Part shown: positions 1-64,000 of the stretch, in pieces | Layout of the letters: each line of letters begins with the position of its first letter | Position numbering within the stretch: position 1 is the stretch's first letter | From: Chondrocystis sp. NIES-4102 | GTDB taxonomy: Bacteria > Cyanobacteriota > Cyanobacteriia > Cyanobacteriales > Xenococcaceae | NCBI GenBank assembly: GCA_002368355.1 | Contig: AP018281.1 | Location: 744,001-808,000, forward strand | DNA: 64,000 nt | Direction of reading: 5' to 3' | Made by a program: the position numbers and the translations under genes | The notes under the pieces: model-generated | Databases searched by the model: none | Told to the model about the DNA's origin: nothing | The model's input: the letters and a program-made list of their open reading frames with translations, nothing else

Positions 1-87
1 TTGGCAAAAAAATATCAAGTCTCTCAGGCTCAGGTTAACATTAAAGCTGGTTTGAGTAGTAGAAATAAATTAATTGAGATTAATTAA
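1..87 (+). CDS. DUF167 (YggU) family protein, 3' end only
   Basis: The last 28 codons of a rightward gene whose start lies left of the window. The visible tail contains a Gln-Val-x-Ile segment followed by Gly-x-Ser-Ser-Arg-Asn-Lys, the typical C-terminal signature of the small DUF167/YggU proteins, where a Ser-Arg-x-Lys turn precedes the final strand. The biochemical role of the family is unknown. The stop codon lies one base from the stop of the convergent tmk gene. The call rests on a short fragment, so it is moderately sure. Confidence 0.6.
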   Translation: MAKKYQVSQAQVNIKAGLSSRNKLIEIN

Positions 88-88
88 C

Positions 89-706
89 TCAAAGTTGGGA
101 AATATATTCAACTATCTGTTGATGAATTTGCTCTTGGCTTTGTGTACCATCAACATGGATATATTTACCTTGATATTGAGTAAATATTTTTTGATATTGT
201 TCCCGCACTTTAGTTAATTTTGTCTGAGTTTCGTAAATTTCTTGGGAGGAGCGTTTTTGTAACCTGGTTAAAGCTACTTCTACAGGAATATCTATATAAA
301 TAGTTATATCTGGATTAGGAAAGCGCGCATTTAATTGTTGAATAAATCTTAGTTTCTCTTCACTCTCACAGTTATAAGCCAGGGAAGAAAAATAATACCT
401 CGTACTTATAACATGGTAATCCTTTTCAATTAATTTAAATACTCCATCAAAATCATTGTATAAATGATCATGGCGATCGCTGGCAAATAAATAAGCCATT
501 TGTTCATCAAATAAGTCTTTATCCTTACTAAAAAGAATTCTCCTTTTTAAAGCTTGACGAATTAAATTACCAATGACACCATTAGAAGGCTCAGAACTAA
601 TTATGGCTTTGTCTCCTGTAGCAATTAGGTATTCTTTTAGTAATTCCGCTTGGGTAGATTTACCACTACTATCTATTCCTTCAAAGACAATAAAAAGTTT
701 TGACAT
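89..706 (-). CDS. tmk: Thymidylate kinase (dTMP kinase)
   Basis: Phosphorylates dTMP to dTDP with ATP in the cytosol, the step that feeds dTTP synthesis. The 205 residues match the usual family length. The P-loop GIDSSGKST is at residues 10-18. A Glu-Pro dipeptide at 39-40 sits where the nucleotide-binding EP motif is expected, and an Asp-Arg-His at 77-79 is in the region of the substrate-binding helix. Further on, the segment TRYYFSSLAY (about 102-111) corresponds to the family DRY motif, with Thr in place of the usual Asp, a mild oddity. The ATG start gives a complete N-terminal strand before the P-loop. The gene is convergent with the DUF167 gene and is followed upstream by repeat-rich DNA. 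Confidence 0.87.
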   Translation of the reverse strand: MSKLFIVFEGIDSSGKSTQAELLKEYLIATGDKAIISSEPSNGVIGNLIRQALKRRILFSKDKDLFDEQMAYLFASDRHDHLYNDFDGVFKLIEKDYHVISTRYYFSSLAYNCESEEKLRFIQQLNARFPNPDITIYIDIPVEVALTRLQKRSSQEIYETQTKLTKVREQYQKIFTQYQGKYIHVDGTQSQEQIHQQIVEYISQL

Positions 707-755
707 TGATCAATTGGGTTTTATATTTGAGCTTCTTAGCTTTTAGCCTTCAAAT

Positions 756-856
756 AATATCACCCTCCTGTCTCCTGTCTTCTTGATGCAGTCCAATACG
801 GGGGAAACCCCCTTTTCTGCGTGCTGCATCGCTCCTGTCTCCTGTCTCCTGACTTA
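756..856. repeat. CTCCTGT-type short tandem repeats
   Basis: Runs of the degenerate unit CTCCTGT/CTCCTGA lie on both sides of a palindromic insert at 785-830. The same kind of array recurs at several other intergenic sites in this window. This matches the short tandemly repeated sequences known from many cyanobacteria. There is no spacer structure, so it is not a CRISPR. Confidence 0.8.
785..830. repeat. 46-bp palindromic dispersed repeat, copy 1
   Basis: Begins with GATGCAG and ends with its inverse CTGCATC. Between them is a perfect inner hairpin of five G, AAA, five C. The same 46 bases are found at 58523-58568, and a diverged copy lies at 39282-39325. All three sit inside CTCCTGT-type repeats. 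There is no coding potential. Confidence 0.85.
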
Positions 857-871
857 ATAAACACAACTCAC

Positions 872-2326
872 TTATTTGCGCCAAGCAAACCAAGTTTGTA
901 GACGTTTTAATAAATTGGGGTGGCGTTGTAACTTTTGTTGATAAAAATCATTACTAACGTGATGTAAGATTTCTGTCATGGTGGGGTAAATAGTAGGAAT
1001 GGAAACAGAGGTTAAGCCTCGCATGGGGTTAGAATCTAATTTTATTTGATGTTGCATCATTAAGGAAATAACTGTAATTAAATCCGCAGCGCGATCGCCT
1101 ATTAAACTACACCCAATTATTGTGCCATCTTCTAAAACAATTAACTTACATAAACCTGTGGTTTGATCTGATATTTGAGCTTGAGCAACTTGATTATAAT
1201 ATTGCTTGAGGATATAAATTTCACCATATTTTTGTCTGGCTTGTCTTTCGTTTAAACCGACTCTTGCTAAGTTTGGTTGGGTTAAAATTGCCCAAGGTTG
1301 AGGGTAATAATTAGTTTTATACCAAGGGAAAAATAAAGTATTTTTAAGTATTAAACCAACTTCATATTGAGCAATGCTAGGTAAACAATAACCCCCAATT
1401 AGATCACCACAAGCATATATATTAGGGTTAGTAGTTTGCAATTTTTGATTAACATAAACCCGTTGCTGATTGTATTTAACCTCAACACCAGCCAAATTTA
1501 AACCTTCAATATTCGGTTGTCGATAATCAGCGATTATAATCTCATCGGCGGATAAAGCGCGATCGCTTGCTTGTAACCATTTTTGGTTATTAATTATTTT
1601 TATTTGACTAACTTCTGAATTAGTAACAATATTTATCCCCTCTGCTTCCAATTGGGCTTGAATGAGGGTAGCAATTTCTAAATCTTCTTGGGGTAATATT
1701 CTAGAATGTTTAACAACTAGGGTTATTTTCTTACCAAATCTGGTTAATGTTTGGGCAAATTCTAAAGCAATTGGGTCACTACCAACGACAATAATATTAT
1801 CAGGTAACTGGGTTAATTTATTATTATCCCAATCTTTAAGAGTTAAATAACTATTAGATAGATCTTCAGATAAAAATTGTGGATTAAAAACAGAGCCAGT
1901 AGCCAATAAAAAATTACGCGATCGCAACTTTCTTTTATTAACCTGTAACCCTAATTTCGGTAATCTATAAAACTCTCCCATCCCCACAATTACATCCACC
2001 CCCAAAGCAGCCAAACCAGCTAAGGAATTTTGAGTTTGGATAATTGAATTGATGTTAATTGTCCAATTATTAGCCTGCGAAATAGAAATATTAGGTATTT
2101 TATTCTCAGCTATAGCAGCCAAGGGACTATTTACTAATTGATAATTCCAAGCAGCAAATTCACCCAAACTACGATTAATTAACGCCTCATTAATCAAATA
2201 ATTACCATGATTGCATTGAGTTACTAAAGCAACACGGGCTTGAAGTTGCACCGCCACCTTTGCAGCATAGATACCTTCCCAACTGCTACCAATAATTATT
2301 AAGTCATATTCTAAGCTGTCACGCAT
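872..2326 (-). CDS. FAD/NAD(P)-dependent oxidoreductase of the disulfide-reductase fold, catalytic residues lost
   Basis: The 484 residues have the layout of class I pyridine nucleotide-disulfide oxidoreductases (mercuric reductase/lipoamide dehydrogenase). An N-terminal FAD-binding segment with GSSWEG is at 13-18, a second Rossmann fold has VVGSDPIALE near residue 180, the late flavin motif ACGD is near 306, and a dimerisation domain follows. The place where the redox-active Cys-x4-Cys should lie (from residue 38) reads CNHGNYLINEAL, with only one cysteine. The C-terminal His-Pro-Thr-x-x-Glu base motif reads YPTMTE. A normal disulfide-reductase cycle is therefore unlikely. It could be a flavoprotein with another acceptor or a quinone reductase-like enzyme; the substrate is unknown. 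The first codons overlap a dispersed repeat at 2313-2350, which supplies the ATG. Confidence 0.75.
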   Translation of the reverse strand: MRDSLEYDLIIIGSSWEGIYAAKVAVQLQARVALVTQCNHGNYLINEALINRSLGEFAAWNYQLVNSPLAAIAENKIPNISISQANNWTININSIIQTQNSLAGLAALGVDVIVGMGEFYRLPKLGLQVNKRKLRSRNFLLATGSVFNPQFLSEDLSNSYLTLKDWDNNKLTQLPDNIIVVGSDPIALEFAQTLTRFGKKITLVVKHSRILPQEDLEIATLIQAQLEAEGINIVTNSEVSQIKIINNQKWLQASDRALSADEIIIADYRQPNIEGLNLAGVEVKYNQQRVYVNQKLQTTNPNIYACGDLIGGYCLPSIAQYEVGLILKNTLFFPWYKTNYYPQPWAILTQPNLARVGLNERQARQKYGEIYILKQYYNQVAQAQISDQTTGLCKLIVLEDGTIIGCSLIGDRAADLITVISLMMQHQIKLDSNPMRGLTSVSIPTIYPTMTEILHHVSNDFYQQKLQRHPNLLKRLQTWFAWRK

Positions 2327-2350
2327 TTAAATTACGGGTTAAGAAAGGAG
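2313..2350. repeat. 38-bp dispersed repeat, copy 1
   Basis: Reads AAGCTGTCACGCATTTAAAT and continues to AGAAAGGAG. Close copies lie at 29287-29324 (same orientation) and 39355-39392 (inverted). It overlaps the first codons of the leftward flavoprotein gene and leads straight into CAGGAGT-type tandem repeats. Confidence 0.75.
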
Positions 2351-2364
2351 ACAGGAGTCAGGAG

Positions 2365-2742
2365 TCAGGAGTCGGAATATCGACGTTGATTGATTTTATT
2401 TGAATAGGAATCTAGTAGTTTACTTACTTCTTCTAGATGTAACATTAGTTTACCAGGATCACCGTAGTTTAGGTCTGCTGACAAAATTAAGTAATATCGG
2501 CCTTCTTCTAATGAACTTTGGGCTATATTTAGAAATCGAAGCTTGTCAGTTAATGTCTTTCTTTTAAAGCCTTCTGCTATATTTGCAGGTATAGAAACAG
2601 AAGCTCTTCTCAATTGAGAGGTTAACCCGTAAGTTTCTGAGGTAGGAAAATTCTGGCTAAAGCGATAAATTGACAAAACAAGTTGATGGGCTTTTTGCCA
2701 AACAATCAAGTCTTGAAAGCTTTTAGCTGGTTGATTTAACAT
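2365..2742 (-). CDS. Four-helix-bundle protein (23S rRNA IVS / S23 family)
   Basis: This 125-residue protein shows the hallmarks of the small four-helix-bundle family (TIGR02436). The N-terminal segment FQDLIVWQKAHQL is at about 9-21, then the core Arg-Arg-Ala-Ser-x-Ser-Ile-Pro-x-Asn-Ile-Ala-Glu-Gly (about 46-59), then a long helix with SLEEGRYYLILS. The family is often encoded in 23S rRNA intervening sequences but also occurs, as here, free in cyanobacterial chromosomes. Its function is undefined. It is flanked on both sides by short tandem repeats, a setting typical of this family and compatible with mobility. Confidence 0.85.
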   Translation of the reverse strand: MLNQPAKSFQDLIVWQKAHQLVLSIYRFSQNFPTSETYGLTSQLRRASVSIPANIAEGFKRKTLTDKLRFLNIAQSSLEEGRYYLILSADLNYGDPGKLMLHLEEVSKLLDSYSNKINQRRYSDS

Positions 2743-2744
2743 TT

Positions 2745-2910
2745 TTTATCCTGTCTCCATTCTCCTTTTCTATTTCTATTTCTATCTCCATTCTCCTGTC
2801 TCCATTCTCCTTTTCTATCTACTGACTCCTCTCTCCTCTCTCCTCTCTCCTCTCTCCTCTCTCCTCTCTCCTGACTCCTGACTCCTGACTCCTCTCTCTT
2901 ATCTCCTGAC
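2745..2910. repeat. Long array of CTCCTNT-type tandem repeats
   Basis: Consists of CTATTTCTAT, CTCCATT, CTCTCCT and CTCCTGA units in near-unbroken series (for example seven consecutive CTCTCCT-like units around 2828-2870). It separates the four-helix-bundle gene from the PLP-enzyme gene. The drifting unit without spacers rules out a CRISPR. Confidence 0.85.
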
Positions 2911-2912
2911 TC

Positions 2913-3965
2913 CTAAAAGATCGCACCAATAGCTTTAACTAAACGATCATTTTCAACGGGGAGTCGGACAGCAGTGCGGAAATAGCGATCGCCTAATTCG
3001 GGAAAGCTAAGACAATCTCTAATTATTATTTGATTATGGATTAATAGTTGTTCTTGTAACTCGGTGGCGGAGAATTGGGTTTTGACTAGAAGATAGTTGG
3101 CTGCACTATTTAGGGGTTGTAAGCCTGATATTTGGGATAGTTGCTCGAATAGTTGCGATCGCGCTACCTCTAACCAATTCCATGTCTGTTGTTGAAATTC
3201 TTTATCTTGTATGACTGCAATAGTTGCTGCTGCTGCTAAGGTATTTACCGACCAAGGATCACGCCATTGTTGCCATTGCTGTAGTCTGCTGGGATGAGCG
3301 ATCGCGTAGCCAATTCTTAGTCCAGGTAAGCAGTAGAATTTTGTTAGGGATCGTAGAATTACTAAATTGGGATATTGGGTAATTAAAGGTATTAAACTTT
3401 GGCACTGTGTGGGGGTTAGAAAGTCCATAAACGCCTCATCAATCACCACAAGCTCAAATTGTTCTAAATAGGGTAATATCTCCTCTCTCGTCCATAATTT
3501 GCCTGTTGGGTTGTGGGGATTATTGAGCAAAAGGGCGCAATTAGGCTGGGGAGAAGGTATAGGAAGATCTAGAGATGAATCTAGGAGGCAGGGGTATATC
3601 TTAGCGTTAAAAGCCTTTAAAGCCCTCTGATAGTCGCTAAAGGCAGGAGTAATTAGATAAGTAAAATCCCGTTGCGCCAACTCCCTACCAGCCCAGGTTA
3701 ATAACTCTGCTGAACCATTTCCTGGGAGAATAAATTCAGGTTCAATTTGATGATAGGTTGCCAAATGCGATCGCAACTCCCGATATTCTGGATCAGGATA
3801 TGCTTTCAATTGTAAAGTATTCTCAACAATTGCAGCGATCGCGCTTTGTGGTGTGCCTAAAGGATTGATGCTAGCTGAAAAATCTAGCAACGCAGAAACT
3901 GGACAACCAGCCTTTGTGGCTGCCCAATTCAAATTTCCACCGTGTTGTGGTCTGATCAAGCTCAA
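2913..3965 (-). CDS. cobC: Threonine-phosphate decarboxylase (cobalamin biosynthesis aminotransferase fold)
   Basis: A PLP-dependent fold-type I enzyme, 350 residues. In the cobalamin pathway these proteins decarboxylate L-threonine-O-3-phosphate to the aminopropanol phosphate that links the corrin ring to the lower ligand. The N-terminus HGGNLNWAA with LLDFSASINPLG (about 8-36) is the diagnostic start of CobC/CobD proteins. The PLP lysine is K209 in SLTKFYCLPGLRIGYA. NPHNPTG (149-155) and DEAF (176-179) are the phosphate and pyridine-nitrogen motifs. The gene starts 16 bases after the HU gene ends, so the two are probably co-transcribed. Cyanobacteria often call it cobC and enterobacteria cobD. 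Histidinol-phosphate aminotransferase is the main alternative, but the N-terminus argues against it. Confidence 0.85.
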   Translation of the reverse strand: MSLIRPQHGGNLNWAATKAGCPVSALLDFSASINPLGTPQSAIAAIVENTLQLKAYPDPEYRELRSHLATYHQIEPEFILPGNGSAELLTWAGRELAQRDFTYLITPAFSDYQRALKAFNAKIYPCLLDSSLDLPIPSPQPNCALLLNNPHNPTGKLWTREEILPYLEQFELVVIDEAFMDFLTPTQCQSLIPLITQYPNLVILRSLTKFYCLPGLRIGYAIAHPSRLQQWQQWRDPWSVNTLAAAATIAVIQDKEFQQQTWNWLEVARSQLFEQLSQISGLQPLNSAANYLLVKTQFSATELQEQLLIHNQIIIRDCLSFPELGDRYFRTAVRLPVENDRLVKAIGAIF

Positions 3966-3981
3966 AAAAGTATTCTTTCTA

Positions 3982-4260
3982 CTATTTGGGAGCTACTTTA
4001 TCTTTGAATAGTTTTCCAGCCGAGAAAGCAGGTACTTTGGTAGCAGGAATAGACATTTTTTCTCCTGTTTTAGGATTACGTCCTTCTCTTTCCTTGCGCT
4101 CACGTCTTTCAAAAGAGCCAAATCCTACTAGGGTAACTTTATCTCCCTCAGATACGGCTTCCATAATTGTTTCAATTGCAGCCGAAAGCACAGCATCAGC
4201 TTGTTTTTTAGTTACAGTTGCTTTTTGAGAAATGCGATCGACTAATTCACCTTTATTCAT
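3982..4260 (-). CDS. hup: HU-type DNA-binding protein
   Basis: A small basic histone-like protein that dimerises, bends DNA and compacts the nucleoid. MNKGELVDRIS begins the helical dimer core. VGFGSFERRERKEREGRNPKTG followed by IPATKVPAF forms the beta arms, with the Arg-Asn-Pro tip that intercalates into DNA. There are two in-frame ATGs, at 4266 and 4260. AGGAG lies 9 bases before the second but only 3 before the first, and HU proteins start with MNKxEL, so the second is chosen (92 residues). It lies upstream of cobC in the same direction. Confidence 0.92.
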   Translation of the reverse strand: MNKGELVDRISQKATVTKKQADAVLSAAIETIMEAVSEGDKVTLVGFGSFERRERKEREGRNPKTGEKMSIPATKVPAFSAGKLFKDKVAPK

Positions 4261-4266
4261 GGTCAT

Positions 4267-4562
4267 GGTCTCCTTCTTGTAATTCTAAGTAATATGTTGT
4301 AATTGTGTTCTTCAGTATTAAGAACTGATCTCAAAGTAATTTAATCAGCCTAATTTATAGCATTTGAGTTTTAAAACCCACAGTATTAATAGACTATTTT
4401 CAGATCAGTAGTCACAATAGCATCACACCACAGGAGTAGAGTAATTTGTGACTGCCTTATTCTAAGCTCTCTTTGACTAATATGGAACGTTGAAACCACG
4501 ATTTTATATAGATTTCAACAATTTTTCCAATTTCAATCATCAAAACTAGCCCACAATTAACC
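4267..4562. other. Intergenic region between pilQ end and hup start
   Basis: About 300 bases of AT-rich DNA upstream of the leftward hup gene, so its promoter must lie here. I see no convincing terminator for pilQ and no structured RNA. A 27-codon leftward reading frame at 4457-4540 has no ribosome-binding site. Confidence 0.5.
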
Positions 4563-7097
4563 CTAATTACCTGATGCTGGAAGCACCTCAACCCCTTCTC
4601 TATTAAGGACTTCACGGCTTTCCTTACTGGGTGAAAAGTTACTAGCCAAGCCTGCATCCTCTTCCACAATTTCAGGAGTTAACAAAACTATTACTTCCGC
4701 CCTTTCGTTCGTTTTATCTGTACTTCTAAATAAAGCACCGAGTATAGGAAGATCGCCTAAGATAGGTACTTTGGAAACAGTAGTCCGTTCTGAGTCTTGA
4801 ATGATTCCCGATAAGATTAGGGTTTGACCATCTCGCAGGCGCACTAAACCAGAACTAAGTTCACGTTTGCTCAAAAGGTTAAGGAAATTCTCCGCACCAC
4901 CGCCACTATCAAAGCTTTGAGTTGCTCCAATAGAGCTTACAGAAGGGCTAACAGACATGGATACAAAACCATTATCATCAATTCTTTCTACGTTTACAGT
5001 CAGAACAACCCCAGCTTCAGCTATTACAGGGGTGATAGTTCTTGTCCCAGAATCACCTTCAATCTCTGTCTTAACACTTTCAACAATATTTTGGACAAGC
5101 TTAACTGTAGCCTGCTGTCCTTCCTGTACCATTAAAGTAGGATCGGTGAGAATTTTGGCATTACCACTGGTAATTTTAGCTTCTAATAGAGAAAGAAATC
5201 TATCAGGATATTGGAAAAAGCTAGGTAATGCAGTGGTAGCTGTTGCAGGAGTGGGGTTTGTAAATGTATAAGTGGGAGGAGTGCCATTTGTACCTGGTGT
5301 TGAAGTTCTACTACCATCCGTACCTGGTGTAAACTCGGTAGCACCTGTGGCAAAGGGATTACTACTTACACCCGCAAAGCGTCTGAAAAAGGAGGCATCT
5401 CCAGGTAATACTACATAACGTCCTAACTGTGCGTCAAAAATACCGCCTGCTGCTCCAGGAATTGTAAAAGAATCATTGAAATCAATAAATGTATTACCAC
5501 TGGCAAAAGGATTATTAACAATTGGAGGATTAGAGGCTCTTCCTGTAGGGCTATTCAATTCGGCAGTGTTCGGTGGTGTACTATCCCCAAATCTTAGACT
5601 AGCTGAACCGTTATCATTAACAAAGAAACTGTCATTTATGCCAAAGGAAAAACTGCTGTTAAAGACATCCTGATTAAGTAAATTAACATCAATTACCTTA
5701 ACATTTACCGATACCTGACGACGACGGGCATCTAATTGAGTTAACATGGCTGTGGCAACTTCCACCTTACGAGGTTCGCCGACTAACATAATGGCATTTA
5801 ACCTACTGTCAGTGGAAACCTGTAAACCTTTTAAGACTAAAGTCTGAGTTTGTGCGTCTTCCTGGCTGATAGCATCTAAATCCTGTAGTTGGGGGCTGCC
5901 TTCGTTTTTTTGCACCACTCTCCCCGTTTCAGGATCGGTTATTTCTTGGACTACAGTTGTTAATCTTTTTCCTTGCGCCCCTTGGCTAGCTAGATATAAG
6001 GCTGCGTTTTCTGCCCCCACCTGATTTAAACGTATCGTACGGCTAATGAGGTTACGGGCTTGGGGTGGTAGTTGTTTACCGACATAGATGATATTACCCT
6101 GGCGGTTGGCATCTAAACCAGAAACTAATAAAACTGAATTAAATGCTTCCTGTAAAGGTTGGTTTTCTAAGTCTATGGAAATAGTGGTTTCTTGAGATTC
6201 TTCTTGCCCTTGTGCCACCTCACCATCGGAATACACTACACTTAAATTGGCTGTCCTAGCTAAGAGAGATAAAACTTCTCGCACTGAAGCATCTTTCATC
6301 ACTAAAGTAGTAGGAATCGAAGCCTGTGCGCCTAAATCTACCATATCTGGCATGGTACTGATATTGGAAATTGCCATATCTCCAACAGGTGGGGCTACCG
6401 CCCTGGGTATGGTGGCTGGGGGGGAATTAGGAGCGTCTTGAGCAGTAAATATTTGTTCTTTGGTATTATTGGGGCGTTTATTGGTAATTACTACTTCGGG
6501 GTTGGGAATTAGAACATCAGAGTTTTGTTGCTCGTTTTTATTAAAAGTTTCTATTCCTTTGGCATCATCTTTGGTTTTCTTCTCCCCTAAAGCAGATTTA
6601 TAGGTTTGCTTGATATTAGTAACTGCTTGCTGACTAAATTCTTTGATTCCTCTTTGCAATGATTGAGCTTTGGTAACACGATTTAAACTTAGAATTAAAT
6701 TATCTCCCTGTTGTTGTAGGAGATGTTCGATCGCGATATCTGGTTCAGTATCAATAAGAATTTGTGTATGTTCTGGATCTACTTGTTTAATGGCAACTGC
6801 TTTTATTCCAGGTAGGGGGTTATCTTGTTGATAGGAATTACCTTGAGCTAGATCTAAATTAGTATTGAGTAAATTTGCCTCAATAGTATTACCATGACGT
6901 ACTGTAAAGAAAGAAGCCTCGGTATCAGTTTTAGATGTTCTTGCTAATTTTAATTCTAGTTGATGGTTGCTTTGATCAAGCTCAATATCTGTAATCTGAT
7001 TTTCAGCAGCAATAGAAGGGGCTGCCATTAAAATAACAGTTAATGTAGTTAAAAATCCCAAGCGATCGCAATAGTTTTTCACTCTTTTAATCCTCAA
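4563..7097 (-). CDS. pilQ: Type IV pilus secretin PilQ (AMIN-domain secretin)
   Basis: Forms the multimeric outer-membrane channel through which type IV pili emerge, needed for motility and DNA uptake. The 844 residues comprise a signal peptide (about 1-31, ending SIAAEN) and an AMIN domain (about 34-130) expected to bind peptidoglycan. A low-complexity linker follows, then a secretin/TonB N-terminal domain (about 262-340, with MKDASVREVLSLLAR) and N1-type repeats (about 350-470). A Gly/Thr/Pro-rich stretch (about 570-630) precedes the C-terminal secretin pore domain (about 640-815), which has LRDGQTLILSGI and VPILGDLPILGALF. It is the last gene of the leftward pilM-N-O-Q cluster. No pilP lies between pilO and pilQ, as is usual in cyanobacteria. 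Confidence 0.93.
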   Translation of the reverse strand: MRIKRVKNYCDRLGFLTTLTVILMAAPSIAAENQITDIELDQSNHQLELKLARTSKTDTEASFFTVRHGNTIEANLLNTNLDLAQGNSYQQDNPLPGIKAVAIKQVDPEHTQILIDTEPDIAIEHLLQQQGDNLILSLNRVTKAQSLQRGIKEFSQQAVTNIKQTYKSALGEKKTKDDAKGIETFNKNEQQNSDVLIPNPEVVITNKRPNNTKEQIFTAQDAPNSPPATIPRAVAPPVGDMAISNISTMPDMVDLGAQASIPTTLVMKDASVREVLSLLARTANLSVVYSDGEVAQGQEESQETTISIDLENQPLQEAFNSVLLVSGLDANRQGNIIYVGKQLPPQARNLISRTIRLNQVGAENAALYLASQGAQGKRLTTVVQEITDPETGRVVQKNEGSPQLQDLDAISQEDAQTQTLVLKGLQVSTDSRLNAIMLVGEPRKVEVATAMLTQLDARRRQVSVNVKVIDVNLLNQDVFNSSFSFGINDSFFVNDNGSASLRFGDSTPPNTAELNSPTGRASNPPIVNNPFASGNTFIDFNDSFTIPGAAGGIFDAQLGRYVVLPGDASFFRRFAGVSSNPFATGATEFTPGTDGSRTSTPGTNGTPPTYTFTNPTPATATTALPSFFQYPDRFLSLLEAKITSGNAKILTDPTLMVQEGQQATVKLVQNIVESVKTEIEGDSGTRTITPVIAEAGVVLTVNVERIDDNGFVSMSVSPSVSSIGATQSFDSGGGAENFLNLLSKRELSSGLVRLRDGQTLILSGIIQDSERTTVSKVPILGDLPILGALFRSTDKTNERAEVIVLLTPEIVEEDAGLASNFSPSKESREVLNREGVEVLPASGN

Positions 7098-7124
7098 CCT
7101 AATACTATTAGTAAATATATTTTT

Positions 7125-7195
7125 GCTTTTTAGCTTTTTCGGTGCGTTAATGAATCAGAATATAATGTTTTAGCTTTTAGCTTTTAGCCATTTAA
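7125..7195. repeat. TAGCTTTTAGC-type short repeats between pilO and pilQ
   Basis: Degenerate TTTTAGCTTTT units (7125-7138 and 7172-7190) occupy the gap between the two pilus genes. The same unit family appears at 731-750, 12380-12400, 12490-12510, 50715-50785 and 58303-58325. Confidence 0.6.
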
Positions 7196-7215
7196 TACAT
7201 CAAATCACCAACGTT

Positions 7216-8013
7216 TTATTTTTTAGCTTCGGCTGGTTTTGCTGGTGCTGGTGCTTTAGCATCTTTAGCTTTTGCTGCTTTTTCGGCTTCTTCTGCTGCT
7301 TTTTTAGCACTTTCTAATTCAGCCTCACTTAAAGCTATTATTGCGTCTAACTTTATTTGGGTTTTTATTTCAGCTTGTCTTTGGGGAATTATTGCTGTTC
7401 TATTACTAGTTAGAATTGCTGTTGGTTTTTCTTCTACAGTTGAATTAAGAGTTTTTACCATTAATAGTGGTTGTAATCTTTCTAAGGACTGTAAAATCTT
7501 TTTTGTCTCCTCAAAAGTTCCTTTTAAAGTTAAGGATACCCCTTGTCTTTTTAATTTACCTTTGACTCCTTCACCCAAAGAAGCATCGTCAATAACAGTT
7601 GTAGTTGGGTCTGGTTGATAGTCCATTAAAACCCCTTGGTTGGCTGCTACAAAGTTATTTAAATCAAACAGTAATGTTTCTAAATCTTGTTCTTTAGTAA
7701 ACATAGACATTACTTGACCTCTTAACACTCTTTTATTAGCTAGATCCGCTTCTAATTGAGCAATTTGTAACTCTACATCTCCTGTTTTTAATTTGGCTAC
7801 TTGAGCTTGTAGTTCTGTTTTTTTGGCTGCCGTTTCTTCATATTTCTTTTGAGCAGGATTGACAAAATTAATAAACCCATAAACTGCTAAAGCTATCCCT
7901 GCAACAGCGATCGCAATTCCCGAAACTTGAGGGGTAAAAGTAATACCAAAAGCAGAAGGATAATCCTCTGCCAAACTCTTATCTTCTGTCGCAAAATCAT
8001 CTGCAAAAGTCAT
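7216..8013 (-). CDS. pilO: Type IV pilus inner-membrane protein PilO
   Basis: Part of the PilM-N-O alignment complex that links the cytoplasmic ATPase machinery to the secretin. 265 residues: a short cytoplasmic N-terminus, one membrane helix (about 30-50, VSGIAIAVAGIALAVYGFI), a coiled coil (about 55-110) and a ferredoxin-like periplasmic domain. The C-terminal tail (about 235-265) is an Ala/Lys/Pro-rich helix-to-disorder extension that is unusually long and charged. Its ATG overlaps the TGA stop of pilN by four bases (8010-8013), indicating translational coupling. Confidence 0.88.
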   Translation of the reverse strand: MTFADDFATEDKSLAEDYPSAFGITFTPQVSGIAIAVAGIALAVYGFINFVNPAQKKYEETAAKKTELQAQVAKLKTGDVELQIAQLEADLANKRVLRGQVMSMFTKEQDLETLLFDLNNFVAANQGVLMDYQPDPTTTVIDDASLGEGVKGKLKRQGVSLTLKGTFEETKKILQSLERLQPLLMVKTLNSTVEEKPTAILTSNRTAIIPQRQAEIKTQIKLDAIIALSEAELESAKKAAEEAEKAAKAKDAKAPAPAKPAEAKK

Positions 8014-8822
8014 TTTATACTTTCTCCTGTACTCTGCAATGTTTTTAGTCTGGTTACTAAACCTATAGAACCTTTCTCACTAATTTCTTTAATTAATTGT
8101 GATGAAGGGATATTATTTAGTGGTGCGGAAATAGTATATTTAACTCCTTGAGGAATCTCTAAAGACACATTTTCTGGTAAGTCCTCTTGGTTGGCGACTT
8201 CAACAGGAAAACTAGTTAAACTTGCACCATTTAATTTAATTTGTTTGCCATCAAAAAAAGGCGATCGCGATAGAAATAAAACGAAATCATTAATATCATT
8301 ATAAGAACGTGCCACCCCAGCAATATTTATTCCTGTAGCAGGGGGAGGAGCAGGAGTAGCAGCAGGAGCATTCTTAGCAGTAGTAGCAGGAGTTGGAGTT
8401 GGAGTAGCACCAGCACTTTGTTGGATCGAATCTACCAAAACCCCAGGAGGAGTGCGATCGCTCACTTCCTGCATAATTGCAGCCCAAGATTTAACATTCT
8501 CAAATACTTGAATAAAAGCAGTGGTTTCTGTTTCTAATTGTTTGATTTCTTGATTAACTGCTTCTAGTTTTTGATTCTGAACTCCTAGGGCAGCTATTTC
8601 AGTTTCCAACTGTTTGATTTCTGTTTCTAATTTGGCTGTTTTAGACTTAATACTTTGTAAGTAACCAAAAGTCAGAGCAGGGGCAATCAAAGCTACAATT
8701 GCACCTATGAGGATGGGCTTTTTACTGTTGAATAAATTATCTTTATTGAGAACCAAGTTGTTAAGATCAACTGTCTGTTCAATTCCCCTATCCCTCAGAA
8801 AATTAATATCTAAATTATACAT
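8010..8822 (-). CDS. pilN: Type IV pilus inner-membrane protein PilN
   Basis: Partner of PilO in the periplasm; its cytoplasmic N-terminus docks into PilM. 270 residues with the short N-terminal segment NLDINFLRDRGI (about 3-14), equivalent to the PilM-binding INLLP-type motif. Next come a membrane helix (about 36-58), a coiled coil (about 60-105) and a Pro/Thr/Ala-rich linker (about 140-165). A periplasmic ferredoxin-like domain ends the protein. It sits 68 bases downstream of pilM and overlaps pilO by four bases. Confidence 0.88.
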   Translation of the reverse strand: MYNLDINFLRDRGIEQTVDLNNLVLNKDNLFNSKKPILIGAIVALIAPALTFGYLQSIKSKTAKLETEIKQLETEIAALGVQNQKLEAVNQEIKQLETETTAFIQVFENVKSWAAIMQEVSDRTPPGVLVDSIQQSAGATPTPTPATTAKNAPAATPAPPPATGINIAGVARSYNDINDFVLFLSRSPFFDGKQIKLNGASLTSFPVEVANQEDLPENVSLEIPQGVKYTISAPLNNIPSSQLIKEISEKGSIGLVTRLKTLQSTGESIK

Positions 8823-8890
8823 AAAGTTTGAATAGTTTTTACCCTTAATAGTATTAGGTTATAATGCAAATAAACTAATAATTAGTATTA

Positions 8891-9994
8891 CTAAATATCT
8901 CGCATACCCAAACCCAAAACAATACCCAAACCAGGACGGCGATCGGGTGCAATATCTTGGTTAATCTGCAACCCTAAAGTAGTAATAGGATCAATTTTCA
9001 TAGTTGGTAGATTTAATTTCTGAGTAAAAAATTCATCCACTTGATTAATACCTGCCCCTGGGCCCGCTAAGAGTAATTGGGCTATTTCTAAATCTTCACT
9101 TTGGTTAATATAAAAGTTAATAGAACGACTTAATTCTTCGGTTAATTCTCCTAAAACTCTAATTAATGCTGTTTGTCCTGCTTCCATCTGATTCGGATCA
9201 AGATTCATCGTATCGGGTAGTCCTTGTAATACATCCACATCTAACAGTAATTCCGTTGCCCCAGTCATCGGCAACCCTACCGCTTGTGAAAATGCTGTAC
9301 GCATCTGATAAGTACCAATTGGTACAGTTCTAGAAAATTGTGGCACTCCTTCCACCACAATGGCTATTTCTGTACTATCAAATTCTAAATCAACTAAAAC
9401 TACGGCTTCTTTAGAACCAAACTGTCTTAACTGTTCTCTAATAGTTCTAATTAAAGCAAAACTATTAATTTCTAATACTCCTATTTGTAGATCCGCCTGT
9501 TGAAAAATCTCACAATAAAGATCCGTTACCTCTTTCTTAGTAGCTACTAATAAAACATTAACTTTTTCAATTCCATCTTCATCCATGAAATAACCTAGTT
9601 TTACATAATCTAGATCCACTTCTTCTCTAGGATAAGGAAGATACATTCCTGCTTCATGTACTAAAACCATCTCCTTTAATTCCGCTTCATCCAATTCTGC
9701 TGGAACAGGAATTACACGGATAATAGCTTCCCTCATTGGGACTGCACTTACTACTTTTTTGGCATTAATTTTATTCGCCTTAAGAGTATCTTTAATTAAT
9801 TCTGATAAAGTAAGGGAATCAACAATATGACCATCTTCATATACCCCTTCAGGAATATCAGCCGAAACATTTTTAATTAATTTATATTGCTGACCCTGTT
9901 TACCGATTTGAGCAATATTAACCTTTTGAGGATTAATTTCAATGCCAATATTGTCGCTTTTCTTAGCAAAAATATTCGTTAAATTATTCAGCAT
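8891..9994 (-). CDS. pilM: Type IV pilus assembly ATPase-fold protein PilM
   Basis: A cytoplasmic actin-fold protein that binds the PilN N-terminus and recruits the pilus motor complex. MLNNLTNIFAKKSDNIGIEI is followed by the actin-like core, with VLVDLEFDSTEIAIV and LLLAGPGAGINQVDEFF as phosphate- and adenosine-side motifs. A GTG codon at 10027 would add 11 residues. The ATG at 9994 has an AGGA seven bases upstream and gives a normal PilM N-terminus, so I prefer it (367 residues). First gene of the leftward pil cluster; its promoter must lie in 9995-10367. Confidence 0.9.
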   Translation of the reverse strand: MLNNLTNIFAKKSDNIGIEINPQKVNIAQIGKQGQQYKLIKNVSADIPEGVYEDGHIVDSLTLSELIKDTLKANKINAKKVVSAVPMREAIIRVIPVPAELDEAELKEMVLVHEAGMYLPYPREEVDLDYVKLGYFMDEDGIEKVNVLLVATKKEVTDLYCEIFQQADLQIGVLEINSFALIRTIREQLRQFGSKEAVVLVDLEFDSTEIAIVVEGVPQFSRTVPIGTYQMRTAFSQAVGLPMTGATELLLDVDVLQGLPDTMNLDPNQMEAGQTALIRVLGELTEELSRSINFYINQSEDLEIAQLLLAGPGAGINQVDEFFTQKLNLPTMKIDPITTLGLQINQDIAPDRRPGLGIVLGLGMRDI

Positions 9995-10367
9995 ACCCCT
10001 ATCCTGAGTAGTATTTCCCAATCGCACCTTATAATTTAAATATAACGGTAGGATTTTGGTTATTAGCCAGCTAAAATATCTTTAAGGGGAATCCTTAAGC
10101 AATAAAATCAAGTTATTATTCTAAATTTAATTGTTACAAACAGCTTGTCAAAAAGCCATTTATAAGTTAAGAAATATTCCGATTAAACTAGATAATAAGC
10201 TGGTTACATTGGACATTGTAGCTGCTATAAATCGATTTTAAGATAAGTAGTTGCACCGAAAAAGAACATAACTATAAATAATAAAATAGTTAAAATTACG
10301 CAGAATCATTGCCATTTCCACTGATTAGTAATATGGTTTGTTTGATGGTTTAGCTGACAACTGCGTC
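9995..10367. promoter_or_regulatory. Divergent promoter region between pilM and the solute-binding lipoprotein gene
   Basis: 370 bases without a gene, separating a leftward and a rightward transcription unit, so both promoters lie here. A small hairpin TTTAAGGGGAATCCTTAAG at 10081-10099 stands out. Apart from AT-rich stretches I see no defined operator. Confidence 0.5.
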
Positions 10368-11681
10368 ATGATTAAAATTAATTTAACTAAGAAAATCGGT
10401 ATAGGGTTATTAACAGGAATTATTTTAGGTTGTTTATCAAGCTGTAATCCTAAAGCCAACAACAACGCCGATCAACTTGAGTTTTGGACAATGCAGCTAA
10501 AACCTAATTTCGATCAATATTTTGCTAATTTAAATGCTACTTTTGAAACTCAAAATCAAGGCGTAAAATTACGTTGGGTCGATGTCCCTTGGGAGGCGAT
10601 GGAAAATAAAATAATTACTGCCATTTCAGCTAAAACAGCACCCGATGTGGTTAATTTAAATCCTAAGTTTGCTTCACAATTAGCAACACGTAATGCCTGG
10701 TTAGATTTGAGTAAAGTAGTTGATCCACAGTCTCAAGCCAGATATCTACCGAAGATTTGGCAAGCTAGCACTATTGAGGTTTGCCAAGACAATAATACTA
10801 ACTGTCAAGAACAAGTATTTGGTTTACCCTGGTATCTTACCACCAGCATCACCATCTATAATCAACAATTATTAAAGCAAGCAGGGATCGAGCGATCGCC
10901 CGAAACTTACGAGGAATTAGCCCAAGCTGCTAAAACTATTAAAGAGAAAACGGGTAAATATGCTTTCTTTATTACTTTTGTCGCCACAGATTCGGGAGAT
11001 GTTTTAGAATCTTTAGTTAAAATGGGTGTGGATTTAGTTGACGAATCTTCTAAGGCAGCCTTTAATACACCTGAAGGTAAAGCAGCATTTCAATATTGGG
11101 TAGATTTATATCAACAAAAACTATTACCCCCAGAGGTATTAACTCAAGGACATCGTTACGGAATTGAATTATATCAATCTGGAGAAACAGCCCTATTATC
11201 TTCAGGGGCAGAATTTATTGACGGTATTACTAATAATGCCCCCACCATCGCGGAAGTTTCTGGGGTTGCACCACAAATTACAGGTAAAACTGGCAAAAAA
11301 AGTGTTGCAGTTATGAATTTAGTTATCCCCCGTGATAGCGATCGCCCCCAAGAAGCCGTTAAATACGCTCTCTATGTAACCAATACGGAAAATCAACTCA
11401 ATTTTGCCCAAACATCTAAAGTCTTACCGTCAACAACAGAAGCAGTAGAACAATATATTAAAAACATTGAACAGCAAAAACAAATCACTTTAGCAGATCA
11501 GGCAAAAAAAGTTAGCGCAACTCAACTTCAAGATGCCCAAGTATTAATACCTGTACGTGAAGATATTAATATTCTACAAAAAGCAATCTACGAAAATCTA
11601 CAAGCAGCCATGTTAAATGAGAAAACCGTAGATCAAGCTTTATCTGATGCTGCTGCCGAATGGGATAATCACAATCAATAA
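10368..11681 (+). CDS. ABC-transporter extracellular solute-binding lipoprotein (family 1, sugar type)
   Basis: Binds a small solute in the periplasm and delivers it to an ABC permease; the sequence suggests the maltose/sugar-binding family 1 but not a specific ligand. The ATG at 10368 gives a clean lipoprotein signal: basic start, hydrophobic core, then LSSC with the lipidated Cys at residue 26. A TTG 30 bases upstream is less convincing. Family features include FWTMQLKP near the mature N-terminus, VNLNPKFASQLA, and GLPWYLTTSITIYN, a typical hinge-region motif. No permease or ATPase genes adjoin, so the partner transporter lies elsewhere. It is convergent with the DUF938 gene, six bases away. 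Confidence 0.82.
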   Translation: MIKINLTKKIGIGLLTGIILGCLSSCNPKANNNADQLEFWTMQLKPNFDQYFANLNATFETQNQGVKLRWVDVPWEAMENKIITAISAKTAPDVVNLNPKFASQLATRNAWLDLSKVVDPQSQARYLPKIWQASTIEVCQDNNTNCQEQVFGLPWYLTTSITIYNQQLLKQAGIERSPETYEELAQAAKTIKEKTGKYAFFITFVATDSGDVLESLVKMGVDLVDESSKAAFNTPEGKAAFQYWVDLYQQKLLPPEVLTQGHRYGIELYQSGETALLSSGAEFIDGITNNAPTIAEVSGVAPQITGKTGKKSVAVMNLVIPRDSDRPQEAVKYALYVTNTENQLNFAQTSKVLPSTTEAVEQYIKNIEQQKQITLADQAKKVSATQLQDAQVLIPVREDINILQKAIYENLQAAMLNEKTVDQALSDAAAEWDNHNQ

Positions 11682-11687
11682 TTACCT

Positions 11688-12296
11688 TCAACGACTAAAA
11701 ATAACCGATAAATTATTAGCTGGCATCTCGATAATTTCTTGTAGCCTTAAATTAGCTGCTGCTGCTGTCTCAATAACTGCTTCCAAATCTCTGACACCCC
11801 ATAAAGGATTACGCTCTCGTAGGGAAAGATCAAAACTCGCATTACTTGGTGCAGTGTGTTGTCCATCACGTTTAAATGGGCCATAAAGATAGAGAATTCC
11901 ACCTATAGGTAAAATTTCCCCTGCCCCTGCCATCAAGCCTAAACAAGCATCCCAGGGGGCAATGTGAATCATATTAATATTGACGATCGCATTAATATTT
12001 TTGCCTGCTACTTGCTTTTGCCAATTTGACTGCATCACATCCAGGGCGAGCGGCATTTCTAAATTACCCACATTACAAGCATTCTTCCAAGCTCTAATAC
12101 TCTCCCTAGCAGCAGGATTACTATCCGAAGGAATCCAACGGCATGATTTAATTTGCTGCGTAAAAAAAACAGCGTGTTCACCTGTACCACTAGCAATTTC
12201 TAAAACATTACTCCTAGGCAATAATATACTGCTGAGTATTTCTAAAATTGGTTCGCGATTACGTTGTGTAGCAGGAGCGTATTGTCTGGCATCCAT
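11688..12296 (-). CDS. DUF938 family SAM-dependent methyltransferase-like protein
   Basis: This 202-residue protein begins with the DUF938 signature (YAPATQRNREPILEIL, about 6-21). It carries a class I SAM-binding glycine motif, VLEIASGTGEHAVFF (about 32-46), with an acidic residue in SDSNP (about 58) for the ribose. An Asn-rich strand, AIVNINMIHIAPW (about 104-116), sits where the catalytic/post-IV motif lies. The family is widespread in cyanobacteria and proteobacteria; the substrate is unknown. Short repeats follow upstream. Confidence 0.85.
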   Translation of the reverse strand: MDARQYAPATQRNREPILEILSSILLPRSNVLEIASGTGEHAVFFTQQIKSCRWIPSDSNPAARESIRAWKNACNVGNLEMPLALDVMQSNWQKQVAGKNINAIVNINMIHIAPWDACLGLMAGAGEILPIGGILYLYGPFKRDGQHTAPSNASFDLSLRERNPLWGVRDLEAVIETAAAANLRLQEIIEMPANNLSVIFSR

Positions 12297-12299
12297 TGT

Positions 12300-12420
12300 T
12301 TAGGTAGTAGGGGAGGGGGTAGGGGGAGACAGGAGTCAGGAAGGGGGAGACAGTAGTTTGGTAGTAGGTAGTGTGGGTACTAAGCTAAAAGCTAAAAGCG
12401 GTGCTGTGCTAACTTGTTAA
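12300..12420. repeat. Mixed short tandem repeats
   Basis: Contains GTAGGGGGAGACAGGAGTCAGGA, GTAGTAGGTAGT and AAGCTAAAAGCTAAAAGC units side by side, one example of each of the three intergenic repeat families seen in this window. Confidence 0.7.
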
Positions 12421-12461
12421 GCCATTGCGGTCTTGGGGTCTCCCCAAATAGAGCAAATGGC
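12421..12461. repeat. Palindromic element with nested hairpin
   Basis: Outer arms are GCCATT (12421-12426) and AATGGC (12456-12461). The inner stem is TTGGGG (12433-12438) with CCCCAA (12442-12447). The architecture matches the 46-bp palindrome at 785-830 (outer arms plus G/C inner hairpin, embedded in tandem repeats), but the sequence differs. There is only one copy in this window. Confidence 0.6.
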
Positions 12462-12502
12462 GTGGTCTCCATCAAAGAGCGAATGCACTCCTGAGCTAAA
12501 AG

Positions 12503-13528
12503 CTAATATCTAATCCTAGGATCGATGTAAGCATTAATTAGATCGATCGCTATACTAGCAATAACTACAATTATCCCAAAGAAAACCATAATTCCCTGTA
12601 CAGTTGGGTAGTCTCGCAAGGAAATAGCTTCATACAGTCTATTACCTAATCCTGGCCAAGAAAAGGTTACTTCCGTCAACACAGCACCGCCAAGTAGGGC
12701 TGCAAAGGTTAAACCCAATACAGTAATTAGCGGAATTAGGGCATTTTTTAACGCATGGGAGACTAAAATAGTATTTTCGGGAATTCCTCTGGCTCTAGCT
12801 GCTTCTACATAATCTGCTTTGAGGGTTTGCTTAAGGTTAACTCGTACGATACGTTCAAATATACCACTTAAGAGTAAGCCTAACGTTAAACTCGGTAGTG
12901 CTAGATAATGGATACTGTGCCAAAACATCCCCAAATCACCAGCAAGTAAACTATCAATAAGATATAACCCTGTTACCGAAGGTGGAGTATTAGCACTTAC
13001 AGGAAAACGTGTACCTAAAGGAAACCAGCCAAGATTGACAGCAAAAATTAGTTGTAGCAGCATACCTACCCAAAATAGAGGTAGGGAATAGGTAATAATC
13101 CCAAATAGTCTGCCTCCAATGTCTATAAATTTATTAGAGCTTGCAGCAGAAATCATCCCCACCAGTACGCCGACAAATACAGCTACTATCATACTACAAA
13201 AGGATAATTCTACGGTAGCAGGAAAATATTCTTTAATTACCGACCAAACTGGCAAACCGCGACTGCTAAGTGAACTACCTAAATCGAAACTCAGCAGATC
13301 TTTAAGATAATCAAGATATTGTTGCCAAAGAGGATTAGTTAAACCAAGTTGCGATCGCAAGGCTGCTTTGGCTGCTTCTGGAGCGCGTGTACCTAAAATT
13401 GCATCGGCAGGATCTCCAGGAGTCGCCCTCAACAGTAGAAATACGATAGTAGCGATCGTCAACAACATTAATGGAGCGAGGAGTAAACGCACCAAGATAT
13501 ATGATTGCAGTGCTTTCGAGCGAGACAT
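12503..13528 (-). CDS. DppB/OppB-type ABC transporter permease
   Basis: Inner-membrane permease of the dipeptide/oligopeptide/nickel ABC family, 341 residues. The N-terminal helix is followed by ATPGDPADAILG (about 35-46), the classic DppB start. There are six predicted membrane helices. The EAA loop reads YVEAARARGIPENTILVSHALKNALIPLI (about 240-268), which docks on the ATPase. The C-terminus YPTVQGIMVFFGIIVVIASIAIDLINAYIDPRIRY is family-typical. There is no partner permease, ATPase or binding-protein gene next to it, so this is a solitary component, as is common in cyanobacteria where these genes are scattered. The ligand cannot be told from sequence. Confidence 0.9.
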   Translation of the reverse strand: MSRSKALQSYILVRLLLAPLMLLTIATIVFLLLRATPGDPADAILGTRAPEAAKAALRSQLGLTNPLWQQYLDYLKDLLSFDLGSSLSSRGLPVWSVIKEYFPATVELSFCSMIVAVFVGVLVGMISAASSNKFIDIGGRLFGIITYSLPLFWVGMLLQLIFAVNLGWFPLGTRFPVSANTPPSVTGLYLIDSLLAGDLGMFWHSIHYLALPSLTLGLLLSGIFERIVRVNLKQTLKADYVEAARARGIPENTILVSHALKNALIPLITVLGLTFAALLGGAVLTEVTFSWPGLGNRLYEAISLRDYPTVQGIMVFFGIIVVIASIAIDLINAYIDPRIRY

Positions 13529-13608
13529 TCTTGAACTATAGTTAACAATTGTCTTAGTTATAACAGTCCGTCTCTTGATTGGAAAATTACTTAACTATTA
13601 CTTACTAG

Positions 13609-13869
13609 TTAAATTTCTTCATTATTAAAGCCATCGCGCCCAATACCCAACTCCTTCTTGCTACGCTTTAATTGTTTCCATAAACTCTTAATCTGCTTAT
13701 AAGCTAATTCTGGGGGAAGTTTTCCGCCTGTTTCTAAATTGCAAATATAGCTTATTTTCTGGGCAAACTCCTGTAAATTAGAATTGAAAACTAAATTTTC
13801 AGGTTTTATTTGACCGTGGTAAGGGTGACGAGGATACAGATAATCTTCAGTTTTTTTATTAGTTGCCAT
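13609..13869 (-). CDS. Small conserved cyanobacterial protein (DUF7219-like)
   Basis: An 86-residue soluble protein. LYPRHPYHGQIKPENLVFN (about 11-29) and FAQKISYICNLETGGKLPPE are strongly reminiscent of a small family conserved across cyanobacteria and, from memory, now catalogued as DUF7219. A Lys-rich amphipathic segment (LWKQLKRSKKELGIG) ends the conserved part. There are no membrane helices. Its role is unknown. It is transcribed leftwards, divergent from purC. Confidence 0.7.
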   Translation of the reverse strand: MATNKKTEDYLYPRHPYHGQIKPENLVFNSNLQEFAQKISYICNLETGGKLPPELAYKQIKSLWKQLKRSKKELGIGRDGFNNEEI

Positions 13870-13957
13870 AGTTTTATTTATTTTCTAGACGCTGTTGTAA
13901 CAAGTTTGTATTAAAGCTCTCTCTAATTTAACAATTTTCAATAGTTGTATTGTTTTT

Positions 13958-14003
13958 ACGATACTATAAACACAAAAGTCCCCTGATGACGATACTATAA
14001 ACA
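13958..14003. promoter_or_regulatory. 31-bp-spaced direct repeat in the divergent region before purC
   Basis: The 15-base word ACGATACTATAAACA occurs at 13958-13972 and again at 13989-14003, so the centres are 31 bases apart (about three helical turns). Both copies contain a -10-like TACTAT. It lies between a leftward small gene and purC, so it could be a repeated promoter core or a tandem operator. Confidence 0.45.
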
Positions 14004-14108
14004 GGGTTTTATTTTAAATATTAACAAGAGATTAGGGTTATATTAACCTAACCTTAACCTAATTTTTAAACCCAGCATTACTAATTAATTGTAAATAAAT
14101 ATTTCCCA

Positions 14109-14840
14109 ATGTCACAGGTAGAAAAACTATACGAAGGCAAAGCCAAAATTCTATATTCGACAGAAGATCCCGAAGTCTTACTTGCTGTGTATAAAGATGA
14201 TGCAACGGCGTTTAATGCGCAAAAAAGAGGGCAAATTAAAGGTAAGGGAGAAATGAATTGCCAAATCACAGCAGCTTTATTTGAATGGCTAGCCCAGCAG
14301 GGAATTCCCAACCACTATATAGATTGTCCCCAGCCTAATCAAATGCGAGTTAAGGCTGTAACAATTATACCAATTGAAGTAGTAGTAAGAAACATTGCAG
14401 CAGGAAGTTTGTGTCGGCAAACAGGTTTAGCAGAGGGAACAGTTTTACCCACACCTTTAGTTGAGTATTACTACAAAAGCGATGAATTAGGAGATCCGTT
14501 ATTAACGAGCGATCGCATTTTCTTATTAGATCTAGTTACGTCCGACAGGCTAGAGGAAATAGCCACAATGGCGCGTAAAATCAATCAGAATCTGCGAATT
14601 TTCTTTACTCAGTGTGATATCACCTTAGTAGACTTTAAACTAGAATTTGGACTAGATGGCGATCAAAATCTACTTTTAGCCGATGAAATCAGTCCTGATA
14701 CTTGTCGTCTTTGGGATAACAATCAAACTGATCCTCAAGCCAGAGTAATGGATAAAGACCGTTTTCGGAAGGATTTAGGACAAGTAGAGTCTGCTTATCA
14801 ACAAGTGCAACAGCGAATTTTAACCCGTTTAAAAAAATAA
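14109..14840 (+). CDS. purC: Phosphoribosylaminoimidazole-succinocarboxamide (SAICAR) synthase
   Basis: Joins aspartate to CAIR with ATP to make SAICAR, step eight of de novo purine synthesis. 243 residues, the normal bacterial length. LYEGKAKILYST (about 7-18) is the nucleotide-binding start. KRGQIKGKGEMNCQI (about 39-53) and VVVRNIAAGSLCRQTG (about 91-106) are family signatures. LVDFKLEFGLD and LADEISPDTCRLWD (about 176-203) are the metal/ATP site. It is monocistronic by spacing. Confidence 0.95.
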   Translation: MSQVEKLYEGKAKILYSTEDPEVLLAVYKDDATAFNAQKRGQIKGKGEMNCQITAALFEWLAQQGIPNHYIDCPQPNQMRVKAVTIIPIEVVVRNIAAGSLCRQTGLAEGTVLPTPLVEYYYKSDELGDPLLTSDRIFLLDLVTSDRLEEIATMARKINQNLRIFFTQCDITLVDFKLEFGLDGDQNLLLADEISPDTCRLWDNNQTDPQARVMDKDRFRKDLGQVESAYQQVQQRILTRLKK

Positions 14841-15094
14841 ACTTACTAATTAAATTTATCTACTATTTCACTTTAATAATGCAACCTAAAACAGGTAATT
14901 CCTAAAAATTGGGAACATCGCAATATTTAAATAGTCAAAGATTACTCTGTCATCCAAAGGCAGAGAATGCTTAACTTGTCTGCCGAGATCCTCTTTAATC
15001 AATATATTGATTTATTGAAATTAAATTCAAAGGCTATTGGGAAAACACAGGTTAGAATTATCGACTTGTAGAATGCTCTATTTGGTGTGTGTAA

Positions 15095-17164
15095 GTGTTA
15101 ATCGAATCAAAAAACGTGCGTCTATCTCCTACTTTTATAACAATTTTAGCGACTGTGCTAACTCTAGGGGTATCTTTGCCAACTAGAGCCGAAAATCCGA
15201 ATTTAGTGGCAACAGATAAAGTGTTAATAGCTAACGGTGCAGCTATACTCAAAAACATCAAGCCAAATCAAATAGCCCAAAATCCTGATACCCCTCCCTC
15301 AAACTCCCCGCCAAAAGAAGAGCAACCAAAGGGAGCGGAAAATTCAACCCCTCCAAAAGAGGCAGAACCAAGGGTTTTGGTCGCAGAGGTGGTTGTAGAA
15401 GGAGCAAGCGAGGAACTAAAAGATATTGTTTATGCAACTATAGGTACAGAACCAGGTAGAACCACCACTAGATCTCAGTTACAGGAAGATGTAAATGCTA
15501 TTTATGCTACAGGCTATTTTCAAAATGTAGAAGTTTCTCCAGGAGATACCCCTTTAGGAGTTAGAGTTACTTTTTTGGTGGAAGCTAACCCCATCTTAAA
15601 AGAAGTCACAATTGAGACAATTCCTCAAGGAGGTGCGAGTGAAGTTCTACCCCCCGACAAAGTTACAGAAATTTTTGGCAAAAACTACGGACAGATTCTT
15701 AATCTTCGACAATTACAACAGGGAATTATTAAGATTAACGATTGGTATAGTAAAAATGGTTATGAATTAGCCCAAGTAGTTGGCTCTCCTCAAGTAAGCC
15801 CTGATGGCAAAGTTACCTTAGTAATTGCTGAAGGAATTGTTGAAGATATTAAAGTTAGATATTTTGATGAAAATGACGAACCAACCAAAGGTAAAACCCG
15901 TGAGTTTATCGTTAAACGAGAAGTAGAATTACAGCCTGGGGACGTTTTTAAACGAGATACCGCCCAGAAAGATTTGCAACGGGTGTTTGGTTTGGGAATT
16001 TTTGAGGATGCTCGTTTTTCTTTTAGTCCTGGTACAGATCCTAGTAAAGTTATAGTTAATATTGATGTAGTTGAAGGTAGCACTGGTTCTGTGGCTGCTG
16101 GTGCAGGGTATAGTTCGGCGAGTGGTTTATTTGGTACAGTAAGCTATCAACAAAAGAACTTTGGGGGGAATAATCAAACCCTGGGGACAGAAGTACAAAT
16201 AGGGGATGATAGTTTACTATTTGATGTAAATTTTACAGATCCTTGGATTGGAACTAGTGAAAGTCGTACTTCCTATACTGTTAATGCTTTTCGTCGTCGT
16301 TCAACCTCCCTTGTTTTTAATGGGGATGAAGATATCAACACAGATAATAAGGGTGATGCACCTCGTATAGTACGTACAGGGGGAGGGGTTAACTTTTCTC
16401 GTCCTATACCTAGCGATCCTTTCAAACGTCGTGAATGGACTTTATCGACTGGTTTACAATATCAACGAGTAGAAGTTAAAGATAGTGATGGTGATATTGC
16501 ACCCTTGTCACAAGATCCCACTCCAGATGATGGTATAGATAACCGCCAGAATTTAGCGTTTAGTGATAGTGGTAAAGATGATCTGTTTACTGTACGTTTT
16601 GGGGCAACACGCGATCGCCGTAATAATGCCCTGCAACCGACTAAAGGTTCAATTCTGAGATTGGGAACAGAACAAACTATACCACTAGGTTCTGGTAATA
16701 TTTTATTTAATCGGCTTCGAGCTAATTATAGTCAATATGTTCCTGTAAATTTAATTCGTTTTAGTGATGGCCCCGAATCTTTAGCTTTTAATGTGCAAGC
16801 TGGGACAATATTAGGAGATGTTCCGCCTTATGAAGCATTTATTTTGGGTGGTAGTAATTCGATCCGTGGTTATGGTGATGGCGAAGTTGGTAGTGGTAAA
16901 AGTTATCTTCAAGCAACGGCAGAATATCGGTTTCCGATTTTTAGAATTGTTGGGGGCGCGCTATTTTTCGACTATGGTACAACTTTAGGATCAGAAGGTG
17001 ATGTACCTGGGCAACCTTCGGTAGTCAGAGATTTACCCAATAGTGGTTATGGTTACGGTTTGGGGGTGAGAATTCAGTCACCTTTAGGCCCAATTCGTGT
17101 AGATTATGCCTTTAATGATGAAGGTGGTAATGAGATTCAGTTTGGTATTGGCGAGAAATTTTAG
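15095..17164 (+). CDS. bamA: Omp85/BamA outer-membrane protein assembly factor
   Basis: Inserts beta-barrel proteins into the outer membrane. 689 residues from a GTG start. The signal peptide ends near LPTRAENP (about residue 32) and a Pro-rich spacer follows. Three POTRA domains (about 85-340) begin with VLVAEVVVEGASEE. A C-terminal 16-strand barrel (about 345-689) contains the conserved GGSNSIRGYGDGEVG and IRVDYAFN motifs and ends in Phe. A second in-frame GTG at 15116 would give a shorter but still complete signal peptide, and neither has a clear Shine-Dalgarno. It heads a rightward block with lpxC, fabZ and lpxA, a common envelope-biogenesis arrangement. Confidence 0.92.
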   Translation: MLIESKNVRLSPTFITILATVLTLGVSLPTRAENPNLVATDKVLIANGAAILKNIKPNQIAQNPDTPPSNSPPKEEQPKGAENSTPPKEAEPRVLVAEVVVEGASEELKDIVYATIGTEPGRTTTRSQLQEDVNAIYATGYFQNVEVSPGDTPLGVRVTFLVEANPILKEVTIETIPQGGASEVLPPDKVTEIFGKNYGQILNLRQLQQGIIKINDWYSKNGYELAQVVGSPQVSPDGKVTLVIAEGIVEDIKVRYFDENDEPTKGKTREFIVKREVELQPGDVFKRDTAQKDLQRVFGLGIFEDARFSFSPGTDPSKVIVNIDVVEGSTGSVAAGAGYSSASGLFGTVSYQQKNFGGNNQTLGTEVQIGDDSLLFDVNFTDPWIGTSESRTSYTVNAFRRRSTSLVFNGDEDINTDNKGDAPRIVRTGGGVNFSRPIPSDPFKRREWTLSTGLQYQRVEVKDSDGDIAPLSQDPTPDDGIDNRQNLAFSDSGKDDLFTVRFGATRDRRNNALQPTKGSILRLGTEQTIPLGSGNILFNRLRANYSQYVPVNLIRFSDGPESLAFNVQAGTILGDVPPYEAFILGGSNSIRGYGDGEVGSGKSYLQATAEYRFPIFRIVGGALFFDYGTTLGSEGDVPGQPSVVRDLPNSGYGYGLGVRIQSPLGPIRVDYAFNDEGGNEIQFGIGEKF

Positions 17165-17186
17165 TGTTTATATATGAATTACTAAT

Positions 17187-18020
17187 ATGGGAGGCACAGT
17201 TAAACAAGAATTTGAATTATCGGGAGTGGGTTTACATTTGGGGGTACATACCACCGTCAAAGTAATACCTGCTAGTCCTTGGGACGGACGCTATTTTGTA
17301 CGGGTAGATCTACCCCAAAAGCCGATAATTCCTGCTCAAATTCAAGCGGTGGGGCAAACAACCCTATCTACAGAATTAGGGGTCAAAGAGGCTAAAGTCC
17401 GAACAGTAGAGCATTTGCTGGCTGCTTTGGTAGCAAGTGGTGTAGATGATGCACGGATTGAAATTGATGGGGAAGAAGTTCCTTTATTAGATGGTTCGGC
17501 TAAAAACTGGTGTGAAGCGATCGCCCTATCTGGAGTTCGGGATCATACTCAGCCTCCCCCAGCCCCCATAATGGTTAAAGAACCTGTTTGGATTCAGGAA
17601 AATGATGCTTTTGTAGCTGCTTTACCTGCTATGGAAACTCGCTTTACCTATGGGATAGATTTTGTGGATTATCAACCTATCGGCAAGCAATGGCACAGTT
17701 GGAATCCTCAGACAGAAGCTTTTACTACGGAAATTGCCCCTGCCCGAACTTTTGGGTTTGCAGAACAAATCGAGCAGTTAAGACAAGCGGGTTTAATTAA
17801 AGGTGGAAATCTTTCAAATGCTTTAGTTTGTAGTCATTTGGATTGGGTAAATCCTCCCCTAAGATTTACGAATGAACCAGCCCGTCATAAACTATTAGAC
17901 TTAGTAGGAGACATAAGTTTATTAGGTCAATTACCGATAGCCCATCTAATTGCTTATAAGGCTAGCCATAAGCTACATATTCAATTAGCCCATAAACTAG
18001 CTAGTCTGTCTGCTAATTAA
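17187..18020 (+). CDS. lpxC: UDP-3-O-acyl-N-acetylglucosamine deacetylase
   Basis: Zinc enzyme that performs the first committed step of lipid A synthesis. 277 residues. The start [17 protein letters not shown] (about 7-23) is family-typical. [34 protein letters not shown] (about 72-105) contains the first zinc histidine. PARTFGF (about 190-196) and [10 protein letters not shown] (about 234-243) supply the remaining zinc ligands and the catalytic His. It starts 22 bases after bamA. Confidence 0.94.
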
Positions 18021-18050
18021 TTTCCGTAAGTTTATTAATCTAAATTTCTA

Positions 18051-18536
18051 ATGTCAACTCCTAGTAATTCCATCCTCGAAACTCCCGATCAAGATCTTAA
18101 GACAACTTTTAGCATTCAAGAAATCCATCAATTACTACCTCATCGCTATCCCTTTGCTTTGGTAGATCGCATTATTGATTATGTTCCAGGAAAAAAGGCT
18201 GTAGGTATTAAATGTGTGACTTTTAATGAGCCATTCTTTCCTGGACATATTCCTGATTTTCCCTTGATGCCTGGAGTATTAATGGTCGAAGCAATGGCAC
18301 AAGTGGGAGGTATTATCTTGATGCAGATCCCTGGTATGAGTGGTAAGTTTTTCGCCTTTGCAGGTATTGATAAATTGCGCTTTCGTCGTCCTGTAATTCC
18401 AGGCGATCGCTTGACTTTGACGGTGGAACTTTTATCATTAAAACAAAATCGTATTGCTAAAATGCAGGGTCAAGGCGAAGTGGATGGCGAACTTGCCGTT
18501 AAGGGGGAAATGCTATTTTCTTTAATCGAAAAGTAA
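18051..18536 (+). CDS. fabZ: 3-hydroxyacyl-[ACP] dehydratase FabZ
   Basis: Dehydrates 3-hydroxyacyl-ACP in fatty-acid elongation. 161 residues with a single hot-dog fold. [14 protein letters not shown] is at 28-41, and the active site [23 protein letters not shown] spans 62-84, with catalytic H66 and E80. It lies 30 bases after lpxC and before lpxA, the standard order, which lets fatty-acid and lipid A flux be balanced. Confidence 0.95.
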
Positions 18537-18639
18537 AATTTCTTCTTACTTCTAACTTGTTGAGGGCGTAATGAAGGAGTAACTGTAAACTTTGATCGCC
18601 CAAATTGATTTCTAACTTCTTACGTATGGAGAAATAACC

Positions 18640-19431
18640 TTGAGCGTCTTGATTCATCCGACTGCTGTTATCTCGAAACACGCCCAACTACATCCAACGG
18701 TAAAAGTAGAACCCTACGCGGTTATCGGTAGCCAGGTTACTATAGGTGCGAATACGGTGGTGGGTAGTCATGCCATTATTGAAGGACTGACAGAAATTGG
18801 GGCTGATAATTCTATTTTTCCTGGTGCAGTTATTGGTCTAGAACCGCAGGATTTAAAATATAAAGGGGCAAACAGTAAAGTTATTATTGGCGATCGCAAT
18901 CGCATCCGTGAATATGTCACTATTAATCGTGCTACCGAGGAAGGATCCGCCACCCAACTCGGTAATGATAATCTTTTGATGGCATATACTCATGTGGGTC
19001 ACAATTGTATCATTGGTAATCAAGTGATTATTGCTAATAATGTGGCGATCGCAGGTCATGTTCATATTGAATCGATGGCTGTTATTAGTGGGGTTTTAGG
19101 TATTCACCAGTTTGTCCACATTGGCTCTATGGCTATGATTGGTGGTATGAGTCGTATTAGCCGTGATGTGCCTCCTTATATGATGGTTGAAGGTAATCCT
19201 GCTAGGGTACGTTCTCTTAATCTGACAGGGTTGAAACGTCGAGGTTTTACCAGTGCCGAAATTCGTGAGTTGAAAAAGGCTTTTAGTTGTTTATATCTTC
19301 AAAATCTACCTTTAACTCAAGCGATCGCTCAATTATCTTTATGGACTGATAATCACCATATTCAACATTTGTTACAGTTTATACAACTTTCTTTGAGTGA
19401 TGGGCGTAGAGGTTTAATTGCAGGTAAATAA
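18640..19431 (+). CDS. lpxA: Acyl-[ACP]-UDP-N-acetylglucosamine O-acyltransferase
   Basis: Transfers the 3-hydroxyacyl chain to UDP-GlcNAc, the first reaction of lipid A synthesis. 263 residues: an N-terminal left-handed beta-helix of hexapeptide repeats (about 1-190) and a C-terminal helical domain. H121 in THVGHNCIIGN matches the catalytic histidine; INRATEEG and GMSRISRDVPPYMMVEGNPARV are conserved. The start is TTG at 18640, eight bases after GGAG, giving SVLIHPTAVIS, the usual N-terminus. No lpxB follows directly. Confidence 0.94.
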   Translation: MSVLIHPTAVISKHAQLHPTVKVEPYAVIGSQVTIGANTVVGSHAIIEGLTEIGADNSIFPGAVIGLEPQDLKYKGANSKVIIGDRNRIREYVTINRATEEGSATQLGNDNLLMAYTHVGHNCIIGNQVIIANNVAIAGHVHIESMAVISGVLGIHQFVHIGSMAMIGGMSRISRDVPPYMMVEGNPARVRSLNLTGLKRRGFTSAEIRELKKAFSCLYLQNLPLTQAIAQLSLWTDNHHIQHLLQFIQLSLSDGRRGLIAGK

Positions 19432-19656
19432 GTAATTCAGGCTACTTTAGTAAACTAGCAAGTAAAATTAAAGATCAGTTGATTATCTAAAACATGGAGT
19501 ATTGATCGAGCATTTTTCTTGACCTTAAGTTTGGGGCAAAATCTTAAAAAAATTCAAATATACCTTTATTTATCAACTAAAAATTAAAAAAACAACTAGC
19601 AACTAATTTTAAGTCTTGCTCGTCTTTGACTTTGTATCATTTTAATTATTATTTAT

Positions 19657-20508
19657 ATGTTTTTAAAACTATTAAACTTGTTCCGTAGTTATTATCGCCG
19701 TTGGGTATATGGTTTGATGGCTGTGATGGTTGCTCTTACTATTACCCTAACTCATGCCTCCCCAAGCTATGGAATCTCTTGGTTGGATTTGGTAATTCAG
19801 GGAATACAAGTAGTTCAGCTTTCTAATATTTCTAATGCCCAAGAAGTAGCTTTAGGTAAAGAAATTAATCAGCAGATAATTAGATCTGGTCAAGCTAAAA
19901 TCTATAATAATCAACCAATTAATGACTATATTAATCAAATAGGACAACGACTAGCACAAACTAGTAAGCGGGCTAATATTCCCTACACCTTCCAAGTAGT
20001 TGATGATGATGGGATCAATGCTTTTGCTACTATGGGTGGGTATGTATATGTCAACAAAGGTTTAATTGCTACAGCCGATAATGAGGCGGAATTGGCTAGT
20101 GTCATTGGACACGAAATAGGTCATATTGCTGCCCGTCATGCAGTTAAACAAATGCGCGAGCGTGCTATTTCCCAAGGTTTAATGTCCGCAGCAGGCTTAA
20201 ATCGTAGTGATGCAGTCAAAATTGGTGTAGAGTTAGCTATTAATCGTCCTAATAGTCGTTCTGATGAATTAGAAGCCGATCGCTTTGGTTTGGAAAATCT
20301 TAAGGGGGCTGGTTATGCTCCTGCGGGAATGTTAGGGTTTATGCAAAAATTACTCAAAGCTGGTGGTTCGACTCCTGGATTTTTAAGTACTCACCCTGCA
20401 ACTTCGGATCGTATTAAGGTTTTACAACAACTTGTTGATCCTGCAACTGCTAATGTCGGTGAGGGTTTGGACAACCAAGCTTATCGTAGTCGTATTGGTT
20501 ATTTATAA
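19657..20508 (+). CDS. M48 family zinc metalloprotease (periplasmic or membrane-anchored)
   Basis: 283 residues. The N-terminus is a signal peptide or anchor (about 15-38, a hydrophobic run ending in SPSYG). The M48 catalytic domain carries the zinc motif HEIGH at 152-156, and the third ligand is in SDELEADRFGLENL (about 206-219). The STHPATSDRIKVLQQL end is shared with BepA/LoiP-like proteases that survey outer-membrane proteins. It directly follows the outer-membrane biogenesis block, which fits a quality-control role; that role is inference. Confidence 0.88.
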   Translation: MFLKLLNLFRSYYRRWVYGLMAVMVALTITLTHASPSYGISWLDLVIQGIQVVQLSNISNAQEVALGKEINQQIIRSGQAKIYNNQPINDYINQIGQRLAQTSKRANIPYTFQVVDDDGINAFATMGGYVYVNKGLIATADNEAELASVIGHEIGHIAARHAVKQMRERAISQGLMSAAGLNRSDAVKIGVELAINRPNSRSDELEADRFGLENLKGAGYAPAGMLGFMQKLLKAGGSTPGFLSTHPATSDRIKVLQQLVDPATANVGEGLDNQAYRSRIGYL

Positions 20509-20544
20509 TTGATTTTTATCCCCTTTAACTTATGTAACAGTTTG

Positions 20545-21192
20545 ATGATTTTAGATGCTTGGGTAGAACTTTTACAGGAACATAAAGCGATCGCAGTAAT
20601 TCGTAGTGCTGAAATTGAGTTAGCTTATCAGATGGCTAAGGCGGTAGCAGCAGGAGGGATTAATTTAATTGAAGTTACTTGGAATAGCGATCGCCCTGGG
20701 GATTTGGTTACTCAATTGAGATCGGAATTACCTGACTGTATTATTGGTGCGGGAACTATTTTAACTTTAGATCAGCTACAATTGGCTTGTTCTGCTGGAG
20801 CGCAATTTGCTTTTTCTCCTCATTTTGATCCACAATTATTAGCTGCATCGATTAATGATTATCATATTCCCTATGTACCTGGGGTTTTATCACCCACAGA
20901 AATAGTTAATGCTTGGCAGCAAGGGGCAAAAGTCGTTAAAATTTTCCCAATTAAGTCTTTAGGTGGGGCAGAATATCTACAGTGTCTTAAATCCCCTCTC
21001 AATCAGATTAATTTTATTCCCACTGGGGGTATTACTATTGATAATGCTCAGGCAATGATTAAAGCAGGAGCGATCGCTGTGGGTATTTCTAGTAATTTGT
21101 TTCCCCATACTGCGATCGCCAATCGAAATTGGTGGGAGATTACCACTAAAACTCAAGATCTAATTAGAAAACTCAATTCTATAGATCCTTAA
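20545..21192 (+). CDS. eda: 2-keto-3-deoxy-6-phosphogluconate aldolase family protein
   Basis: Class I aldolase that cleaves KDPG to pyruvate and glyceraldehyde 3-phosphate in the Entner-Doudoroff route. The ATG at 20545 gives 215 residues. An upstream TTG at 20509 abutting the previous stop would add a hydrophobic 12-residue extension with no family support. AVIRS (about 17-21), LIEVTWNS with the catalytic Glu, GAGTIL, FSPHFDP and VKIFPIKSLGG with the Schiff-base Lys are all present. The C-terminus overlaps the end of the convergent membrane-protein gene by four bases. Confidence 0.9.
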   Translation: MILDAWVELLQEHKAIAVIRSAEIELAYQMAKAVAAGGINLIEVTWNSDRPGDLVTQLRSELPDCIIGAGTILTLDQLQLACSAGAQFAFSPHFDPQLLAASINDYHIPYVPGVLSPTEIVNAWQQGAKVVKIFPIKSLGGAEYLQCLKSPLNQINFIPTGGITIDNAQAMIKAGAIAVGISSNLFPHTAIANRNWWEITTKTQDLIRKLNSIDP

Positions 21193-21506
21193 ATTTCACA
21201 ATCCATACGCCCAAAAACAATTGCATCAAATCCAAATGCCAACATTAAAGGCATAGGTGAGATGAAAAAAACGGTTGAAACTAATGCTGCCATACTCACA
21301 ACCCCTGCCAACATTAACCATTTTTGCTCACAATTACTTAAACCTTTTTCACTTTTAATAATCCTCATAACTTTTTGAGGAATAGGTTCTGGCATGACGC
21401 AATTAGGAGGAAACGCCCAATAATGGTTATAACGTTCTCTAAATAAATCTGTCCAACCATTAAGATCGCACCATTCTTGAATCCATTCGTCATGAAAGTG
21501 TTGCAT
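21189..21506 (-). CDS. Small membrane protein, conserved hypothetical
   Basis: 105 residues. The N-terminal half is soluble and rich in Trp/Tyr (EWIQEWCDLNGWTDLFRERYNHYWAFPPNCVMPEPIP, about 7-43 in two pieces around NGWTDL). Two membrane helices follow (about 62-80 and 82-100). I recognise no named domain. The soluble-plus-hairpin design and the conserved Trp pattern look like a genuine gene. It overlaps eda convergently by four bases. Confidence 0.6.
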   Translation of the reverse strand: MQHFHDEWIQEWCDLNGWTDLFRERYNHYWAFPPNCVMPEPIPQKVMRIIKSEKGLSNCEQKWLMLAGVVSMAALVSTVFFISPMPLMLAFGFDAIVFGRMDCEI

Positions 21507-21742
21507 ATATTTTTGAGTATCGCTGTTGCTAAAAAAAGTTAAATTATTAGTTCATTTATTGCTGTCTTCACAGGTTAACAAAAGCCTGATTTTTTTTAAA
21601 TACTAATCTACTTTTCCTTAACAAACCTTCAATGAAATTAATTCTTAAACATGACACTCTGAGTATAATTACTCAAAGGATCATCTTAAGATCTTATTTA
21701 TTTCTAATAACTTAAGTTTAATTAGTTTTATATAAGCACAAT

Positions 21743-22000
21743 TTATTTTTCCAAACGTACAACATACCACTGTAAATATTTGTCTGCACCAATATCTAAT
21801 TCAAAATAATTATCAACTAGATGTTGCGCCCTATCTTCTACTGTTTCAAATTGTTCTAATTCCCTTGGGATTAATACTTCTTCTAATAATAAAAGATTGA
21901 TTAATTTGGCTTTTAATTCTTCCGCACTCATGAATTGTTCAGCTTGATCTGATTCTAGAACAACATAAGCGTCCTCTTGATACATAATAGGATCTGGCAT
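21743..22000 (-). CDS. CRR7-like protein (chlororespiratory reduction 7 family)
   Basis: An 85-residue acidic soluble protein starting MPDPIMYQEDAYVVLE. It ends DKYLQWYVVRLEK, with FELDIGADKYLQWY as the most family-like segment. This pattern fits the CRR7 family, whose plant member is needed to assemble the chloroplast NDH complex; the cyanobacterial role is less clear. An ATG at 22000 is used in preference to a TTG 15 bases upstream. Divergent from selO with about 70 bases between. Confidence 0.7.
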   Translation of the reverse strand: MPDPIMYQEDAYVVLESDQAEQFMSAEELKAKLINLLLLEEVLIPRELEQFETVEDRAQHLVDNYFELDIGADKYLQWYVVRLEK

Positions 22001-22071
22001 AAATATTCCCAGCAAGCAATTTACAGTAATTTCTTATACATTAATTTTAAAACCAATTTACTATTATTCCT

Positions 22072-23493
22072 ATGACCATCACACCTAATCCCCTCCTAAA
22101 TCTCAAGTATGAACCGATCATGGAGAACTTGGGGGATGATTATTATGATATGGTAACTGCTGCCGAGTTTCCTACGCATTTTTTACGTTTCCGCAACGAT
22201 TTATTATTGCCCCTACTTGGTTTAGAACCTAGCTCAGTTAGCGATGCTGATTTTATTGAAAGTTTTGGTAAATTTCAAGGAATACAGCCTTTTTTGGCGT
22301 TGCGCTATCATGGTTATCAATTTGGTGCTTATAATCCCTTTTTAGGTGACGGTAGAGGGTTTTTATATGCACAGGTTAGGGGGATAGATGGTAATCTTTA
22401 TGACTTGGGAACAAAGGGATCTGGAACTACACCTTATTCTCGTAGTGCTGATGGTAGATTAACCTTAAAAGGAGGGGTTAGGGAGGCTTTAGCATCAGAA
22501 GCTTTACATCAATTAGGGGTTAAAACTTCACGCTGTTTGAGTTTAATTGAGACAGGCGAATCTTTATGGCGCAGTGATGAACCTTCTCCCACTCGTGCTT
22601 CTGTTATGGTGAGGTTAAGTAGTTCTCATATTCGCTTTGGTACATTGGAGAGGCTACATTATCTCAAACGTCGAGATCTTTTGAGTAAGTTAGTAGATAG
22701 TGTTATTGCTGTTTATTATCCTGAAATTCCTGATACAGAGGATAAATATAGCTTGTTTTATGCAGCCTTGGTAGTTAGAGTAGCTCATTTAGTAGCCCAG
22801 TGGATGGCAGCAGGTTTTTGTCATGGGGTACTAAATACTGACAATATGTCTATTACAGGGGAAAGTTTTGATTATGGCCCTTATGCTTTTATCCCTACTT
22901 ATAATAGTCGATTTACGGCTGCTAGTTTTGATTATGGTGGACGTTATAGTTATGGTAATCAACCCTATATTTGTAAGTTTAATTTGGAGAAGTTGCAATT
23001 GCCTTTAGCAATGATTACTGAGTCGGAGAATTTGGAGTTTGGGTTAGCAGAATTTGATGCTAGTTATCAGGAACACTATCAAAAGTTGATGTTGCAAAAA
23101 CTTGGTTTTGATGATTCTCTAACTTTGTATCGCGAACAGTTATTGACTCAAACTATAGAGGTTTTACGAGATACTGACATTAGTTATTCGGGGTTTTTCT
23201 CGGAACTATCTGACGGCTTTAATGATGGGTGGCGAATAGATAGTAGTTTGGTTTTGGAAAATGCTAGTTTTAGACAGCAAATACCAAATAGTTGGTGTGA
23301 GTTATATTATCAATGCCTCAATAGTTTACCCCCAGTAGCCATGTCAGAAATTAGCGATCGCTTGGTTTTAAATAATCCTTCCACTGCCCTGTTGAAACCT
23401 TTAATTGAATCTGTTTGGCAAGCTATTAGTGAAGATAATAATTGGCAACCTTTTAATGATTTGATCACTCAGCTACAAGTGATTAAGGCATAG
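22072..23493 (+). CDS. selO: SelO/YdiU family protein adenylyltransferase (pseudokinase fold)
   Basis: SelO proteins transfer AMP from ATP to protein hydroxyl groups using an inverted kinase fold and take part in redox homeostasis. 473 residues. Family segments seen are [22 protein letters not shown] (about 82-104 in two parts), [15 protein letters not shown] (about 118-132), [12 protein letters not shown] and the active-site [13 protein letters not shown] (about 252-264). FDYGPYAF is the metal-binding motif. There is no selenocysteine; the C-terminus ends normally. Monocistronic. Confidence 0.93.
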
Positions 23494-23625
23494 ATATTCA
23501 TTTATTAGGATTGCAAGATCCATAAGTTTATTTATATGTATAAAAAATAAAAATACTAATTGCTAAAAGAAGATTTAAAATAGAAATCGTTTCACTCTTA
23601 ATAATCATCATTTGAGTTTCGAGGA

Positions 23626-23850
23626 ATGAATTTAAAAGAATTACAAGACTTTGTAGCGGATTTTCAACGTGTTTCTTTTGCCGAAATGCAATTGTATCTT
23701 CAAATTGACGCGGAAACTCTTAAACCCATGCTTAATATGTTGCTTCAAAATGGTACAGTGCAAAAGTCCCCAACAGATGAAAAATGTCTGACTTGTCAAA
23801 AGTGTGAGTCTGAGGAATTGGAGTTTTATGAGTGGGTACAGAGTGTTTAG
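23626..23850 (+). CDS. FeoC-like winged-helix protein with cysteine cluster
   Basis: 74 residues. A winged-helix start (LKELQDFVADFQRVSFAEMQ, ending near 22) is followed by KCLTCQKCESEE (about 47-58), the Cys-x2-Cys-x2-Cys cluster seen in FeoC proteins. FeoC modulates the FeoB ferrous-iron transporter and may sense iron or oxygen through its cluster. No feoA or feoB lies in this window, so the gene is an orphan here. Confidence 0.72.
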   Translation: MNLKELQDFVADFQRVSFAEMQLYLQIDAETLKPMLNMLLQNGTVQKSPTDEKCLTCQKCESEELEFYEWVQSV

Positions 23851-23908
23851 ACGTTAGTTACTTAATTTACTATTAATAGGGGCAAGGTATTCTATATGTG
23901 ATGGATTA

Positions 23909-24711
23909 TCAGTGAGAATTGTCGAAATTATATCTTGCTGATTTGCCAACTTCACCGCTACCTAGATACAATTCCATTAATTGAGCAAATTCCCTAGCTT
24001 TGAATTCGTTAGTAAAGGAAGCGACTTGAATCGATTTGATTTGTTCTATTGTGCGATACTTGCGGAAAGCATCTTTACAATAATTACTACGAACTAAATT
24101 AAGGTTTTCTGGTGTATCATGAATATAAACTGGATACCAAGTATTCTCACCACCAGGATCGCGATCGCCACAAGTGTTTAAGGGAAAATTATAATTATTG
24201 CCTATTATTTCTACTCGTTCTATAAGTGGATTATCTATATTATCTGGCTGTGCTGGTATTATTTCTTGGGTTACTGGTAAATCATCCTGTGCAATCATCT
24301 CAGAAGTTGGTTTTTCTGCATTAATAATTACTTGATGGTTTCTATTACCATTAATTATTATGCCTATAAAGATAAAGAATCCAATCGTACTGCTAATGAG
24401 CCAAACTTTTTTAAGCTCTTGTAAGTTGTGGGATATTGTTTGATTAGGACTTATGATATTGGTTTGTTGTTCCTGATTATCATAGTTAGCTTCAGTTTTA
24501 TTTAAATTATATTCCCTTTTTAAATTTTCAAGTTCTTGTTGTTCTTGTATTAGTGTTTGTAAATGACTTTGAGATATTTTTAAGTTTTTAATTTTTTTTC
24601 TAGTTGTTTTTTCTGTTCGCTACGTTCAATAGGATCTGCGAAATTAGTTTCTATTTCATTTAATTGTTTTTCTAATAATTCGATATCTTGTTGAATTTTA
24701 AATTTTGACAT
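23909..24711 (-). pseudogene. Coiled-coil/TM 'SDPIER' family protein with SPOR-like C-terminus, frameshifted
   Basis: Reads as one 267-residue protein if one base is added in a run of eight A (sense strand) at 24592-24599. As given, the N-terminal frame from ATG 24711 stops after about 40 codons, and the rest continues in another frame down to 23909. The reconstructed protein has an N-terminal coiled coil with the family motif (here ADPIERSEQKKQLEKK), a membrane helix (WLISSTIGFFIFIGIIING) and a C-terminal domain. That domain has CGDRDPGGENTWYPVYI, YCKDAFRKYR and IQVASFTNEFKAREFAQLM, and resembles the SPOR-like domain common at the C-terminus of cyanobacterial envelope proteins. The cause could be sequencing error, true decay or slippage. 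It starts six bases after its paralogue at 24718-25350 ends. Confidence 0.7.
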
Positions 24712-24717
24712 AATTAC

Positions 24718-25350
24718 TTATAATAATTTTAATTTAATTTTCTTCTTCGCTTGCGCGATAGCAGTTCCATTATCAATAGCCGATAACCAAGGAGCAGCTA
24801 TTAAACTACTGGATTTGCTAGTTAAAATACTAATAGATATCATTACCATTAATAAAATAAACAATGGTTTCCACCTTCTTGTATATATATAAGGAAATAT
24901 AAAACTAAATATAGCAAAAACGCAGGATATCCAAATTTCCCTTTTAGATAGATAAACAAAGTGATTTTGCTGTGGCTTGATTATCTTTTCAGGTGCTTCT
25001 TCTGCAGCAAGCAAGGAATCAGAATCATCGGCAATTGTTGGGCAAGATTGCTCGTCCCAATATTCATCATTTGTTGTATAACTAACTTGTTCTGATTGAA
25101 TCTGTTGGGGTGATTCTGGAATAATATCTGGTTGTTGAGCGACTATAAAATCAGTTCTTAAAGATTCTAGTTCCGCCTCCTCTTGTTGAAGTTTTACTAA
25201 ATTATCTTTCGTTTGGTTTAACTTTTTAATCTGCTTTTGTAATAACTTTTTATGTTCGTTACGTTCAATTGGATCGCTGATTGCAGTATCTATCGTTTCT
25301 AATTCTGCTGTGAGTAATTTTAGTTTGTTTTCTAGTTTTAAAATCGACAC
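24718..25350 (-). CDS. Coiled-coil/TM 'SDPIER' family protein with C-terminal membrane hairpin
   Basis: Member of the local paralogue family. The GTG at 25350 gives an N-terminus (SILKLENKLKLL) that aligns with its siblings' MSVLKIARDIKLL. A further 27 upstream codons are possible but lack family support. 210 residues: a coiled coil with ISDPIERNEHKKLLQKQIKK (about 22-41), an acidic Gln/Glu/Ser-rich linker (about 75-135), and two membrane helices (about 145-160 and 165-182) separated by YTRRWKP. Siblings have one helix and an outward globular domain; here the C-terminal part is membrane-embedded plus a basic tail. Function unknown. Confidence 0.65.
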   Translation of the reverse strand: MSILKLENKLKLLTAELETIDTAISDPIERNEHKKLLQKQIKKLNQTKDNLVKLQQEEAELESLRTDFIVAQQPDIIPESPQQIQSEQVSYTTNDEYWDEQSCPTIADDSDSLLAAEEAPEKIIKPQQNHFVYLSKREIWISCVFAIFSFIFPYIYTRRWKPLFILLMVMISISILTSKSSSLIAAPWLSAIDNGTAIAQAKKKIKLKLL

Positions 25351-25543
25351 GAGCTTATATTTATTTAAAATATTATAATTTGATACCTTATTATTGCCAT
25401 TATAAAAATCACATTTAAAGATACAAATCACAAAAAAATAAGATAGCGATCGCTAAGAAAAAAATAATTAGTATATGTAGATATTGCTAATTATTAAAAA
25501 AATGAGGGAATTATAAAAATTATAGTCGTTCTCTAAATTACTA

Positions 25544-26605
25544 ATGAAGGCAAAATTTATTTTCTCTATAACAACATCGCTTTTTATTTTTTTTATAGCA
25601 AATTTGAGTAATTCAACAAGAGAAATTGAAAATTTTAACTACAACCAATCTAACATTGATAGTCATTTAATCAACAAAAAACAAACGCAACAAGTTAAAC
25701 CAGAAACTTTAGTAAAAGATTTTAAAAATGAGACAAGACTAAAAAAGATGGTTAAGATCCAAAATATACCAATAGCACCTCAAGAATCAGAGGAACAGCA
25801 AATATTTCATCAAATTCTTGAAAAAATAATTAATCGTAATATTGCCAATAAGTCTATGGGAGAAATTATGCAAGCTGTTGCTGAAAGTTTTCTTGGTGCT
25901 AAGTATACTGCTGGCTTATTAGATCAGCATGAGCAAGAAACTTTAATAATCTCTCTTGAACAATTTGATTGTTTATTGTTCGTTGAAACTGTATTAGCAC
26001 TTTCTCGTAACATTGCTTTACAAGACTATAGCTATCAAAATTTTGAACAGCATATCATTGATCAAAGATATTGGAATGGCACTCTAAATGGGTATTGCAG
26101 TCGTTTACATTATTTTTCTGAATGGATTTATGATAATCAAAAAAGACAAAATATTAAAGATATTTCTGCTTCTCTTGGTGGCGTATTGCAGTCTAAAAAG
26201 CTTGACTTTATGAGTAAGCATCGTAATTTATATCCACGTTTAATTACTAATAATGCTAACTATCAATGTATTGTTGAAATGGAATCAAATTTAACAAAAG
26301 AAAATATTCCAACCTACTATATTTCTAAACAACATATTAAAAATATTTATAAGCAGTTACAACCAGGAGATATAATTGGTGTTACTACTAATATTACTGG
26401 TCTTGATGTTACTCATACAGGTTTAGTCTATTATACTCCTAATGGTACAATTGGACTGATCCATGCTTCTCCTATTGGTAAAGTTACAATTGCACCTGAT
26501 CTACAAGATTATGTTGAAAAAGTCCTAAATTCTACAGGTATTGTAGTGGCTAGAGTAATAGATCCAAGATCTAATCACTTAAATCAAGACAGCAATTTTC
26601 ATTGA
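25544..26605 (+). CDS. DUF1460 / N-acetylmuramoyl-L-alanine amidase-like secreted protein
   Basis: 353 residues with an N-terminal signal peptide or anchor (about 4-22). The body matches the DUF1460 family, an NlpC/P60-type cysteine-peptidase fold thought to act on peptidoglycan: FLGAKYTAGLLD (about 116-127), LEQFDCLLFVETVLAL with the catalytic Cys at 143, and a late His in DVTHTGLVYY (about residue 287). LQPGDIIGVTT marks the core strand. It is the only rightward gene among five leftward 'SDPIER' paralogues and its stop is one base from the next convergent stop. This suggests the group acts at the cell wall. Confidence 0.8.
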   Translation: MKAKFIFSITTSLFIFFIANLSNSTREIENFNYNQSNIDSHLINKKQTQQVKPETLVKDFKNETRLKKMVKIQNIPIAPQESEEQQIFHQILEKIINRNIANKSMGEIMQAVAESFLGAKYTAGLLDQHEQETLIISLEQFDCLLFVETVLALSRNIALQDYSYQNFEQHIIDQRYWNGTLNGYCSRLHYFSEWIYDNQKRQNIKDISASLGGVLQSKKLDFMSKHRNLYPRLITNNANYQCIVEMESNLTKENIPTYYISKQHIKNIYKQLQPGDIIGVTTNITGLDVTHTGLVYYTPNGTIGLIHASPIGKVTIAPDLQDYVEKVLNSTGIVVARVIDPRSNHLNQDSNFH

Positions 26606-26606
26606 T

Positions 26607-27590
26607 CTAATAATTACAACCACTGGTATTTCTATTTATTTTTAGCCATTCTTGAGCTAAATTTGTCTCTCCTGGAAATATTTTTCTTTCTCTTAATTCA
26701 GGATGTCTTTGATAAAAAAGATAATCAACTATAGCTTCACAATTTCTAATTTTTAGCCATTCTTGTTTTAAAAAAGTTTCGTCAGCACTAATCTTTCTTC
26801 CTCTCAACTCAGGATATCGGCTATAAAAAGTTCTGTCGGCTAATTTATCTATTTGAGCTTGCGGATTATTTATATTAATGGTTTCTTGCTTATGAGAAGA
26901 TGGAATACTAATATTTGTTTCCATTCTAATTGAATCTTCCAATTGCTGTTGGGCTTTTTTTGTGGCTATAATAGCTGCTTGTCTAACTTTTTCTGCTTCT
27001 TCTTTTTCTCTTTGGGCTTTAATTTGTTCTTGTCTAGCTTTTTCTATCTCCTCTTGAGCTTGATAGGCTGCTTGTCTTGCTAATTCTTGTAATCTTGCTT
27101 GTTGCGCTTCCTGTTTAATTTGTTGTGCTTGCTGTTGAGCTAAATTTTTTAGTCTTATTTCTTCTGCTTGTTTGCTCAAACTATAATTAATAATTAATGC
27201 AGTAGCACTCACACAACTAAAGATAATCCCTATAATAAATAGATGCTTACTTGTAATTTTATTATCGCTATTAACAGTAGAATTGAATTGTTGATTTAAG
27301 TTATGTTGCGGTTGACTGTTAATCTTGTTATTTACGCTCGTCGATATTTCTTGTAGATGCTCAACTGAGTTACTGTTATCAGGAGAAAACTCAGATTTTA
27401 ATTCTTCTAATTCTTGCTGTTGTCGTTCATATTCTTCTTGCTGACTTTTTAATCGCTCCAGCTTTTTTATTTTCTTTTCTAATAGCTTTTTATGTTCTAG
27501 TCTTTCAATAGGATCGCTAACTTGAGTTTCTATTTCTTTTAGTTGTTTTTCCAATAGTTTAATATCTCTGGCAATTTTCAATACTGACAT
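26607..27590 (-). CDS. Coiled-coil/TM 'SDPIER' family protein with C-terminal tandem 40-residue repeats
   Basis: 327 residues: N-terminal coiled coil with VSDPIERLEHKKLL (about 24-37), a Ser/Asn/Gln linker, one membrane helix (about 117-137), then a long Gln/Ala/Glu-rich helix (about 140-225). The end carries two copies of a motif, FYSRYPELRGRKI-x6-FLKQEWLKIR and FYQRHPELRERKI-x6-LAQEWLKIN. The shared Tyr/Phe-x-x-Pro-Glu-Leu-x-x-Arg-Lys-Ile and Gln-Glu-Trp-Leu-Lys-Ile positions show a repeated unit. The N-terminal half is nearly identical at DNA level to the gene at 27698-28513. Function unknown; topology suggests the repeats face the periplasm. Confidence 0.7.
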   Translation of the reverse strand: MSVLKIARDIKLLEKQLKEIETQVSDPIERLEHKKLLEKKIKKLERLKSQQEEYERQQQELEELKSEFSPDNSNSVEHLQEISTSVNNKINSQPQHNLNQQFNSTVNSDNKITSKHLFIIGIIFSCVSATALIINYSLSKQAEEIRLKNLAQQQAQQIKQEAQQARLQELARQAAYQAQEEIEKARQEQIKAQREKEEAEKVRQAAIIATKKAQQQLEDSIRMETNISIPSSHKQETININNPQAQIDKLADRTFYSRYPELRGRKISADETFLKQEWLKIRNCEAIVDYLFYQRHPELRERKIFPGETNLAQEWLKINRNTSGCNY

Positions 27591-27693
27591 AAAATATAAG
27601 TCGTGTTAGATATATAATTTTATTATCTGTATTTATTAATTAGTTTCCAAGAAGATAAATCACAAGCTAATAAGATAGCGATCGCTTTGTACT
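27120..27693. repeat. Duplicated block (copy 1) covering promoter and N-terminal half
   Basis: About 570 bases almost identical to 28042-28612. The block includes the 5' half of the paralogue gene, its start and roughly 100 bases upstream ending in AAGATAGCGATCGCTT. Only a handful of substitutions are visible, clustered near the start codon and in the upstream region. Confidence 0.85.
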
Positions 27694-27697
27694 TTTT

Positions 27698-28513
27698 CTA
27701 AAAATACAGTAAATTATGCTGCTTTTGGTAATTTAAAATAACAGTAGCATTGTGTTTTTCAAGTGATGATAATAGGTTATTATCAAATTGTTCAGGTGTA
27801 TAAATTGGATGATACCAAGGTTGTTTATTAAAATATTGCTGCAACCCAATTAAATTAAATTTTCTTCCATGACGTGCATATATTTCATTTCTCATAATGT
27901 CCAATTCCCAAGGTGTTTGATTAATTAAATCTGCTGGGGTAACTTTTCTTTCTGAAAGAAATAGGTACTTTGGAACAGTATTATCTATATCTAAATTCAA
28001 GCCTTGAATTTGTGCTTGTGCTTCTGGTTGTACTTTAATAGCTTGTTGTGCTTGCTGTTGAGCTAAATTTTTTAGTCTTATTTCTTCTGCTTGTTTGCTC
28101 AAACTATAATTAATAATTAATGCAGTAGCACTCACACAACTAAAGATAATCCCTATAATAAATAGATGCTTACTTGTAATTTTATTATCGCTATTAACAG
28201 TAGAATTGAATTGTTGATTTAAGTTATGTTGCGGTTGACTGTTAATCTTGTTATTTACGCTCGTCGATATTTCTTGTAGATGCTCAACTGAGTTACTGTT
28301 ATCAGGAGAAAACTCAGATTTTAATTCTTCTAATTCTTGCTGTTGTCGTTCATATTCTTCTTGCTGACTTTTTAATCGCTCCAGCTTTTTTATTTTCTTT
28401 TCTAATAGCTTTTTATGTTCTAGTCTTTCAATAGGATCGCTAACTTGAGTTTCTATTTCCCTTAGTTGTTTTTCCAATAGTTTAAGCTCTTTGGCGATTT
28501 TCAATACTGACAT
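27698..28513 (-). CDS. Coiled-coil/TM 'SDPIER' family protein with C-terminal YARHG domain
   Basis: 271 residues. Residues 1 to about 155 are almost identical to the neighbour at 26607-27590 (coiled coil, linker and membrane helix at about 117-137). The C-terminal part differs completely: it is a YARHG domain (about 185-260) with LFLSERKVT, LDIMRNEIYARHGRKF and the closing aromatic segment YFNKQPWYHP. YARHG domains are extracytoplasmic modules in many bacteria, often in envelope proteins; their ligand is not established. The two genes are a recent duplication of one N-terminal half with different C-terminal modules. Confidence 0.78.
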   Translation of the reverse strand: MSVLKIAKELKLLEKQLREIETQVSDPIERLEHKKLLEKKIKKLERLKSQQEEYERQQQELEELKSEFSPDNSNSVEHLQEISTSVNNKINSQPQHNLNQQFNSTVNSDNKITSKHLFIIGIIFSCVSATALIINYSLSKQAEEIRLKNLAQQQAQQAIKVQPEAQAQIQGLNLDIDNTVPKYLFLSERKVTPADLINQTPWELDIMRNEIYARHGRKFNLIGLQQYFNKQPWYHPIYTPEQFDNNLLSSLEKHNATVILNYQKQHNLLYF

Positions 28514-28612
28514 AAAATATAAGCCGTGTTATATATATAATTTTATTATCTGTATTTACTAATTAGTTTCCAAGAAGATAAATCACAAGGAAATAAGATA
28601 GCGATCGCTTGT
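28042..28612. repeat. Duplicated block (copy 2) covering promoter and N-terminal half
   Basis: Partner of 27120-27693. Homology stops abruptly inside the post-membrane helix (around the codons for Ala-Gln-Gln) and upstream just past a GCGATCGC octamer, so the breakpoints are sharp. Confidence 0.85.
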
Positions 28613-28615
28613 TCA

Positions 28616-28842
28616 TTTGCTCCTAATTATAATATGTTACTCTTAGCAGTTTTAAATAACAGTATTATTGTACTTTTCAATTGATAACGATTTGGTTTTT
28701 TGAGGTGTATATATTTAATTTATAATAATCTCTAATTACCAAGGTGTTTGACTGATTAAATATACTGAGGTTACTTTCCTTATTAAGAAAAATAATTATT
28801 TGGGAACAACATTATTTAAACTTTAATAGCTATTTGGGTTTC
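28616..28842 (-). pseudogene. Decayed YARHG-domain remnant
   Basis: Non-coding now, but stretches still align on the minus strand with the YARHG-encoding part of the neighbouring gene at about 27715-27990. The clearest are the segments around 28738-28760 (compare CCAAGGTGTTTGATTAATTA in the intact gene), 28766-28800 and 28800-28815. Internal deletions and stop codons remove the YARHG core. It lies just downstream of the truncated paralogue at 28843-29286 and explains why that protein lacks a C-terminal domain. Confidence 0.65.
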
Positions 28843-29286
28843 CTATTTAACTTGTTGAGTTTCTTTTATTTCCCCTTCATTTATTGTTTGTGGAGTCAAA
28901 TTAAAATTAATAATTAAAGCAGTTGCGATCGCATAACTAACGATAATCCCTATAATAATCGAATACTTGCGTTTAATTTTAGGATTAGGTGAAGCAACAT
29001 AATCTAATTGTTGATTAAAATTGGGTTGTGGGGGAGTATTAATACGCTTACTTGCGATCGGCGCGCTTTTTTGTTTTGAAATAACTGAGTAACTATTATC
29101 CTGAAAAAACTCAGATTTTAAATCTTCTAACTCTTGCTGACTTTTATATTGTGTTAGTTTTTTTATTTTCTTTTCTAATAGCTTTTTTTGTTCAAGTCTT
29201 TCGATAGGATCGCTAATCTTGCTTGGTAATTCACTTAGTTGTTTTTCTAATAATTCAATGTCTCGTTGTATTTTTGATACTGACAT
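28843..29286 (-). CDS. Truncated coiled-coil/TM 'SDPIER' family protein
   Basis: 147 residues: N-terminal coiled coil with ISDPIERLEQKKLLEKK (about 24-40), a linker and a membrane helix (about 110-130), then stop. It has no outward domain, unlike its siblings. The DNA beyond its stop holds decayed YARHG sequence, so this is probably the surviving N-terminal half of a once longer protein. It may still make an anchored coiled-coil protein. A 38-bp dispersed repeat abuts the start codon directly upstream. Confidence 0.6.
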   Translation of the reverse strand: MSVSKIQRDIELLEKQLSELPSKISDPIERLEQKKLLEKKIKKLTQYKSQQELEDLKSEFFQDNSYSVISKQKSAPIASKRINTPPQPNFNQQLDYVASPNPKIKRKYSIIIGIIVSYAIATALIINFNLTPQTINEGEIKETQQVK

Positions 29287-29324
29287 AAGCTGTTACGCAT
29301 TTAAATTACTGGTTGAGAAAGGAG
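29287..29324. repeat. 38-bp dispersed repeat, copy 2
   Basis: Same orientation as 2313-2350, beginning AAGCTGTTACGCATTTAAAT. As in copy 1 it abuts the start of a leftward gene and continues into GAGTCAGGAGT-type repeats. Confidence 0.75.
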
Positions 29325-29445
29325 TGGCTGAGTCAGGAGTCTAGATAAGGGTTTCAATCTGATTTTCTAAAAGAATAGTATGCAATTTAAATACGCTATA
29401 AGCTTATTCAATAAACAATTTTCTTATCTAGGAACATCATTTAAA

Positions 29446-30843
29446 TTATTGATCTTTTTGAACTGCATAACAGAAACGCCCAATAGTTTTTGTCGCCTCA
29501 TCCATAGAATTAAATGTCATATTTCTAAGACTATTCATAAAGTTAGATAAGTTAGCGGTTTTTCCGCCATCATCTCCACTATTTGTATTCCATTCACTCC
29601 ACCAGTTAGGCTTTTGTAAATCTTTAGCAACCACATCTACTTTAAAGTAGTAAATATTAGCTTCAGAAATCACATCAGGATTAATAGTTGTGAAAAATTT
29701 TAGTTTATTTTCGGCAATTTCCCACTCGCTTAAATTTAAAGCTTTAGTAGCAGTAGGTACTTGTTTAAATTCTTGCTTATTAATCTTATTAAAAGCACTA
29801 GCATCGACTGTAAGTTTTAAATCATTAGAATCTACTGCCAATGTATAATTTAGTTGTTTAATGGGAACTTCATATTTTAAATCCAAAACCTCAGTATGAT
29901 TATTTTTAATTTTTAACAACTCTATGGGTTGATTATTTTTTTCTACTGATACATTGCCATTGTGTAGTTGGTTGGGTGTAAACAAATCTGGTGAAATATT
30001 ATCAGGTTCAGTAAGATAGGAAACATCTGCTAATAAATGGTTTGGGGAAAAAATTACAAAATTACTGCGCTCGCTTAAACTACCTTGTTCTTTGGATAAT
30101 TTATCGAAGGAATTAGCTATATCTTGATAGTTACCTAAAAATAATATATAAAATGGGCGATACTGCTTACTACTTTTGCCTTGGGTGCTATAACTAAATT
30201 TTCTATTGGCATTAGTTGCAGAATAAACAGTGCCATCAAACTCACTTTTTACTCCCCAAATACCAACAGCATAGTTTTCATCTTTATTATTAAAATAGTT
30301 TTCTCTAATTTTATTAGCAATTAAATTAACATCTCCATCATTTTGGGCTAAATCAGTAACTATTATGCTTAAAGCGTCACTATTTTTTGGCTTGGTTATC
30401 AAAGAACTCAAATCACTAGAAACAGCAGGTAATTTTGCGTTGCTACCGTTATAAAATTCAGGTTTTTTAGCTTTTATAAATTCTGAGCGAGTTAGTTCTT
30501 TTGCTTGATGTTGATAATCACCAGAACGATAATATTTAATAGTTGATTGTGAACGATTATTAATTGAACCTAAAGTATTATCCAACAATTCTAATGCTTG
30601 GATATAGGAACTATTATCTTGATTAACATACCCTAACATCGACCCAGAACCATCAATATTTATACTGATACTTAAGGGATTGCTAAATATTTCTGGCTGT
30701 GGCTTTGGCTGTAATTGACAATATAAATTAATTTTATCTTCCTTAACTTCTGTTCCTTCTATTTGTCCTTGAGCAACAGTAACGCAACCAGATAACAAAG
30801 CTGCTATAGCAAAATAAATAATATTTCTTGGAGTAAAAAACAT
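29446..30843 (-). CDS. von Willebrand factor A-like lipoprotein
   Basis: 465 residues. A lipoprotein signal ends in LLSGC with the lipidated Cys at 20. A vWA-type fold follows: ISINIDGSGSMLGY contains the MIDAS Asp-x-Ser-x-Ser at D64/S66/S68, and SIIVTDLAQNDG (about residue 160) supplies the later metal-side Asp. The remaining C-terminal 250 residues look like beta-rich domains without a name I recognise. It is probably anchored in the envelope and binds a protein partner through a metal-dependent surface. It diverges from the four-helix membrane/tubulin-like/actin-like gene group with 135 bases between, suggesting a shared regulatory region and function. Confidence 0.75.
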   Translation of the reverse strand: MFFTPRNIIYFAIAALLSGCVTVAQGQIEGTEVKEDKINLYCQLQPKPQPEIFSNPLSISINIDGSGSMLGYVNQDNSSYIQALELLDNTLGSINNRSQSTIKYYRSGDYQHQAKELTRSEFIKAKKPEFYNGSNAKLPAVSSDLSSLITKPKNSDALSIIVTDLAQNDGDVNLIANKIRENYFNNKDENYAVGIWGVKSEFDGTVYSATNANRKFSYSTQGKSSKQYRPFYILFLGNYQDIANSFDKLSKEQGSLSERSNFVIFSPNHLLADVSYLTEPDNISPDLFTPNQLHNGNVSVEKNNQPIELLKIKNNHTEVLDLKYEVPIKQLNYTLAVDSNDLKLTVDASAFNKINKQEFKQVPTATKALNLSEWEIAENKLKFFTTINPDVISEANIYYFKVDVVAKDLQKPNWWSEWNTNSGDDGGKTANLSNFMNSLRNMTFNSMDEATKTIGRFCYAVQKDQ

Positions 30844-30978
30844 ATAAGTTGTTAAAAATAAGTTTATTGACTGAGGATTCTCTCAGAGAAAATACCTAAA
30901 AAATACAATATTTTCAATCAAAACTTTATAAGTTACATTGTAATTAACTATTATTTATTATGGCAATAACTAAAACAT
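30844..30978. promoter_or_regulatory. Divergent promoter region of the cytoskeletal-type locus
   Basis: 135 AT-rich bases between the leftward vWA lipoprotein gene and the rightward membrane/tubulin-like group. Promoters for both must lie here. I cannot assign individual boxes with confidence. Confidence 0.45.
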
Positions 30979-31449
30979 ATGAAATCGGGAGAAATAACTA
31001 GGCTAATCATTTGCTTAATTATAGGAGTCTTGATAATTTATCTGATTCAACCAAAAATTTATGATTTAAGAATTGTCAGGTTAACTGATATAGAAAATAT
31101 TCAAGAATGGATTGGTAGTTCTTATATGAAACAAGCCAGTATTGTTTTTGCAATATCCTTAATATCTTTAATCTTTTGGTGTATTTCAGGCTTAAGAGCA
31201 AAAGCTAATGGTCATGAATTAAAAACTTGGCAAGGTATTTGGTACGCCCTTTTATTCTTTAACGTTTTAAGTATTTTTATTGCGGTTTTTCTCAATAAAG
31301 TTAGTGATGATGCGATTCTATCCTCGATATTTTTCTTACTATTTGATGTCCTCTGGATTTTTTGGTTAGGAACAGCCTTAAGTTCACCTAATCTATTTAT
31401 GTATTTACCCCCAGGATCTGGAACAATTCGCCGAGTTTTTGGAGATTAA
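30979..31449 (+). CDS. Four-helix integral membrane protein
   Basis: 156 residues with four predicted membrane helices (about 7-23, 52-70, 85-107, 112-134). A cytoplasmic-looking tail, NLFMYLPPGSGTIRRVFGD, ends it. I recognise no domain family. Its stop codon is five bases before the start of the tubulin-like gene, so the two are translated from one message. It is a plausible membrane anchor for the cytoskeletal-type proteins that follow. Confidence 0.65.
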   Translation: MKSGEITRLIICLIIGVLIIYLIQPKIYDLRIVRLTDIENIQEWIGSSYMKQASIVFAISLISLIFWCISGLRAKANGHELKTWQGIWYALLFFNVLSIFIAVFLNKVSDDAILSSIFFLLFDVLWIFWLGTALSSPNLFMYLPPGSGTIRRVFGD

Positions 31450-31453
31450 ATTT

Positions 31454-32941
31454 ATGACAATTTATTTAGTTGGCATTGGTGGTAGTGGTGCAAAATGTGT
31501 AGAATCCGTGGTACATTTGGCATCAGTAGGTTTATTTTCTCAATCACCAATCAAGGTTTTATTTGTTGATGCAGATGAAAGTAATGGTAATGTAGAAAGA
31601 GCTAGAAATAGCCTTAAGATTCAAACAGAATGTCAGAAAATATTATCGGGAATTGAGCGACAAGATTGTCCTTGGATGCAAACTCAAATCAAATCCTTTG
31701 ATCTGTGGTCGCCCTTTGCTAAAAATAGTTTAAATAAAGAATTAAGTGCTTTTTTCAACTATAATAATCTTAAGCAAAGTGAACCAGCTTTAGCCAATCT
31801 TTTTGATGTTTTATATACCGATCGCGAAAAACAAGAAAACTTAGATGTTGGCTTTCGTGGTAGACCCGCTATTGGGGCTGCGGTAATGAGTCAGGTAGAT
31901 TTGAACCGTTTAGATGAAGAACCTTGGGGAACTTTTATCGAACAAATTAAAGCGGATGTCAACGAAGGTAGACAACCAAAAGTATTGTTATGTGGTTCAA
32001 TTTTTGGTGGCACAGGTGCATCAGGATTACCAACAATTGCCCGTTTAATTGCTAACAAACTCAACGATCTAAATATTAGAGAAAGAGTTAAAATCGGGTC
32101 GGTGTTTATATTACCTTATTTTGGTTTTACTGCGCCTACGGGGGAAAGTGAGAACGGCATTTATGCCCAGTCAGATAAATTTTTACTCAATACAGAAGCA
32201 GCACTACGTTATTACGTTACCCAAGCCCAAGGTATTTTTGATACCGTCTATTTATTAGGCAATGAAAACCTCGCTAGGGTAAACTTTAGTATTGGTAAAA
32301 ACGAACAACGTAATCAACCGCATTTTATCGAATTATATGCAGCCCTAGCAGCCAGACATTTCTTAACCGAAAACCATCCACAACAAGAAACCATAGTCCT
32401 ATTATCACGATCGCGATCGCAATATATAAACTGGGATGATATCCCTGATGGTGGAAATGTGCAGAAAATTTTAGGCAGTACAACAAGATTCGCCTATACT
32501 TGGCTTGCTAGTATTGCACCAGAATTAGTTAATGCCAAACAGGAAGGCTTTAGAACTTATATCAGATGTGCGCCCTGGCTAACAAGATTTTACGATACCG
32601 ATCCTAAAAAACCGCTTCAATTTGATAGTGAAAAACAACAAAATGCGATCGCCATTATCAATAATTGGTGTAAAGATTATTTACGTTGGTTGCAAGAAAT
32701 TCATCAATGCCAAAGCGATCAAGTTCAACTATTCAAACAAAATGTTTTTGCCCAAATAGATAAACTTGAGGGAACAAAACTACAAGATTTACTTTTAGGA
32801 GATCATCGGGATGCCAAAACCAGACAACGCAACGATGAACCCACCAGAATCAAAAATAGTCTCAATACCAAAAACGTACTAGGTAGCAATAACGGCACAG
32901 TAGGATTAGCCCAAGCCCTATATCAAGCTTGTCAGCTTTAG
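31454..32941 (+). CDS. Tubulin/FtsZ-like GTPase family protein
   Basis: 495 residues. The start YLVGIGGSGAKCVESV (residues 4-19) is the tubulin-type T1 loop. VLFVDADESN (35-44) matches the T2/T3 region, and GSIFGGTGASG (181-191) is the diagnostic T4 glycine loop of the tubulin/FtsZ superfamily. FRGRPAIGAAVM precedes it. It is longer than FtsZ and fits the large bacterial 'tubulin-like' (tubulin_2) families rather than FtsZ or TubZ. The ATG at 31454 has GGAG nine bases upstream; a TTG at 31439 overlapping the previous gene is rejected. It should bind GTP and may polymerise. Next to it lies an actin-fold ATPase gene. Confidence 0.82.
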   Translation: MTIYLVGIGGSGAKCVESVVHLASVGLFSQSPIKVLFVDADESNGNVERARNSLKIQTECQKILSGIERQDCPWMQTQIKSFDLWSPFAKNSLNKELSAFFNYNNLKQSEPALANLFDVLYTDREKQENLDVGFRGRPAIGAAVMSQVDLNRLDEEPWGTFIEQIKADVNEGRQPKVLLCGSIFGGTGASGLPTIARLIANKLNDLNIRERVKIGSVFILPYFGFTAPTGESENGIYAQSDKFLLNTEAALRYYVTQAQGIFDTVYLLGNENLARVNFSIGKNEQRNQPHFIELYAALAARHFLTENHPQQETIVLLSRSRSQYINWDDIPDGGNVQKILGSTTRFAYTWLASIAPELVNAKQEGFRTYIRCAPWLTRFYDTDPKKPLQFDSEKQQNAIAIINNWCKDYLRWLQEIHQCQSDQVQLFKQNVFAQIDKLEGTKLQDLLLGDHRDAKTRQRNDEPTRIKNSLNTKNVLGSNNGTVGLAQALYQACQL

Positions 32942-32997
32942 TTGTTATTAATAGCTATTACAAATATCTCTACAAATTAAAACCTTAAACATGACCT

Positions 32998-35900
32998 ATG
33001 GCTAATCTAATATTACCAAAACTAAAAACGGGTACAGATGTTCGACCCCCAGAAAAAGAAGGAATTTGGACAAGCTTAGAATCAAAGTCGGCATTTCAAA
33101 ATGTAGCAAGCAGTTTAGATTACCAGGCTTCGGGAGAAACCAAAAGTGTAAGTTCTGTCCCCACTATGTGGGCGCGCCCCCTATCAATAGAGATGGCATT
33201 ACATAATAAAAGCTATCCCATTCGTAGAGAAATGGTGGCACAATGGCAGGGAATGTTAGCTGCTGTTGCCTTAGCCGAAGTTAGAAGATTTCCTTTAACC
33301 GCCCAATTAGTAGATTTAAATAAACTACGTCAACAAAATCCTTTCAGTCGGGCATTATACGAACTGTTACCCAACCCTGTTAATGTTCTCTACACTCTTG
33401 ATGGTAATAATCCTTGGCAGGAAGTATATGTTTTCTTATGGAATAATAAACCCGTAGGCATGACTTCCCCTAGTACGATAGTTGCCTCTTCAGAAGAAGG
33501 AAATTGGGCAGGTTTACCCTGGTGGAATCAGGAAACCAAGTGTTTAGAATCACCCCTGGGTGGTAATCACCTCAACGAAAACGAAAAAGCCTTATTGTGG
33601 CGGTGGTTAGAAAACCTAAGTACATCTCTGCATCAATCCAGCTATCAAGGAAAACCCAGGGCGATCGATGAAATTAGCGGGTTAATCAACGAATTTCGCG
33701 ATAAATTGGGTTCATATCCCAATCAAGCCCTAAGTTTGAGTACTAACCCCCAGTTTTTTGGTGTATCTCTCAATCGCGGGGTATTAAATGGTATTAATTA
33801 TCCTGCCAAAGCAGAAGCCCAACCATCTAATGTTAAATTGATTGCTAGTTCGAGTTTAGTAGGTAAAGTCCCAGACTTACTAATTTTAGATCCAGATCTA
33901 GCAGAAGCCTGGGGGAAATCACCGCAAAATATCTGGATACATCAAGATCAAACCTTAGCATCCCTACGCTTAGAAGATTTAAAAACAGGTAAAACCATCT
34001 GGCAAAATGTGCGCTGGATCGAATCTAAGGATTTATTTTTACCAGAATTAACTTTTATAGATACAGAAGATGCCCTACCTGGTGGTTATTTACCCCCCGA
34101 AAACCAACCCCTAATCTTCAATAAAAAAAGAATTACTCCCCTACTTCCCCTCAATAATATCCTGCTGGAATATTTCACCCCAGAAGATCTCATTCGTCGC
34201 CTCAATGTGACTCCTCTCAATAGTAGCGAGGGTGCATTTATTAGAATTGAATTAGATTTACCCCTCTCAGGTAGTAATAACCAGCCTCAAAATTATCGTA
34301 TCTATCGCGACTATCTTTTAAAAGAAGAAAACGCCCTAAGTGATGGTGTACCAATTTTAGAAGTTTGGCCCCATTTCCAGGCGCAAGGTTGGCAAGAATA
34401 CTATGGTTTCTATTACGATGCAGCTTTAGGGGAAGAAACATTTCAAGTCAGTTTCCCACAAGCAAAAGAACCTCATGTCTTTCAACAGGGTAGGGGGAAT
34501 TATCAACTAACTAGACTCGATCAATATCCGAACCATATTTTGTGTCAAAGTCAGACTCGTCAGCCCTATGGTTTAATTCTACTCAAAACCCCACCGAGGA
34601 TTGATTTAACTGGTTCTTGGCGTGTGGGGATAGATTTCGGGACTTCTTTTACCAATATTTATGTTAACCGTAGAGGGACAATTGAGCCTTTATCTTTGGA
34701 AACCCTACACCATAAAGTAACAGAGGCGGATATCGAAACTCGTACACCAGTACTATTTGAATATTTTATTCCCGAAAACTTTCTTCCCTCAGAAAAACCC
34801 TTACCCCTATCTAGTATTTTGACTACCAGGGGGAGAACTAATTGCGCTGAAGGTAAGGAACGGGTTTTATTCGATGGACGTATTTTTAATGTCGGTTCTG
34901 ACAGTTTTAAAAATAATGTTGATTGGATAGAAATAGATCTTAAATGGGATAATTTTGTCCCTAACCGTCTATTTTTGGAACATTTAGCCTTACATATCTC
35001 TGCAATTGCCATCAGTAAAGGGATTCAAGAGATCCAATGGTGTTTATCCTATCCTTCGGCTTTTTCTAAGGGTGACCTCCGTAGATATGCTAGAACCTGG
35101 CAAGATATAACAGATAAATTGAACGCCTCTACTGGGATAAAACATATATGTCCAGAACAAGATAATTTAAACTATTTCCGCACAGAAAGTTTAGCTTTTG
35201 CGCAATATTTCGCCGACCGAGAAGAATATAATCTGGTTCGCAGTACTTGTATTGATATTGGTGGTGGAACTTCTGATATTTCTATCTGGGAAAACAATGA
35301 ATTAATACACCAGTGTTCAGTTAGGTTAGCAGGTCGTCAATTAATTTCGCAATTGTTTGAGGTTAATATTGATTTTCTCTGTAAAAGCTTTCAAGTAGAT
35401 CCTGGATCTTGGAAAGGTTTAAAACAAGAACGTTTTTACGCTCAATTCGACAATTTATTGCGATCAAGAAGTGAAGAATGGTTGAGAGATAAAATTAAAA
35501 ACTTTGATAAGGACTCAGAGTTTCAAGGCTTAGTCCGTTTAATTGCTTTGGGGACAGCAGGGCTATATTACTATGTGGGTATTCTCCTAAAAGTACTTCA
35601 TGCTGAGGGTAAATATAGCGCAGACGAAATAACACCTACTTATGTTGGTGGTAATGGTTCTCGTTTACTAAATTGGCTAGATAATAGTGGTACTTTTGAT
35701 CGCAATTCTGGAATTAACGAACTATTTAGTTATATGTTAAGTAGGGGTTCAGGCTTTGAAGACACGGAAGAATTAACTCGCCTCAGCCAAAAACCCAAGG
35801 ATGAAGTAGCTTGTGGTTTAGTTCTCAATGATACACGCCTCAAAGGACTAACAAAAAAACAAAGAGATCCTTTAATTGCAGGGGAAGTATGCCAAATTAA

Positions 35901-36246
35901 CGGCGAGACAATTGAGTATGACAGTCGCCTGGAGTGGGAAGACACCATTAAAGATTTTAAAATACCCGAACTTAGTCAGTTATTTACCTTTGTCGATGAA
36001 TTTAATTTAGGTATCCAAGAATTAGAGTTAGAAGATATTAAACCTATGCCTCAACACCAGCGAGGAAAAGGTTTAAATGCAGAATATAAAGCAAAACTTT
36101 ATCGAGATACCAAAAGAGAGTTAGATGCAATGCTGCTTAAAGAATTTAAAAAAGGTGATGCGGAAGATATTCGCCTAGATGCACCGTTTATTTTAAGTCT
36201 AAAAGCTCTTTTAAAGGTATTAGCTATGGAATGGGCTGATAAATAG
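32998..36246 (+). CDS. Large protein with C-terminal actin/Hsp70-like ATPase domain
   Basis: 1082 residues, one of the largest proteins in the window. The first ~540 residues match nothing I can name (mixed alpha/beta, Trp-rich, no membrane helices). From about 542 an actin-fold ATPase begins: VGIDFGTSFTNIYVN (543-557) is phosphate loop 1, CIDIGGGTSDISIW (751-764) phosphate loop 2, and YVGGNGSRLLNWL (882-894) the adenosine motif. The gapped spacing and absence of an Hsp70 substrate domain suggest a specialised actin-like protein. It lies 56 bases after the tubulin-like gene in the same direction. Function is inferred only from context: nucleotide-driven assembly or remodelling at the envelope. 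Confidence 0.78.
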   Translation: MANLILPKLKTGTDVRPPEKEGIWTSLESKSAFQNVASSLDYQASGETKSVSSVPTMWARPLSIEMALHNKSYPIRREMVAQWQGMLAAVALAEVRRFPLTAQLVDLNKLRQQNPFSRALYELLPNPVNVLYTLDGNNPWQEVYVFLWNNKPVGMTSPSTIVASSEEGNWAGLPWWNQETKCLESPLGGNHLNENEKALLWRWLENLSTSLHQSSYQGKPRAIDEISGLINEFRDKLGSYPNQALSLSTNPQFFGVSLNRGVLNGINYPAKAEAQPSNVKLIASSSLVGKVPDLLILDPDLAEAWGKSPQNIWIHQDQTLASLRLEDLKTGKTIWQNVRWIESKDLFLPELTFIDTEDALPGGYLPPENQPLIFNKKRITPLLPLNNILLEYFTPEDLIRRLNVTPLNSSEGAFIRIELDLPLSGSNNQPQNYRIYRDYLLKEENALSDGVPILEVWPHFQAQGWQEYYGFYYDAALGEETFQVSFPQAKEPHVFQQGRGNYQLTRLDQYPNHILCQSQTRQPYGLILLKTPPRIDLTGSWRVGIDFGTSFTNIYVNRRGTIEPLSLETLHHKVTEADIETRTPVLFEYFIPENFLPSEKPLPLSSILTTRGRTNCAEGKERVLFDGRIFNVGSDSFKNNVDWIEIDLKWDNFVPNRLFLEHLALHISAIAISKGIQEIQWCLSYPSAFSKGDLRRYARTWQDITDKLNASTGIKHICPEQDNLNYFRTESLAFAQYFADREEYNLVRSTCIDIGGGTSDISIWENNELIHQCSVRLAGRQLISQLFEVNIDFLCKSFQVDPGSWKGLKQERFYAQFDNLLRSRSEEWLRDKIKNFDKDSEFQGLVRLIALGTAGLYYYVGILLKVLHAEGKYSADEITPTYVGGNGSRLLNWLDNSGTFDRNSGINELFSYMLSRGSGFEDTEELTRLSQKPKDEVACGLVLNDTRLKGLTKKQRDPLIAGEVCQINGETIEYDSRLEWEDTIKDFKIPELSQLFTFVDEFNLGIQELELEDIKPMPQHQRGKGLNAEYKAKLYRDTKRELDAMLLKEFKKGDAEDIRLDAPFILSLKALLKVLAMEWADK

Positions 36247-36370
36247 TGATCCTTTATACGTCTAATCATTCTGTTTAAGAATTATGAAGTGAGAGGCAAT
36301 TTATTTGATGCAAACCACTTCATAAGTCTACTTATTTTACTTATATCCATATTTATTGTTAAGAACAATT

Positions 36371-37303
36371 ATGTTGAAGTGTCCAGCTTGCAAAACCACA
36401 TACAAAGAAGAGGTACATACTTGTAAAAGATGTAATTTATCAGAGAATGATATTAAATATATCGCTCAAATAAATCCTAATAATCCAGTCCTAACAACTT
36501 GTATTCCATTTCTTATAAATACTATAAAGCGACTTAAAGAAAATAATTATCATAATCAAATATTATCTAAAATTCCAGAAATAGAAATAAAACTGGAACA
36601 AATGACAACTAATTATGGGCAAGTTGTAGAAACAATTGGAAAATTGGAAAATATCGTTTTGAATTTGCAAGATAAAATTGAAAATCCCAGCAAAGATAAT
36701 TCTAATAATATAGATATACAAAAAAAATCTGATTTTTATATAGATGCTGAATCAGTAAAATTACATTCAAATGATTTAACTGACTCTACTGATGAAGATA
36801 GTTTATATAGCCAAGATCAAGATAATACAGTTACTTTGGCTGCTCAAACTTTAATTAATCAAGTAGATAACCTTCAGGATAATAATTCTTTTATTAAAAA
36901 TGACATTTCAGTCTTGCAAAATAATGAGATTCAACTTCCTCAATTTGTCCAACAATACAATATGGATAAAAATATATTTTGTGAAAATGTAATATCTACA
37001 GTTTTAGAAACACAAGAAAGTGTAGACAATCGTTTAGCAGGTCGTGGAGAATTGATTTTTTTCTCAAATACAAATAAAGGTAAGTATTGGATAGTTAAAG
37101 AATCTGAAAATTATTATTTAGTTCCTCATGCAAAGATAAGCATCAATGAGCATACTAAACGATATACTCTAGCAAATCTCTTTGAATGTAATGAATGCAA
37201 CTCAGAGGATTATAGTTTTAAATTAATTCAAGCAGCCAAAGTACTTAAAGTAAATTCCGACTTATGGCAATTAGAGAAAAAAGGAAAACTAGAATTTTAT
37301 TAA
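36371..37303 (+). CDS. Zinc-ribbon protein with C-terminal repeated 'YWIV/LVP' domain
   Basis: 310 residues from ATG 36371 (a TTG 15 bases upstream is weaker). N-terminal zinc ribbon: CPAC at 4-7 and CKRC at 18-21. A helical region (about 30-110) and an acidic Asn/Asp/Ser-rich linker follow. The C-terminal ~100 residues have GKYWIV, YYLVPHAKI, YTLANLFE, FKLIQAAKV and WQLEKKGKLEFY. The same pattern occurs twice in the next protein, so this is a real domain, though I know no name for it. The next gene starts seven bases downstream. Confidence 0.65.
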   Translation: MLKCPACKTTYKEEVHTCKRCNLSENDIKYIAQINPNNPVLTTCIPFLINTIKRLKENNYHNQILSKIPEIEIKLEQMTTNYGQVVETIGKLENIVLNLQDKIENPSKDNSNNIDIQKKSDFYIDAESVKLHSNDLTDSTDEDSLYSQDQDNTVTLAAQTLINQVDNLQDNNSFIKNDISVLQNNEIQLPQFVQQYNMDKNIFCENVISTVLETQESVDNRLAGRGELIFFSNTNKGKYWIVKESENYYLVPHAKISINEHTKRYTLANLFECNECNSEDYSFKLIQAAKVLKVNSDLWQLEKKGKLEFY

Positions 37304-37310
37304 ATATTTT

Positions 37311-39095
37311 ATGACTCAAGCAAATAAAAACAATACAGTTGTGACACAGGTATTTATAGATAAACTGATTGATAAAATTGGGAATATCTTAAAAGAACAA
37401 CACGCACTACAAGAAAGCGATCGCGAACAAACGGAAGTTATAGAATCTTTGTTAGAAAAGTTAACAAGTCTTGAATATAATTTTGAGGAATTAACTAAAT
37501 CCTTGGCTTTGGGTAGTTATCCTCTAAAATTGGCACGCTCAATTAAAGTAGCAGAATCAACTATTACCCCAAAAATTGTACCTATTCCTATTAGTAAATC
37601 CCAATTAATTACTACATATAATGAAATATCAGCCTTACTCTCAGGTTATATAATTCCTGTAACAATAACACCAGATAGCTATCGCAATTCCAATCCAGAA
37701 AATCTAGTTTTAGAAACAACTATTAAAGGAAATTATTGGGCGATCGCTACTGTGGAAGAGCAACAATATAAGTATTGGCTTGTACCTAATAGTAATATTA
37801 ATTTCAATATCTATAAATTAAAAACTATTGAAAGTTTATTCGAGTTAAGAGGCAACCCTAATTCAAAAACTGCTGATTTTATCTTACAAGAGCCTGCAAT
37901 TCTTTCTTTATTACCTAATAATCAACAATGGCAATTACTTCAGCCTGGAATTCTCTTTTTTGGCAATAAATTACAATCTATTTCACCCCCAACATCACAA
38001 CCTGAAAATAGAATTGATGAACAACAAGATAAAATAAATAAACAAATGTTATCTAGTTTAACTACACTAGAAAAAACCATAGCTCAATTAACAAGTAATA
38101 TTACACAACTTCAAGCCCAAACAGAAATATCACAAAAAACATATCAACGCGATCGACAACAATGGTTAGGAGAAAAATATATACTTCAAAATGAAATGCG
38201 CCAAATTACTATGGCTCAATCTCCACCAAATAATTTAAATAATGAGCAAGCTATAGTTCAACTAACAAGTAACATTAAGGAACTTCAAGCCCAGGTTGAA
38301 ATATCACAAAAAACCTATCAACGCGATCGACAACAATGGTTAGGAGAAAAACAAATACTTCAAGAGCAAATACAACAAATTACGCTCACTCAATCTCCAC
38401 CAGATAATTTAAATAATGAGCAAGCTATAGTTCAACTAACAAGTAACATTAAGGAACTTCAAGCCCAGGTTGAAATATCACAAAAAACCTATCAACGCGA
38501 TCGACAACAATGGTTAGGAGAAAAACAAATACTTCAAGAGCAAATACAACAAATTACTCTTGCTCAATCTCCACCAAATAATTCAATTAATGAAAACAGT
38601 AAGGCTGCGGATCAAATAAGTTCTGCTGATGCCCCATTCACTCAAAATTATACTACCAAATCTGAGTCTAATCAAAACAATCAAAACCAATCTAATAATA
38701 CAGTTGATTTAAAAAATATAATCTCTCAATTCAGACAAGTATATAGTCAAGATCAACAATTAATAATAGATAAAATAGTCGCTAAAGTCTCTATCAGTTT
38801 AGACACCCTATTCAAAATCACCTTTGGTAAAATAGATATAGTTATTTTAGAAAAAAGCTTAGATAATAAATATTGGATTATCGATTATTTAGGTGTCTAC
38901 TTATTAATTCCCAGTGACATAAAACACATAACCGAAGCCAAAGAAACATCATTAACTGTTGCCAAAATCTTATTTGATCTAGTTGGATATTATCCTCAAT
39001 ACACGAGCTTCGATTTAATCAAACCTGCAATAGTAACTAAGCACTCAACCAACCAGTGGAAACTACAAGAAAAAGGTAAATTTAATTTCTACTAA
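37311..39095 (+). CDS. Coiled-coil protein with two 'YWIV/LVP' domains and a tandem 58-residue repeat
   Basis: 594 residues, soluble. Order: N-terminal helix, first copy of the domain (about 95-225, with GNYWAIAT, KYWLVPNSN, IESLFE and WQLLQPGILFF), a central coiled coil (about 240-440), a Ser/Asn-rich linker, and a second copy at the C-terminus (about 490-594, with NKYWII, VYLLIPSDI and WKLQEKGKFNFY). The coiled coil contains three successive copies of a 58-residue unit; two are almost identical in DNA. The related C-terminal domain in the preceding zinc-ribbon protein suggests the two bind the same partner, possibly the cytoskeletal-type proteins upstream; this is inference. Confidence 0.65.
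   Translation: MTQANKNNTVVTQVFIDKLIDKIGNILKEQHALQESDREQTEVIESLLEKLTSLEYNFEELTKSLALGSYPLKLARSIKVAESTITPKIVPIPISKSQLITTYNEISALLSGYIIPVTITPDSYRNSNPENLVLETTIKGNYWAIATVEEQQYKYWLVPNSNINFNIYKLKTIESLFELRGNPNSKTADFILQEPAILSLLPNNQQWQLLQPGILFFGNKLQSISPPTSQPENRIDEQQDKINKQMLSSLTTLEKTIAQLTSNITQLQAQTEISQKTYQRDRQQWLGEKYILQNEMRQITMAQSPPNNLNNEQAIVQLTSNIKELQAQVEISQKTYQRDRQQWLGEKQILQEQIQQITLTQSPPDNLNNEQAIVQLTSNIKELQAQVEISQKTYQRDRQQWLGEKQILQEQIQQITLAQSPPNNSINENSKAADQISSADAPFTQNYTTKSESNQNNQNQSNNTVDLKNIISQFRQVYSQDQQLIIDKIVAKVSISLDTLFKITFGKIDIVILEKSLDNKYWIIDYLGVYLLIPSDIKHITEAKETSLTVAKILFDLVGYYPQYTSFDLIKPAIVTKHSTNQWKLQEKGKFNFY
38071..38586 (+). repeat. Three in-gene tandem repeats, period 174 bp
   Basis: Units start near 38071, 38239 and 38413. 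The last two differ by only a few bases and are 174 bases apart (58 codons); the first is more diverged. Each encodes QLTSNI..LQAQ.EISQKTY followed by QRDRQQWLGEK, a heptad-rich coiled coil. Length variation between strains would be expected. Confidence 0.85.
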
Positions 39096-39281
39096 AGATA
39101 TAACTAGTAATAAGTAACAAGCTATAAAAAAATATCTCTTATTAATTAATTTGCTTTTATACCTATTCTTTAACTAAAAAAAGCATTTTTCTCTTACTGA
39201 CTCCTACTACAAATCTACCTACTACCCAAACCCTCACTACCTTCCTATTCCCTATTCCTGACTCCTGACTCCTGTCTTCTT

Positions 39282-39325
39282 GATGCAGTCACTCATGGGG
39301 GAAACCCCCAAGACCGTGCTGCATC
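39282..39325. repeat. Palindromic dispersed repeat, copy 2 (diverged)
   Basis: Same outer arms GATGCAG/CTGCATC and inner five-G/AAA/five-C hairpin as the copies at 785-830 and 58523-58568. The segments between stem parts differ, showing that the stems are what is conserved. Confidence 0.8.
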
Positions 39326-39354
39326 GCTCCTGTCTCCTGTCTCCTGTCTTCCCT

Positions 39355-39392
39355 CTCCTTTCTCAACCAGTAACTTAAATGCGTAACAGCTT
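39355..39392. repeat. 38-bp dispersed repeat, copy 3 (inverted)
   Basis: Reverse complement of the units at 2313-2350 and 29287-29324, again next to CTCCTGT-type repeats. Confidence 0.75.
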
Positions 39393-39426
39393 AAACCTCT
39401 AATTCCCAATTAACCTAACCAAAAAA

Positions 39427-39843
39427 TCAATCATAATCAACTTTTTTCCTTGATGCTTTCAATTGACTACGTTTAGCCTTAATATCCAACCGCTTGCGCG
39501 TAGCCGTTTTATTTGGCTTAGTTACTAATCGTTTTTTCTCAGGAATAGCAACACTTTTAATCAATTTTTGTAACCGTTTTAAAGCATCTTCCTTATTCTG
39601 GTGTTGAGTGCGAAACTGTTGAGCCTTAATAACAATAATGCCATCACTAGAAATTCTAGAATCACTCAATTTTAATAACTTTTCCTGATAAAAATGAGGT
39701 AGTGAGGACGCTAAAACATCAAAACGTAAATGTATAGCGGAAGCAACTTTATTGACATTTTGACCACCAGCCCCTTGGGAGCGAATAGCACTTATTTCAA
39801 TTTCACTACTGGGGATAATAACTTGTTCGGAAATTTTTAACAA
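39427..39843 (-). CDS. arfB: Alternative ribosome-rescue factor ArfB (YaeJ/ICT1 family)
   Basis: Rescues ribosomes stalled on non-stop mRNA by hydrolysing peptidyl-tRNA. 138 residues. The catalytic GGQ is at 26-28 in RSQGAGGQNVNKV. The domain after it is short, and the C-terminus is a highly basic tail (RKRLDIKAKRSQLKASRKK) that inserts into the mRNA channel; both distinguish it from full-length release factors. The tail is intact. Confidence 0.92.
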   Translation of the reverse strand: MLKISEQVIIPSSEIEISAIRSQGAGGQNVNKVASAIHLRFDVLASSLPHFYQEKLLKLSDSRISSDGIIVIKAQQFRTQHQNKEDALKRLQKLIKSVAIPEKKRLVTKPNKTATRKRLDIKAKRSQLKASRKKVDYD

Positions 39844-39955
39844 AAGAAAGACTGATTATACTTAGATCATGCTGATATTTAAATATTTTAGTAGAAAGCG
39901 ATGGGGCTTACCAGCCTGTAGCGCATCGCAATTATCTACAAAGAATTCAGATATA

Positions 39956-40144
39956 TTAACAACCAGTCATAATTCTAATACTCTCCCTTGCTGCTACTTG
40001 AGCTTTAGCTGCTGTGTAATATAACTCGTTGGGTGCATAAATTGAACTATCCCCTGCCAAAATAGTATATTTGTAACTTGAGATATTAATAGCATAAACC
40101 ATCAAAGTTGCTCCATTAATAATAGTTATATCCTCAATTTTCAT
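39956..40144 (-). CDS. Small hypothetical protein
   Basis: 62 residues from ATG 40144, with AGGA eight bases upstream. A further 13 codons upstream lack a ribosome-binding site. The sequence (KIEDITIINGATLMVYAI near the start, YYTAAKAQVAARESIRIMTGC at the end in two parts) suggests a small beta-strand unit with a helix that carries Ala-Ala-Lys-Ala-Gln-Val-Ala-Ala. No known domain; no membrane helix. Confidence 0.5.
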   Translation of the reverse strand: MKIEDITIINGATLMVYAINISSYKYTILAGDSSIYAPNELYYTAAKAQVAARESIRIMTGC

Positions 40145-40371
40145 AGTTATTTTTCCTGTATTTATCACTCTTATTTTTACCAAAACCGAACTTAATTATT
40201 TATAGCTAACCCTAATAGTTTTAGTACGGGCAGAAAACCCTACTAGATATGGGATACAAACCGCACTTATGATTTTTTGCAGGTCTGATTAATATAAAAA
40301 TAAGGAAACGAAACAGATAAAAAACTCTGAATTAGTTACCGAATAAACTGTTGATCAAAGGAAATATAATT

Positions 40372-40830
40372 ATGGCTTTAATACGTTATAACCCTTGGCA
40401 AGAAATGAATTCTTTACAACGCCAATTAAATCGTTTGTTTGATGATGCTTTAACCTCTAATAATTGGGATAATTTGGGTAATTTCTCAAAAGTGCCTGCT
40501 GCGGAATTGACTGAAACCGAAGAAGCATTACATCTAAAACTAGAAGTTCCTGGAATGGAAGCAAAAGATTTAGATGTTCAAGTAATGGTAGATCGAGTAG
40601 CAATTGCTGGTGAAAGAAAATCGGAAACTAAAACAGAAGAAGACGGTAGAACCCATTCTGAATTCCGTTATGGCAAATTCTCAAGAGTAATCCCTCTACC
40701 CACAAGAATCCAAAATACTAACGTTACTGCTAACTATAAAGACGGTATCCTGAATTTAACCTTACCTAAAGCAGAAGAAGAAAAAAACAAAGTAGTCAAA
40801 GTTAACCTTTTACAAGAATCTGCTCAGTAG
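40372..40830 (+). CDS. hspA: Small heat-shock protein (Hsp20/alpha-crystallin family)
   Basis: ATP-independent holdase chaperone forming oligomers, in cyanobacteria linked to thylakoid and heat protection. 152 residues from ATG 40372, with AAAGGA about nine bases upstream. MALIRYNPWQEMNSLQRQ is the typical N-terminal arm. The alpha-crystallin domain (about 42-140) has LEVPGMEAKDLDVQV, GRTHSEFRYGKFSRVIPLP and the closing YKDGILNLTLPKAEE. Monocistronic, followed by a clear terminator at 40880. Confidence 0.93.
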   Translation: MALIRYNPWQEMNSLQRQLNRLFDDALTSNNWDNLGNFSKVPAAELTETEEALHLKLEVPGMEAKDLDVQVMVDRVAIAGERKSETKTEEDGRTHSEFRYGKFSRVIPLPTRIQNTNVTANYKDGILNLTLPKAEEEKNKVVKVNLLQESAQ

Positions 40831-40879
40831 CCATTTGCAGGATAACGAACGTGGTCATATTCTAAAAGATTAATAGTTT

Positions 40880-40911
40880 ACCCAGTTGCAACTAATGTGA
40901 CTGGGTTTTTT
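40880..40911 (+). terminator. Intrinsic terminator after hspA
   Basis: Stem ACCCAGT (40880-40886) with ACTGGGT (40900-40906), followed by a run of T. It lies 50 bases past the hspA stop. Confidence 0.85.
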
Positions 40912-40914
40912 GTT

Positions 40915-41002
40915 AGTAGGTGGGAGTTAGGAGTTAGGTATGGGGTAGTAGGTAGATTTGTAGTAGGTAGATTTGTAGTAGGTAGATTTGTAGTAGGTAG
41001 TA
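40915..41002. repeat. GTAGTAGGTAGATTT tandem repeats
   Basis: The 15-base unit GTAGTAGGTAGATTT is repeated three times nearly perfectly at about 40948-40992, flanked by shorter GTAGTAGG units. Confidence 0.8.
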
Positions 41003-41066
41003 GGCGCGGAAAGCGTCCCTGAGCGCACGCTTGCTTTGGTCGCCAAAGCGCGAACGTGACGATAGT
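41003..41066. repeat. 64-bp dispersed hairpin repeat B, copy 1
   Basis: Begins GGCGCGGAAAGCGTCCCTGA and ends AACGTGACGATAGT. It contains the hairpin TTTGG-TCG-CCAAA. The other copy, at 46263-46326, is almost identical but has the three-base loop inverted (CGA). Both lie inside GTAGTAGG-type repeats. Confidence 0.8.
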
Positions 41067-41176
41067 GGGGGTTGAGGTAGGAGCTAACTGTATTAGATAG
41101 TAGTGTTCAATGAAAAGTTAAAAGCTAACAGCTAATACTATTTAATGTTACTTGGATAAGTTATATCTTTCGTTGC

Positions 41177-42205
41177 TTAAACAGCTTTAATTAAACAAGA
41201 CGATCGCTTGAGTTGATTTAAATCACCATTTCCAGTACAAAACAAAACAGTTTTAAGTTCTGCCATCAATAACTCTACAAGCTCATCTATGGCTGCTTCA
41301 GAAATTGATGCTGCTTGGAGAAAAGGAAAAGCCAAACCTGCCAAATCTGCACCAAGAGCGATCGCTTTTGCTACTTCTAAACCATTGCGTAAACCACCAG
41401 AAGCTATCAAAGGAATATTTGGATAGTGCTTACGAATTTCAACCAAACAATCTGCTGTAGAAATACCCCAGTCTGCAAAAGTTCTACCCAAACGACGCTG
41501 TAAATTAGTTTGCGCTCTTTCACTTTCTACCATCGCCCAAGATGTTCCGCCAGCACCAGCCACATCTATCACTTCAACCCCAGCTTCAATTAATTTCTCA
41601 GCCATCACAGCAGAAATACCATTACCTACCTCTTTGGCAATTACAGGAATATCAATTTGCTGACAAAGCTGCTTAATCTTACCCAATAAACCTTTAAACT
41701 GTGTATCGCCGTTGGGTTGAATACATTCTTGTAAGGGATTTAAATGTAAAATTAATGCGTCTGCTTCTAAAATCTCTACTACTCTTAAACACTGATCAAC
41801 ACCGTAGGTATAGTTTAATTGTACTGCTCCTAAGTTAGCAAACAAGAGAGCATCGGGAGCAAAAGAACGTACTGCAAAAGTATGAGCAACATCAGGATTT
41901 TCCACAGCAATACGTTGAGAACCCACCCCCATAGCCAAACCATACTTTTGGGCTGCGATCGCCAGACGACAATTAATCATTTTTGCCTGTTCTGTTCCCC
42001 CCGTCATAGAAGAAATTAGAATAGGCGCATTTAGTTTTTTGCCAAGAAATGCAGTATTGATATCTACCTCACTTAAGTTTAATTCTGGTAAACAAGTATG
42101 GGTAAAACGATATTTCTCTAAGCCGTTAGTTAAATGCTGAAACTGTACATCATCTTCAAGACAAATACGCAGGTGATCAGCTTTTCGGGTTTGCGTATTG
42201 GTCAT
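41177..42205 (-). CDS. fni: Isopentenyl-diphosphate delta-isomerase, type 2 (FMN/NADPH)
   Basis: Interconverts IPP and DMAPP using reduced FMN; the type 2 enzyme is the one used by most cyanobacteria. 342 residues. [16 protein letters not shown] (about 7-22) is the substrate-binding start. [13 protein letters not shown] (about 61-73), GVGSQR (about 97-102), [15 protein letters not shown] and [14 protein letters not shown] are family motifs for FMN and substrate. [24 protein letters not shown] is the FMN phosphate site. Monocistronic. Confidence 0.94.
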
Positions 42206-42562
42206 AGTTTTTTATGCTCCTTCTCAAACAACTTCATTCAATCAGCCTAACAATTGTAGTCTATTAACCGATGCAACTGATAATTATTAGCTTTGGGCAA
42301 TACGCAATACGCAATGCGCTTTCAATTAACATTACCTTCTAACTACCGACTCCTTACAAGTAATAAGTAGCGCGTTACTCTCATTGTCCCCTTGTGGGAT
42401 TACTCCCCTCCTGACTCCTGACTCAGCCACTCCTGTCTCCTGTCTCCTACCTACCAAAGGTAAAGATGCGTTGCTGTATATTTTCTTGGCTGCTATTGGA
42501 ATGGTATTCTACGCAATAGTGCAAAATTTTCAGAAAAAAAATATTAGAGAGAAATTGATAAA
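42206..42562. other. Intergenic region before hemE with repeats
   Basis: Contains CGCAATACGCAATGCGC-type sequence (42300-42317), a 27-bp dispersed repeat C (42378-42404) and CTCCTGA/CTCCTGT units (42408-42450). The promoter of hemE must be within the last 110 bases. The final 90 bases would encode a hydrophobic helix in frame but without a start codon. Confidence 0.5.
42378..42404. repeat. 27-bp dispersed repeat C, copy 1
   Basis: CTCTCATTGTCCCCTTGTGG plus GATTACT. Its exact reverse complement is at 46342-46368. It has an internal CCCCTTG/CAAGGGG-like near-palindrome character. Confidence 0.75.
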
Positions 42563-43624
42563 ATGAGCGATCGCAAAGAAACGCCATTGTTGTTAAGAGC
42601 AGCCCGTGGCGAAATATTAGAACGTCCGCCTGTATGGATGATGCGCCAAGCAGGTCGATATATGAAAGCATATCGTGATATTAGAGATAAGTATCCCAGC
42701 TTCCGTGAGCGTTCAGAAATTCCTGAAGTCGCCATTGAAATCTCCTTACAACCTTGGAAAGCTTTCCAACCTGATGGGGTAATTATGTTTTCAGATATTG
42801 TTACTCCCCTACCTGGTTTAGGTATTGAAATGGATATTGCTGAAGGTAAAGGGCCGATCATTAGTTCTCCTATTCGTACTCAACAACAAGTAGATGAATT
42901 ACGAGCTTTAGATCCTGAAGCATCATTACCTTTTATTAAAACTATTTTGCAGAGTTTGCGTGAGGAAGTTGGTAACAAATCTACTGTTTTAGGCTTTGTC
43001 GGCGCACCTTGGACTTTGGCTGCTTATGCTGTTGAGGGTAAAGGATCGAAAACTTACTCTAATATCAAAGGGATGGCATTTTCCGATCCTACAATTCTTC
43101 ATCAACTATTGAGTAAATTAGCTGATGCGATCGCTACCTATGTTTGTTATCAAATAGACTGTGGCGCACAAGCTGTACAAATGTTTGATTCTTGGGCTGG
43201 ACAATTGTCTCCTCAAGATTATGAAACCTTCGCTCTACCCTATCAACAGCAAGTATTTCGCCAAGTTAAAGAAACTCATCCTGATACACCATTAATTCTT
43301 TTGGTCAGTGGTAGTGCAGGAGTACTAGAAAAAATGGCTTTATCTGGAGCAGATATTGTAACTGTAGACTGGACAGTGGACATGGCAGAAGCAAGAGGGA
43401 GACTAGGTAAAGAGATAAAAGTACAAGGAAATCTCGATCCTGGGGTGTTGTTTGGTTCTCAAGAATTCATCCGCGATCGCATTTTAGATACAATTCGTAA
43501 AGCAGGTAATCAAGGACATATCCTTAATTTAGGTCATGGTGTACTAGTTGGTACTCCTGAAGACAATGTACGTTATTTCTTTGAAACAGCCAAACAAGCC
43601 GATCAGTTATTGGCTCATGTTTAG
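42563..43624 (+). CDS. hemE: Uroporphyrinogen decarboxylase
   Basis: Removes four carboxyl groups from uroporphyrinogen III to give coproporphyrinogen III, on the path to haem, chlorophyll and bilins. 353 residues. [14 protein letters not shown] (about 21-34) is the substrate-binding signature. [16 protein letters not shown] (about 76-91) has the catalytic Asp region. [22 protein letters not shown] and [16 protein letters not shown] complete the family motifs. ATG start overlaps a HIP1 octamer (ATGAGCGATCGC). Monocistronic with a terminator after it. Confidence 0.95.
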
Positions 43625-43686
43625 AACAAGCGAGCAACTGTTAGCATAATTTCAAATAATAGTAGTTAAAGCATAATTACTATAAT

Positions 43687-43740
43687 AAAGGGGCAATGAT
43701 TGTAAAGTAAGATTATGAGACTTTACTTTCTTGCCCTTTT
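43687..43740 (+). terminator. Long intrinsic terminator after hemE
   Basis: Outer arms AAAGGGGCAA (43687-43696) and TTGCCCTTTT (43731-43740). A second stem inside pairs GTAAAGT with ACTTTAC. Located 60 bases past the hemE stop; on the opposite strand the A-run could also serve as a T-run. Confidence 0.85.
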
Positions 43741-43966
43741 AAATGTCTTTGTTTAGTAGGTTAAATTAAATATAAGATCTTAAATATAGGATTTACATAT
43801 AAATTATTTCAGAGAAATTCTATTTTATAAATAATTGAAAATCAATTTGGGAAAGCAATATATCCTTAAAAAACACAAAAACTAAATAAGTATTCTCTTG
43901 TTGTAATTTTCTTTATTGATAAAAAAAATAATTATCAATTATTCATTATCAATTATCAATTAGTTT
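43741..43966. other. AT-rich region upstream of phrA
   Basis: Very AT-rich, ending in tandem ATTATCAATT units (about 43931-43962) immediately before the phrA start, the same unit type seen at 58335-58360. No gene. The phrA promoter must lie here. Confidence 0.5.
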
Positions 43967-45403
43967 ATGTCCGATTTAATCATCTTTTGGCATCGTCGCG
44001 ATTTACGCATCTTTGATAATGTCGGTTTGAGTGCTGCTGCTGCACAGACAAATAAGGTAGTTGGCTTATTTTGCCTCGATGGAAATATTCTAGAAAGGGA
44101 TGATGTAGCACCAGCTAGAGTAACCTATATGATAGGCTGTCTACAAGCATTAGAGCAAAGTTATCGAGATCTTGGTAGTCAATTATTAATTATTAAGGGT
44201 GAACCCGTTACCGCTATTCCACAATTAGCAGCAGCCTTAGCAGCCAAAGCAGTATATTGGAATTTAGATGTAGAACCCTACGCACAAAAACGCGATCGCT
44301 CGGTAACTGAAGCTTTAACAATCAAGGGAATAGGGACAAGTAACTTTTGGGATCAGTTATTGCACCACCCAGGCGAAATTGTCACCAAATTATCCAATGA
44401 ACCTTATAAGGTTTATACTCCCTTCTGGCGTAGTTGGAGTGAAAAACCCAAATCTGCGATCGTACCCCAGCCTAAACAGCTACAAGGTTTAAGTGAAAGT
44501 GAACTACAAAGTGCAACTAGTGCTGGAATAATCCCTTTACCCACGGCTAAAGATCTAGGCTATGGCTGGGATAATCCTCTAGTTTTAGAACCTGGAGAAA
44601 CCCCAGCTAAGGAAAGATTAGAAGAATTTAGCGATCGCTCTATCCACTCTTATGATGAAGAACGAAATTTTCCCTATCTAGACGGCACATCTCAATTAAG
44701 TGCTGCTTTAAAATTTGGTGCAATAGGTATTCGTACAGTCTGGCAAACCACCGAGGATATTTTAGCCCAATGTCGTAGTGATGAGGCGAAAACTAGTATA
44801 GTAACCTGGCGTAAAGAATTGGCTTGGCGTGAATTCTATCAACACTGTATGTTCTTCTTTCCAGAATTAGCCGAAGGTGCATATCGTCAAGAATTTAAAG
44901 ATTTTCCTTGGGAAAATAACGAAGAAAAATTTCAAGCATGGTGTGAGGGAAGAACAGGATACCCTATAGTTGATGCAGCAATGCGACAGTTGAATGAAAC
45001 AGGATGGATGCACAACCGTTGTCGGATGATTGTTGCTAGTTTTTTAACCAAAGATTTAATAATTGATTGGCGTTGGGGAGAAAAATATTTCATGCAGCGA
45101 CTCTACGACGGCGATCTCTCTGCTAATAATGGTGGTTGGCAATGGAGTGCTTCTAGTGGTATGGATCCTAAACCTTTACGTATTTTTAATCCTGCTACCC
45201 AAGCTGCTAAATTTGATCAAGATGGGGAATATATTCGTCAATGGTTACCCGAAATAAGTTCTATGGAAACTGAATATTTGGTAACAGGGAAAATTCCACC
45301 CCAGGAGCGAGCAGGTTATGATTATCCTCCGCCTTTGGTAGATCATAAAATACAACAAAGGAAATTTAAGGCACTCTATCAACAACAGAAAAGTTATCAA
45401 TAA
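43967..45403 (+). CDS. phrA: Deoxyribodipyrimidine photolyase (DNA photolyase)
   Basis: Light-driven repair of cyclobutane pyrimidine dimers with FAD and an antenna cofactor. 478 residues. The N-terminal Rossmann antenna domain starts [14 protein letters not shown] (about 5-18). The C-terminal FAD domain (about 205-470) includes [66 protein letters not shown] and [14 protein letters not shown], all typical of class I CPD photolyases. The sequence resembles the 8-HDF-type cyanobacterial enzyme. Confidence 0.94.
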
Positions 45404-45413
45404 ACTTGAAAAA

Positions 45414-45450
45414 AGGACTAGATACATTCCAGCATTCTAGTCCTCTATTA
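45414..45450 (+). terminator. Terminator-like hairpin after phrA
   Basis: Perfect stem AGGACTAGA (45414-45422) with TCTAGTCCT (45436-45444). Preceded by a run of A, but the T-run after it is weak (CTATTAAAG), so it may work better for leftward transcripts. Confidence 0.65.
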
Positions 45451-45546
45451 AAGTTACTGCTATTTTGTTACGTGTAGATCACAAATAAAAGCTGATGGCT
45501 ATAAGCTACGAGCTAATTACTTGAGAACGGCTGCAACGCCAATTAT

Positions 45547-45882
45547 CTAGCTATTTGGTACAGTTTGAACGTCAGTAGCACCATCTACCCCTTGTGCAAC
45601 TTGTTCAGCTTCAGCTAATACTCCTTCTGCATCAGGGTTATATTTTAATACAACAGTGCTACCAGTTTGAGCAACCCAAAGACCTACGTTATCAGAGATT
45701 CCAGCATCATCTAAGGCTTTAGCAACACGTTTAGCCAAACCACTTTCATCAAACTGACCATCCAAACCAACTTTTTCAGGAGCAATACCGTTATCTTTGG
45801 CTGCTGCTCTTACAGATACATTACCTGCTTGTGCTGCTTTATCCTCTTCCTTTTTGCCAAATAATCTGGATAGAAAACCCAT
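45547..45882 (-). CDS. Small protein with BON-like domain
   Basis: 111 residues. N-terminal amphipathic, positively charged segment MGFLSRLFGKKEEDKAA, then about 60 residues, LAKRVAKALDDAGI to VDGATDVQTV. These follow the BON pattern: helix, strand with VVLKYNPDAEG in the place of the usual VxLxGxV, helix, strand ending in Gly-x-x-x-Val. BON domains bind phospholipids or polymers. A LysM domain, often paired with BON, is absent. Role unknown. Confidence 0.6.
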   Translation of the reverse strand: MGFLSRLFGKKEEDKAAQAGNVSVRAAAKDNGIAPEKVGLDGQFDESGLAKRVAKALDDAGISDNVGLWVAQTGSTVVLKYNPDAEGVLAEAEQVAQGVDGATDVQTVPNS

Positions 45883-46079
45883 AATTGTATCCTCTTAATC
45901 TATGTTTGCTCTGTATCAAAAGTGTAAATTGATCACACTCAAAGGAAGTATAAAATTGGCTGGTAAAAACCCTGTCAAGAAGTAATAAAGAATTTAGATT
46001 TGAGCGCGATACTCTATTAAGTGACTAGTTATTATTACCAGTTAAAAGATCATAACTAGAACCAGAAACATTGCGTAAC

Positions 46080-46232
46080 TTATAGGTTACTGTAAATTTC
46101 TAAATTGTTGCCAAATTCCGAATAACCCATTATTACCCACGCTTCGGGTAAAGTTGCGCTTGCGTTTTCTTGGGTTGCTAATTTTAAAGTAGAGTCTAAT
46201 AAATTTAAATTACTAATTCCCATTTTATTCAT
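46080..46232 (-). CDS. Possible 50-residue protein or gene remnant
   Basis: From ATG 46232 the frame gives MNKMGISNLNLLDSTLKLAT, continuing to an aromatic-rich end with PEAWVIMGYSEFGNN. The composition is protein-like, unlike the upstream part of the same open frame, which is encoded by dispersed repeats. There is no ribosome-binding site. It may be the tail of a gene cut by repeat insertion. Confidence 0.25.
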   Translation of the reverse strand: MNKMGISNLNLLDSTLKLATQENASATLPEAWVIMGYSEFGNNLEIYSNL

Positions 46233-46262
46233 TGGCTTTAAGGTAGGGGGTAGTGGGTAGTA

Positions 46263-46326
46263 GGCGCGGAAAGCGTCCCTGAGCGCAAGCTTGCTTTGGC
46301 GACCAAAGCGCGAACGTGACGATAGT
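46263..46326. repeat. 64-bp dispersed hairpin repeat B, copy 2
   Basis: Matches 41003-41066 with a few changes. The hairpin loop reads CGA instead of TCG, i.e. the loop has been flipped while the TTTGG/CCAAA stem is unchanged. Confidence 0.8.
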
Positions 46327-46341
46327 AGGTAGTAAGGGTTG

Positions 46342-46368
46342 AGTAATCCCACAAGGGGACAATGAGAG
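46342..46368. repeat. 27-bp dispersed repeat C, copy 2 (inverted)
   Basis: AGTAATCCCACAAGGGGACA plus ATGAGAG, the exact reverse complement of 42378-42404. Confidence 0.75.
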
Positions 46369-46441
46369 AAAGGCATCCCTCGTACGGGTTAGCTGCCCAT
46401 CAAAGCTAATAGCCAATAAATATCAGGCAACGCAATAAAAG

Positions 46442-47500
46442 TTAATAACTATGAACAGTAACATTGCTTAAATCATTAACGCCAAACTGTTTAACTTGAC
46501 GTGGTTGAAGATAAACTTTATTTCCTGCGGATAAATTGAGATGCTGGAATTCTTCGCGACTTAAATGAGCCATAAATATCGATCGCTCACTCTTTGAAGA
46601 TGAAGTTTCGGCGATGAGTTCTAATTCTAATTGAATTTCCCACCCTAAATGAACTACTCTTTTGATTACGGCGGGTAAATCTTTGGCTTGTGGGGTTTTG
46701 CTAATATTAAAGTCGTGAGGACGAATAAAAACTTGCTCAAAGCGATCGCTACTGTGATTAATAGCCCCAAAACTAGTACGGGGAAAAACATTAACCTCCC
46801 CAACAAAGCTCATTACAAAAGGATTAACAGGACGATCATAGATTTCTGCGGGTGTTCCTATTTGTTCGATTTTACCCTGATTCATCACTACAATTTTATC
46901 AGCTACCGCCATTGCTTCTTCGCGATCATGGGTAACAAAAATACTGGTTAAATGTACTTCCTCATGCAGACGGCGTAACCAATTACGTAATTCCTGTCTC
47001 ACTTTGGCATCTAATGCCCCAAAAGGTTCATCTAATAGTAATACTTCTGGTTGCACTGCTAAAGCACGGGCTAAAGCTACCCTTTGTCTTTGTCCTCCTG
47101 AGAGTTGATGGGGATAGCGATCGCCAAATCCTTGTAGTTGGATTAGTTCTAGTAATTCCTCCACCCTTTGTTTAATAACTTTTGGGGGTTTATTGCGGAT
47201 ATCTAAACCAAAGGCAATATTTTTTCTAACGGTAAGATGTTTAAACAGGGCGTAGTGTTGGAATACAAAACCAATGTTGCGTTTTCTAATATCTAGATGG
47301 GTAGTATCGCGATCGCTAATATGAACAGTACCTGTGTCTGGGGTTTCTAAACCTGCTATGGTTCTAAGTAAGGTGGATTTACCCGAACCTGAAGGGCCCA
47401 GTAACGCTACTAAAGTTCCAGGTTCAACATGAAGATCGATTTCTTTTAAAGCTTGGAAATCACCGAATTTTTTTGATACTTGTCTGACTGTAATACTCAT
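46442..47500 (-). CDS. cysA: Sulfate/thiosulfate ABC transporter ATP-binding protein
   Basis: Powers sulfate import. 352 residues from ATG 47500; a TTG 12 bases upstream is less likely. Walker [10 protein letters not shown] at 35-43, Q-loop VFQHYALF near 80, signature [15 protein letters not shown] near 133, Walker [17 protein letters not shown] near 155 and the switch His in [15 protein letters not shown] near 189. A C-terminal TOBE-like regulatory region follows (about 235-352). Last gene of the leftward operon sbpA-(small gene)-cysT-cysW-cysA; it starts 19 bases after cysW. Confidence 0.93.
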
Positions 47501-47519
47501 AATAAATAACAACTTATAA

Positions 47520-48335
47520 TTAATAACTTTTTTTCTGCAACAATTCCTGCAAAATTAACGTAAATATCCCAAGTAAAGCCAAAATAGCTGCTGCGCCAAA
47601 GGCTGCTTCTGCTTGATAGTTTTTATATGCCTGTTCTACAAATATAGGTAAAGTGGCGGTTTTTCCCAGGATACTACCCGAAACCACTGAAACTGCCCCA
47701 AATTCCCCCATCGCCCTAGCATTGGTTAATAAGATGCCGTAAAGTAAGCCCCAGCGAATACTAGGTAAGGTAATACGAGTAAAAACTTGCCAGTCATTCG
47801 CCCCTAGGGTACGGGCTGCGGTTTCCTGTTCTGATCCTATTTCTTCGAGGATGGGAATAACTTCTCGCGCCACAAAGGGTAAAGTTACAAATGCTGTGGC
47901 TAAAACAATTCCTGGAAGGGCAAAAATAATTTTAATATCTAAAGTTTTAAATAAGCCACCCAGCCACCCATTATCACCGTAAAGTAAAATCAACATTAAA
48001 CCTGCCACCACAGGAGAAATTGAAAAGGGAAGATCGATAATACTTAAAAGTAAGGTTCTACCACGAAAACGATTACGGGCGATTAACCACGCAGCACATA
48101 AACCAAATACTGTATTAATGGGGACGGCGATCGCTGTGGCGATTAGGGTTAGTTTAACTGCTTGCCAAAATTCTCGTTTATTAATTTCTGTGATAAATAC
48201 TTGAATACCCTGGTGGAAAGCTTCGTAAAAGATGGCAATAGCAGGAACAACTAAAAGTAAAGCTAAATAACTTAGGGCGATCGCAATTAAAATGTATTGC
48301 AGTCGGTTATCTTTTTTAGTCAGCATAGCGCGCAC
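47520..48335 (-). CDS. cysW: Sulfate ABC transporter permease CysW
   Basis: Inner-membrane half of the sulfate channel, paired with CysT. 271 residues from GTG 48335; an ATG three codons downstream (48326) is equally plausible. Six predicted membrane helices. The EAA loop [32 protein letters not shown] (about 170-201) contacts CysA. FREF-type sequence [28 protein letters not shown] opens the first transmembrane core. It overlaps the cysT end by 11-20 bases, indicating translational coupling. Confidence 0.92.
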
Positions 48336-49170
48336 TCCACTTTTGCAACAGATTTATCAGTATTAGTAAAACCAAGGAGACTAATAGTAAAACTGTCCCA
48401 ATCGTGGTAGCACCTACATAGTCGTATTGTTCTAATTTTTGAAACACCAACACAGGGGCAATTAAATCTTTAAAAGGCATATTGGCAGCTACCATCACCA
48501 CTGATCCGTATTCTCCTACCGCCCTAGAAAATCCTAAAGCCATTCCTGTTAAAATTGGAGGTATCAAAGGGGGTAAAATGACTCGCCAAAAGGTTTGAGC
48601 ATCGGTTGCACCCAAAGAGTGAGCAGCTTGTTCTATTTCTGGTTCGAGTTCTAATAGTACTGGTTGTAAAGTTCTAACAACAAAAGGTAGAGAGATAAAT
48701 AGCATCGCTAGTAATACTCCCAAACGAGTAAAGGCTATTTTTATCCCCAAAGGCGCGAAGAATTGCCCTATCCAACCATTGTTACTATAGATAGTTGCTA
48801 AAACCAAACCAGCTACCGAAGTCGGTAAAGCAAAGGGAATATCGATCGCTCCATTAATAATTTTTTTCCCTGGAAACTGATAACGCACTAAAATCCAAGC
48901 AATTAAAGTTCCCATCACCCCATTAATTAAACCTGCAACTAGGGCAGTTATAAAAGTAACTTCGTAGGCAGATAAAGCCACGGGGTTAATTGCAGTTTGC
49001 CAAAAGTTATCAACACCAATCGTTAAGGATTTGGTTATGAGGGCTGTAATTGGTAAGAGTAGGATTAAACATAAATAACTTAAAGTAATTAGCCAAATAA
49101 CAGGAAATTTACCTTGATATTGCAATATTTTGGGAATTTTTAATGGTGTAAAATAATTATAAAACTGCAT
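48316..49170 (-). CDS. cysT: Sulfate ABC transporter permease CysT
   Basis: Second permease subunit of the sulfate transporter. 284 residues with six predicted membrane helices. YEVTFITALVAGLINGVMGT (about 69-88), DIPFALPTSVAGL (about 112-124) and the EAA loop IEQAAHSLGATDAQTFWRVILPPLIPPI (about 190-217) are family-typical. AVGEYGSVVMVAANMP is a CysT/CysW signature. It starts 21 bases after the small gene at 49192. Confidence 0.93.
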   Translation of the reverse strand: MQFYNYFTPLKIPKILQYQGKFPVIWLITLSYLCLILLLPITALITKSLTIGVDNFWQTAINPVALSAYEVTFITALVAGLINGVMGTLIAWILVRYQFPGKKIINGAIDIPFALPTSVAGLVLATIYSNNGWIGQFFAPLGIKIAFTRLGVLLAMLFISLPFVVRTLQPVLLELEPEIEQAAHSLGATDAQTFWRVILPPLIPPILTGMALGFSRAVGEYGSVVMVAANMPFKDLIAPVLVFQKLEQYDYVGATTIGTVLLLVSLVLLILINLLQKWSARYAD

Positions 49171-49191
49171 TACGATACTTGAGGAGAGCGA

Positions 49192-49494
49192 CTATTGAAC
49201 CAAATCTAAATTAATTGCCGTAACCTTAACTTTGACGGCTAAAGCTTGAAGATATACCGCAGCCTGAATAATCTCTTCAACTGTACCAGTTATATCGATG
49301 TAGCACCAGTTATAGCAATCGCGCCCGAAACCTGTTAATTTACCTATCGGAGTTAAGCTAATTTTTGTTAACATCATCAGGCAAACTAAAACCTCTCCTA
49401 CTACACGACTTTTAGGTAATTTCAAGATCAGCTTGACATTAATAGTTGAGGTTATAAAATTTTTTTGGCAAATTAAAGTAGAGGAATCCAACAT
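49192..49494 (-). CDS. Small conserved protein within the sulfate transport operon
   Basis: 100 residues, no membrane helix. LVCLMMLTKISLTPIGKLTGF and the C-terminal AAVYLQALAVKVKVTAINLDLV suggest an alpha/beta fold. I recognise no named domain. Its place between sbpA and cysT matches the position of a small gene in the Synechocystis sulfate operon (ssr2439, from memory), so it is likely a genuine conserved component of unknown role. Confidence 0.6.
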   Translation of the reverse strand: MLDSSTLICQKNFITSTINVKLILKLPKSRVVGEVLVCLMMLTKISLTPIGKLTGFGRDCYNWCYIDITGTVEEIIQAAVYLQALAVKVKVTAINLDLVQ

Positions 49495-49529
49495 CAGTTT
49501 TATTGCAAATAAATTAGGAATGTTTTTAA

Positions 49530-50570
49530 TTACTTTTGACCGTTTTTAGCGATCATTTTGTCAAATATTGTCCCGTCATCAAAAAATTGAGTTTGGATTT
49601 TTTCCCAACCACCAAAATCTTTAACTGTGTTGAGTTTTTGCACTTGAGGAAACTTACTAGCAAACTCCTGCGCCACAGTCGTATCTACAGGACGAAAACC
49701 AGCCTGTGCAAATTCTTTTTGAGCAGAGGGAGTATATAAATATTCTGCAAAAGCTTGAGCCACTTCCCTTGTCCCATGTTGATCAACATTGGCATCAACC
49801 AAGGCTACAGGACTATCAATAGAAATATTGTAGTCAGTTGGAACAAAATAAGGATAAGCAGTTCCTTTGTCTTGGGCTAAAAGCACTTCATTTTCGTAGT
49901 TAATTAGTACATTACCCTGTCCTTGCTGATAAAAAACATCACTGGCTTCGCGAGCATCCTTTGGCATAATTGGCACTTGACTATAAACTTTTTCGGTAAA
50001 ACTTGCTGCTTCTGCTTCATTACCATCTTTCAGTCCTGCACCCCATAAAGCAAGGAAATTCCATCTTGCTCCCCCCGAAGTTTTAGGGTTAGCCGTAATA
50101 ACTTCTATTCCTGGTTGGGCTAAATCTGACCATTGATTTACCTTAACCGTGTCATCTCGCTTAACTATCGCAGCCACAGATCTAGCCACAATTGATTCAT
50201 TGGGCAATTCTTGTTCCCACCCAGGCTCAATTAAACCTGCTTCCTCAATTTTTTTAGTATCTAAAGCTAAAGCTAAAGCAACCACATCCGCTTCTAAACC
50301 ATCGATCACAGCGCGAGTTTGTGAACCAGATCCGCCGTAACTCTGTTCTATCACTACATCTTGCCCTGTTTTATCTTTCCACTCTTGAACAAATTGCGGA
50401 ATGATTTTTTCATAAGCACTTTGGGTAACAGCATAGGAAACCAGAGTTAGTTTTACCTCAGATTCTGCGGATTTTTTTGCTTGGTCTTGACTTTGGGCAG
50501 TAGTACAACCCACTATTCCCGTACTAAGTAGTCCCCCCGTCAGTATCCAAGCGATTAAATTTTTTTTCAT
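49530..50570 (-). CDS. sbpA: Sulfate-binding lipoprotein SbpA
   Basis: Captures sulfate or thiosulfate in the periplasm for CysTWA. 346 residues from ATG 50570; a TTG nine codons upstream is rejected because the ATG gives a normal lipoprotein signal. Hydrophobic core, then STGIVGC with the lipidated Cys. LVSYAVTQSAYEKIIPQF, SYGGSGSQTRAVIDGLEADVVALAL and KTSGGARWNFLALWGAGL are signature ligand-loop motifs of the sulfate-binding family. First gene of the operon. Confidence 0.93.
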   Translation of the reverse strand: MKKNLIAWILTGGLLSTGIVGCTTAQSQDQAKKSAESEVKLTLVSYAVTQSAYEKIIPQFVQEWKDKTGQDVVIEQSYGGSGSQTRAVIDGLEADVVALALALDTKKIEEAGLIEPGWEQELPNESIVARSVAAIVKRDDTVKVNQWSDLAQPGIEVITANPKTSGGARWNFLALWGAGLKDGNEAEAASFTEKVYSQVPIMPKDAREASDVFYQQGQGNVLINYENEVLLAQDKGTAYPYFVPTDYNISIDSPVALVDANVDQHGTREVAQAFAEYLYTPSAQKEFAQAGFRPVDTTVAQEFASKFPQVQKLNTVKDFGGWEKIQTQFFDDGTIFDKMIAKNGQK

Positions 50571-50883
50571 TTTTGATGCGATTCTTTCTTCTTTCAAGTT
50601 AGGTTCAATCTTACTTTACTTTAATTTGAATTGCAATACATTTTTGATTCAATTCTGACCAGGGTAATTTTGCCAATAAAAAACCCCCCAATTTCTTGGG
50701 AGGAAACTAATTAATTATTAGCTTTTAGCTTTGACGATCCGTTTATCCGTGTTTGATAGCTTTTAGCTTTCAGCTTTCAGCTTCTAATTGCCAAGTAATC
50801 ACTAATTATTATTACAAGCGTACAAGCGTACAAGCGTGCCTCCTACCTCCTACCTACTACCTACTACCGTTCCTCCTATCTCC
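50571..50883. other. Intergenic region: sbpA promoter, E2 terminator and short repeats
   Basis: The first ~100 bases should hold the leftward sbpA promoter. A leftward terminator follows at 50678-50703, then TAGCTTTTAGC/TTTCAGC units (50715-50785), three ACAAGCGT units (50815-50838) and CCTACTACCTA units (50840-50872). Confidence 0.6.
50678..50703 (-). terminator. Intrinsic terminator of the E2 transcript
   Basis: On the minus strand: CCTCCCAA, four-base loop, TTGGGGGG, then six T. It lies 180 bases past the stop of the dihydrolipoamide acyltransferase gene and insulates it from sbpA. Confidence 0.85.
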
Positions 50884-52182
50884 TTATAGCGTCAAAGACT
50901 GAGGATTTGTTTCAATCAAAGTTGCCAAATCTTTCAAAAAGGCTGCTGCTTGCGCGCCATAGATAATACGGTGGTCGGATGTGATATTAACCTTCATCTG
51001 ACGTTTTACACCCATCATCCCTGAGTTATCAGCCACTAATTGAGGCTTAGAACCACCTACAGCTAAGATTGAACCTTGCCCTGGAGGTAAAATAGCATCG
51101 AAACTATCTACCCCAAACATCCCTAAGTTAGAAAGGGTAAATGTACCAGTGCTATATTCCTCTGGTTTTAATTGTTTAGCTCTGGAGCGATCAACTAAGT
51201 CTTTCCAAGTACGAGAAAGAGAATAAATATCCATTTGATCGGCATTACGTAGCACAGGGGTAATCAAACCGCCATCAGGCATTGCCACCGCCACAGCAAT
51301 ATTTATTTCGGAATTATAACTAATAGCATCTTGACGATACCCAGCATTAACCACAGGATGTTGTTTTAAAGTAACCGCGATCGCTTTAGCTAATAGGGCA
51401 GTCATAGTTACACCCTTAGATTTTATCTGTTGATAAAGTGCATCTAAAGCATCGGTAGTAATAGTATAGGAAACGTGGAAAGTAGGCACTTGCAAACTTG
51501 CCATCATGTTCTGTACTACCGCTTTTTGTAATGTATTGAGGGGTACAGTTTCTCCAGGGGTAGAACTAACAACAGGTACTGGTGCTGGTGCTGGTGCTGG
51601 TGCTGGTGCTGGTGCTGGTGCTACAGCAGTTGCAGGTGTGGGAGTGGAGGTTTTACCCGAAGCTTTTTCCACATCACCTGTGGTAATTCGCCCATAAGGC
51701 CCACTACCCTCAAGTGTTTTTAAATCTATATTTAATTGTTTAGCTAGTTTTTTGGCTCTTGGAGAGGCAACAATTCTACCTTCTGCACGACTACCATTGC
51801 TAGAAGCAGTATTATTAGCAGTAGTAGAAGTAACATCTACCTGAGCATTTGCCTTAACTGTTTCTGGTTTAGCTGCTGTAGTGCTAGCACCATTATCAGA
51901 CTTAAGGGAGGCTGCTTGCTTTTTAGCTTCAGCAATTTCCGCTTCGGTTTCTGCAATAAGAGCGATCGCACTACCTACAGGTGCTTCTTGTCCTGCTTCT
52001 ACTAAAATTACAGCTAGATAACCTTCATTAAAAGATTCTACATCCATATCGGCTTTATCCGACTCTACCACTAAAACCGTTTCTCCTTTGGTAATTTTGT
52101 CCCCAGGCGATTTTGTCCATTCGACTATTTTACCTTCGGTCATAGTAGAACTGAGGGCGGGCATAAATATATCGTGAATCAT
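50884..52182 (-). CDS. pdhC: Dihydrolipoamide acetyltransferase, E2 of pyruvate dehydrogenase
   Basis: Core of the pyruvate dehydrogenase complex; passes acetyl groups from E1 to CoA. 432 residues. Lipoyl domain (1-78) with lipoylated K43 in VVESDKADMDVES, then a linker, a peripheral subunit-binding domain (about 132-168, VASPRAKKLAKQLNIDLKTLEGSGPYGRI), and an Ala-Pro repeat linker (about 188-206). The acyltransferase domain (about 210-432) ends with ITSDHRIIYGAQAA. The motif has Tyr where bacterial E2 proteins usually have Asp (HRxxDG), as I recall for cyanobacterial and plastid E2. No E1 or E3 gene adjoins. Confidence 0.9.
   Translation of the reverse strand: MIHDIFMPALSSTMTEGKIVEWTKSPGDKITKGETVLVVESDKADMDVESFNEGYLAVILVEAGQEAPVGSAIALIAETEAEIAEAKKQAASLKSDNGASTTAAKPETVKANAQVDVTSTTANNTASSNGSRAEGRIVASPRAKKLAKQLNIDLKTLEGSGPYGRITTGDVEKASGKTSTPTPATAVAPAPAPAPAPAPAPVPVVSSTPGETVPLNTLQKAVVQNMMASLQVPTFHVSYTITTDALDALYQQIKSKGVTMTALLAKAIAVTLKQHPVVNAGYRQDAISYNSEINIAVAVAMPDGGLITPVLRNADQMDIYSLSRTWKDLVDRSRAKQLKPEEYSTGTFTLSNLGMFGVDSFDAILPPGQGSILAVGGSKPQLVADNSGMMGVKRQMKVNITSDHRIIYGAQAAAFLKDLATLIETNPQSLTL
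51568..51622. repeat. Ala-Pro-coding GGTGCT microsatellite in pdhC
   Basis: Six-base unit GGTGCT repeated about eight times. On the coding strand it encodes alternating Ala-Pro, a flexible linker before the catalytic domain whose length is likely to vary. Confidence 0.85.
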
Positions 52183-52323
52183 GGTATGCGATCTTTTCCT
52201 TATAATTAACTAACTTGCAGTTATTGTAAAAAATTCAATTAGCTGTAATTTTGCTTTGCTTACAGTCTACGATAATAACATTTAACGCACTTCTATAAGT
52301 TTACAGATAATCACTGATATATT

Positions 52324-53565
52324 TTAACGTTGAGCTAGTTTTGGGGTTCTACCTAATAATCCTGTCATTAGTTTTAAAGCCAGTATTTTTAGCGGTTTAA
52401 CGCGATTCATTAAGCGTAATCCAACACGACGCAAGACAACTACAGGCAACCAATTATTAGAAAACATCCGATCAAGTAAATCAGTAAAGCCCAAAATCGC
52501 CAAATTTTCTAGTTTGCGCCAACCTTCATAACGTTTTAAAACTTTAATTGTGCCAATGTCAATTCCTTGTTGATGGGCAGTCTGTAATATCTGTGCTAAA
52601 GAAGCAGCATCGCGGATACCTAAATTTAAACCCTGTCCCCCAACGGGATGGCAACAATGAGCAGCATCACCAATTAAAGCCAAACGATGTTTAATATAGC
52701 GATCGCACTGCATCAATTGTACAGGGAATACCAAGCGATCGCTCTCAAGCTCAATCTCCCCCAATACTCCGCCTAAATAACTTTGCAGCTTCTCTATAAA
52801 AATCGCCTCTTCAACTTCTGCCAATGCTTTAGCCTCTGCGTGGGGATGTGTCCAAACAATCTGACAACGATTTCCAGGTAAGGGTAAAACCCCCATAGGG
52901 CCACTCGACGAAAAACGTTCAAAAGCGGTATTATTTTCTGGAGCAGTATGTTTAATTGTAAAAGCCACGCAAGACTGCCAATATTTCCAACCACGGGTTT
53001 TAATTCCTGCTAAGGTACGCAATTTTGAACGCGCCCCATCAGCACCAATAACTAATTTAGTCTTGATTTGACGCTCGCTCTCTGCAACTTTCACAACCAC
53101 GGTTGAGTTATCTTTACTATTTACCACCTTGATAACTTCTCCAGGACAAAGCCAAGTTACATTAGCACAGTTATTTAGATATTTTTGTAAAGTAGTTAAA
53201 ACCACATTATGTTGAGCAACATAACCTAAATATTCTCCAGATAAGTCTTGACTTTCAAACTGTACCCGATGGGGATAATTAGCATCAGATAGATTAATAT
53301 GGTGATATTTACCAATATGAGGGAATATATCCTGCCAAACACCAATTCCTTGATAAATATAACTAGATAAGGGTGAAAAAGCGTAAGCTTGGGTTCTAGC
53401 TGCTGCTACTTCCTGGGGTTGAGCTTCAATTAAAATAATCTTTAAACCAGAATTTTTTAGGGCTGCTGCTAGGGTTGCACCCACAATACCACCACCCACT
53501 ATTGCCAAGTCGCAATCAAAATTTAAAGATGAAGGAATAATATCTGGTTGCTGTGCTGCTAACAT
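52324..53565 (-). CDS. UbiH/COQ6-type FAD-dependent monooxygenase
   Basis: Flavin aromatic hydroxylase family; in cyanobacteria such proteins are proposed to act in quinone (plastoquinone) biosynthesis, but the substrate here is not shown. 413 residues. CDLAIVGGGIVGATLAAAL (about 18-36) is the FAD Rossmann motif. LVIGADGARSKLR (about 171-183) is the DG motif. LALIGDAAHCCHPVGGQGLNLGIRDA (about 290-315) is the GD motif for FAD ribityl binding. An N-terminal extension of about 15 residues precedes the fold. Monocistronic. Confidence 0.85.
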   Translation of the reverse strand: MLAAQQPDIIPSSLNFDCDLAIVGGGIVGATLAAALKNSGLKIILIEAQPQEVAAARTQAYAFSPLSSYIYQGIGVWQDIFPHIGKYHHINLSDANYPHRVQFESQDLSGEYLGYVAQHNVVLTTLQKYLNNCANVTWLCPGEVIKVVNSKDNSTVVVKVAESERQIKTKLVIGADGARSKLRTLAGIKTRGWKYWQSCVAFTIKHTAPENNTAFERFSSSGPMGVLPLPGNRCQIVWTHPHAEAKALAEVEEAIFIEKLQSYLGGVLGEIELESDRLVFPVQLMQCDRYIKHRLALIGDAAHCCHPVGGQGLNLGIRDAASLAQILQTAHQQGIDIGTIKVLKRYEGWRKLENLAILGFTDLLDRMFSNNWLPVVVLRRVGLRLMNRVKPLKILALKLMTGLLGRTPKLAQR

Positions 53566-53885
53566 TTTTGTATGAATAAAAAAAATAAATAATGATGAGT
53601 ATATATACTTTCTTTATTGTGACGCGTCAGGCAAATTAGAACAAGGGAAATATTTTTAGAAATTGGCAATTAATGGGTCTGGATGAGGAAAGACAACTAT
53701 ATAATAGTTTAACAAATGGAATTAGCAGCTTACATAAAATTAGTTCATACTTATAATAATAATTAGGCAAATGCTCCATTGAGAAACTAACTATTCTAAA
53801 GTTAAAGTTATTTAGTAAATTTCGGCACTACCGCGAGCCAGACTGTTTGAGTACAACTTAAGTAGCAGTTAAGGAAGGATTAATA
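53566..53885. promoter_or_regulatory. Divergent region between ubiH-like and dnaJ-like genes
   Basis: 320 bases with promoters for both directions expected. I see no repeats and no convincing RNA structure. A 27-codon frame at 53673-53756 lacks a ribosome-binding site. Confidence 0.4.
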
Positions 53886-54797
53886 GTGATTCAAAACTTA
53901 GAACAACACTATAAGGTATTGGGATTAGAGCCAGGCGCGTCTTTGGAAGAGGTCAATCAAGCCTATAAAGATTTAGTATTTATTTGGCATCCCGATCGCC
54001 TTCCTCAAGAGGACGAAAGACTCATTAAAAAGTCTGTTGAGAAGTTACAGCAAATTAACGAGGCGCGTGATTCTTTGCGCTCCTATCACCGTCAATTTAA
54101 GAATAAAACTACCACTCCTAAAGCTAAGACTGAGCCTCAACCTCGTCCTGCTCCTACCACATATTATCGTGATACACCCCCTGCGGGCAATTATCAAAAA
54201 GAACGCTATTACACCACCAACCGCCAACAATCCTATACTAATCCAGGTTATCAGCCACCCAGAAGCAAGCAGCCAAGTCAAGCTTGGAATTATCGTGACT
54301 ACTACACTACTGGTAATAACAGCAATAGAAGTAATGTTAATGGTACTGATGGGTATAAGGATTTCCGTGAGGCGGAAAAAAGTTACACCCCCGTACAACA
54401 ATCTGTTAGCAGCACTCCTAAAAAACCCTACCATAAGGATTTAAGAGGAGCGGATTTAAGCAGATCTAATTTTAAAGAAAGGGACTTTTCAGGTCGCGAT
54501 CTATCTGGGGCAAATCTATCCTATGCCGATCTTAGTGATACTTTTTTGCATAAAATTATTTTGGAAGAAGCCAACCTTCAAGGGGCAAATCTTAAAGGAG
54601 CTAATTTACTACAAGCAAATCTAAGGAATGCCAATCTAAAAGAAGCGAATCTCATTGGCGCAGATTTAAGCGGCTCAGATCTAAGTGGCGCAGATTTAAC
54701 TGGTGCTAAGGTTGGTTTTAATAATAAAATTATGGTGAAAATAACCGCAGTTAAGTTAACTGGTGCAATTTTACCCGATGGCTCTATTCACCCCTAA
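53886..54797 (+). CDS. DnaJ-domain protein with C-terminal pentapeptide repeats
   Basis: 303 residues from GTG 53886, with AAGGAAGGA upstream. J-domain (about 7-70): YKVLGLEPGASLEEV and the Hsp70-stimulating His-Pro-Asp at 35-37 in WHPDRLP. A Gln/Tyr/Ser-rich disordered linker (about 75-180) follows. Then come at least 15 pentapeptide units (about 182-265) of the type A(D/N)LxG, for example ANLSYADLSD and ADLSGSDLSGADLTG, forming a right-handed quadrilateral helix. The fusion would let a DnaK-type chaperone be recruited to whatever the pentapeptide stack binds. It is cyanobacterial in style. Confidence 0.87.
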   Translation: MIQNLEQHYKVLGLEPGASLEEVNQAYKDLVFIWHPDRLPQEDERLIKKSVEKLQQINEARDSLRSYHRQFKNKTTTPKAKTEPQPRPAPTTYYRDTPPAGNYQKERYYTTNRQQSYTNPGYQPPRSKQPSQAWNYRDYYTTGNNSNRSNVNGTDGYKDFREAEKSYTPVQQSVSSTPKKPYHKDLRGADLSRSNFKERDFSGRDLSGANLSYADLSDTFLHKIILEEANLQGANLKGANLLQANLRNANLKEANLIGADLSGSDLSGADLTGAKVGFNNKIMVKITAVKLTGAILPDGSIHP

Positions 54798-55111
54798 ATA
54801 AAGTGTTGCCATTAATATATCAACGTTTATAATCCTAACCCTACCCAAGTAACGTAAATAAATCAGTACATAGGTATTGCTCGTAAATAAAATAGTTATA
54901 TTATTCTGTAGCGGGGATACAGTAGGCTTGATAATCTAAAATATAATTTCTAATTGGTATCCGCCTTGAAAGTAGATTACTCACTCTCACTTTTTGTGAG
55001 TAGATTTTGGATGATCTCGCTGTTACTGCTGATTAATATCCATAATTATTCTTTGAAGCTCAGGCGTGAATTTTAATAGCTTATTAAATAAACATATTAT
55101 TTATCCCCAGA
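54798..55111. other. Intergenic region upstream of rimK
   Basis: About 310 bases. A small hairpin ACTCAC (54979-54984)/GTGAGT (54996-55001) followed by ATTTTGG may end the dnaJ-like transcript weakly. The rimK promoter should lie after it. Nothing else is seen. Confidence 0.4.
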
Positions 55112-56041
55112 ATGAAAATAGCAATTCTTTCGCAAAACCCTACTTTATATTCCACTAGGCGTTTAAAAGAAGCAGGAAAAGAACTAGGGCATGATATGCG
55201 AGTTATTGATTACTTGCGTTGCTATATGAATATTACCTCCAAAAAACCTGCCATAGTATATAGAGGGCAACCGTTAGAAAACTTTGATGCTATTATTCCG
55301 CGCATAGGAGCTTCCAAAACTTTTTATGGTACTGCGGTTGTAAGACAATTTGAATTAATGGATGTATTTAGCCCTAATGAGTCTCAAGCAATTTCTCGCA
55401 GTCGAGATAAACTACGATCTATGCAAATTTTGGCGAGAGAGGGAGTAGGCTTACCTATTACAGGTTTTGCCCATGCGACTCAAGATATAGATGGTTTAAT
55501 CGAAACAGTTGGAGGTGCGCCTCTAGTGATCAAATTACTAGAAGGAACACAGGGAATTGGTGTAGTTTTAGCAGAAACCTATCAAGCAGCCAAATCAGTA
55601 ATTGAGGCTTTTCGTGGCTTAGATGTCAATATTTTGGTACAAGAATATATAAAAGAAGCCAAAGGTGCAGACATACGTTGTTTCGTGGTGGGGGAGCAAG
55701 TAATTGCAGCTATGAAAAGACAAGGTGCAGAGGGTGAATTTCGCTCAAATCTACATCGGGGTGGTAATGCCAAAAAAGTAGCCTTATCCCCAGAAGAGCT
55801 TGAAACCGCCTTGAGAGCAGCCTCTGCTATGGGGTTAAAAATTGCAGGAGTAGATTTACTACGATCTAATCATGGGCCAGTGGTGATGGAAGTTAATTCT
55901 TCCCCTGGTTTAGAAGGAATTGAAAAAGCTACGGGAGTAAATGTTGCAGCTAAAATTATTGATTTTGTTGTTCAAAATGCGACTGAAACTAACAACGCCA
56001 GTGATGTTTCTGGTAAGTTTTACTCTCGCATTAAATATTGA
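55112..56041 (+). CDS. rimK: RimK-family ATP-grasp glutamate ligase
   Basis: Adds glutamate residues to the C-terminus of ribosomal protein S6 or makes poly-glutamate in other members; target here unproven. 309 residues. [18 protein letters not shown] (1-18) and [19 protein letters not shown] (about 67-85) are the RimK N-terminal domain. The ATP-grasp core has [18 protein letters not shown] (about 136-153), [19 protein letters not shown] (about 175-193) and the metal-binding [15 protein letters not shown] (about 257-271). It is followed 22 bases later by an aspartoacylase-family gene, a recurring RimK neighbour. Confidence 0.92.
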
Positions 56042-56063
56042 TTAACTATCAATTTGGAGTCTG

Positions 56064-57014
56064 GTGTTAGATAATACGATTGAAATTGCTAAAGAAATAA
56101 TTCCCCCAGGACAATTACGTCGTTTTGAGTTGCCTGTAAGTCGTCTTGCGACTCAAACCCTTGTTTCTTTACCTGTGACTGTGATTAATGGAATTGAACC
56201 TGGCCCTCGAATGTGGCTTAGTGCAGCAATTCACGGTGATGAATTAAATGGGGTGGAAATTATTGCTCAAATTTTAGGCAGAATTGATCCTGAAAAATTA
56301 AAAGGAACAATTATCACTGTTTCTATTGTTAACGTCTTTGGCTTTATTGAACAATCCCGTTATCTTCCCGATCGCAGGGATTTAAATCGTTTTTTCCCAG
56401 GTTCGGAAAATGGATCTTTAGCCTCCCAGTTAGCCAGTTTATTTATGCGCGAAATTGTTGCCCATAGCACCCACGGTATTGATCTACATACGGCAGCAAT
56501 ACATCGGATTAATTTACCTCAAATTCGTGCCAATCTAGAAGATGAAATTACCTATCGTTGTGCTAAAGCTTTCGGCGCACCTATGATCATGCACTCTACT
56601 ACTAGGGATGGTTCTTTACGTCATGCAGCAACTAAAAAGGGAATTCCTGTCTTACTTTATGAAGCAGGAGAGGCTTTGAGGTTTAATCCTGAAGCTATCA
56701 GAGTAGGGGTAGAGGGGATTTTACGAGTAATGAATTGTTTGGATATGTATGATGATCAGCTTGTACCTAAGTTTACTGATTCTTTAGAAGCTAAAACAAG
56801 TCAATGGATTAGGGCATATCGAGGGGGAATTTTTCATTTAAGAGTGAATTTGGGGCAAAAAGTTTATAAACGTCAAGAATTGGGCTATATTACCAATGCT
56901 TTTGGGGAAAAGCGCGCCACAGTGCGTACTAATGTTGATGGGGTGGTAATCAGTCACACCCAAAATCCCTTGGTTAATCAGGGTGATGGGATTATTCACT
57001 TGGCTATTATTTGA
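56064..57014 (+). CDS. Succinylglutamate desuccinylase/aspartoacylase family protein
   Basis: Zinc-dependent M14-like amidohydrolase, 316 residues from GTG 56064 (GGAG five bases before). Zinc ligands His and Glu in AAIHGDELNGVE (about 54-65) and a later His in GIDLHTAAIHR (about 139-149); RRDLNRFFPG (about 104-113) is the substrate-binding Arg/Asn motif. A C-terminal beta domain (about 245-316) is biotinyl-like. Coupled with rimK, so it may remove or process the acidic residue that RimK adds; this is inference from context. Confidence 0.87.
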   Translation: MLDNTIEIAKEIIPPGQLRRFELPVSRLATQTLVSLPVTVINGIEPGPRMWLSAAIHGDELNGVEIIAQILGRIDPEKLKGTIITVSIVNVFGFIEQSRYLPDRRDLNRFFPGSENGSLASQLASLFMREIVAHSTHGIDLHTAAIHRINLPQIRANLEDEITYRCAKAFGAPMIMHSTTRDGSLRHAATKKGIPVLLYEAGEALRFNPEAIRVGVEGILRVMNCLDMYDDQLVPKFTDSLEAKTSQWIRAYRGGIFHLRVNLGQKVYKRQELGYITNAFGEKRATVRTNVDGVVISHTQNPLVNQGDGIIHLAII

Positions 57015-57024
57015 TTGAAGTTGT

Positions 57025-58302
57025 ATGACAGCAGAATTAGTTAGGGCGATCGCAGTTGAATCTAATTGGTCTAAGGTTTATCATCTTGCCGATACTTACC
57101 GTCAGCAGCAACAGTGGCAAGCAGCAGCTATTGCTTATCAGCGATCTATTGAATTACAACCTGATTTTTTTTGGTCGTGGCATAATTTGGCTGATGTTTT
57201 ACTGAAACTGCAACATTGGCAGCAAGCGGTATTAGCCTATCGTCGTGCAGTGGATATTGATCCTGATTTTTTTTGGTCGTGGCATAATTTGGCTGATGCC
57301 TTACTAAAACTACAACATTGGCAGCAAGCGGTATTAGCCTATCGTCGTGCAGTGGATATTGATCCTGATTTTTTTTGGTCGTGGCATAATTTAGCTGATG
57401 CTTTATTAAAACTACAAGCTTGGGATCAGGCGATCGCTGTTTTACTCGCAGCCATACAGTTGAAACCAGATCATCAACCTGTTTATCAAAAATTGGGACT
57501 AGCTTTTAAACAACGAGGTGATTTAGTAGTTTCCATTCAAGATTATCGTCGGCTTATTCAGTCTCCACCAGCTAATTCGATTTTTGCCACACTGGTAACT
57601 AAGTTGGAATTTTTACTTAAGATTGCCGACACTTTGGCAAATGAGCATCAAACAGTTGGAGCAATTATTTTTTATTATTTGGTATTAGAAATTGATCCTA
57701 GTCGCCTTGATGTTTTACCCAAACTTACCCACCTGCTACAAAAACACCAACAATTACAAAAGACTATAACTGAGGGAGAGGAAATCTTAGTTAGCCAGCA
57801 GTCTAGTCTATTAATTGCACAACTAACCACCTCTGGTAATTTGGATCAAGTTTCAACCCAACAGGCTGTTGATCTTGATTCCATTAAAATTAAGCATCAC
57901 CTTAACTGTCAGATTCTACCCAGTCAGTTGGAAGATTTATGTAATGCTGTAGGTTGGCAGCGTCGCCCCCTTGAACAGGTAGAACAGGCTTTAGGTAATA
58001 GTTTTGCTTATGTATCTGCTTGGTATATTCAGCCAGACCAAGAAAAGTTAGTGGGTTTTGCCAGAGCAGTATCCGATGGTATTTTTCAAGCTATTTTACT
58101 TGATATTGTTGTAGATCCTAATTTTCAAGGCTGCGGTTTGGGGACAACCTTGGTTAATAATTTACTCCAACAACTTAAGCTTGCAGGAATTAGAGACATT
58201 GCCCTGTTTGCTAGTCCCCACTTAGTTGATTTTTATCATCGATTAGGATTTGTCGCTCAACCCCATAATCTACAATGGATGTTATGGTCTGCTAGCTGTT
58301 AA
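57025..58302 (+). CDS. TPR-GNAT fusion protein
   Basis: 425 residues in two parts. The N-terminal half has tetratricopeptide repeats (about 12-165). Three consecutive 34-residue units share PDFFWSWHNLADxLLKLQ and are almost identical in DNA. After a helical middle region, the C-terminal ~125 residues form a GNAT acetyltransferase domain: ILLDIVVDPNFQGCGLGTTL (about 354-373) contains the acetyl-CoA loop, then IALFASPHLVDFYHRLGF. The TPR part probably selects the protein target. It starts 10 bases after the aspartoacylase-family gene, so rimK, this partner and the fusion may form one operon devoted to protein modification. Confidence 0.85.
   Translation: MTAELVRAIAVESNWSKVYHLADTYRQQQQWQAAAIAYQRSIELQPDFFWSWHNLADVLLKLQHWQQAVLAYRRAVDIDPDFFWSWHNLADALLKLQHWQQAVLAYRRAVDIDPDFFWSWHNLADALLKLQAWDQAIAVLLAAIQLKPDHQPVYQKLGLAFKQRGDLVVSIQDYRRLIQSPPANSIFATLVTKLEFLLKIADTLANEHQTVGAIIFYYLVLEIDPSRLDVLPKLTHLLQKHQQLQKTITEGEEILVSQQSSLLIAQLTTSGNLDQVSTQQAVDLDSIKIKHHLNCQILPSQLEDLCNAVGWQRRPLEQVEQALGNSFAYVSAWYIQPDQEKLVGFARAVSDGIFQAILLDIVVDPNFQGCGLGTTLVNNLLQQLKLAGIRDIALFASPHLVDFYHRLGFVAQPHNLQWMLWSASC
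57160..57465 (+). repeat. Three tandem TPR-coding repeats, period 102 bp
   Basis: Units start at 57160, 57262 and 57364, each beginning CCTGATTTTTTTTGGTCGTG. Copies one and two differ at only a few bases; copy three diverges in its second half. The repeats are in frame (34 codons). Confidence 0.9.
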
Positions 58303-58630
<328 letters not shown>

Positions 58631-59548
58631 CTATTTAACTATTTCAGCTAATGCAGGCTTTAAATCTTGATACTGATAATTAAAACCTGTTGCTTGGGTT
58701 TTTTTAGGTAATACCTGTTGTCCTTGTAAAACTACGATCGCGCCGTCTCCTAATAATAGTTCTAAAACAAAATCAGGAACAGGTAGCCAGGAAGGTCGAT
58801 TCATTACTTCCCCCAAGGTTTTACACAGTTGACTCATTCGCACAGGATTAGGAGAGGTGGCATTATATACTCCCGACATCTCTGTATTTTGTAATGCCTC
58901 AATGATTAGATTTACTAAGTCGTCTCGATGTATCCAAGAAAACCATTGTTTCCCACTACCAATGGGCCCGCCTGCAAACATTTTAAACGGCCCAATCATT
59001 TTGCCCAGCGCACCACCGTTAGCTAAGACAATACCTAAACGTAGGATAACTAAACGTACACCACTTTCTTTAACTTTCGTTGCTTCTGCTTCCCAATTCT
59101 GACAAACTTGTGCTAGAAAATCATTACCTGGGGGACTATCTTCATCAAAGCTGATAGTTTCACTAGTGCCATAATAACCGATCGCTGAACTACTAATAAA
59201 TACTTGAGGTTTTTGCTCCGCAAGGGCGATCGCTTCAACTAGTTTTCTTGTTCCTAATTGGCGACTTTCCATAATTGCTTGTTTTTGCTCAGGTGTCCAA
59301 CGCTCGGCGATCGCTTCCCCAGCCAGATTAATCACCGCATCACATCCAGATACTTTTTTTTGCCAGTCTCCCGACTCTAGAGGGGTATATTGCACCACTT
59401 CTATTTGATCCAAAGCTGAGGCTGGAAACACGGTTGAAACCGTCTTAGGATTGCGCGTAAAAACTAAGATTTGATGTCCTGCTTGTTGCAACTTTGTAAC
59501 TAAACGACTACCGACTAATCCTGTTGCACCTGTAATTGCGATTTTCAT
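58631..59548 (-). CDS. TIGR01777-family NAD(P)-dependent epimerase-like protein
   Basis: Extended short-chain dehydrogenase fold, 305 residues. GATGLVGSRL at 7-16 binds the dinucleotide; DAVINLAGEAIAERWTPEQK (about 69-88) is the hallmark of TIGR01777. SSSAIGYYGTSE (about 115-126) holds the Ser/Tyr active-site region, and WFSWIHRDDLVNLI (about 200-213) is conserved. A DUF1731-like C-terminus follows (about 245-295, with LPVPDFVLELLLGDGA). Function is poorly defined; E. coli YfcH and plant SulA/GC1 homologues belong here. It ends the two-gene leftward unit psb28-2-epimerase, three bases after psb28-2. Confidence 0.9.
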   Translation of the reverse strand: MKIAITGATGLVGSRLVTKLQQAGHQILVFTRNPKTVSTVFPASALDQIEVVQYTPLESGDWQKKVSGCDAVINLAGEAIAERWTPEQKQAIMESRQLGTRKLVEAIALAEQKPQVFISSSAIGYYGTSETISFDEDSPPGNDFLAQVCQNWEAEATKVKESGVRLVILRLGIVLANGGALGKMIGPFKMFAGGPIGSGKQWFSWIHRDDLVNLIIEALQNTEMSGVYNATSPNPVRMSQLCKTLGEVMNRPSWLPVPDFVLELLLGDGAIVVLQGQQVLPKKTQATGFNYQYQDLKPALAEIVK

Positions 59549-59551
59549 ATT

Positions 59552-59920
59552 TTATTTGCTTCCAAATTCCATTTCATTAGCTTCGGCATAGCGATCCATA
59601 AAACGACTAAATCTTTCCCAGCCAGCATCTGAGTCAATTTCAAAGATACATTCTACTCTTTTTAGTTCGTCTCCTTCATCGCCACCAAAAATCATTTTTA
59701 GTGAATGGGGGGTAACTAGGATTTTTCCTTCTGAATCTATTAAACTGAGGTTTTTAACTGAACCTTTGGTAAAACTATTAAAACGATCTAATGCCTTTAA
59801 TTTCTCAAAAATCAGCAAAATATTGCGGACTCCTGTGTTTTTGTTGCGTCTTAAACTAACACCGCTTAATTCTTCAGCAACATCTTTAAAGAATTCTATT
59901 ACAGGAACTTGAGAAGACAT
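59552..59920 (-). CDS. psb28-2: Photosystem II assembly factor, Psb28 family (Psb28-2-like)
   Basis: Soluble protein that binds PSII intermediates (CP47 side) during assembly and repair. 122 residues from ATG 59920; TTG at 59926 would add two residues. IEFFKDVAEELSGVSLRRNKNTG (about 8-30 in parts IEFFKDVAE and VSLRRNKNTG) and the end GWERFSRFMDRYAEANEMEF (about 99-118) match the family. The divergent middle (LLIFEKLKALDRFNSF) is more like the second cyanobacterial copy than Psb28-1. Confidence 0.82.
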   Translation of the reverse strand: MSSQVPVIEFFKDVAEELSGVSLRRNKNTGVRNILLIFEKLKALDRFNSFTKGSVKNLSLIDSEGKILVTPHSLKMIFGGDEGDELKRVECIFEIDSDAGWERFSRFMDRYAEANEMEFGSK

Positions 59921-60109
59921 TATCAAAGTAAAGATAAATGAATAACTTGTTTTTTATATAACTAGAATACTATGTTTAAGGGATCACCAAGACAATAATT
60001 CTCTACAATCAAAAAGCTTTTAGCTGTTGCTACTGGGTTAATCTAGATTACTACAGAGGATTTAAAATAGTGGTAGTAAAACATGATCATTTACTGAGTT
60101 TACAATTAA

Positions 60110-60157
60110 GGCGATCGCGAATCCCTATATTTTGAGTCTTCAATGGGATCGATCGCC
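60110..60157. terminator. Strong hairpin downstream of petM built from HIP1-like arms
   Basis: Outer arms GGCGATCG (60110-60117) and CGATCGCC (60150-60157), with ATCCC/GGGAT stacking inside. Located between petM and psb28-2. It lacks a T-run on either side, so it may be an mRNA-stabilising 3' structure or a factor-assisted terminator. Confidence 0.55.
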
Positions 60158-60190
60158 TCATCTATACTAAAATTACTATTTATTTAGTAA

Positions 60191-60304
60191 TTACTCAGGT
60201 TCTCCCCCTTGTATTTTAAGAATGAGGAAACCTAAACTAAGTCCGCCCAAGATTAAAGTTATACATAAAATTGCGCCATTAAACAGCATACTTTCTGCGC
60301 TCAT
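60191..60304 (-). CDS. petM: Cytochrome b6f complex subunit 7 (PetM)
   Basis: A 37-residue single-helix subunit of the photosynthetic cytochrome b6f complex in the thylakoid. The sequence starts [14 protein letters not shown]; a membrane helix spans about 8-28, and it ends LKIQGGEPE. This matches the PetM pattern (M-x-AESML-x-NGA at the start and a K-x-QG-x-E end). AGGAG lies eight bases before the ATG. It is short and easily missed by automatic gene calling. It is a stand-alone gene with its own upstream region. Confidence 0.88.
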
Positions 60305-60461
60305 GTTGATTACTCCTGTTTTATTGTTAGATTTTTATTTCTATGATGATCTAAATTTGAATAAAAGCTTTTAGCTCTTTATCTTATGAATTTTCAACCA
60401 TAATCAGTAATAAGTATTTTAAATCATTAAGTCCGAATTTTCGCCTAAACTCTTTGAAGCT

Positions 60462-60953
60462 ATGAATTCCTCATTTCAAATTAGAAGAGCGATCGCCCGT
60501 GATGTTCCAGCAATCTTTGATTTAATTAAAGCTTTAGCCGAATATGCAAAGTTAAGCCATCAAGTTACTGGTACAGTCGATGATTTACAAAACCATTTAT
60601 TTGGTAATCAAGTGAGTGTTGAGGCTATTGTAGCGGAGTGTGAAGAAAAATTAGTGGGATTTGCGCTCTTTTTCCCAAATTATTCAACCTTTTTAACCAA
60701 ACCAGGTATTTATCTTGAGGATTTGTTTGTTTTACCTGAATATCGCCGTCAAGGTATTGGTAAGGCAATGTTAATATATCTGGGTAAATTGGCAGTAAAA
60801 CGGGGTGCGGGGCGATTAGAATGGAGTGTTTTAGATTGGAATCAAAGCGCGATCGCTTTTTACCAGACTATGGGCGCAAATGTATTACCTGACTGGCGCA
60901 TCTGTCGAGTAACTGGCGAAGCTTTGCAGAATTTGGCACAAAGATCAGAATAA
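60462..60953 (+). CDS. GNAT N-acetyltransferase (diamine/spermidine acetyltransferase-like)
   Basis: 163 residues of a single GNAT domain. IRRAIARDVPAIFDLIKALAEYAKL (about 7-31) is the N-terminal substrate-side region seen in SSAT-type enzymes. IYLEDLFVLPEYRRQGIGKAML (about 87-108) holds the acetyl-CoA loop. WSVLDWNQSAIAFYQTMGA (about 127-145) is the typical C-terminal motif with the catalytic Tyr. Polyamines or a similar amine are the likely substrate by resemblance; unproven. Confidence 0.85.
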   Translation: MNSSFQIRRAIARDVPAIFDLIKALAEYAKLSHQVTGTVDDLQNHLFGNQVSVEAIVAECEEKLVGFALFFPNYSTFLTKPGIYLEDLFVLPEYRRQGIGKAMLIYLGKLAVKRGAGRLEWSVLDWNQSAIAFYQTMGANVLPDWRICRVTGEALQNLAQRSE

Positions 60954-60984
60954 TTATATATTTAATGGCTGTGACAGGGATGCT

Positions 60985-61075
60985 TAAAGGGTAGTAGGTA
61001 GTGGGGAGTAGGTAGTAGGTAGTGGGAGTCAGAAGACAGAAGACAGGAGTTTGGTAGTAGGTAGTATGGCTACTA
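60985..61075. repeat. GTAGTAGG/CAGAAGACAG short tandem repeats
   Basis: Series of GTAGTAGGTAGTGGG units then AGACAGAAGACAGGAG units between the GNAT gene and the ArsC-like gene. Confidence 0.75.
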
Positions 61076-61126
61076 AGCTAAGACCTTAACACTATAATGT
61101 GTAAATTATTCTTTTAATATTTATTT

Positions 61127-61486
61127 ATGTCCATCCTAATATACGGAATACCTAATTGTGGTACTTGTAAAAAAGCAATTAAATGGTTGGAAGATCATGA
61201 TATTGCTTATCAATTTATTAATACTAAAGATAGTCCCCCCAGTCAAACCATGATTGAAGAATGGGTTAAGACTCTCGGTAGTAAAGCAATGCGAAATACT
61301 TCAGGTAAATCCTATCGGGCTTTAGGAGATGATAAGAAAACTTGGACAGATCAACAATGGATTACAGCCTTTAGCGAAGATGCAATGTTAATAAAAAGAC
61401 CATTATTTGTGAAAGATAATCAAGCGGTATTGGTTGGCTTTAGAGCAATGGAAGCAGAAATTAAGGATAAACTAGGTGTATCGTAA
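61127..61486 (+). CDS. ArsC/Spx/YffB family thioredoxin-fold protein
   Basis: 119 residues. The N-terminal strand ILIYGIPNCGTCKKAIKWLE (about 3-22) has C11-G-T-C14, the two-cysteine form seen in Spx and in YffB/MgsR-like members. Typical arsenate reductases have a single active-site Cys at the first position. MLIKRPLFVKDNQAVLVGF (about 87-105) contains the conserved Arg-Pro of the family. It may act as a thiol reductase or redox regulator; arsenate reduction is possible but not supported by neighbours. Confidence 0.82.
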   Translation: MSILIYGIPNCGTCKKAIKWLEDHDIAYQFINTKDSPPSQTMIEEWVKTLGSKAMRNTSGKSYRALGDDKKTWTDQQWITAFSEDAMLIKRPLFVKDNQAVLVGFRAMEAEIKDKLGVS

Positions 61487-61818
61487 ATTTATCTATGTTT
61501 TAATATATTTGACAAGTTTAATTTATTAAGATAAAGCACCTATATTTTTATACAAAAACATTCTAATATTGCTCGCTAATATTTTAAATTAGTTTTATGT
61601 ATTTATAGTGTTTATCCAAAAATATCAAGTTACAGAGACGAAAAAAGAATATCTTACTCATGGATAATTACTAACTTACTAATTGGGCTTTAAACCCTTT
61701 TATTTTTAAAATAAGCAGCAAAGTTCTGCCTTGAGTTGAGTAATATTAATTTGGAAACGTTTAATATTATATTTGTGTCTTGAAAATAATTAAATCTAGT
61801 AACATATAAATAATCATA
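61487..61818. other. AT-rich intergenic region, nothing recognised
   Basis: 330 very AT-rich bases upstream of the HAD gene. No repeat family, hairpin or small gene is evident. The promoter of the HAD gene is expected here. Confidence 0.4.
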
Positions 61819-62475
61819 GTGATCAAAGCAGTAATTTTTGATTTAGATGGCTTAATAATCGATTCAGAACCATTATGGCAGGAAGCAGAAATATTAGTTT
61901 TTCAACAAGTTAATATAATGCTAACGCCTCAATTATGCCTAAAAACCAAAGGCTTAAGGATCGATCAGGTAGTAGATTACTGGTATCAAAGATATCCCTG
62001 GAGAAATTATTCTCAAACAGAAATTGCCGAGTTAATAGTTAAAAAAGTAATTGAATTAATACATCTAAAGGGTGAACCATTAGCAGGGGTAGAAGATACC
62101 ATTGCTTTTATAGAAGAAAAACCAGTAAAAATTGCTTTGGCTTCTTCTTCGGCAACAATTATTATTCAAGCTGCCCTACAAAAACTAGAATTAATAGATA
62201 AATTCACACAAATATATTCAGCAGAATCAGAGGCTTTAGGAAAACCCCACCCAGGAGTATATCTAACCACCGCCAGACAATTAAACGTTTCTCCCCAAGA
62301 ATGTTTAGCTTTAGAAGATTCCTTAAACGGTGTCTTAGCAGCCAAAGCAGCCCAAATGAAATGTATAGCTGTACCTGAAACATTAGAATATAATAATCCC
62401 AAATTCGCGATCGCCGATGTAATTTTAAAATCCCTCAAAGAATTTAACGAAGATATTTGGCAAAAAGTAATTTAA
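61819..62475 (+). CDS. HAD-superfamily phosphatase (HxpB-like)
   Basis: 218 residues from a GTG start. Motif I AVIFDLDGLIIDSEPLW (about 4-20) has the two catalytic Asp. Motif II is in IALASSSA (about 105-112). Motif III is K in LGKPHPGVYL (about 140-149), and motif IV is ALEDSLNGVLAAKAA (about 160-174). The cap domain is inserted after motif I. The DLDGLIIDSEPLWQEAE start is typical of hexitol phosphatase/2-deoxyglucose-6-phosphatase members that remove phosphate from sugar phosphates. Its end is two bases from the convergent hydrolase gene. Confidence 0.87.
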   Translation: MIKAVIFDLDGLIIDSEPLWQEAEILVFQQVNIMLTPQLCLKTKGLRIDQVVDYWYQRYPWRNYSQTEIAELIVKKVIELIHLKGEPLAGVEDTIAFIEEKPVKIALASSSATIIIQAALQKLELIDKFTQIYSAESEALGKPHPGVYLTTARQLNVSPQECLALEDSLNGVLAAKAAQMKCIAVPETLEYNNPKFAIADVILKSLKEFNEDIWQKVI

Positions 62476-62477
62476 TT

Positions 62478-63425
62478 TTATCTAACTGATAAATTAATTA
62501 AAGCTTCCACAATAGATTGGGAAATAAAGGGTAAAATATTTTTATTCTGGGCGTTATCCTTGCCTTGAGTAAAGACGCATAACAAGTAGGGTGGTAAATT
62601 AGGAATTTCAATATAAGCTGCATCATGACGTACTAGGCTCATCCAACCAGCTTTCGACCAAATTTGAGCATTATTAGGCAACCCTGCACCCAAAAAACCT
62701 GTAATTTGATTTTCCTGATCACTGCTAGTTAAATCAGCAACAGATAAACTACGCTTGAGCAATTGCATCATCTTTTGCGATCGCTCACTTGATACAGCCA
62801 CACCACCAATAATACTGTGTAACAATCGAGCCACAGCCTCAGTAGTTAATACATTACGATTTTCTGCTAATTCACCCAAGAAAGCTTTTTCACGACCATA
62901 AGCACCATCGCACCAAGTTTTCTGATTAACATTGATACTTTCAAACTCTTCCCAACCCAAAGACTTAAAATAACGGTTGACTATATTACGTTGCTGCTGC
63001 CAAGTTTCAAAAGGTTTGAGTGGTAATTCGGGGCCACTAGTAGTTCCAGTTAAAACATCTACAATTAAACTAGTAGCATCATTACTAGATTCAACAATCA
63101 TATCCTCAATGGCGCGATTTAATTCTCGAGACTCCGCAACCATCCCACCCTGTAACCATTCTTGAATTGCAACCAAGTAAAAAAGTTTGACAATACTAGC
63201 AGGATAAATCCTTTCAACCCCTCGATAACTAAAACCCTTAACCGAATATTGCCAAAATTCAAGTGCCGATAACGCCCCTCCTGTATTAACTATCACAGGA
63301 TCTTGATATACTAACCAGGTCATAGCAATATTATCCCTAGCTAAAGTAGGAAATTCCTTTCTAGTATTTTGTAAAATTTGATTGCCAATTGAGGTAAGTT
63401 GCGGATCTTGCAGAAGAAAAGACAT
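62478..63425 (-). CDS. Serine hydrolase, class A beta-lactamase-like fold
   Basis: 315 residues, without an obvious signal peptide. YPASIVKLFYL contains the Ser-x-x-Lys tetrad at 77-80 (nucleophile S77). VESSNDATSLIVD contains S113-S-N115 (the SDN-like motif). WSKAGWMSLVRHDAAYIE carries the Lys-Ala-Gly third motif in place of KTG. The Glu166 region of true beta-lactamases is not clear. It is probably a cytoplasmic or unconventionally exported hydrolase rather than a resistance enzyme. Confidence 0.8.
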   Translation of the reverse strand: MSFLLQDPQLTSIGNQILQNTRKEFPTLARDNIAMTWLVYQDPVIVNTGGALSALEFWQYSVKGFSYRGVERIYPASIVKLFYLVAIQEWLQGGMVAESRELNRAIEDMIVESSNDATSLIVDVLTGTTSGPELPLKPFETWQQQRNIVNRYFKSLGWEEFESINVNQKTWCDGAYGREKAFLGELAENRNVLTTEAVARLLHSIIGGVAVSSERSQKMMQLLKRSLSVADLTSSDQENQITGFLGAGLPNNAQIWSKAGWMSLVRHDAAYIEIPNLPPYLLCVFTQGKDNAQNKNILPFISQSIVEALINLSVR

Positions 63426-63540
63426 AAAAAGGTGTTGCTAATTTAATATTACTAAATTAATCAGTGTAGTGGCTAAGATCACAGAACATCAAAATTCTTT
63501 ATCGTAAAATTTGTCTAGAGGATAATATATTTATTGTTTT

Positions 63541-63571
63541 TTTACAAAATTATCGTATCTTCTGTTACAAT
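63541..63571 (+). promoter_or_regulatory. Candidate promoter of the corA leader RNA
   Basis: TTTACA at 63541-63546 and TACAAT at 63566-63571, 19 bases apart, a slightly long but acceptable sigma-70-type spacing. The expected transcript start is near 63578, just before the first stem of the leader. Confidence 0.5.
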
Positions 63572-63577
63572 TCTTAG

Positions 63578-63737
63578 TGAGTCAGAGATTACTCCGCCGT
63601 AAAACGACGAAGCCTGCTCTGACCGTTGGTCAAAGATTAATAGTTGTCTCTTTTAGGAACGCGCAACTAAAGATTTTTCCAGGCTTAAACAACAACATTT
63701 TCCAGGGCCAGCGATCGCCTCGTTGGCATTTTTTTTT
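63578..63737 (+). promoter_or_regulatory. Structured leader of corA-like gene, candidate transcription attenuator or riboswitch
   Basis: About 160 nt. Stem P1: GTCAGAG (63581-63587) with CTCTGAC (63617-63623). Stem P2: TAGTTGT (63641-63647) with GCAACTA (63663-63669). Terminator: GCCAGCGA (63707-63714) with TCGTTGGC (63720-63727), then nine T. An alternative pairing joins CGTTGGTC (63624-63631) to GGCCAGCG (63706-63713) with eight consecutive Watson-Crick or G-U pairs, which would destroy the terminator. This mutually exclusive layout in front of a metal-transporter gene suggests metal-controlled attenuation. An independent small RNA is the alternative. Confidence 0.55.
63707..63737 (+). terminator. 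Intrinsic terminator inside the corA leader
   Basis: Eight-pair stem GCCAGCGA/TCGTTGGC with a five-base loop, followed by A and nine T. It ends 49 bases before the corA-like start codon, too close to belong to any other rightward gene. Confidence 0.85.
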
Positions 63738-63786
63738 AGGTAATAATATGAAAATATGAAATAGTATTATTAGGCTGGTATTTTTC

Positions 63787-64000
63787 ATGAGCTACGAGCA
63801 GCAGCTAGACCATCCGTCAACAGTATCCCCATCAGAGGACGATGCAGATTTATTCGATTACGCTTATGAGCAACCAGGTAGTATACCTGGGACGTTAAAT
63901 ATAGAAGCAGATGCAGAGATCCCAGAAATTGTTCTAATTGACTATAATCATGATCGCGTGGATCGTTACAATAATTTAACCCCAGAAGCCTGTGCAGCAC
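63787..64000 (+). CDS. corA: CorA-family magnesium/cobalt transporter, 5' end only
   Basis: 71 codons before the window ends. The acidic N-terminus leads into LFDYAYEQPGSIPGTLNIE (about 22-40), EIPEIVLIDYN (about 44-54) and LTPEACAA (about 64-71). This is the pattern at the start of cyanobacterial CorA proteins (DYxYxxPGSxPGTL, then IVLIDY, then TPEEC). CorA forms a pentameric inner-membrane channel for Mg2+ and related ions; the pore with its GMN motif lies beyond the window. The ATG lies downstream of a candidate attenuator. No strong ribosome-binding site is seen. Confidence 0.72.
   Translation, partial: MSYEQQLDHPSTVSPSEDDADLFDYAYEQPGSIPGTLNIEADAEIPEIVLIDYNHDRVDRYNNLTPEACAA

What the first reader, a model, noticed from the sequence alone, without database searches (positions are those of the whole stretch)
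29446..36246. A tubulin-like and an actin-like NTPase encoded side by side with a vWA lipoprotein and a four-helix membrane protein
Seen: a tubulin-type protein (GIGGSGAK at the start, GSIFGGTGASG at 181-191) is followed 56 bases later by a 1082-residue protein. The second half of that protein has actin/Hsp70 phosphate loops (DFGTSFTN, DIGGGTSD) and an adenosine motif. The tubulin-like gene is preceded by a membrane protein five bases away, and a MIDAS-bearing lipoprotein gene diverges from the group. Known: bacterial tubulin-like families next to vWA genes have been proposed as membrane-remodelling systems (Makarova and Koonin's FtsZ-like families, from memory). Inference: here a tubulin-fold and an actin-fold protein may work together, anchored at the envelope and sensed or scaffolded by a metal-binding lipoprotein. 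The 540-residue N-terminal half of the actin-like protein has no name I can give it. This is my best candidate for an undescribed system.
Basis: partly seen in the sequence, partly recalled or inferred. Interest (0 to 1): 0.82.

Follow-up and report, generated by a model that had tools for sequence, protein, structure and literature searches.

The report
Tubulin-plus-actin membrane operon in cyanobacteria
A cyanobacterium carries a compact set of genes that keeps a relative of tubulin and a relative of actin together with a membrane protein and a surface lipoprotein; the set recurs in several bacterial phyla, sometimes with a flagellar-type ion motor or with a cell-death-type enzyme, and looks like a largely undescribed envelope-bound machine whose job is not yet known.

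Summary
Confirmed and extended. The 495-aa protein is predicted to have an FtsZ/tubulin GTPase domain (residues 1-341), the 1082-aa protein an actin/MreB-type ATPase domain (538-954). Neither 'would refute' test succeeded. Of 292 cyanobacterial-phylum genomes, 21 have the tubulin-like gene; all 21 have the actin-like gene, 20 downstream on the same contig. The order vWA-type lipoprotein, four-helix protein, tubulin, actin recurs in Poribacteria, Acidobacteria, Nitrospirae, KSB1 and Aminicenantes.

New: (1) the module runs 29446-39095, with two more genes sharing a conserved C-terminal domain; (2) outside cyanobacteria it continues into a MotA/MotB (ZorA/ZorB-like) pair; (3) in two loci the actin-like module is fused to a caspase domain, and in two genera it sits in the effector slot of a MoxR-vWA conflict system; (4) five loci carry a second actin-like copy with a ruined active site.

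Best reading: an envelope-anchored two-NTPase switch or assembly, more likely conflict/stress than housekeeping remodelling; untested. It is related to FtsZl1 operons but fails their membership tests; the searches made found no paper describing the set. The window locus lies among housekeeping genes, without motor or effector.

The parts
29446..30843 (-). vWA-type lipoprotein: lipobox LSGC (Cys20), MIDAS-like DGSGS 64-68, TDL 163-165
   Evidence: alignments A3/A12; lipobox pattern in 16 of 19 and Dx[ST]xS in 18 of 19 members; Pfam does not name it
30844..30978 (.). 135-base divergent intergenic region, presumed to hold the promoters (inference)
   Evidence: gene coordinates; no promoter test was run
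30979..31449 (+). four-helix membrane protein (156 aa)
   Evidence: hydropathy scan
31454..32941 (+). tubulin/FtsZ-fold protein, 495 aa; GTPase domain residues 1-341 (31454-32476)
   Evidence: PF13809 26.5 bits v cut-off 27; model pLDDT 85.9, pTM 0.90; FtsZ/CetZ/tubulin matches, Z 14.5-16.1
32998..36246 (+). actin-fold ATPase protein, 1082 aa, with an unnamed N-terminal half and a C-terminal tail
   Evidence: model pLDDT 89.2, pTM 0.79
34609..35859 (+). actin/MreB-like domain, residues 538-954 of the above
   Evidence: MreB 4czk Z 20.1, rmsd 3.5, 280 aligned; MamK, FtsA, DnaK and actin also listed
36371..37303 (+). X1: N-terminal CxxC...CxxC ribbon-like stretch and coiled coil (by eye), conserved C-terminal domain (XCT)
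   Evidence: C-terminal profile of the other phyla alone: E 1.9e-10; an earlier TTG start at 36356 is possible
37311..39095 (+). X2: protein with two XCT matches and a coiled coil (by eye)
   Evidence: two domain matches, i-E 1.1e-46 and 1.3e-34 (profile seeded in part with X1); C-terminal profile of the other phyla alone: E 5.1e-17; DNA homology to the same-genus cassette ends at 39096

Best explanation
The six genes 29446-39095 encode an envelope-anchored complex driven by two NTPases. The lipoprotein faces the periplasm and senses or binds something there through its MIDAS-like site. The four-helix protein carries the signal through the cytoplasmic membrane. Inside, the tubulin-fold GTPase and the actin-fold ATPase assemble on it in a nucleotide-dependent way, with the X proteins as connectors that present the conserved C-terminal domain. 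In other phyla, and in a few cyanobacteria, a MotA/MotB-ZorA/ZorB-like ion motor with a peptidoglycan-binding domain belongs to the same unit. The most likely job is a triggered conflict or stress response, in which assembly switches on an output, rather than routine cytoskeletal work. Shown: gene set, order and co-conservation. Predicted: the two folds and nucleotide sites, and the motor pair of relatives by profile match. Inferred: localisation, complex formation, trigger, output and defence role.
For: Co-conservation: 21 of 21 tubulin-positive genomes of 292 also have the actin-like gene, 20 of 21 with it downstream on the same contig; in 79 named loci, actin-like gene downstream in 75 of 78, membrane gene upstream in 73 of 78, lipoprotein gene in 56 of 68, XCT gene in 62 of 64. 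Pairwise distances of the four proteins correlate (r 0.82-0.96, 53 loci). The cassette stays together although its neighbours are scattered in a same-genus draft genome. Motor: MotA-like in 14 of 14 and MotB-like in 12 of 13 non-cyanobacterial loci with enough sequence; Pfam OmpA and PADLOC ZorB matches; Asp22 of the MotB-like proteins invariant in 9 of 9 aligned. Conflict links: Peptidase_C14 fused to the actin-like module in 2 loci; iSTAND, AAA_5 and VWA_CoxE genes between tubulin and actin in Phormidium, homologous AAA and vWA genes there in Westiellopsis; the N-terminal domain gained by those two actin-like proteins lies beside or fused to a CoxE-like vWA protein in 12 of 12 other loci fetched; AAA_35 genes inside two operons.
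Against: The window locus carries none of the conflict effectors and no motor pair; of ten flanking genes nine get a Pfam name, mostly housekeeping, and none is a convincing PADLOC match. PADLOC names none of the four core proteins. Only 2 of 41 cyanobacterial loci with enough sequence ring for the MotB profile; two more linked pairs (L141, L146) and a partial MotB (L124) were found by reading. In the sample, 10 of 21 tubulin-positive genomes have no MotB match at E 1e-6, so the motor is dispensable or replaced there. ZorA matches rest partly on coiled coils, and other coiled-coil models match too. The two caspase-fused loci have no tubulin-like gene beside them. The tubulin tree largely follows phyla. 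Effector links come from a handful of loci. vWA identity is weak by profile.
Confidence: 0.45

Rival explanations
1. A specialised cytoskeleton for membrane or envelope remodelling: tubulin-like and actin-like filaments, tethered by the four-helix protein, shape or divide a membrane compartment, as proposed for FtsZl1 by Makarova and Koonin.
For: Profile homology to FtsZl1 (probability 96.4, E 1.1e-9) and similar partner types (PMC2875224 section 6); membrane anchors; housekeeping surroundings; phylum-faithful tree.
Against: Sparse presence (21 of 292 genomes) argues against an essential shape function; caspase and MoxR-vWA associations are not expected; no tubulin C-terminal domain was matched (aligned ranges end at about 302-347), so ordinary protofilaments are unproven.
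Confidence: 0.27
2. A non-polymerising, chaperone-like assembly platform: the actin-fold protein works like Hsp70, the tubulin-fold protein as a GTP switch, together loading or regulating the lipoprotein or the ion motor.
For: The actin domain also matches DnaK/BiP; the first 260 residues are replaced by a caspase domain in one relative; degenerate second copies resemble regulatory pseudo-ATPases.
Against: The best structural matches are MreB and MamK, filament formers, though other families lie within a few Z units; no substrate-binding domain was recognised.
Confidence: 0.18
3. DNA or plasmid partitioning by TubZ/ParM-type filaments.
For: Tubulin and actin folds are used for this elsewhere (recalled).
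Against: It lies on a 4.5-Mb contig; membrane and lipoprotein partners are conserved; no DNA-binding adaptor is named by Pfam among the six genes.
Confidence: 0.03
4. Chance neighbours without a joint function.
For: None found.
Against: Order kept in six phyla by record title and in a scrambled same-genus genome.
Confidence: 0.01

Closest known systems
FtsZl1 (FtsZ-like 1, Pfam Tubulin_2 PF13809) operons, Makarova and Koonin 2010 (PMC2875224)
   Same: Divergent tubulin GTPase domain, vWA-type partner, OmpA-domain partner in several genomes; profile homology. The window genome has such a locus too.
   Different: Intact FtsZl1 proteins in the loci seen have 1048-1124 aa; this one has 495 aa and is under the Pfam cut-off. 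No actin-like, four-helix or lipoprotein gene of this system rang in 9 FtsZl1 loci; four weak XCT matches (E 5e-6 to 3e-3) did. The parts of that paper that I read name no actin-like component.
Zorya anti-phage system (ZorA/ZorB)
   Same: MotA/MotB-like pair with a long tail and an OmpA domain in related operons (Zorya per PMC11890865 abstract).
   Different: Pair absent at the window locus; tubulin and actin proteins have no counterpart in Zorya (recalled; PADLOC gives none).
GTPase-centric (GAP1-N2) conflict systems with tubulin, vWA or HSP70, Kaur et al. 2020 (PMC7159879, passages read)
   Same: Tubulin-type, vWA and HSP70-family proteins near membranes, predicted NTP-dependent assemblies.
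   Different: Those are built on a DO-GTPase and GAP1; tubulin and HSP70 are given as non-overlapping themes, in firmicutes and actinobacteria. No P-loop GTPase is named by Pfam in the six genes here.
MoxR-vWA (VMAP/iSTAND) ternary conflict systems (PMC7159879, passages read)
   Same: In Phormidium and Westiellopsis the actin-like protein follows a MoxR-type AAA and a CoxE-like vWA and carries the N-terminal domain seen at that position elsewhere.
   Different: Absent from the window locus; seen at these two genera only among the loci read.
MreB / MamK / FtsA actins
   Same: Predicted fold and phosphate loops.
   Different: A 540-aa N-terminal half and a tail; operon context; 12-17% identity in the aligned regions.

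Membership tests
FtsZ/tubulin superfamily | GTPase domain fold with T1 and T4 (GGTGxG) loops | tested here: met
   Model matches FtsZ, CetZ and tubulin over about 1-341; G9, G10, G12 and FGGTGA (184-189) invariant in 49 rows
FtsZ/tubulin superfamily | Catalytic T7 loop and tubulin/FtsZ C-terminal domain | tested here: inconclusive
   Aligned ranges end at about 302-347; I could assign no T7 acidic motif by eye
FtsZl1 / PF13809 | Score over the Pfam gathering cut-off | tested here: not met
   26.5 bits v 27 as a whole protein, 18.2 in the genome scan; two relatives, in G109 and G035, pass
FtsZl1 / PF13809 | About 1000 aa with coiled coil and helical C-terminal domain | tested here: not met
   495 aa; homology to FtsZl1 aligns only the N-terminal domain
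FtsZl1 / PF13809 | Linked vWA gene (majority of operons) | tested here: inconclusive
   Dx[ST]xS lipoprotein linked, but Pfam VWA_2 in 1 of 19 members at E 0.07 and no profile match to the FtsZl1 vWA
FtsZl1 / PF13809 | Linked OmpA-domain gene (in several genomes) | tested here: not met
   None among the six window genes by Pfam; met in non-cyanobacterial relatives of the module
Actin/Hsp70 superfamily | Two-lobed ATPase fold with phosphate-1, phosphate-2 and adenosine motifs | tested here: met
   Predicted model and motifs
SrfB (PF07520; name and number recalled) | Pfam match | tested here: not met
   Not listed for the actin-like protein at E up to 1
vWA domain | MIDAS DxSxS and Pfam vWA match | tested here: inconclusive
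   Motif in 18 of 19; Pfam only 1 of 19 at E 0.07, 0 of 5 non-cyanobacterial members at E 0.01; no structure was predicted for it
Zorya | ZorA and ZorB in the locus | tested here: not met
   Not among the six window genes; present in related operons by profile
Zorya | ZorC/ZorD or ZorE (components recalled) | tested here: not met
   No PADLOC match for the four core proteins; X1 none, X2 only Cas2 and JAB models over a short apparent coiled-coil stretch
GAP1-N2 GTPase conflict systems | P-loop DO-GTPase and GAP1 | tested here: not met
   No P-loop GTPase named by Pfam in the six genes; no GAP1 model was tested by name
MoxR-vWA ternary conflict systems | MoxR AAA plus cytoplasmic vWA gene pair | tested here: not met
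   Absent among the six window genes; present in Phormidium and Westiellopsis relatives
Any of these | Polymerisation, NTP hydrolysis, defence activity | not testable with these tools
   Needs the bench

The most novel reading that the evidence does not exclude
A bacterial machine in which a tubulin-type GTPase and an actin-type ATPase (in some species paired with a catalytically dead actin copy) co-assemble on the membrane, signal across the envelope through a MIDAS lipoprotein, and in many lineages are coupled to a peptidoglycan-anchored ion motor, serving as a threshold trigger for an anti-phage or cell-death response: two cytoskeletal superfamilies and a rotary-type motor in one conflict system.
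Probability: 0.25. Interest if true: 0.92.

Novelty: new variant of a known kind. Interest (0 to 1): 0.72.

Why it matters
Tubulin-fold and actin-fold NTPases are seldom bound into one gene set (from general knowledge). A conserved operon that does so, with membrane and lipoprotein partners and, in relatives, a stator-type motor, gives a testable case for how bacteria couple cytoplasmic NTPases to the envelope. It also recasts the 'OmpA' partner of FtsZl1 operons: in 5 of 9 cyanobacterial FtsZl1 loci looked at, a MotB-like protein with a MotA-like neighbour lies there, which links FtsZl1 modules, this system and Zorya-type motors.

Tried and rejected
Chance neighbours: rejected. Recent insertion of a mobile cassette: DNA homology to the same-genus locus runs from window 29449 to 39096, with only three short matches (114-210 bases) upstream, but the flanking genes lie scattered over ten or more contigs of that 130-contig draft, so the break shows general rearrangement, not mobility. 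SrfB membership: no Pfam match. Defence island around the window: not seen in ten flanking genes (the one PADLOC hit, mad3/mad8, is an ABC ATPase). Defence islands around the other loci were not tested. PDB sequence search with the tubulin and lipoprotein profiles: nothing. Confirming the vWA domain by Pfam or against the FtsZl1 vWA: weak or nothing. Mirror-tree correlation is reported, but any vertically inherited genes would give it. The XCT profile was seeded with window X1 and two other cyanobacterial proteins beside six from other phyla and was iterated over coiled-coil regions, so its 203 matches may be inflated; it was therefore checked with one-sided profiles of the last 115 residues. 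Rows left out before counts: A2 uses 20 of 25 long actin-like proteins (five fused or divergent ones left out), A3 19 of 20, A4 19 of 20, A5 49 rows (window plus 48 of 75 eligible), A6 45 rows (window plus 44 of 67 eligible); one search counts only loci with enough sequence on the needed side, and one of 80 loci (L158) had no tubulin ORF called. Only the best 80 of 451 loci were kept by the tool, so more distant relatives were not seen. Loci L080-L159 overlap in genomes with the sample (for example L080 and L053 are the same contig), so the two sets are not independent. Papers: PMC2875224 read in its first part, section 6 and passages; PMC7159879, PMC9871819 and PMC12505986 in passages; PMC11890865 abstract and outline; other papers only in search listings.
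Full report
Observation. The lipoprotein gene (29446-30843, -) diverges from a co-directional run: four-helix membrane protein (30979-31449), tubulin-like protein (31454-32941), actin-like protein (32998-36246). The cited motifs are present and are among the most conserved positions of their families.

Folds. The tubulin-like protein scores just under the Tubulin_2 cut-off (26.5 v 27 bits). Its AlphaFold model from 49 aligned sequences (pLDDT 85.9, pTM 0.90) matches CetZ, FtsZ and tubulin: CetZ1 4b46 Z 16.1, rmsd 3.3, 206 residues aligned; by title all 50 rows shown are FtsZ, CetZ or tubulin entries, and they span about residues 1-341. The usual C-terminal domain was not matched, and I could assign no T7 catalytic motif. 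The actin-like model (45 sequences, pLDDT 89.2, pTM 0.79) matches MreB over residues 539-945 (4czk Z 20.1, rmsd 3.5, 280 aligned), with MamK, FtsA, DnaK and actin also listed; the rows span 538-954. The N-terminal 540 residues remain unnamed.

Co-conservation. In 292 cyanobacterial-phylum genomes the tubulin-like gene occurs in 21 and the actin-like gene in 23, including all 21. By the coordinates of the two tables the actin-like gene lies downstream on the same strand and contig in 20 of the 21; in one genome (G111) the two are on different contigs. In genome contigs 451 stretches encode a relative, of which the best 80 were kept. A tubulin ORF was called in 79 of them; the actin-like gene follows on the same strand in 75 of 78 with room for it (71 within 500 bases), the membrane gene precedes in 73 of 78, the lipoprotein gene is present in 56 of 68, and at least one XCT-domain gene in 62 of 64. 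The 20 loci that I took as non-cyanobacterial by record title come from Poribacteria, Acidobacteria, Nitrospirae, KSB1 and Aminicenantes. Records named Chloroflexaceae (L120) and Euryarchaeota (L153) were counted with the cyanobacteria; L153 falls among cyanobacterial rows in the tree, and I suspect binning errors. In 32 of 39 cyanobacterial loci with the gene the lipoprotein gene is divergent; in 7, and in all 17 non-cyanobacterial ones, it is co-directional.

Extent. DNA homology between the window and the locus of a same-genus genome (record named Myxosarcina sp., L080) runs from 29449 to 39096, apart from gaps inside the last two genes; upstream only three matches of 114-210 bases remain. 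The flanking genes lie scattered over ten or more contigs of that draft, so the six genes stay together in a scrambled background. Genes 36371-37303 and 37311-39095 share a C-terminal domain (XCT) with the gene that follows the actin-like gene in the other phyla. A profile of the last 115 residues of 17 proteins from those phyla alone finds the two window proteins at E 1.9e-10 and 5.1e-17; a profile of seven cyanobacterial proteins finds 13 of the other phyla's; the two profiles align with probability 99.2. A broader iterated profile matched 203 proteins in 87 of 108 stretches, a number that coiled coils may inflate.

A motor in the relatives. Outside cyanobacteria the operon goes on into a MotA-like protein of about 600-800 aa with a long tail (14 of 14 loci with room) and a MotB-like OmpA-domain protein (12 of 13). 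Pfam names OmpA in the latter (E 2.9e-11 and 9.1e-11) and MotA_ExbB weakly in the former, one of three over its cut-off; PADLOC names ZorA and ZorB, the ZorA matches resting partly on coiled coils. Four cyanobacterial loci (Snowella-like L126, Synechococcus-like L141, L146 and L157) have a divergent pair nearby, recognised by profile (L126, L141, L157) or by reading and alignment (L146). The membrane aspartate is invariant in the 9 MotB-like proteins aligned. A profile of the cyanobacterial MotB-like proteins matches 49 of 292 genomes at E 1e-6: 11 of the 21 tubulin-positive ones and 38 of the other 271. By coordinates, in 16 genomes such a match lies within 5 kb of a classical FtsZl1 gene, not beside this system. 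In 9 FtsZl1 loci looked at, 5 have the MotA/MotB-like pair and none has this actin-like gene. The window's genome has one such locus with its FtsZl1 frame broken into three, and a second MotAB-like pair; whether the window system borrows a motor in trans is unknown.

Links to conflict systems. In two loci (L072, L076) the actin-like module is fused to Peptidase_C14; neither has the tubulin-like gene beside it, while L076 has the lipoprotein-type gene and a second actin-like gene. In Phormidium (L058) an iSTAND gene, a MoxR-type AAA gene and a CoxE-like vWA gene lie between tubulin and actin, and Westiellopsis (L103) has homologous AAA and vWA genes there. In both, the actin-like protein carries an extra N-terminal domain. 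That domain was found in 12 of 98 genomes, and in all 12 loci fetched it lies beside, or fused to, a CoxE-like vWA protein. So the actin-like protein occupies the slot that other proteins fill in MoxR-vWA ternary systems, which PMC7159879 (passages read) describes as predicted conflict systems. Two further operons hold AAA_35 genes (L082, fused to WD40 repeats; L083, followed by a gene that looks WD40-like by eye).

Degenerate second copies. Five second actin-like proteins (L056, L094, L112, L060, L087) align to the window protein from residue 323-344 onward but have lost the phosphate-2 glycines and the residue matching E730, and most the phosphate-1 motif. They look like catalytically dead partners. 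The fused actin-like protein of Westiellopsis also departs at several of these motifs.

How it may work. Shown: the gene set and its order. Predicted from models and motifs: GTP binding by the tubulin-like and ATP binding by the actin-like protein, export of the lipoprotein, four membrane helices. Inferred: a transmembrane signal from the lipoprotein through the four-helix protein to a nucleotide-driven cytoplasmic assembly, powered or anchored in many lineages by the ion motor, with a conflict or stress output. The main rival is membrane remodelling, as proposed for FtsZl1 (PMC2875224).

Against this reading. The window locus lies among mostly housekeeping genes (M48 peptidase, KDPG aldolase, SelO, URO-D, photolyase) and has no motor or effector gene beside it. 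The tubulin tree mostly follows phyla. Effector links are few. The vWA label is weak by profile.

Known or new. The closest described kinds are FtsZl1 operons and the tubulin/HSP70/vWA conflict systems. The profile link to FtsZl1 is clear, but size, cut-off and gene content differ. PMC9871819 (passages read) treats Tubulin_2 proteins as a sparse group and leaves them out of its main trees; PMC12505986 (searched for terms) holds no mention of tubulin, FtsZ or vWA. Searches of the library listed no paper that I recognised as describing this gene set; most subscription papers are not in that library. I file it as a new variant of a known kind.

Noticed in passing
G000:C1:1099000-1105300 (L190:8468-15226), outside the window: A classical FtsZl1-MotA-MotB locus in the same genome; the FtsZl1 frame is broken into three ORFs, and the preceding vWA-type gene looks cut by eye.
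   Followed up: partly
window:26607-29286 (-): Three tandem paralogous genes sharing a coiled-coil-like N-terminus, one ending in a YARHG domain; they lie just beyond the lipoprotein gene and fell in no shared protein cluster with the other loci, though a 131-base DNA match lies upstream in L080.
   Followed up: partly
L190, L192, L193, L195, L197: In these cyanobacterial FtsZl1 loci a MotB-like protein preceded by a MotA-like one follows FtsZl1, which suggests that FtsZl1 modules include an ion motor.
   Followed up: partly
L056:14442-16640, L060:3948-6878, L087:16928-19912, and second copies in L094 and L112: Second actin-like genes with ruined nucleotide sites near the active one.
   Followed up: partly
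L131:4827-9959: A 1710-aa RHS-repeat protein gene inserted between the membrane gene and the tubulin gene in an Acidobacteria operon.
   Followed up: no
L153, L120: Records labelled Euryarchaeota and Chloroflexaceae carry copies like cyanobacterial ones; probably binning errors.
   Followed up: partly
G000:C1:3678700-3680000 (L191): A second MotA/MotB-like pair in the window genome without a tubulin-like gene nearby.
   Followed up: no
window:25544-26605 (+): An AmiA-like N-acetylmuramoyl-alanine amidase gene a few kb from the lipoprotein gene; no link was tested.
   Followed up: no
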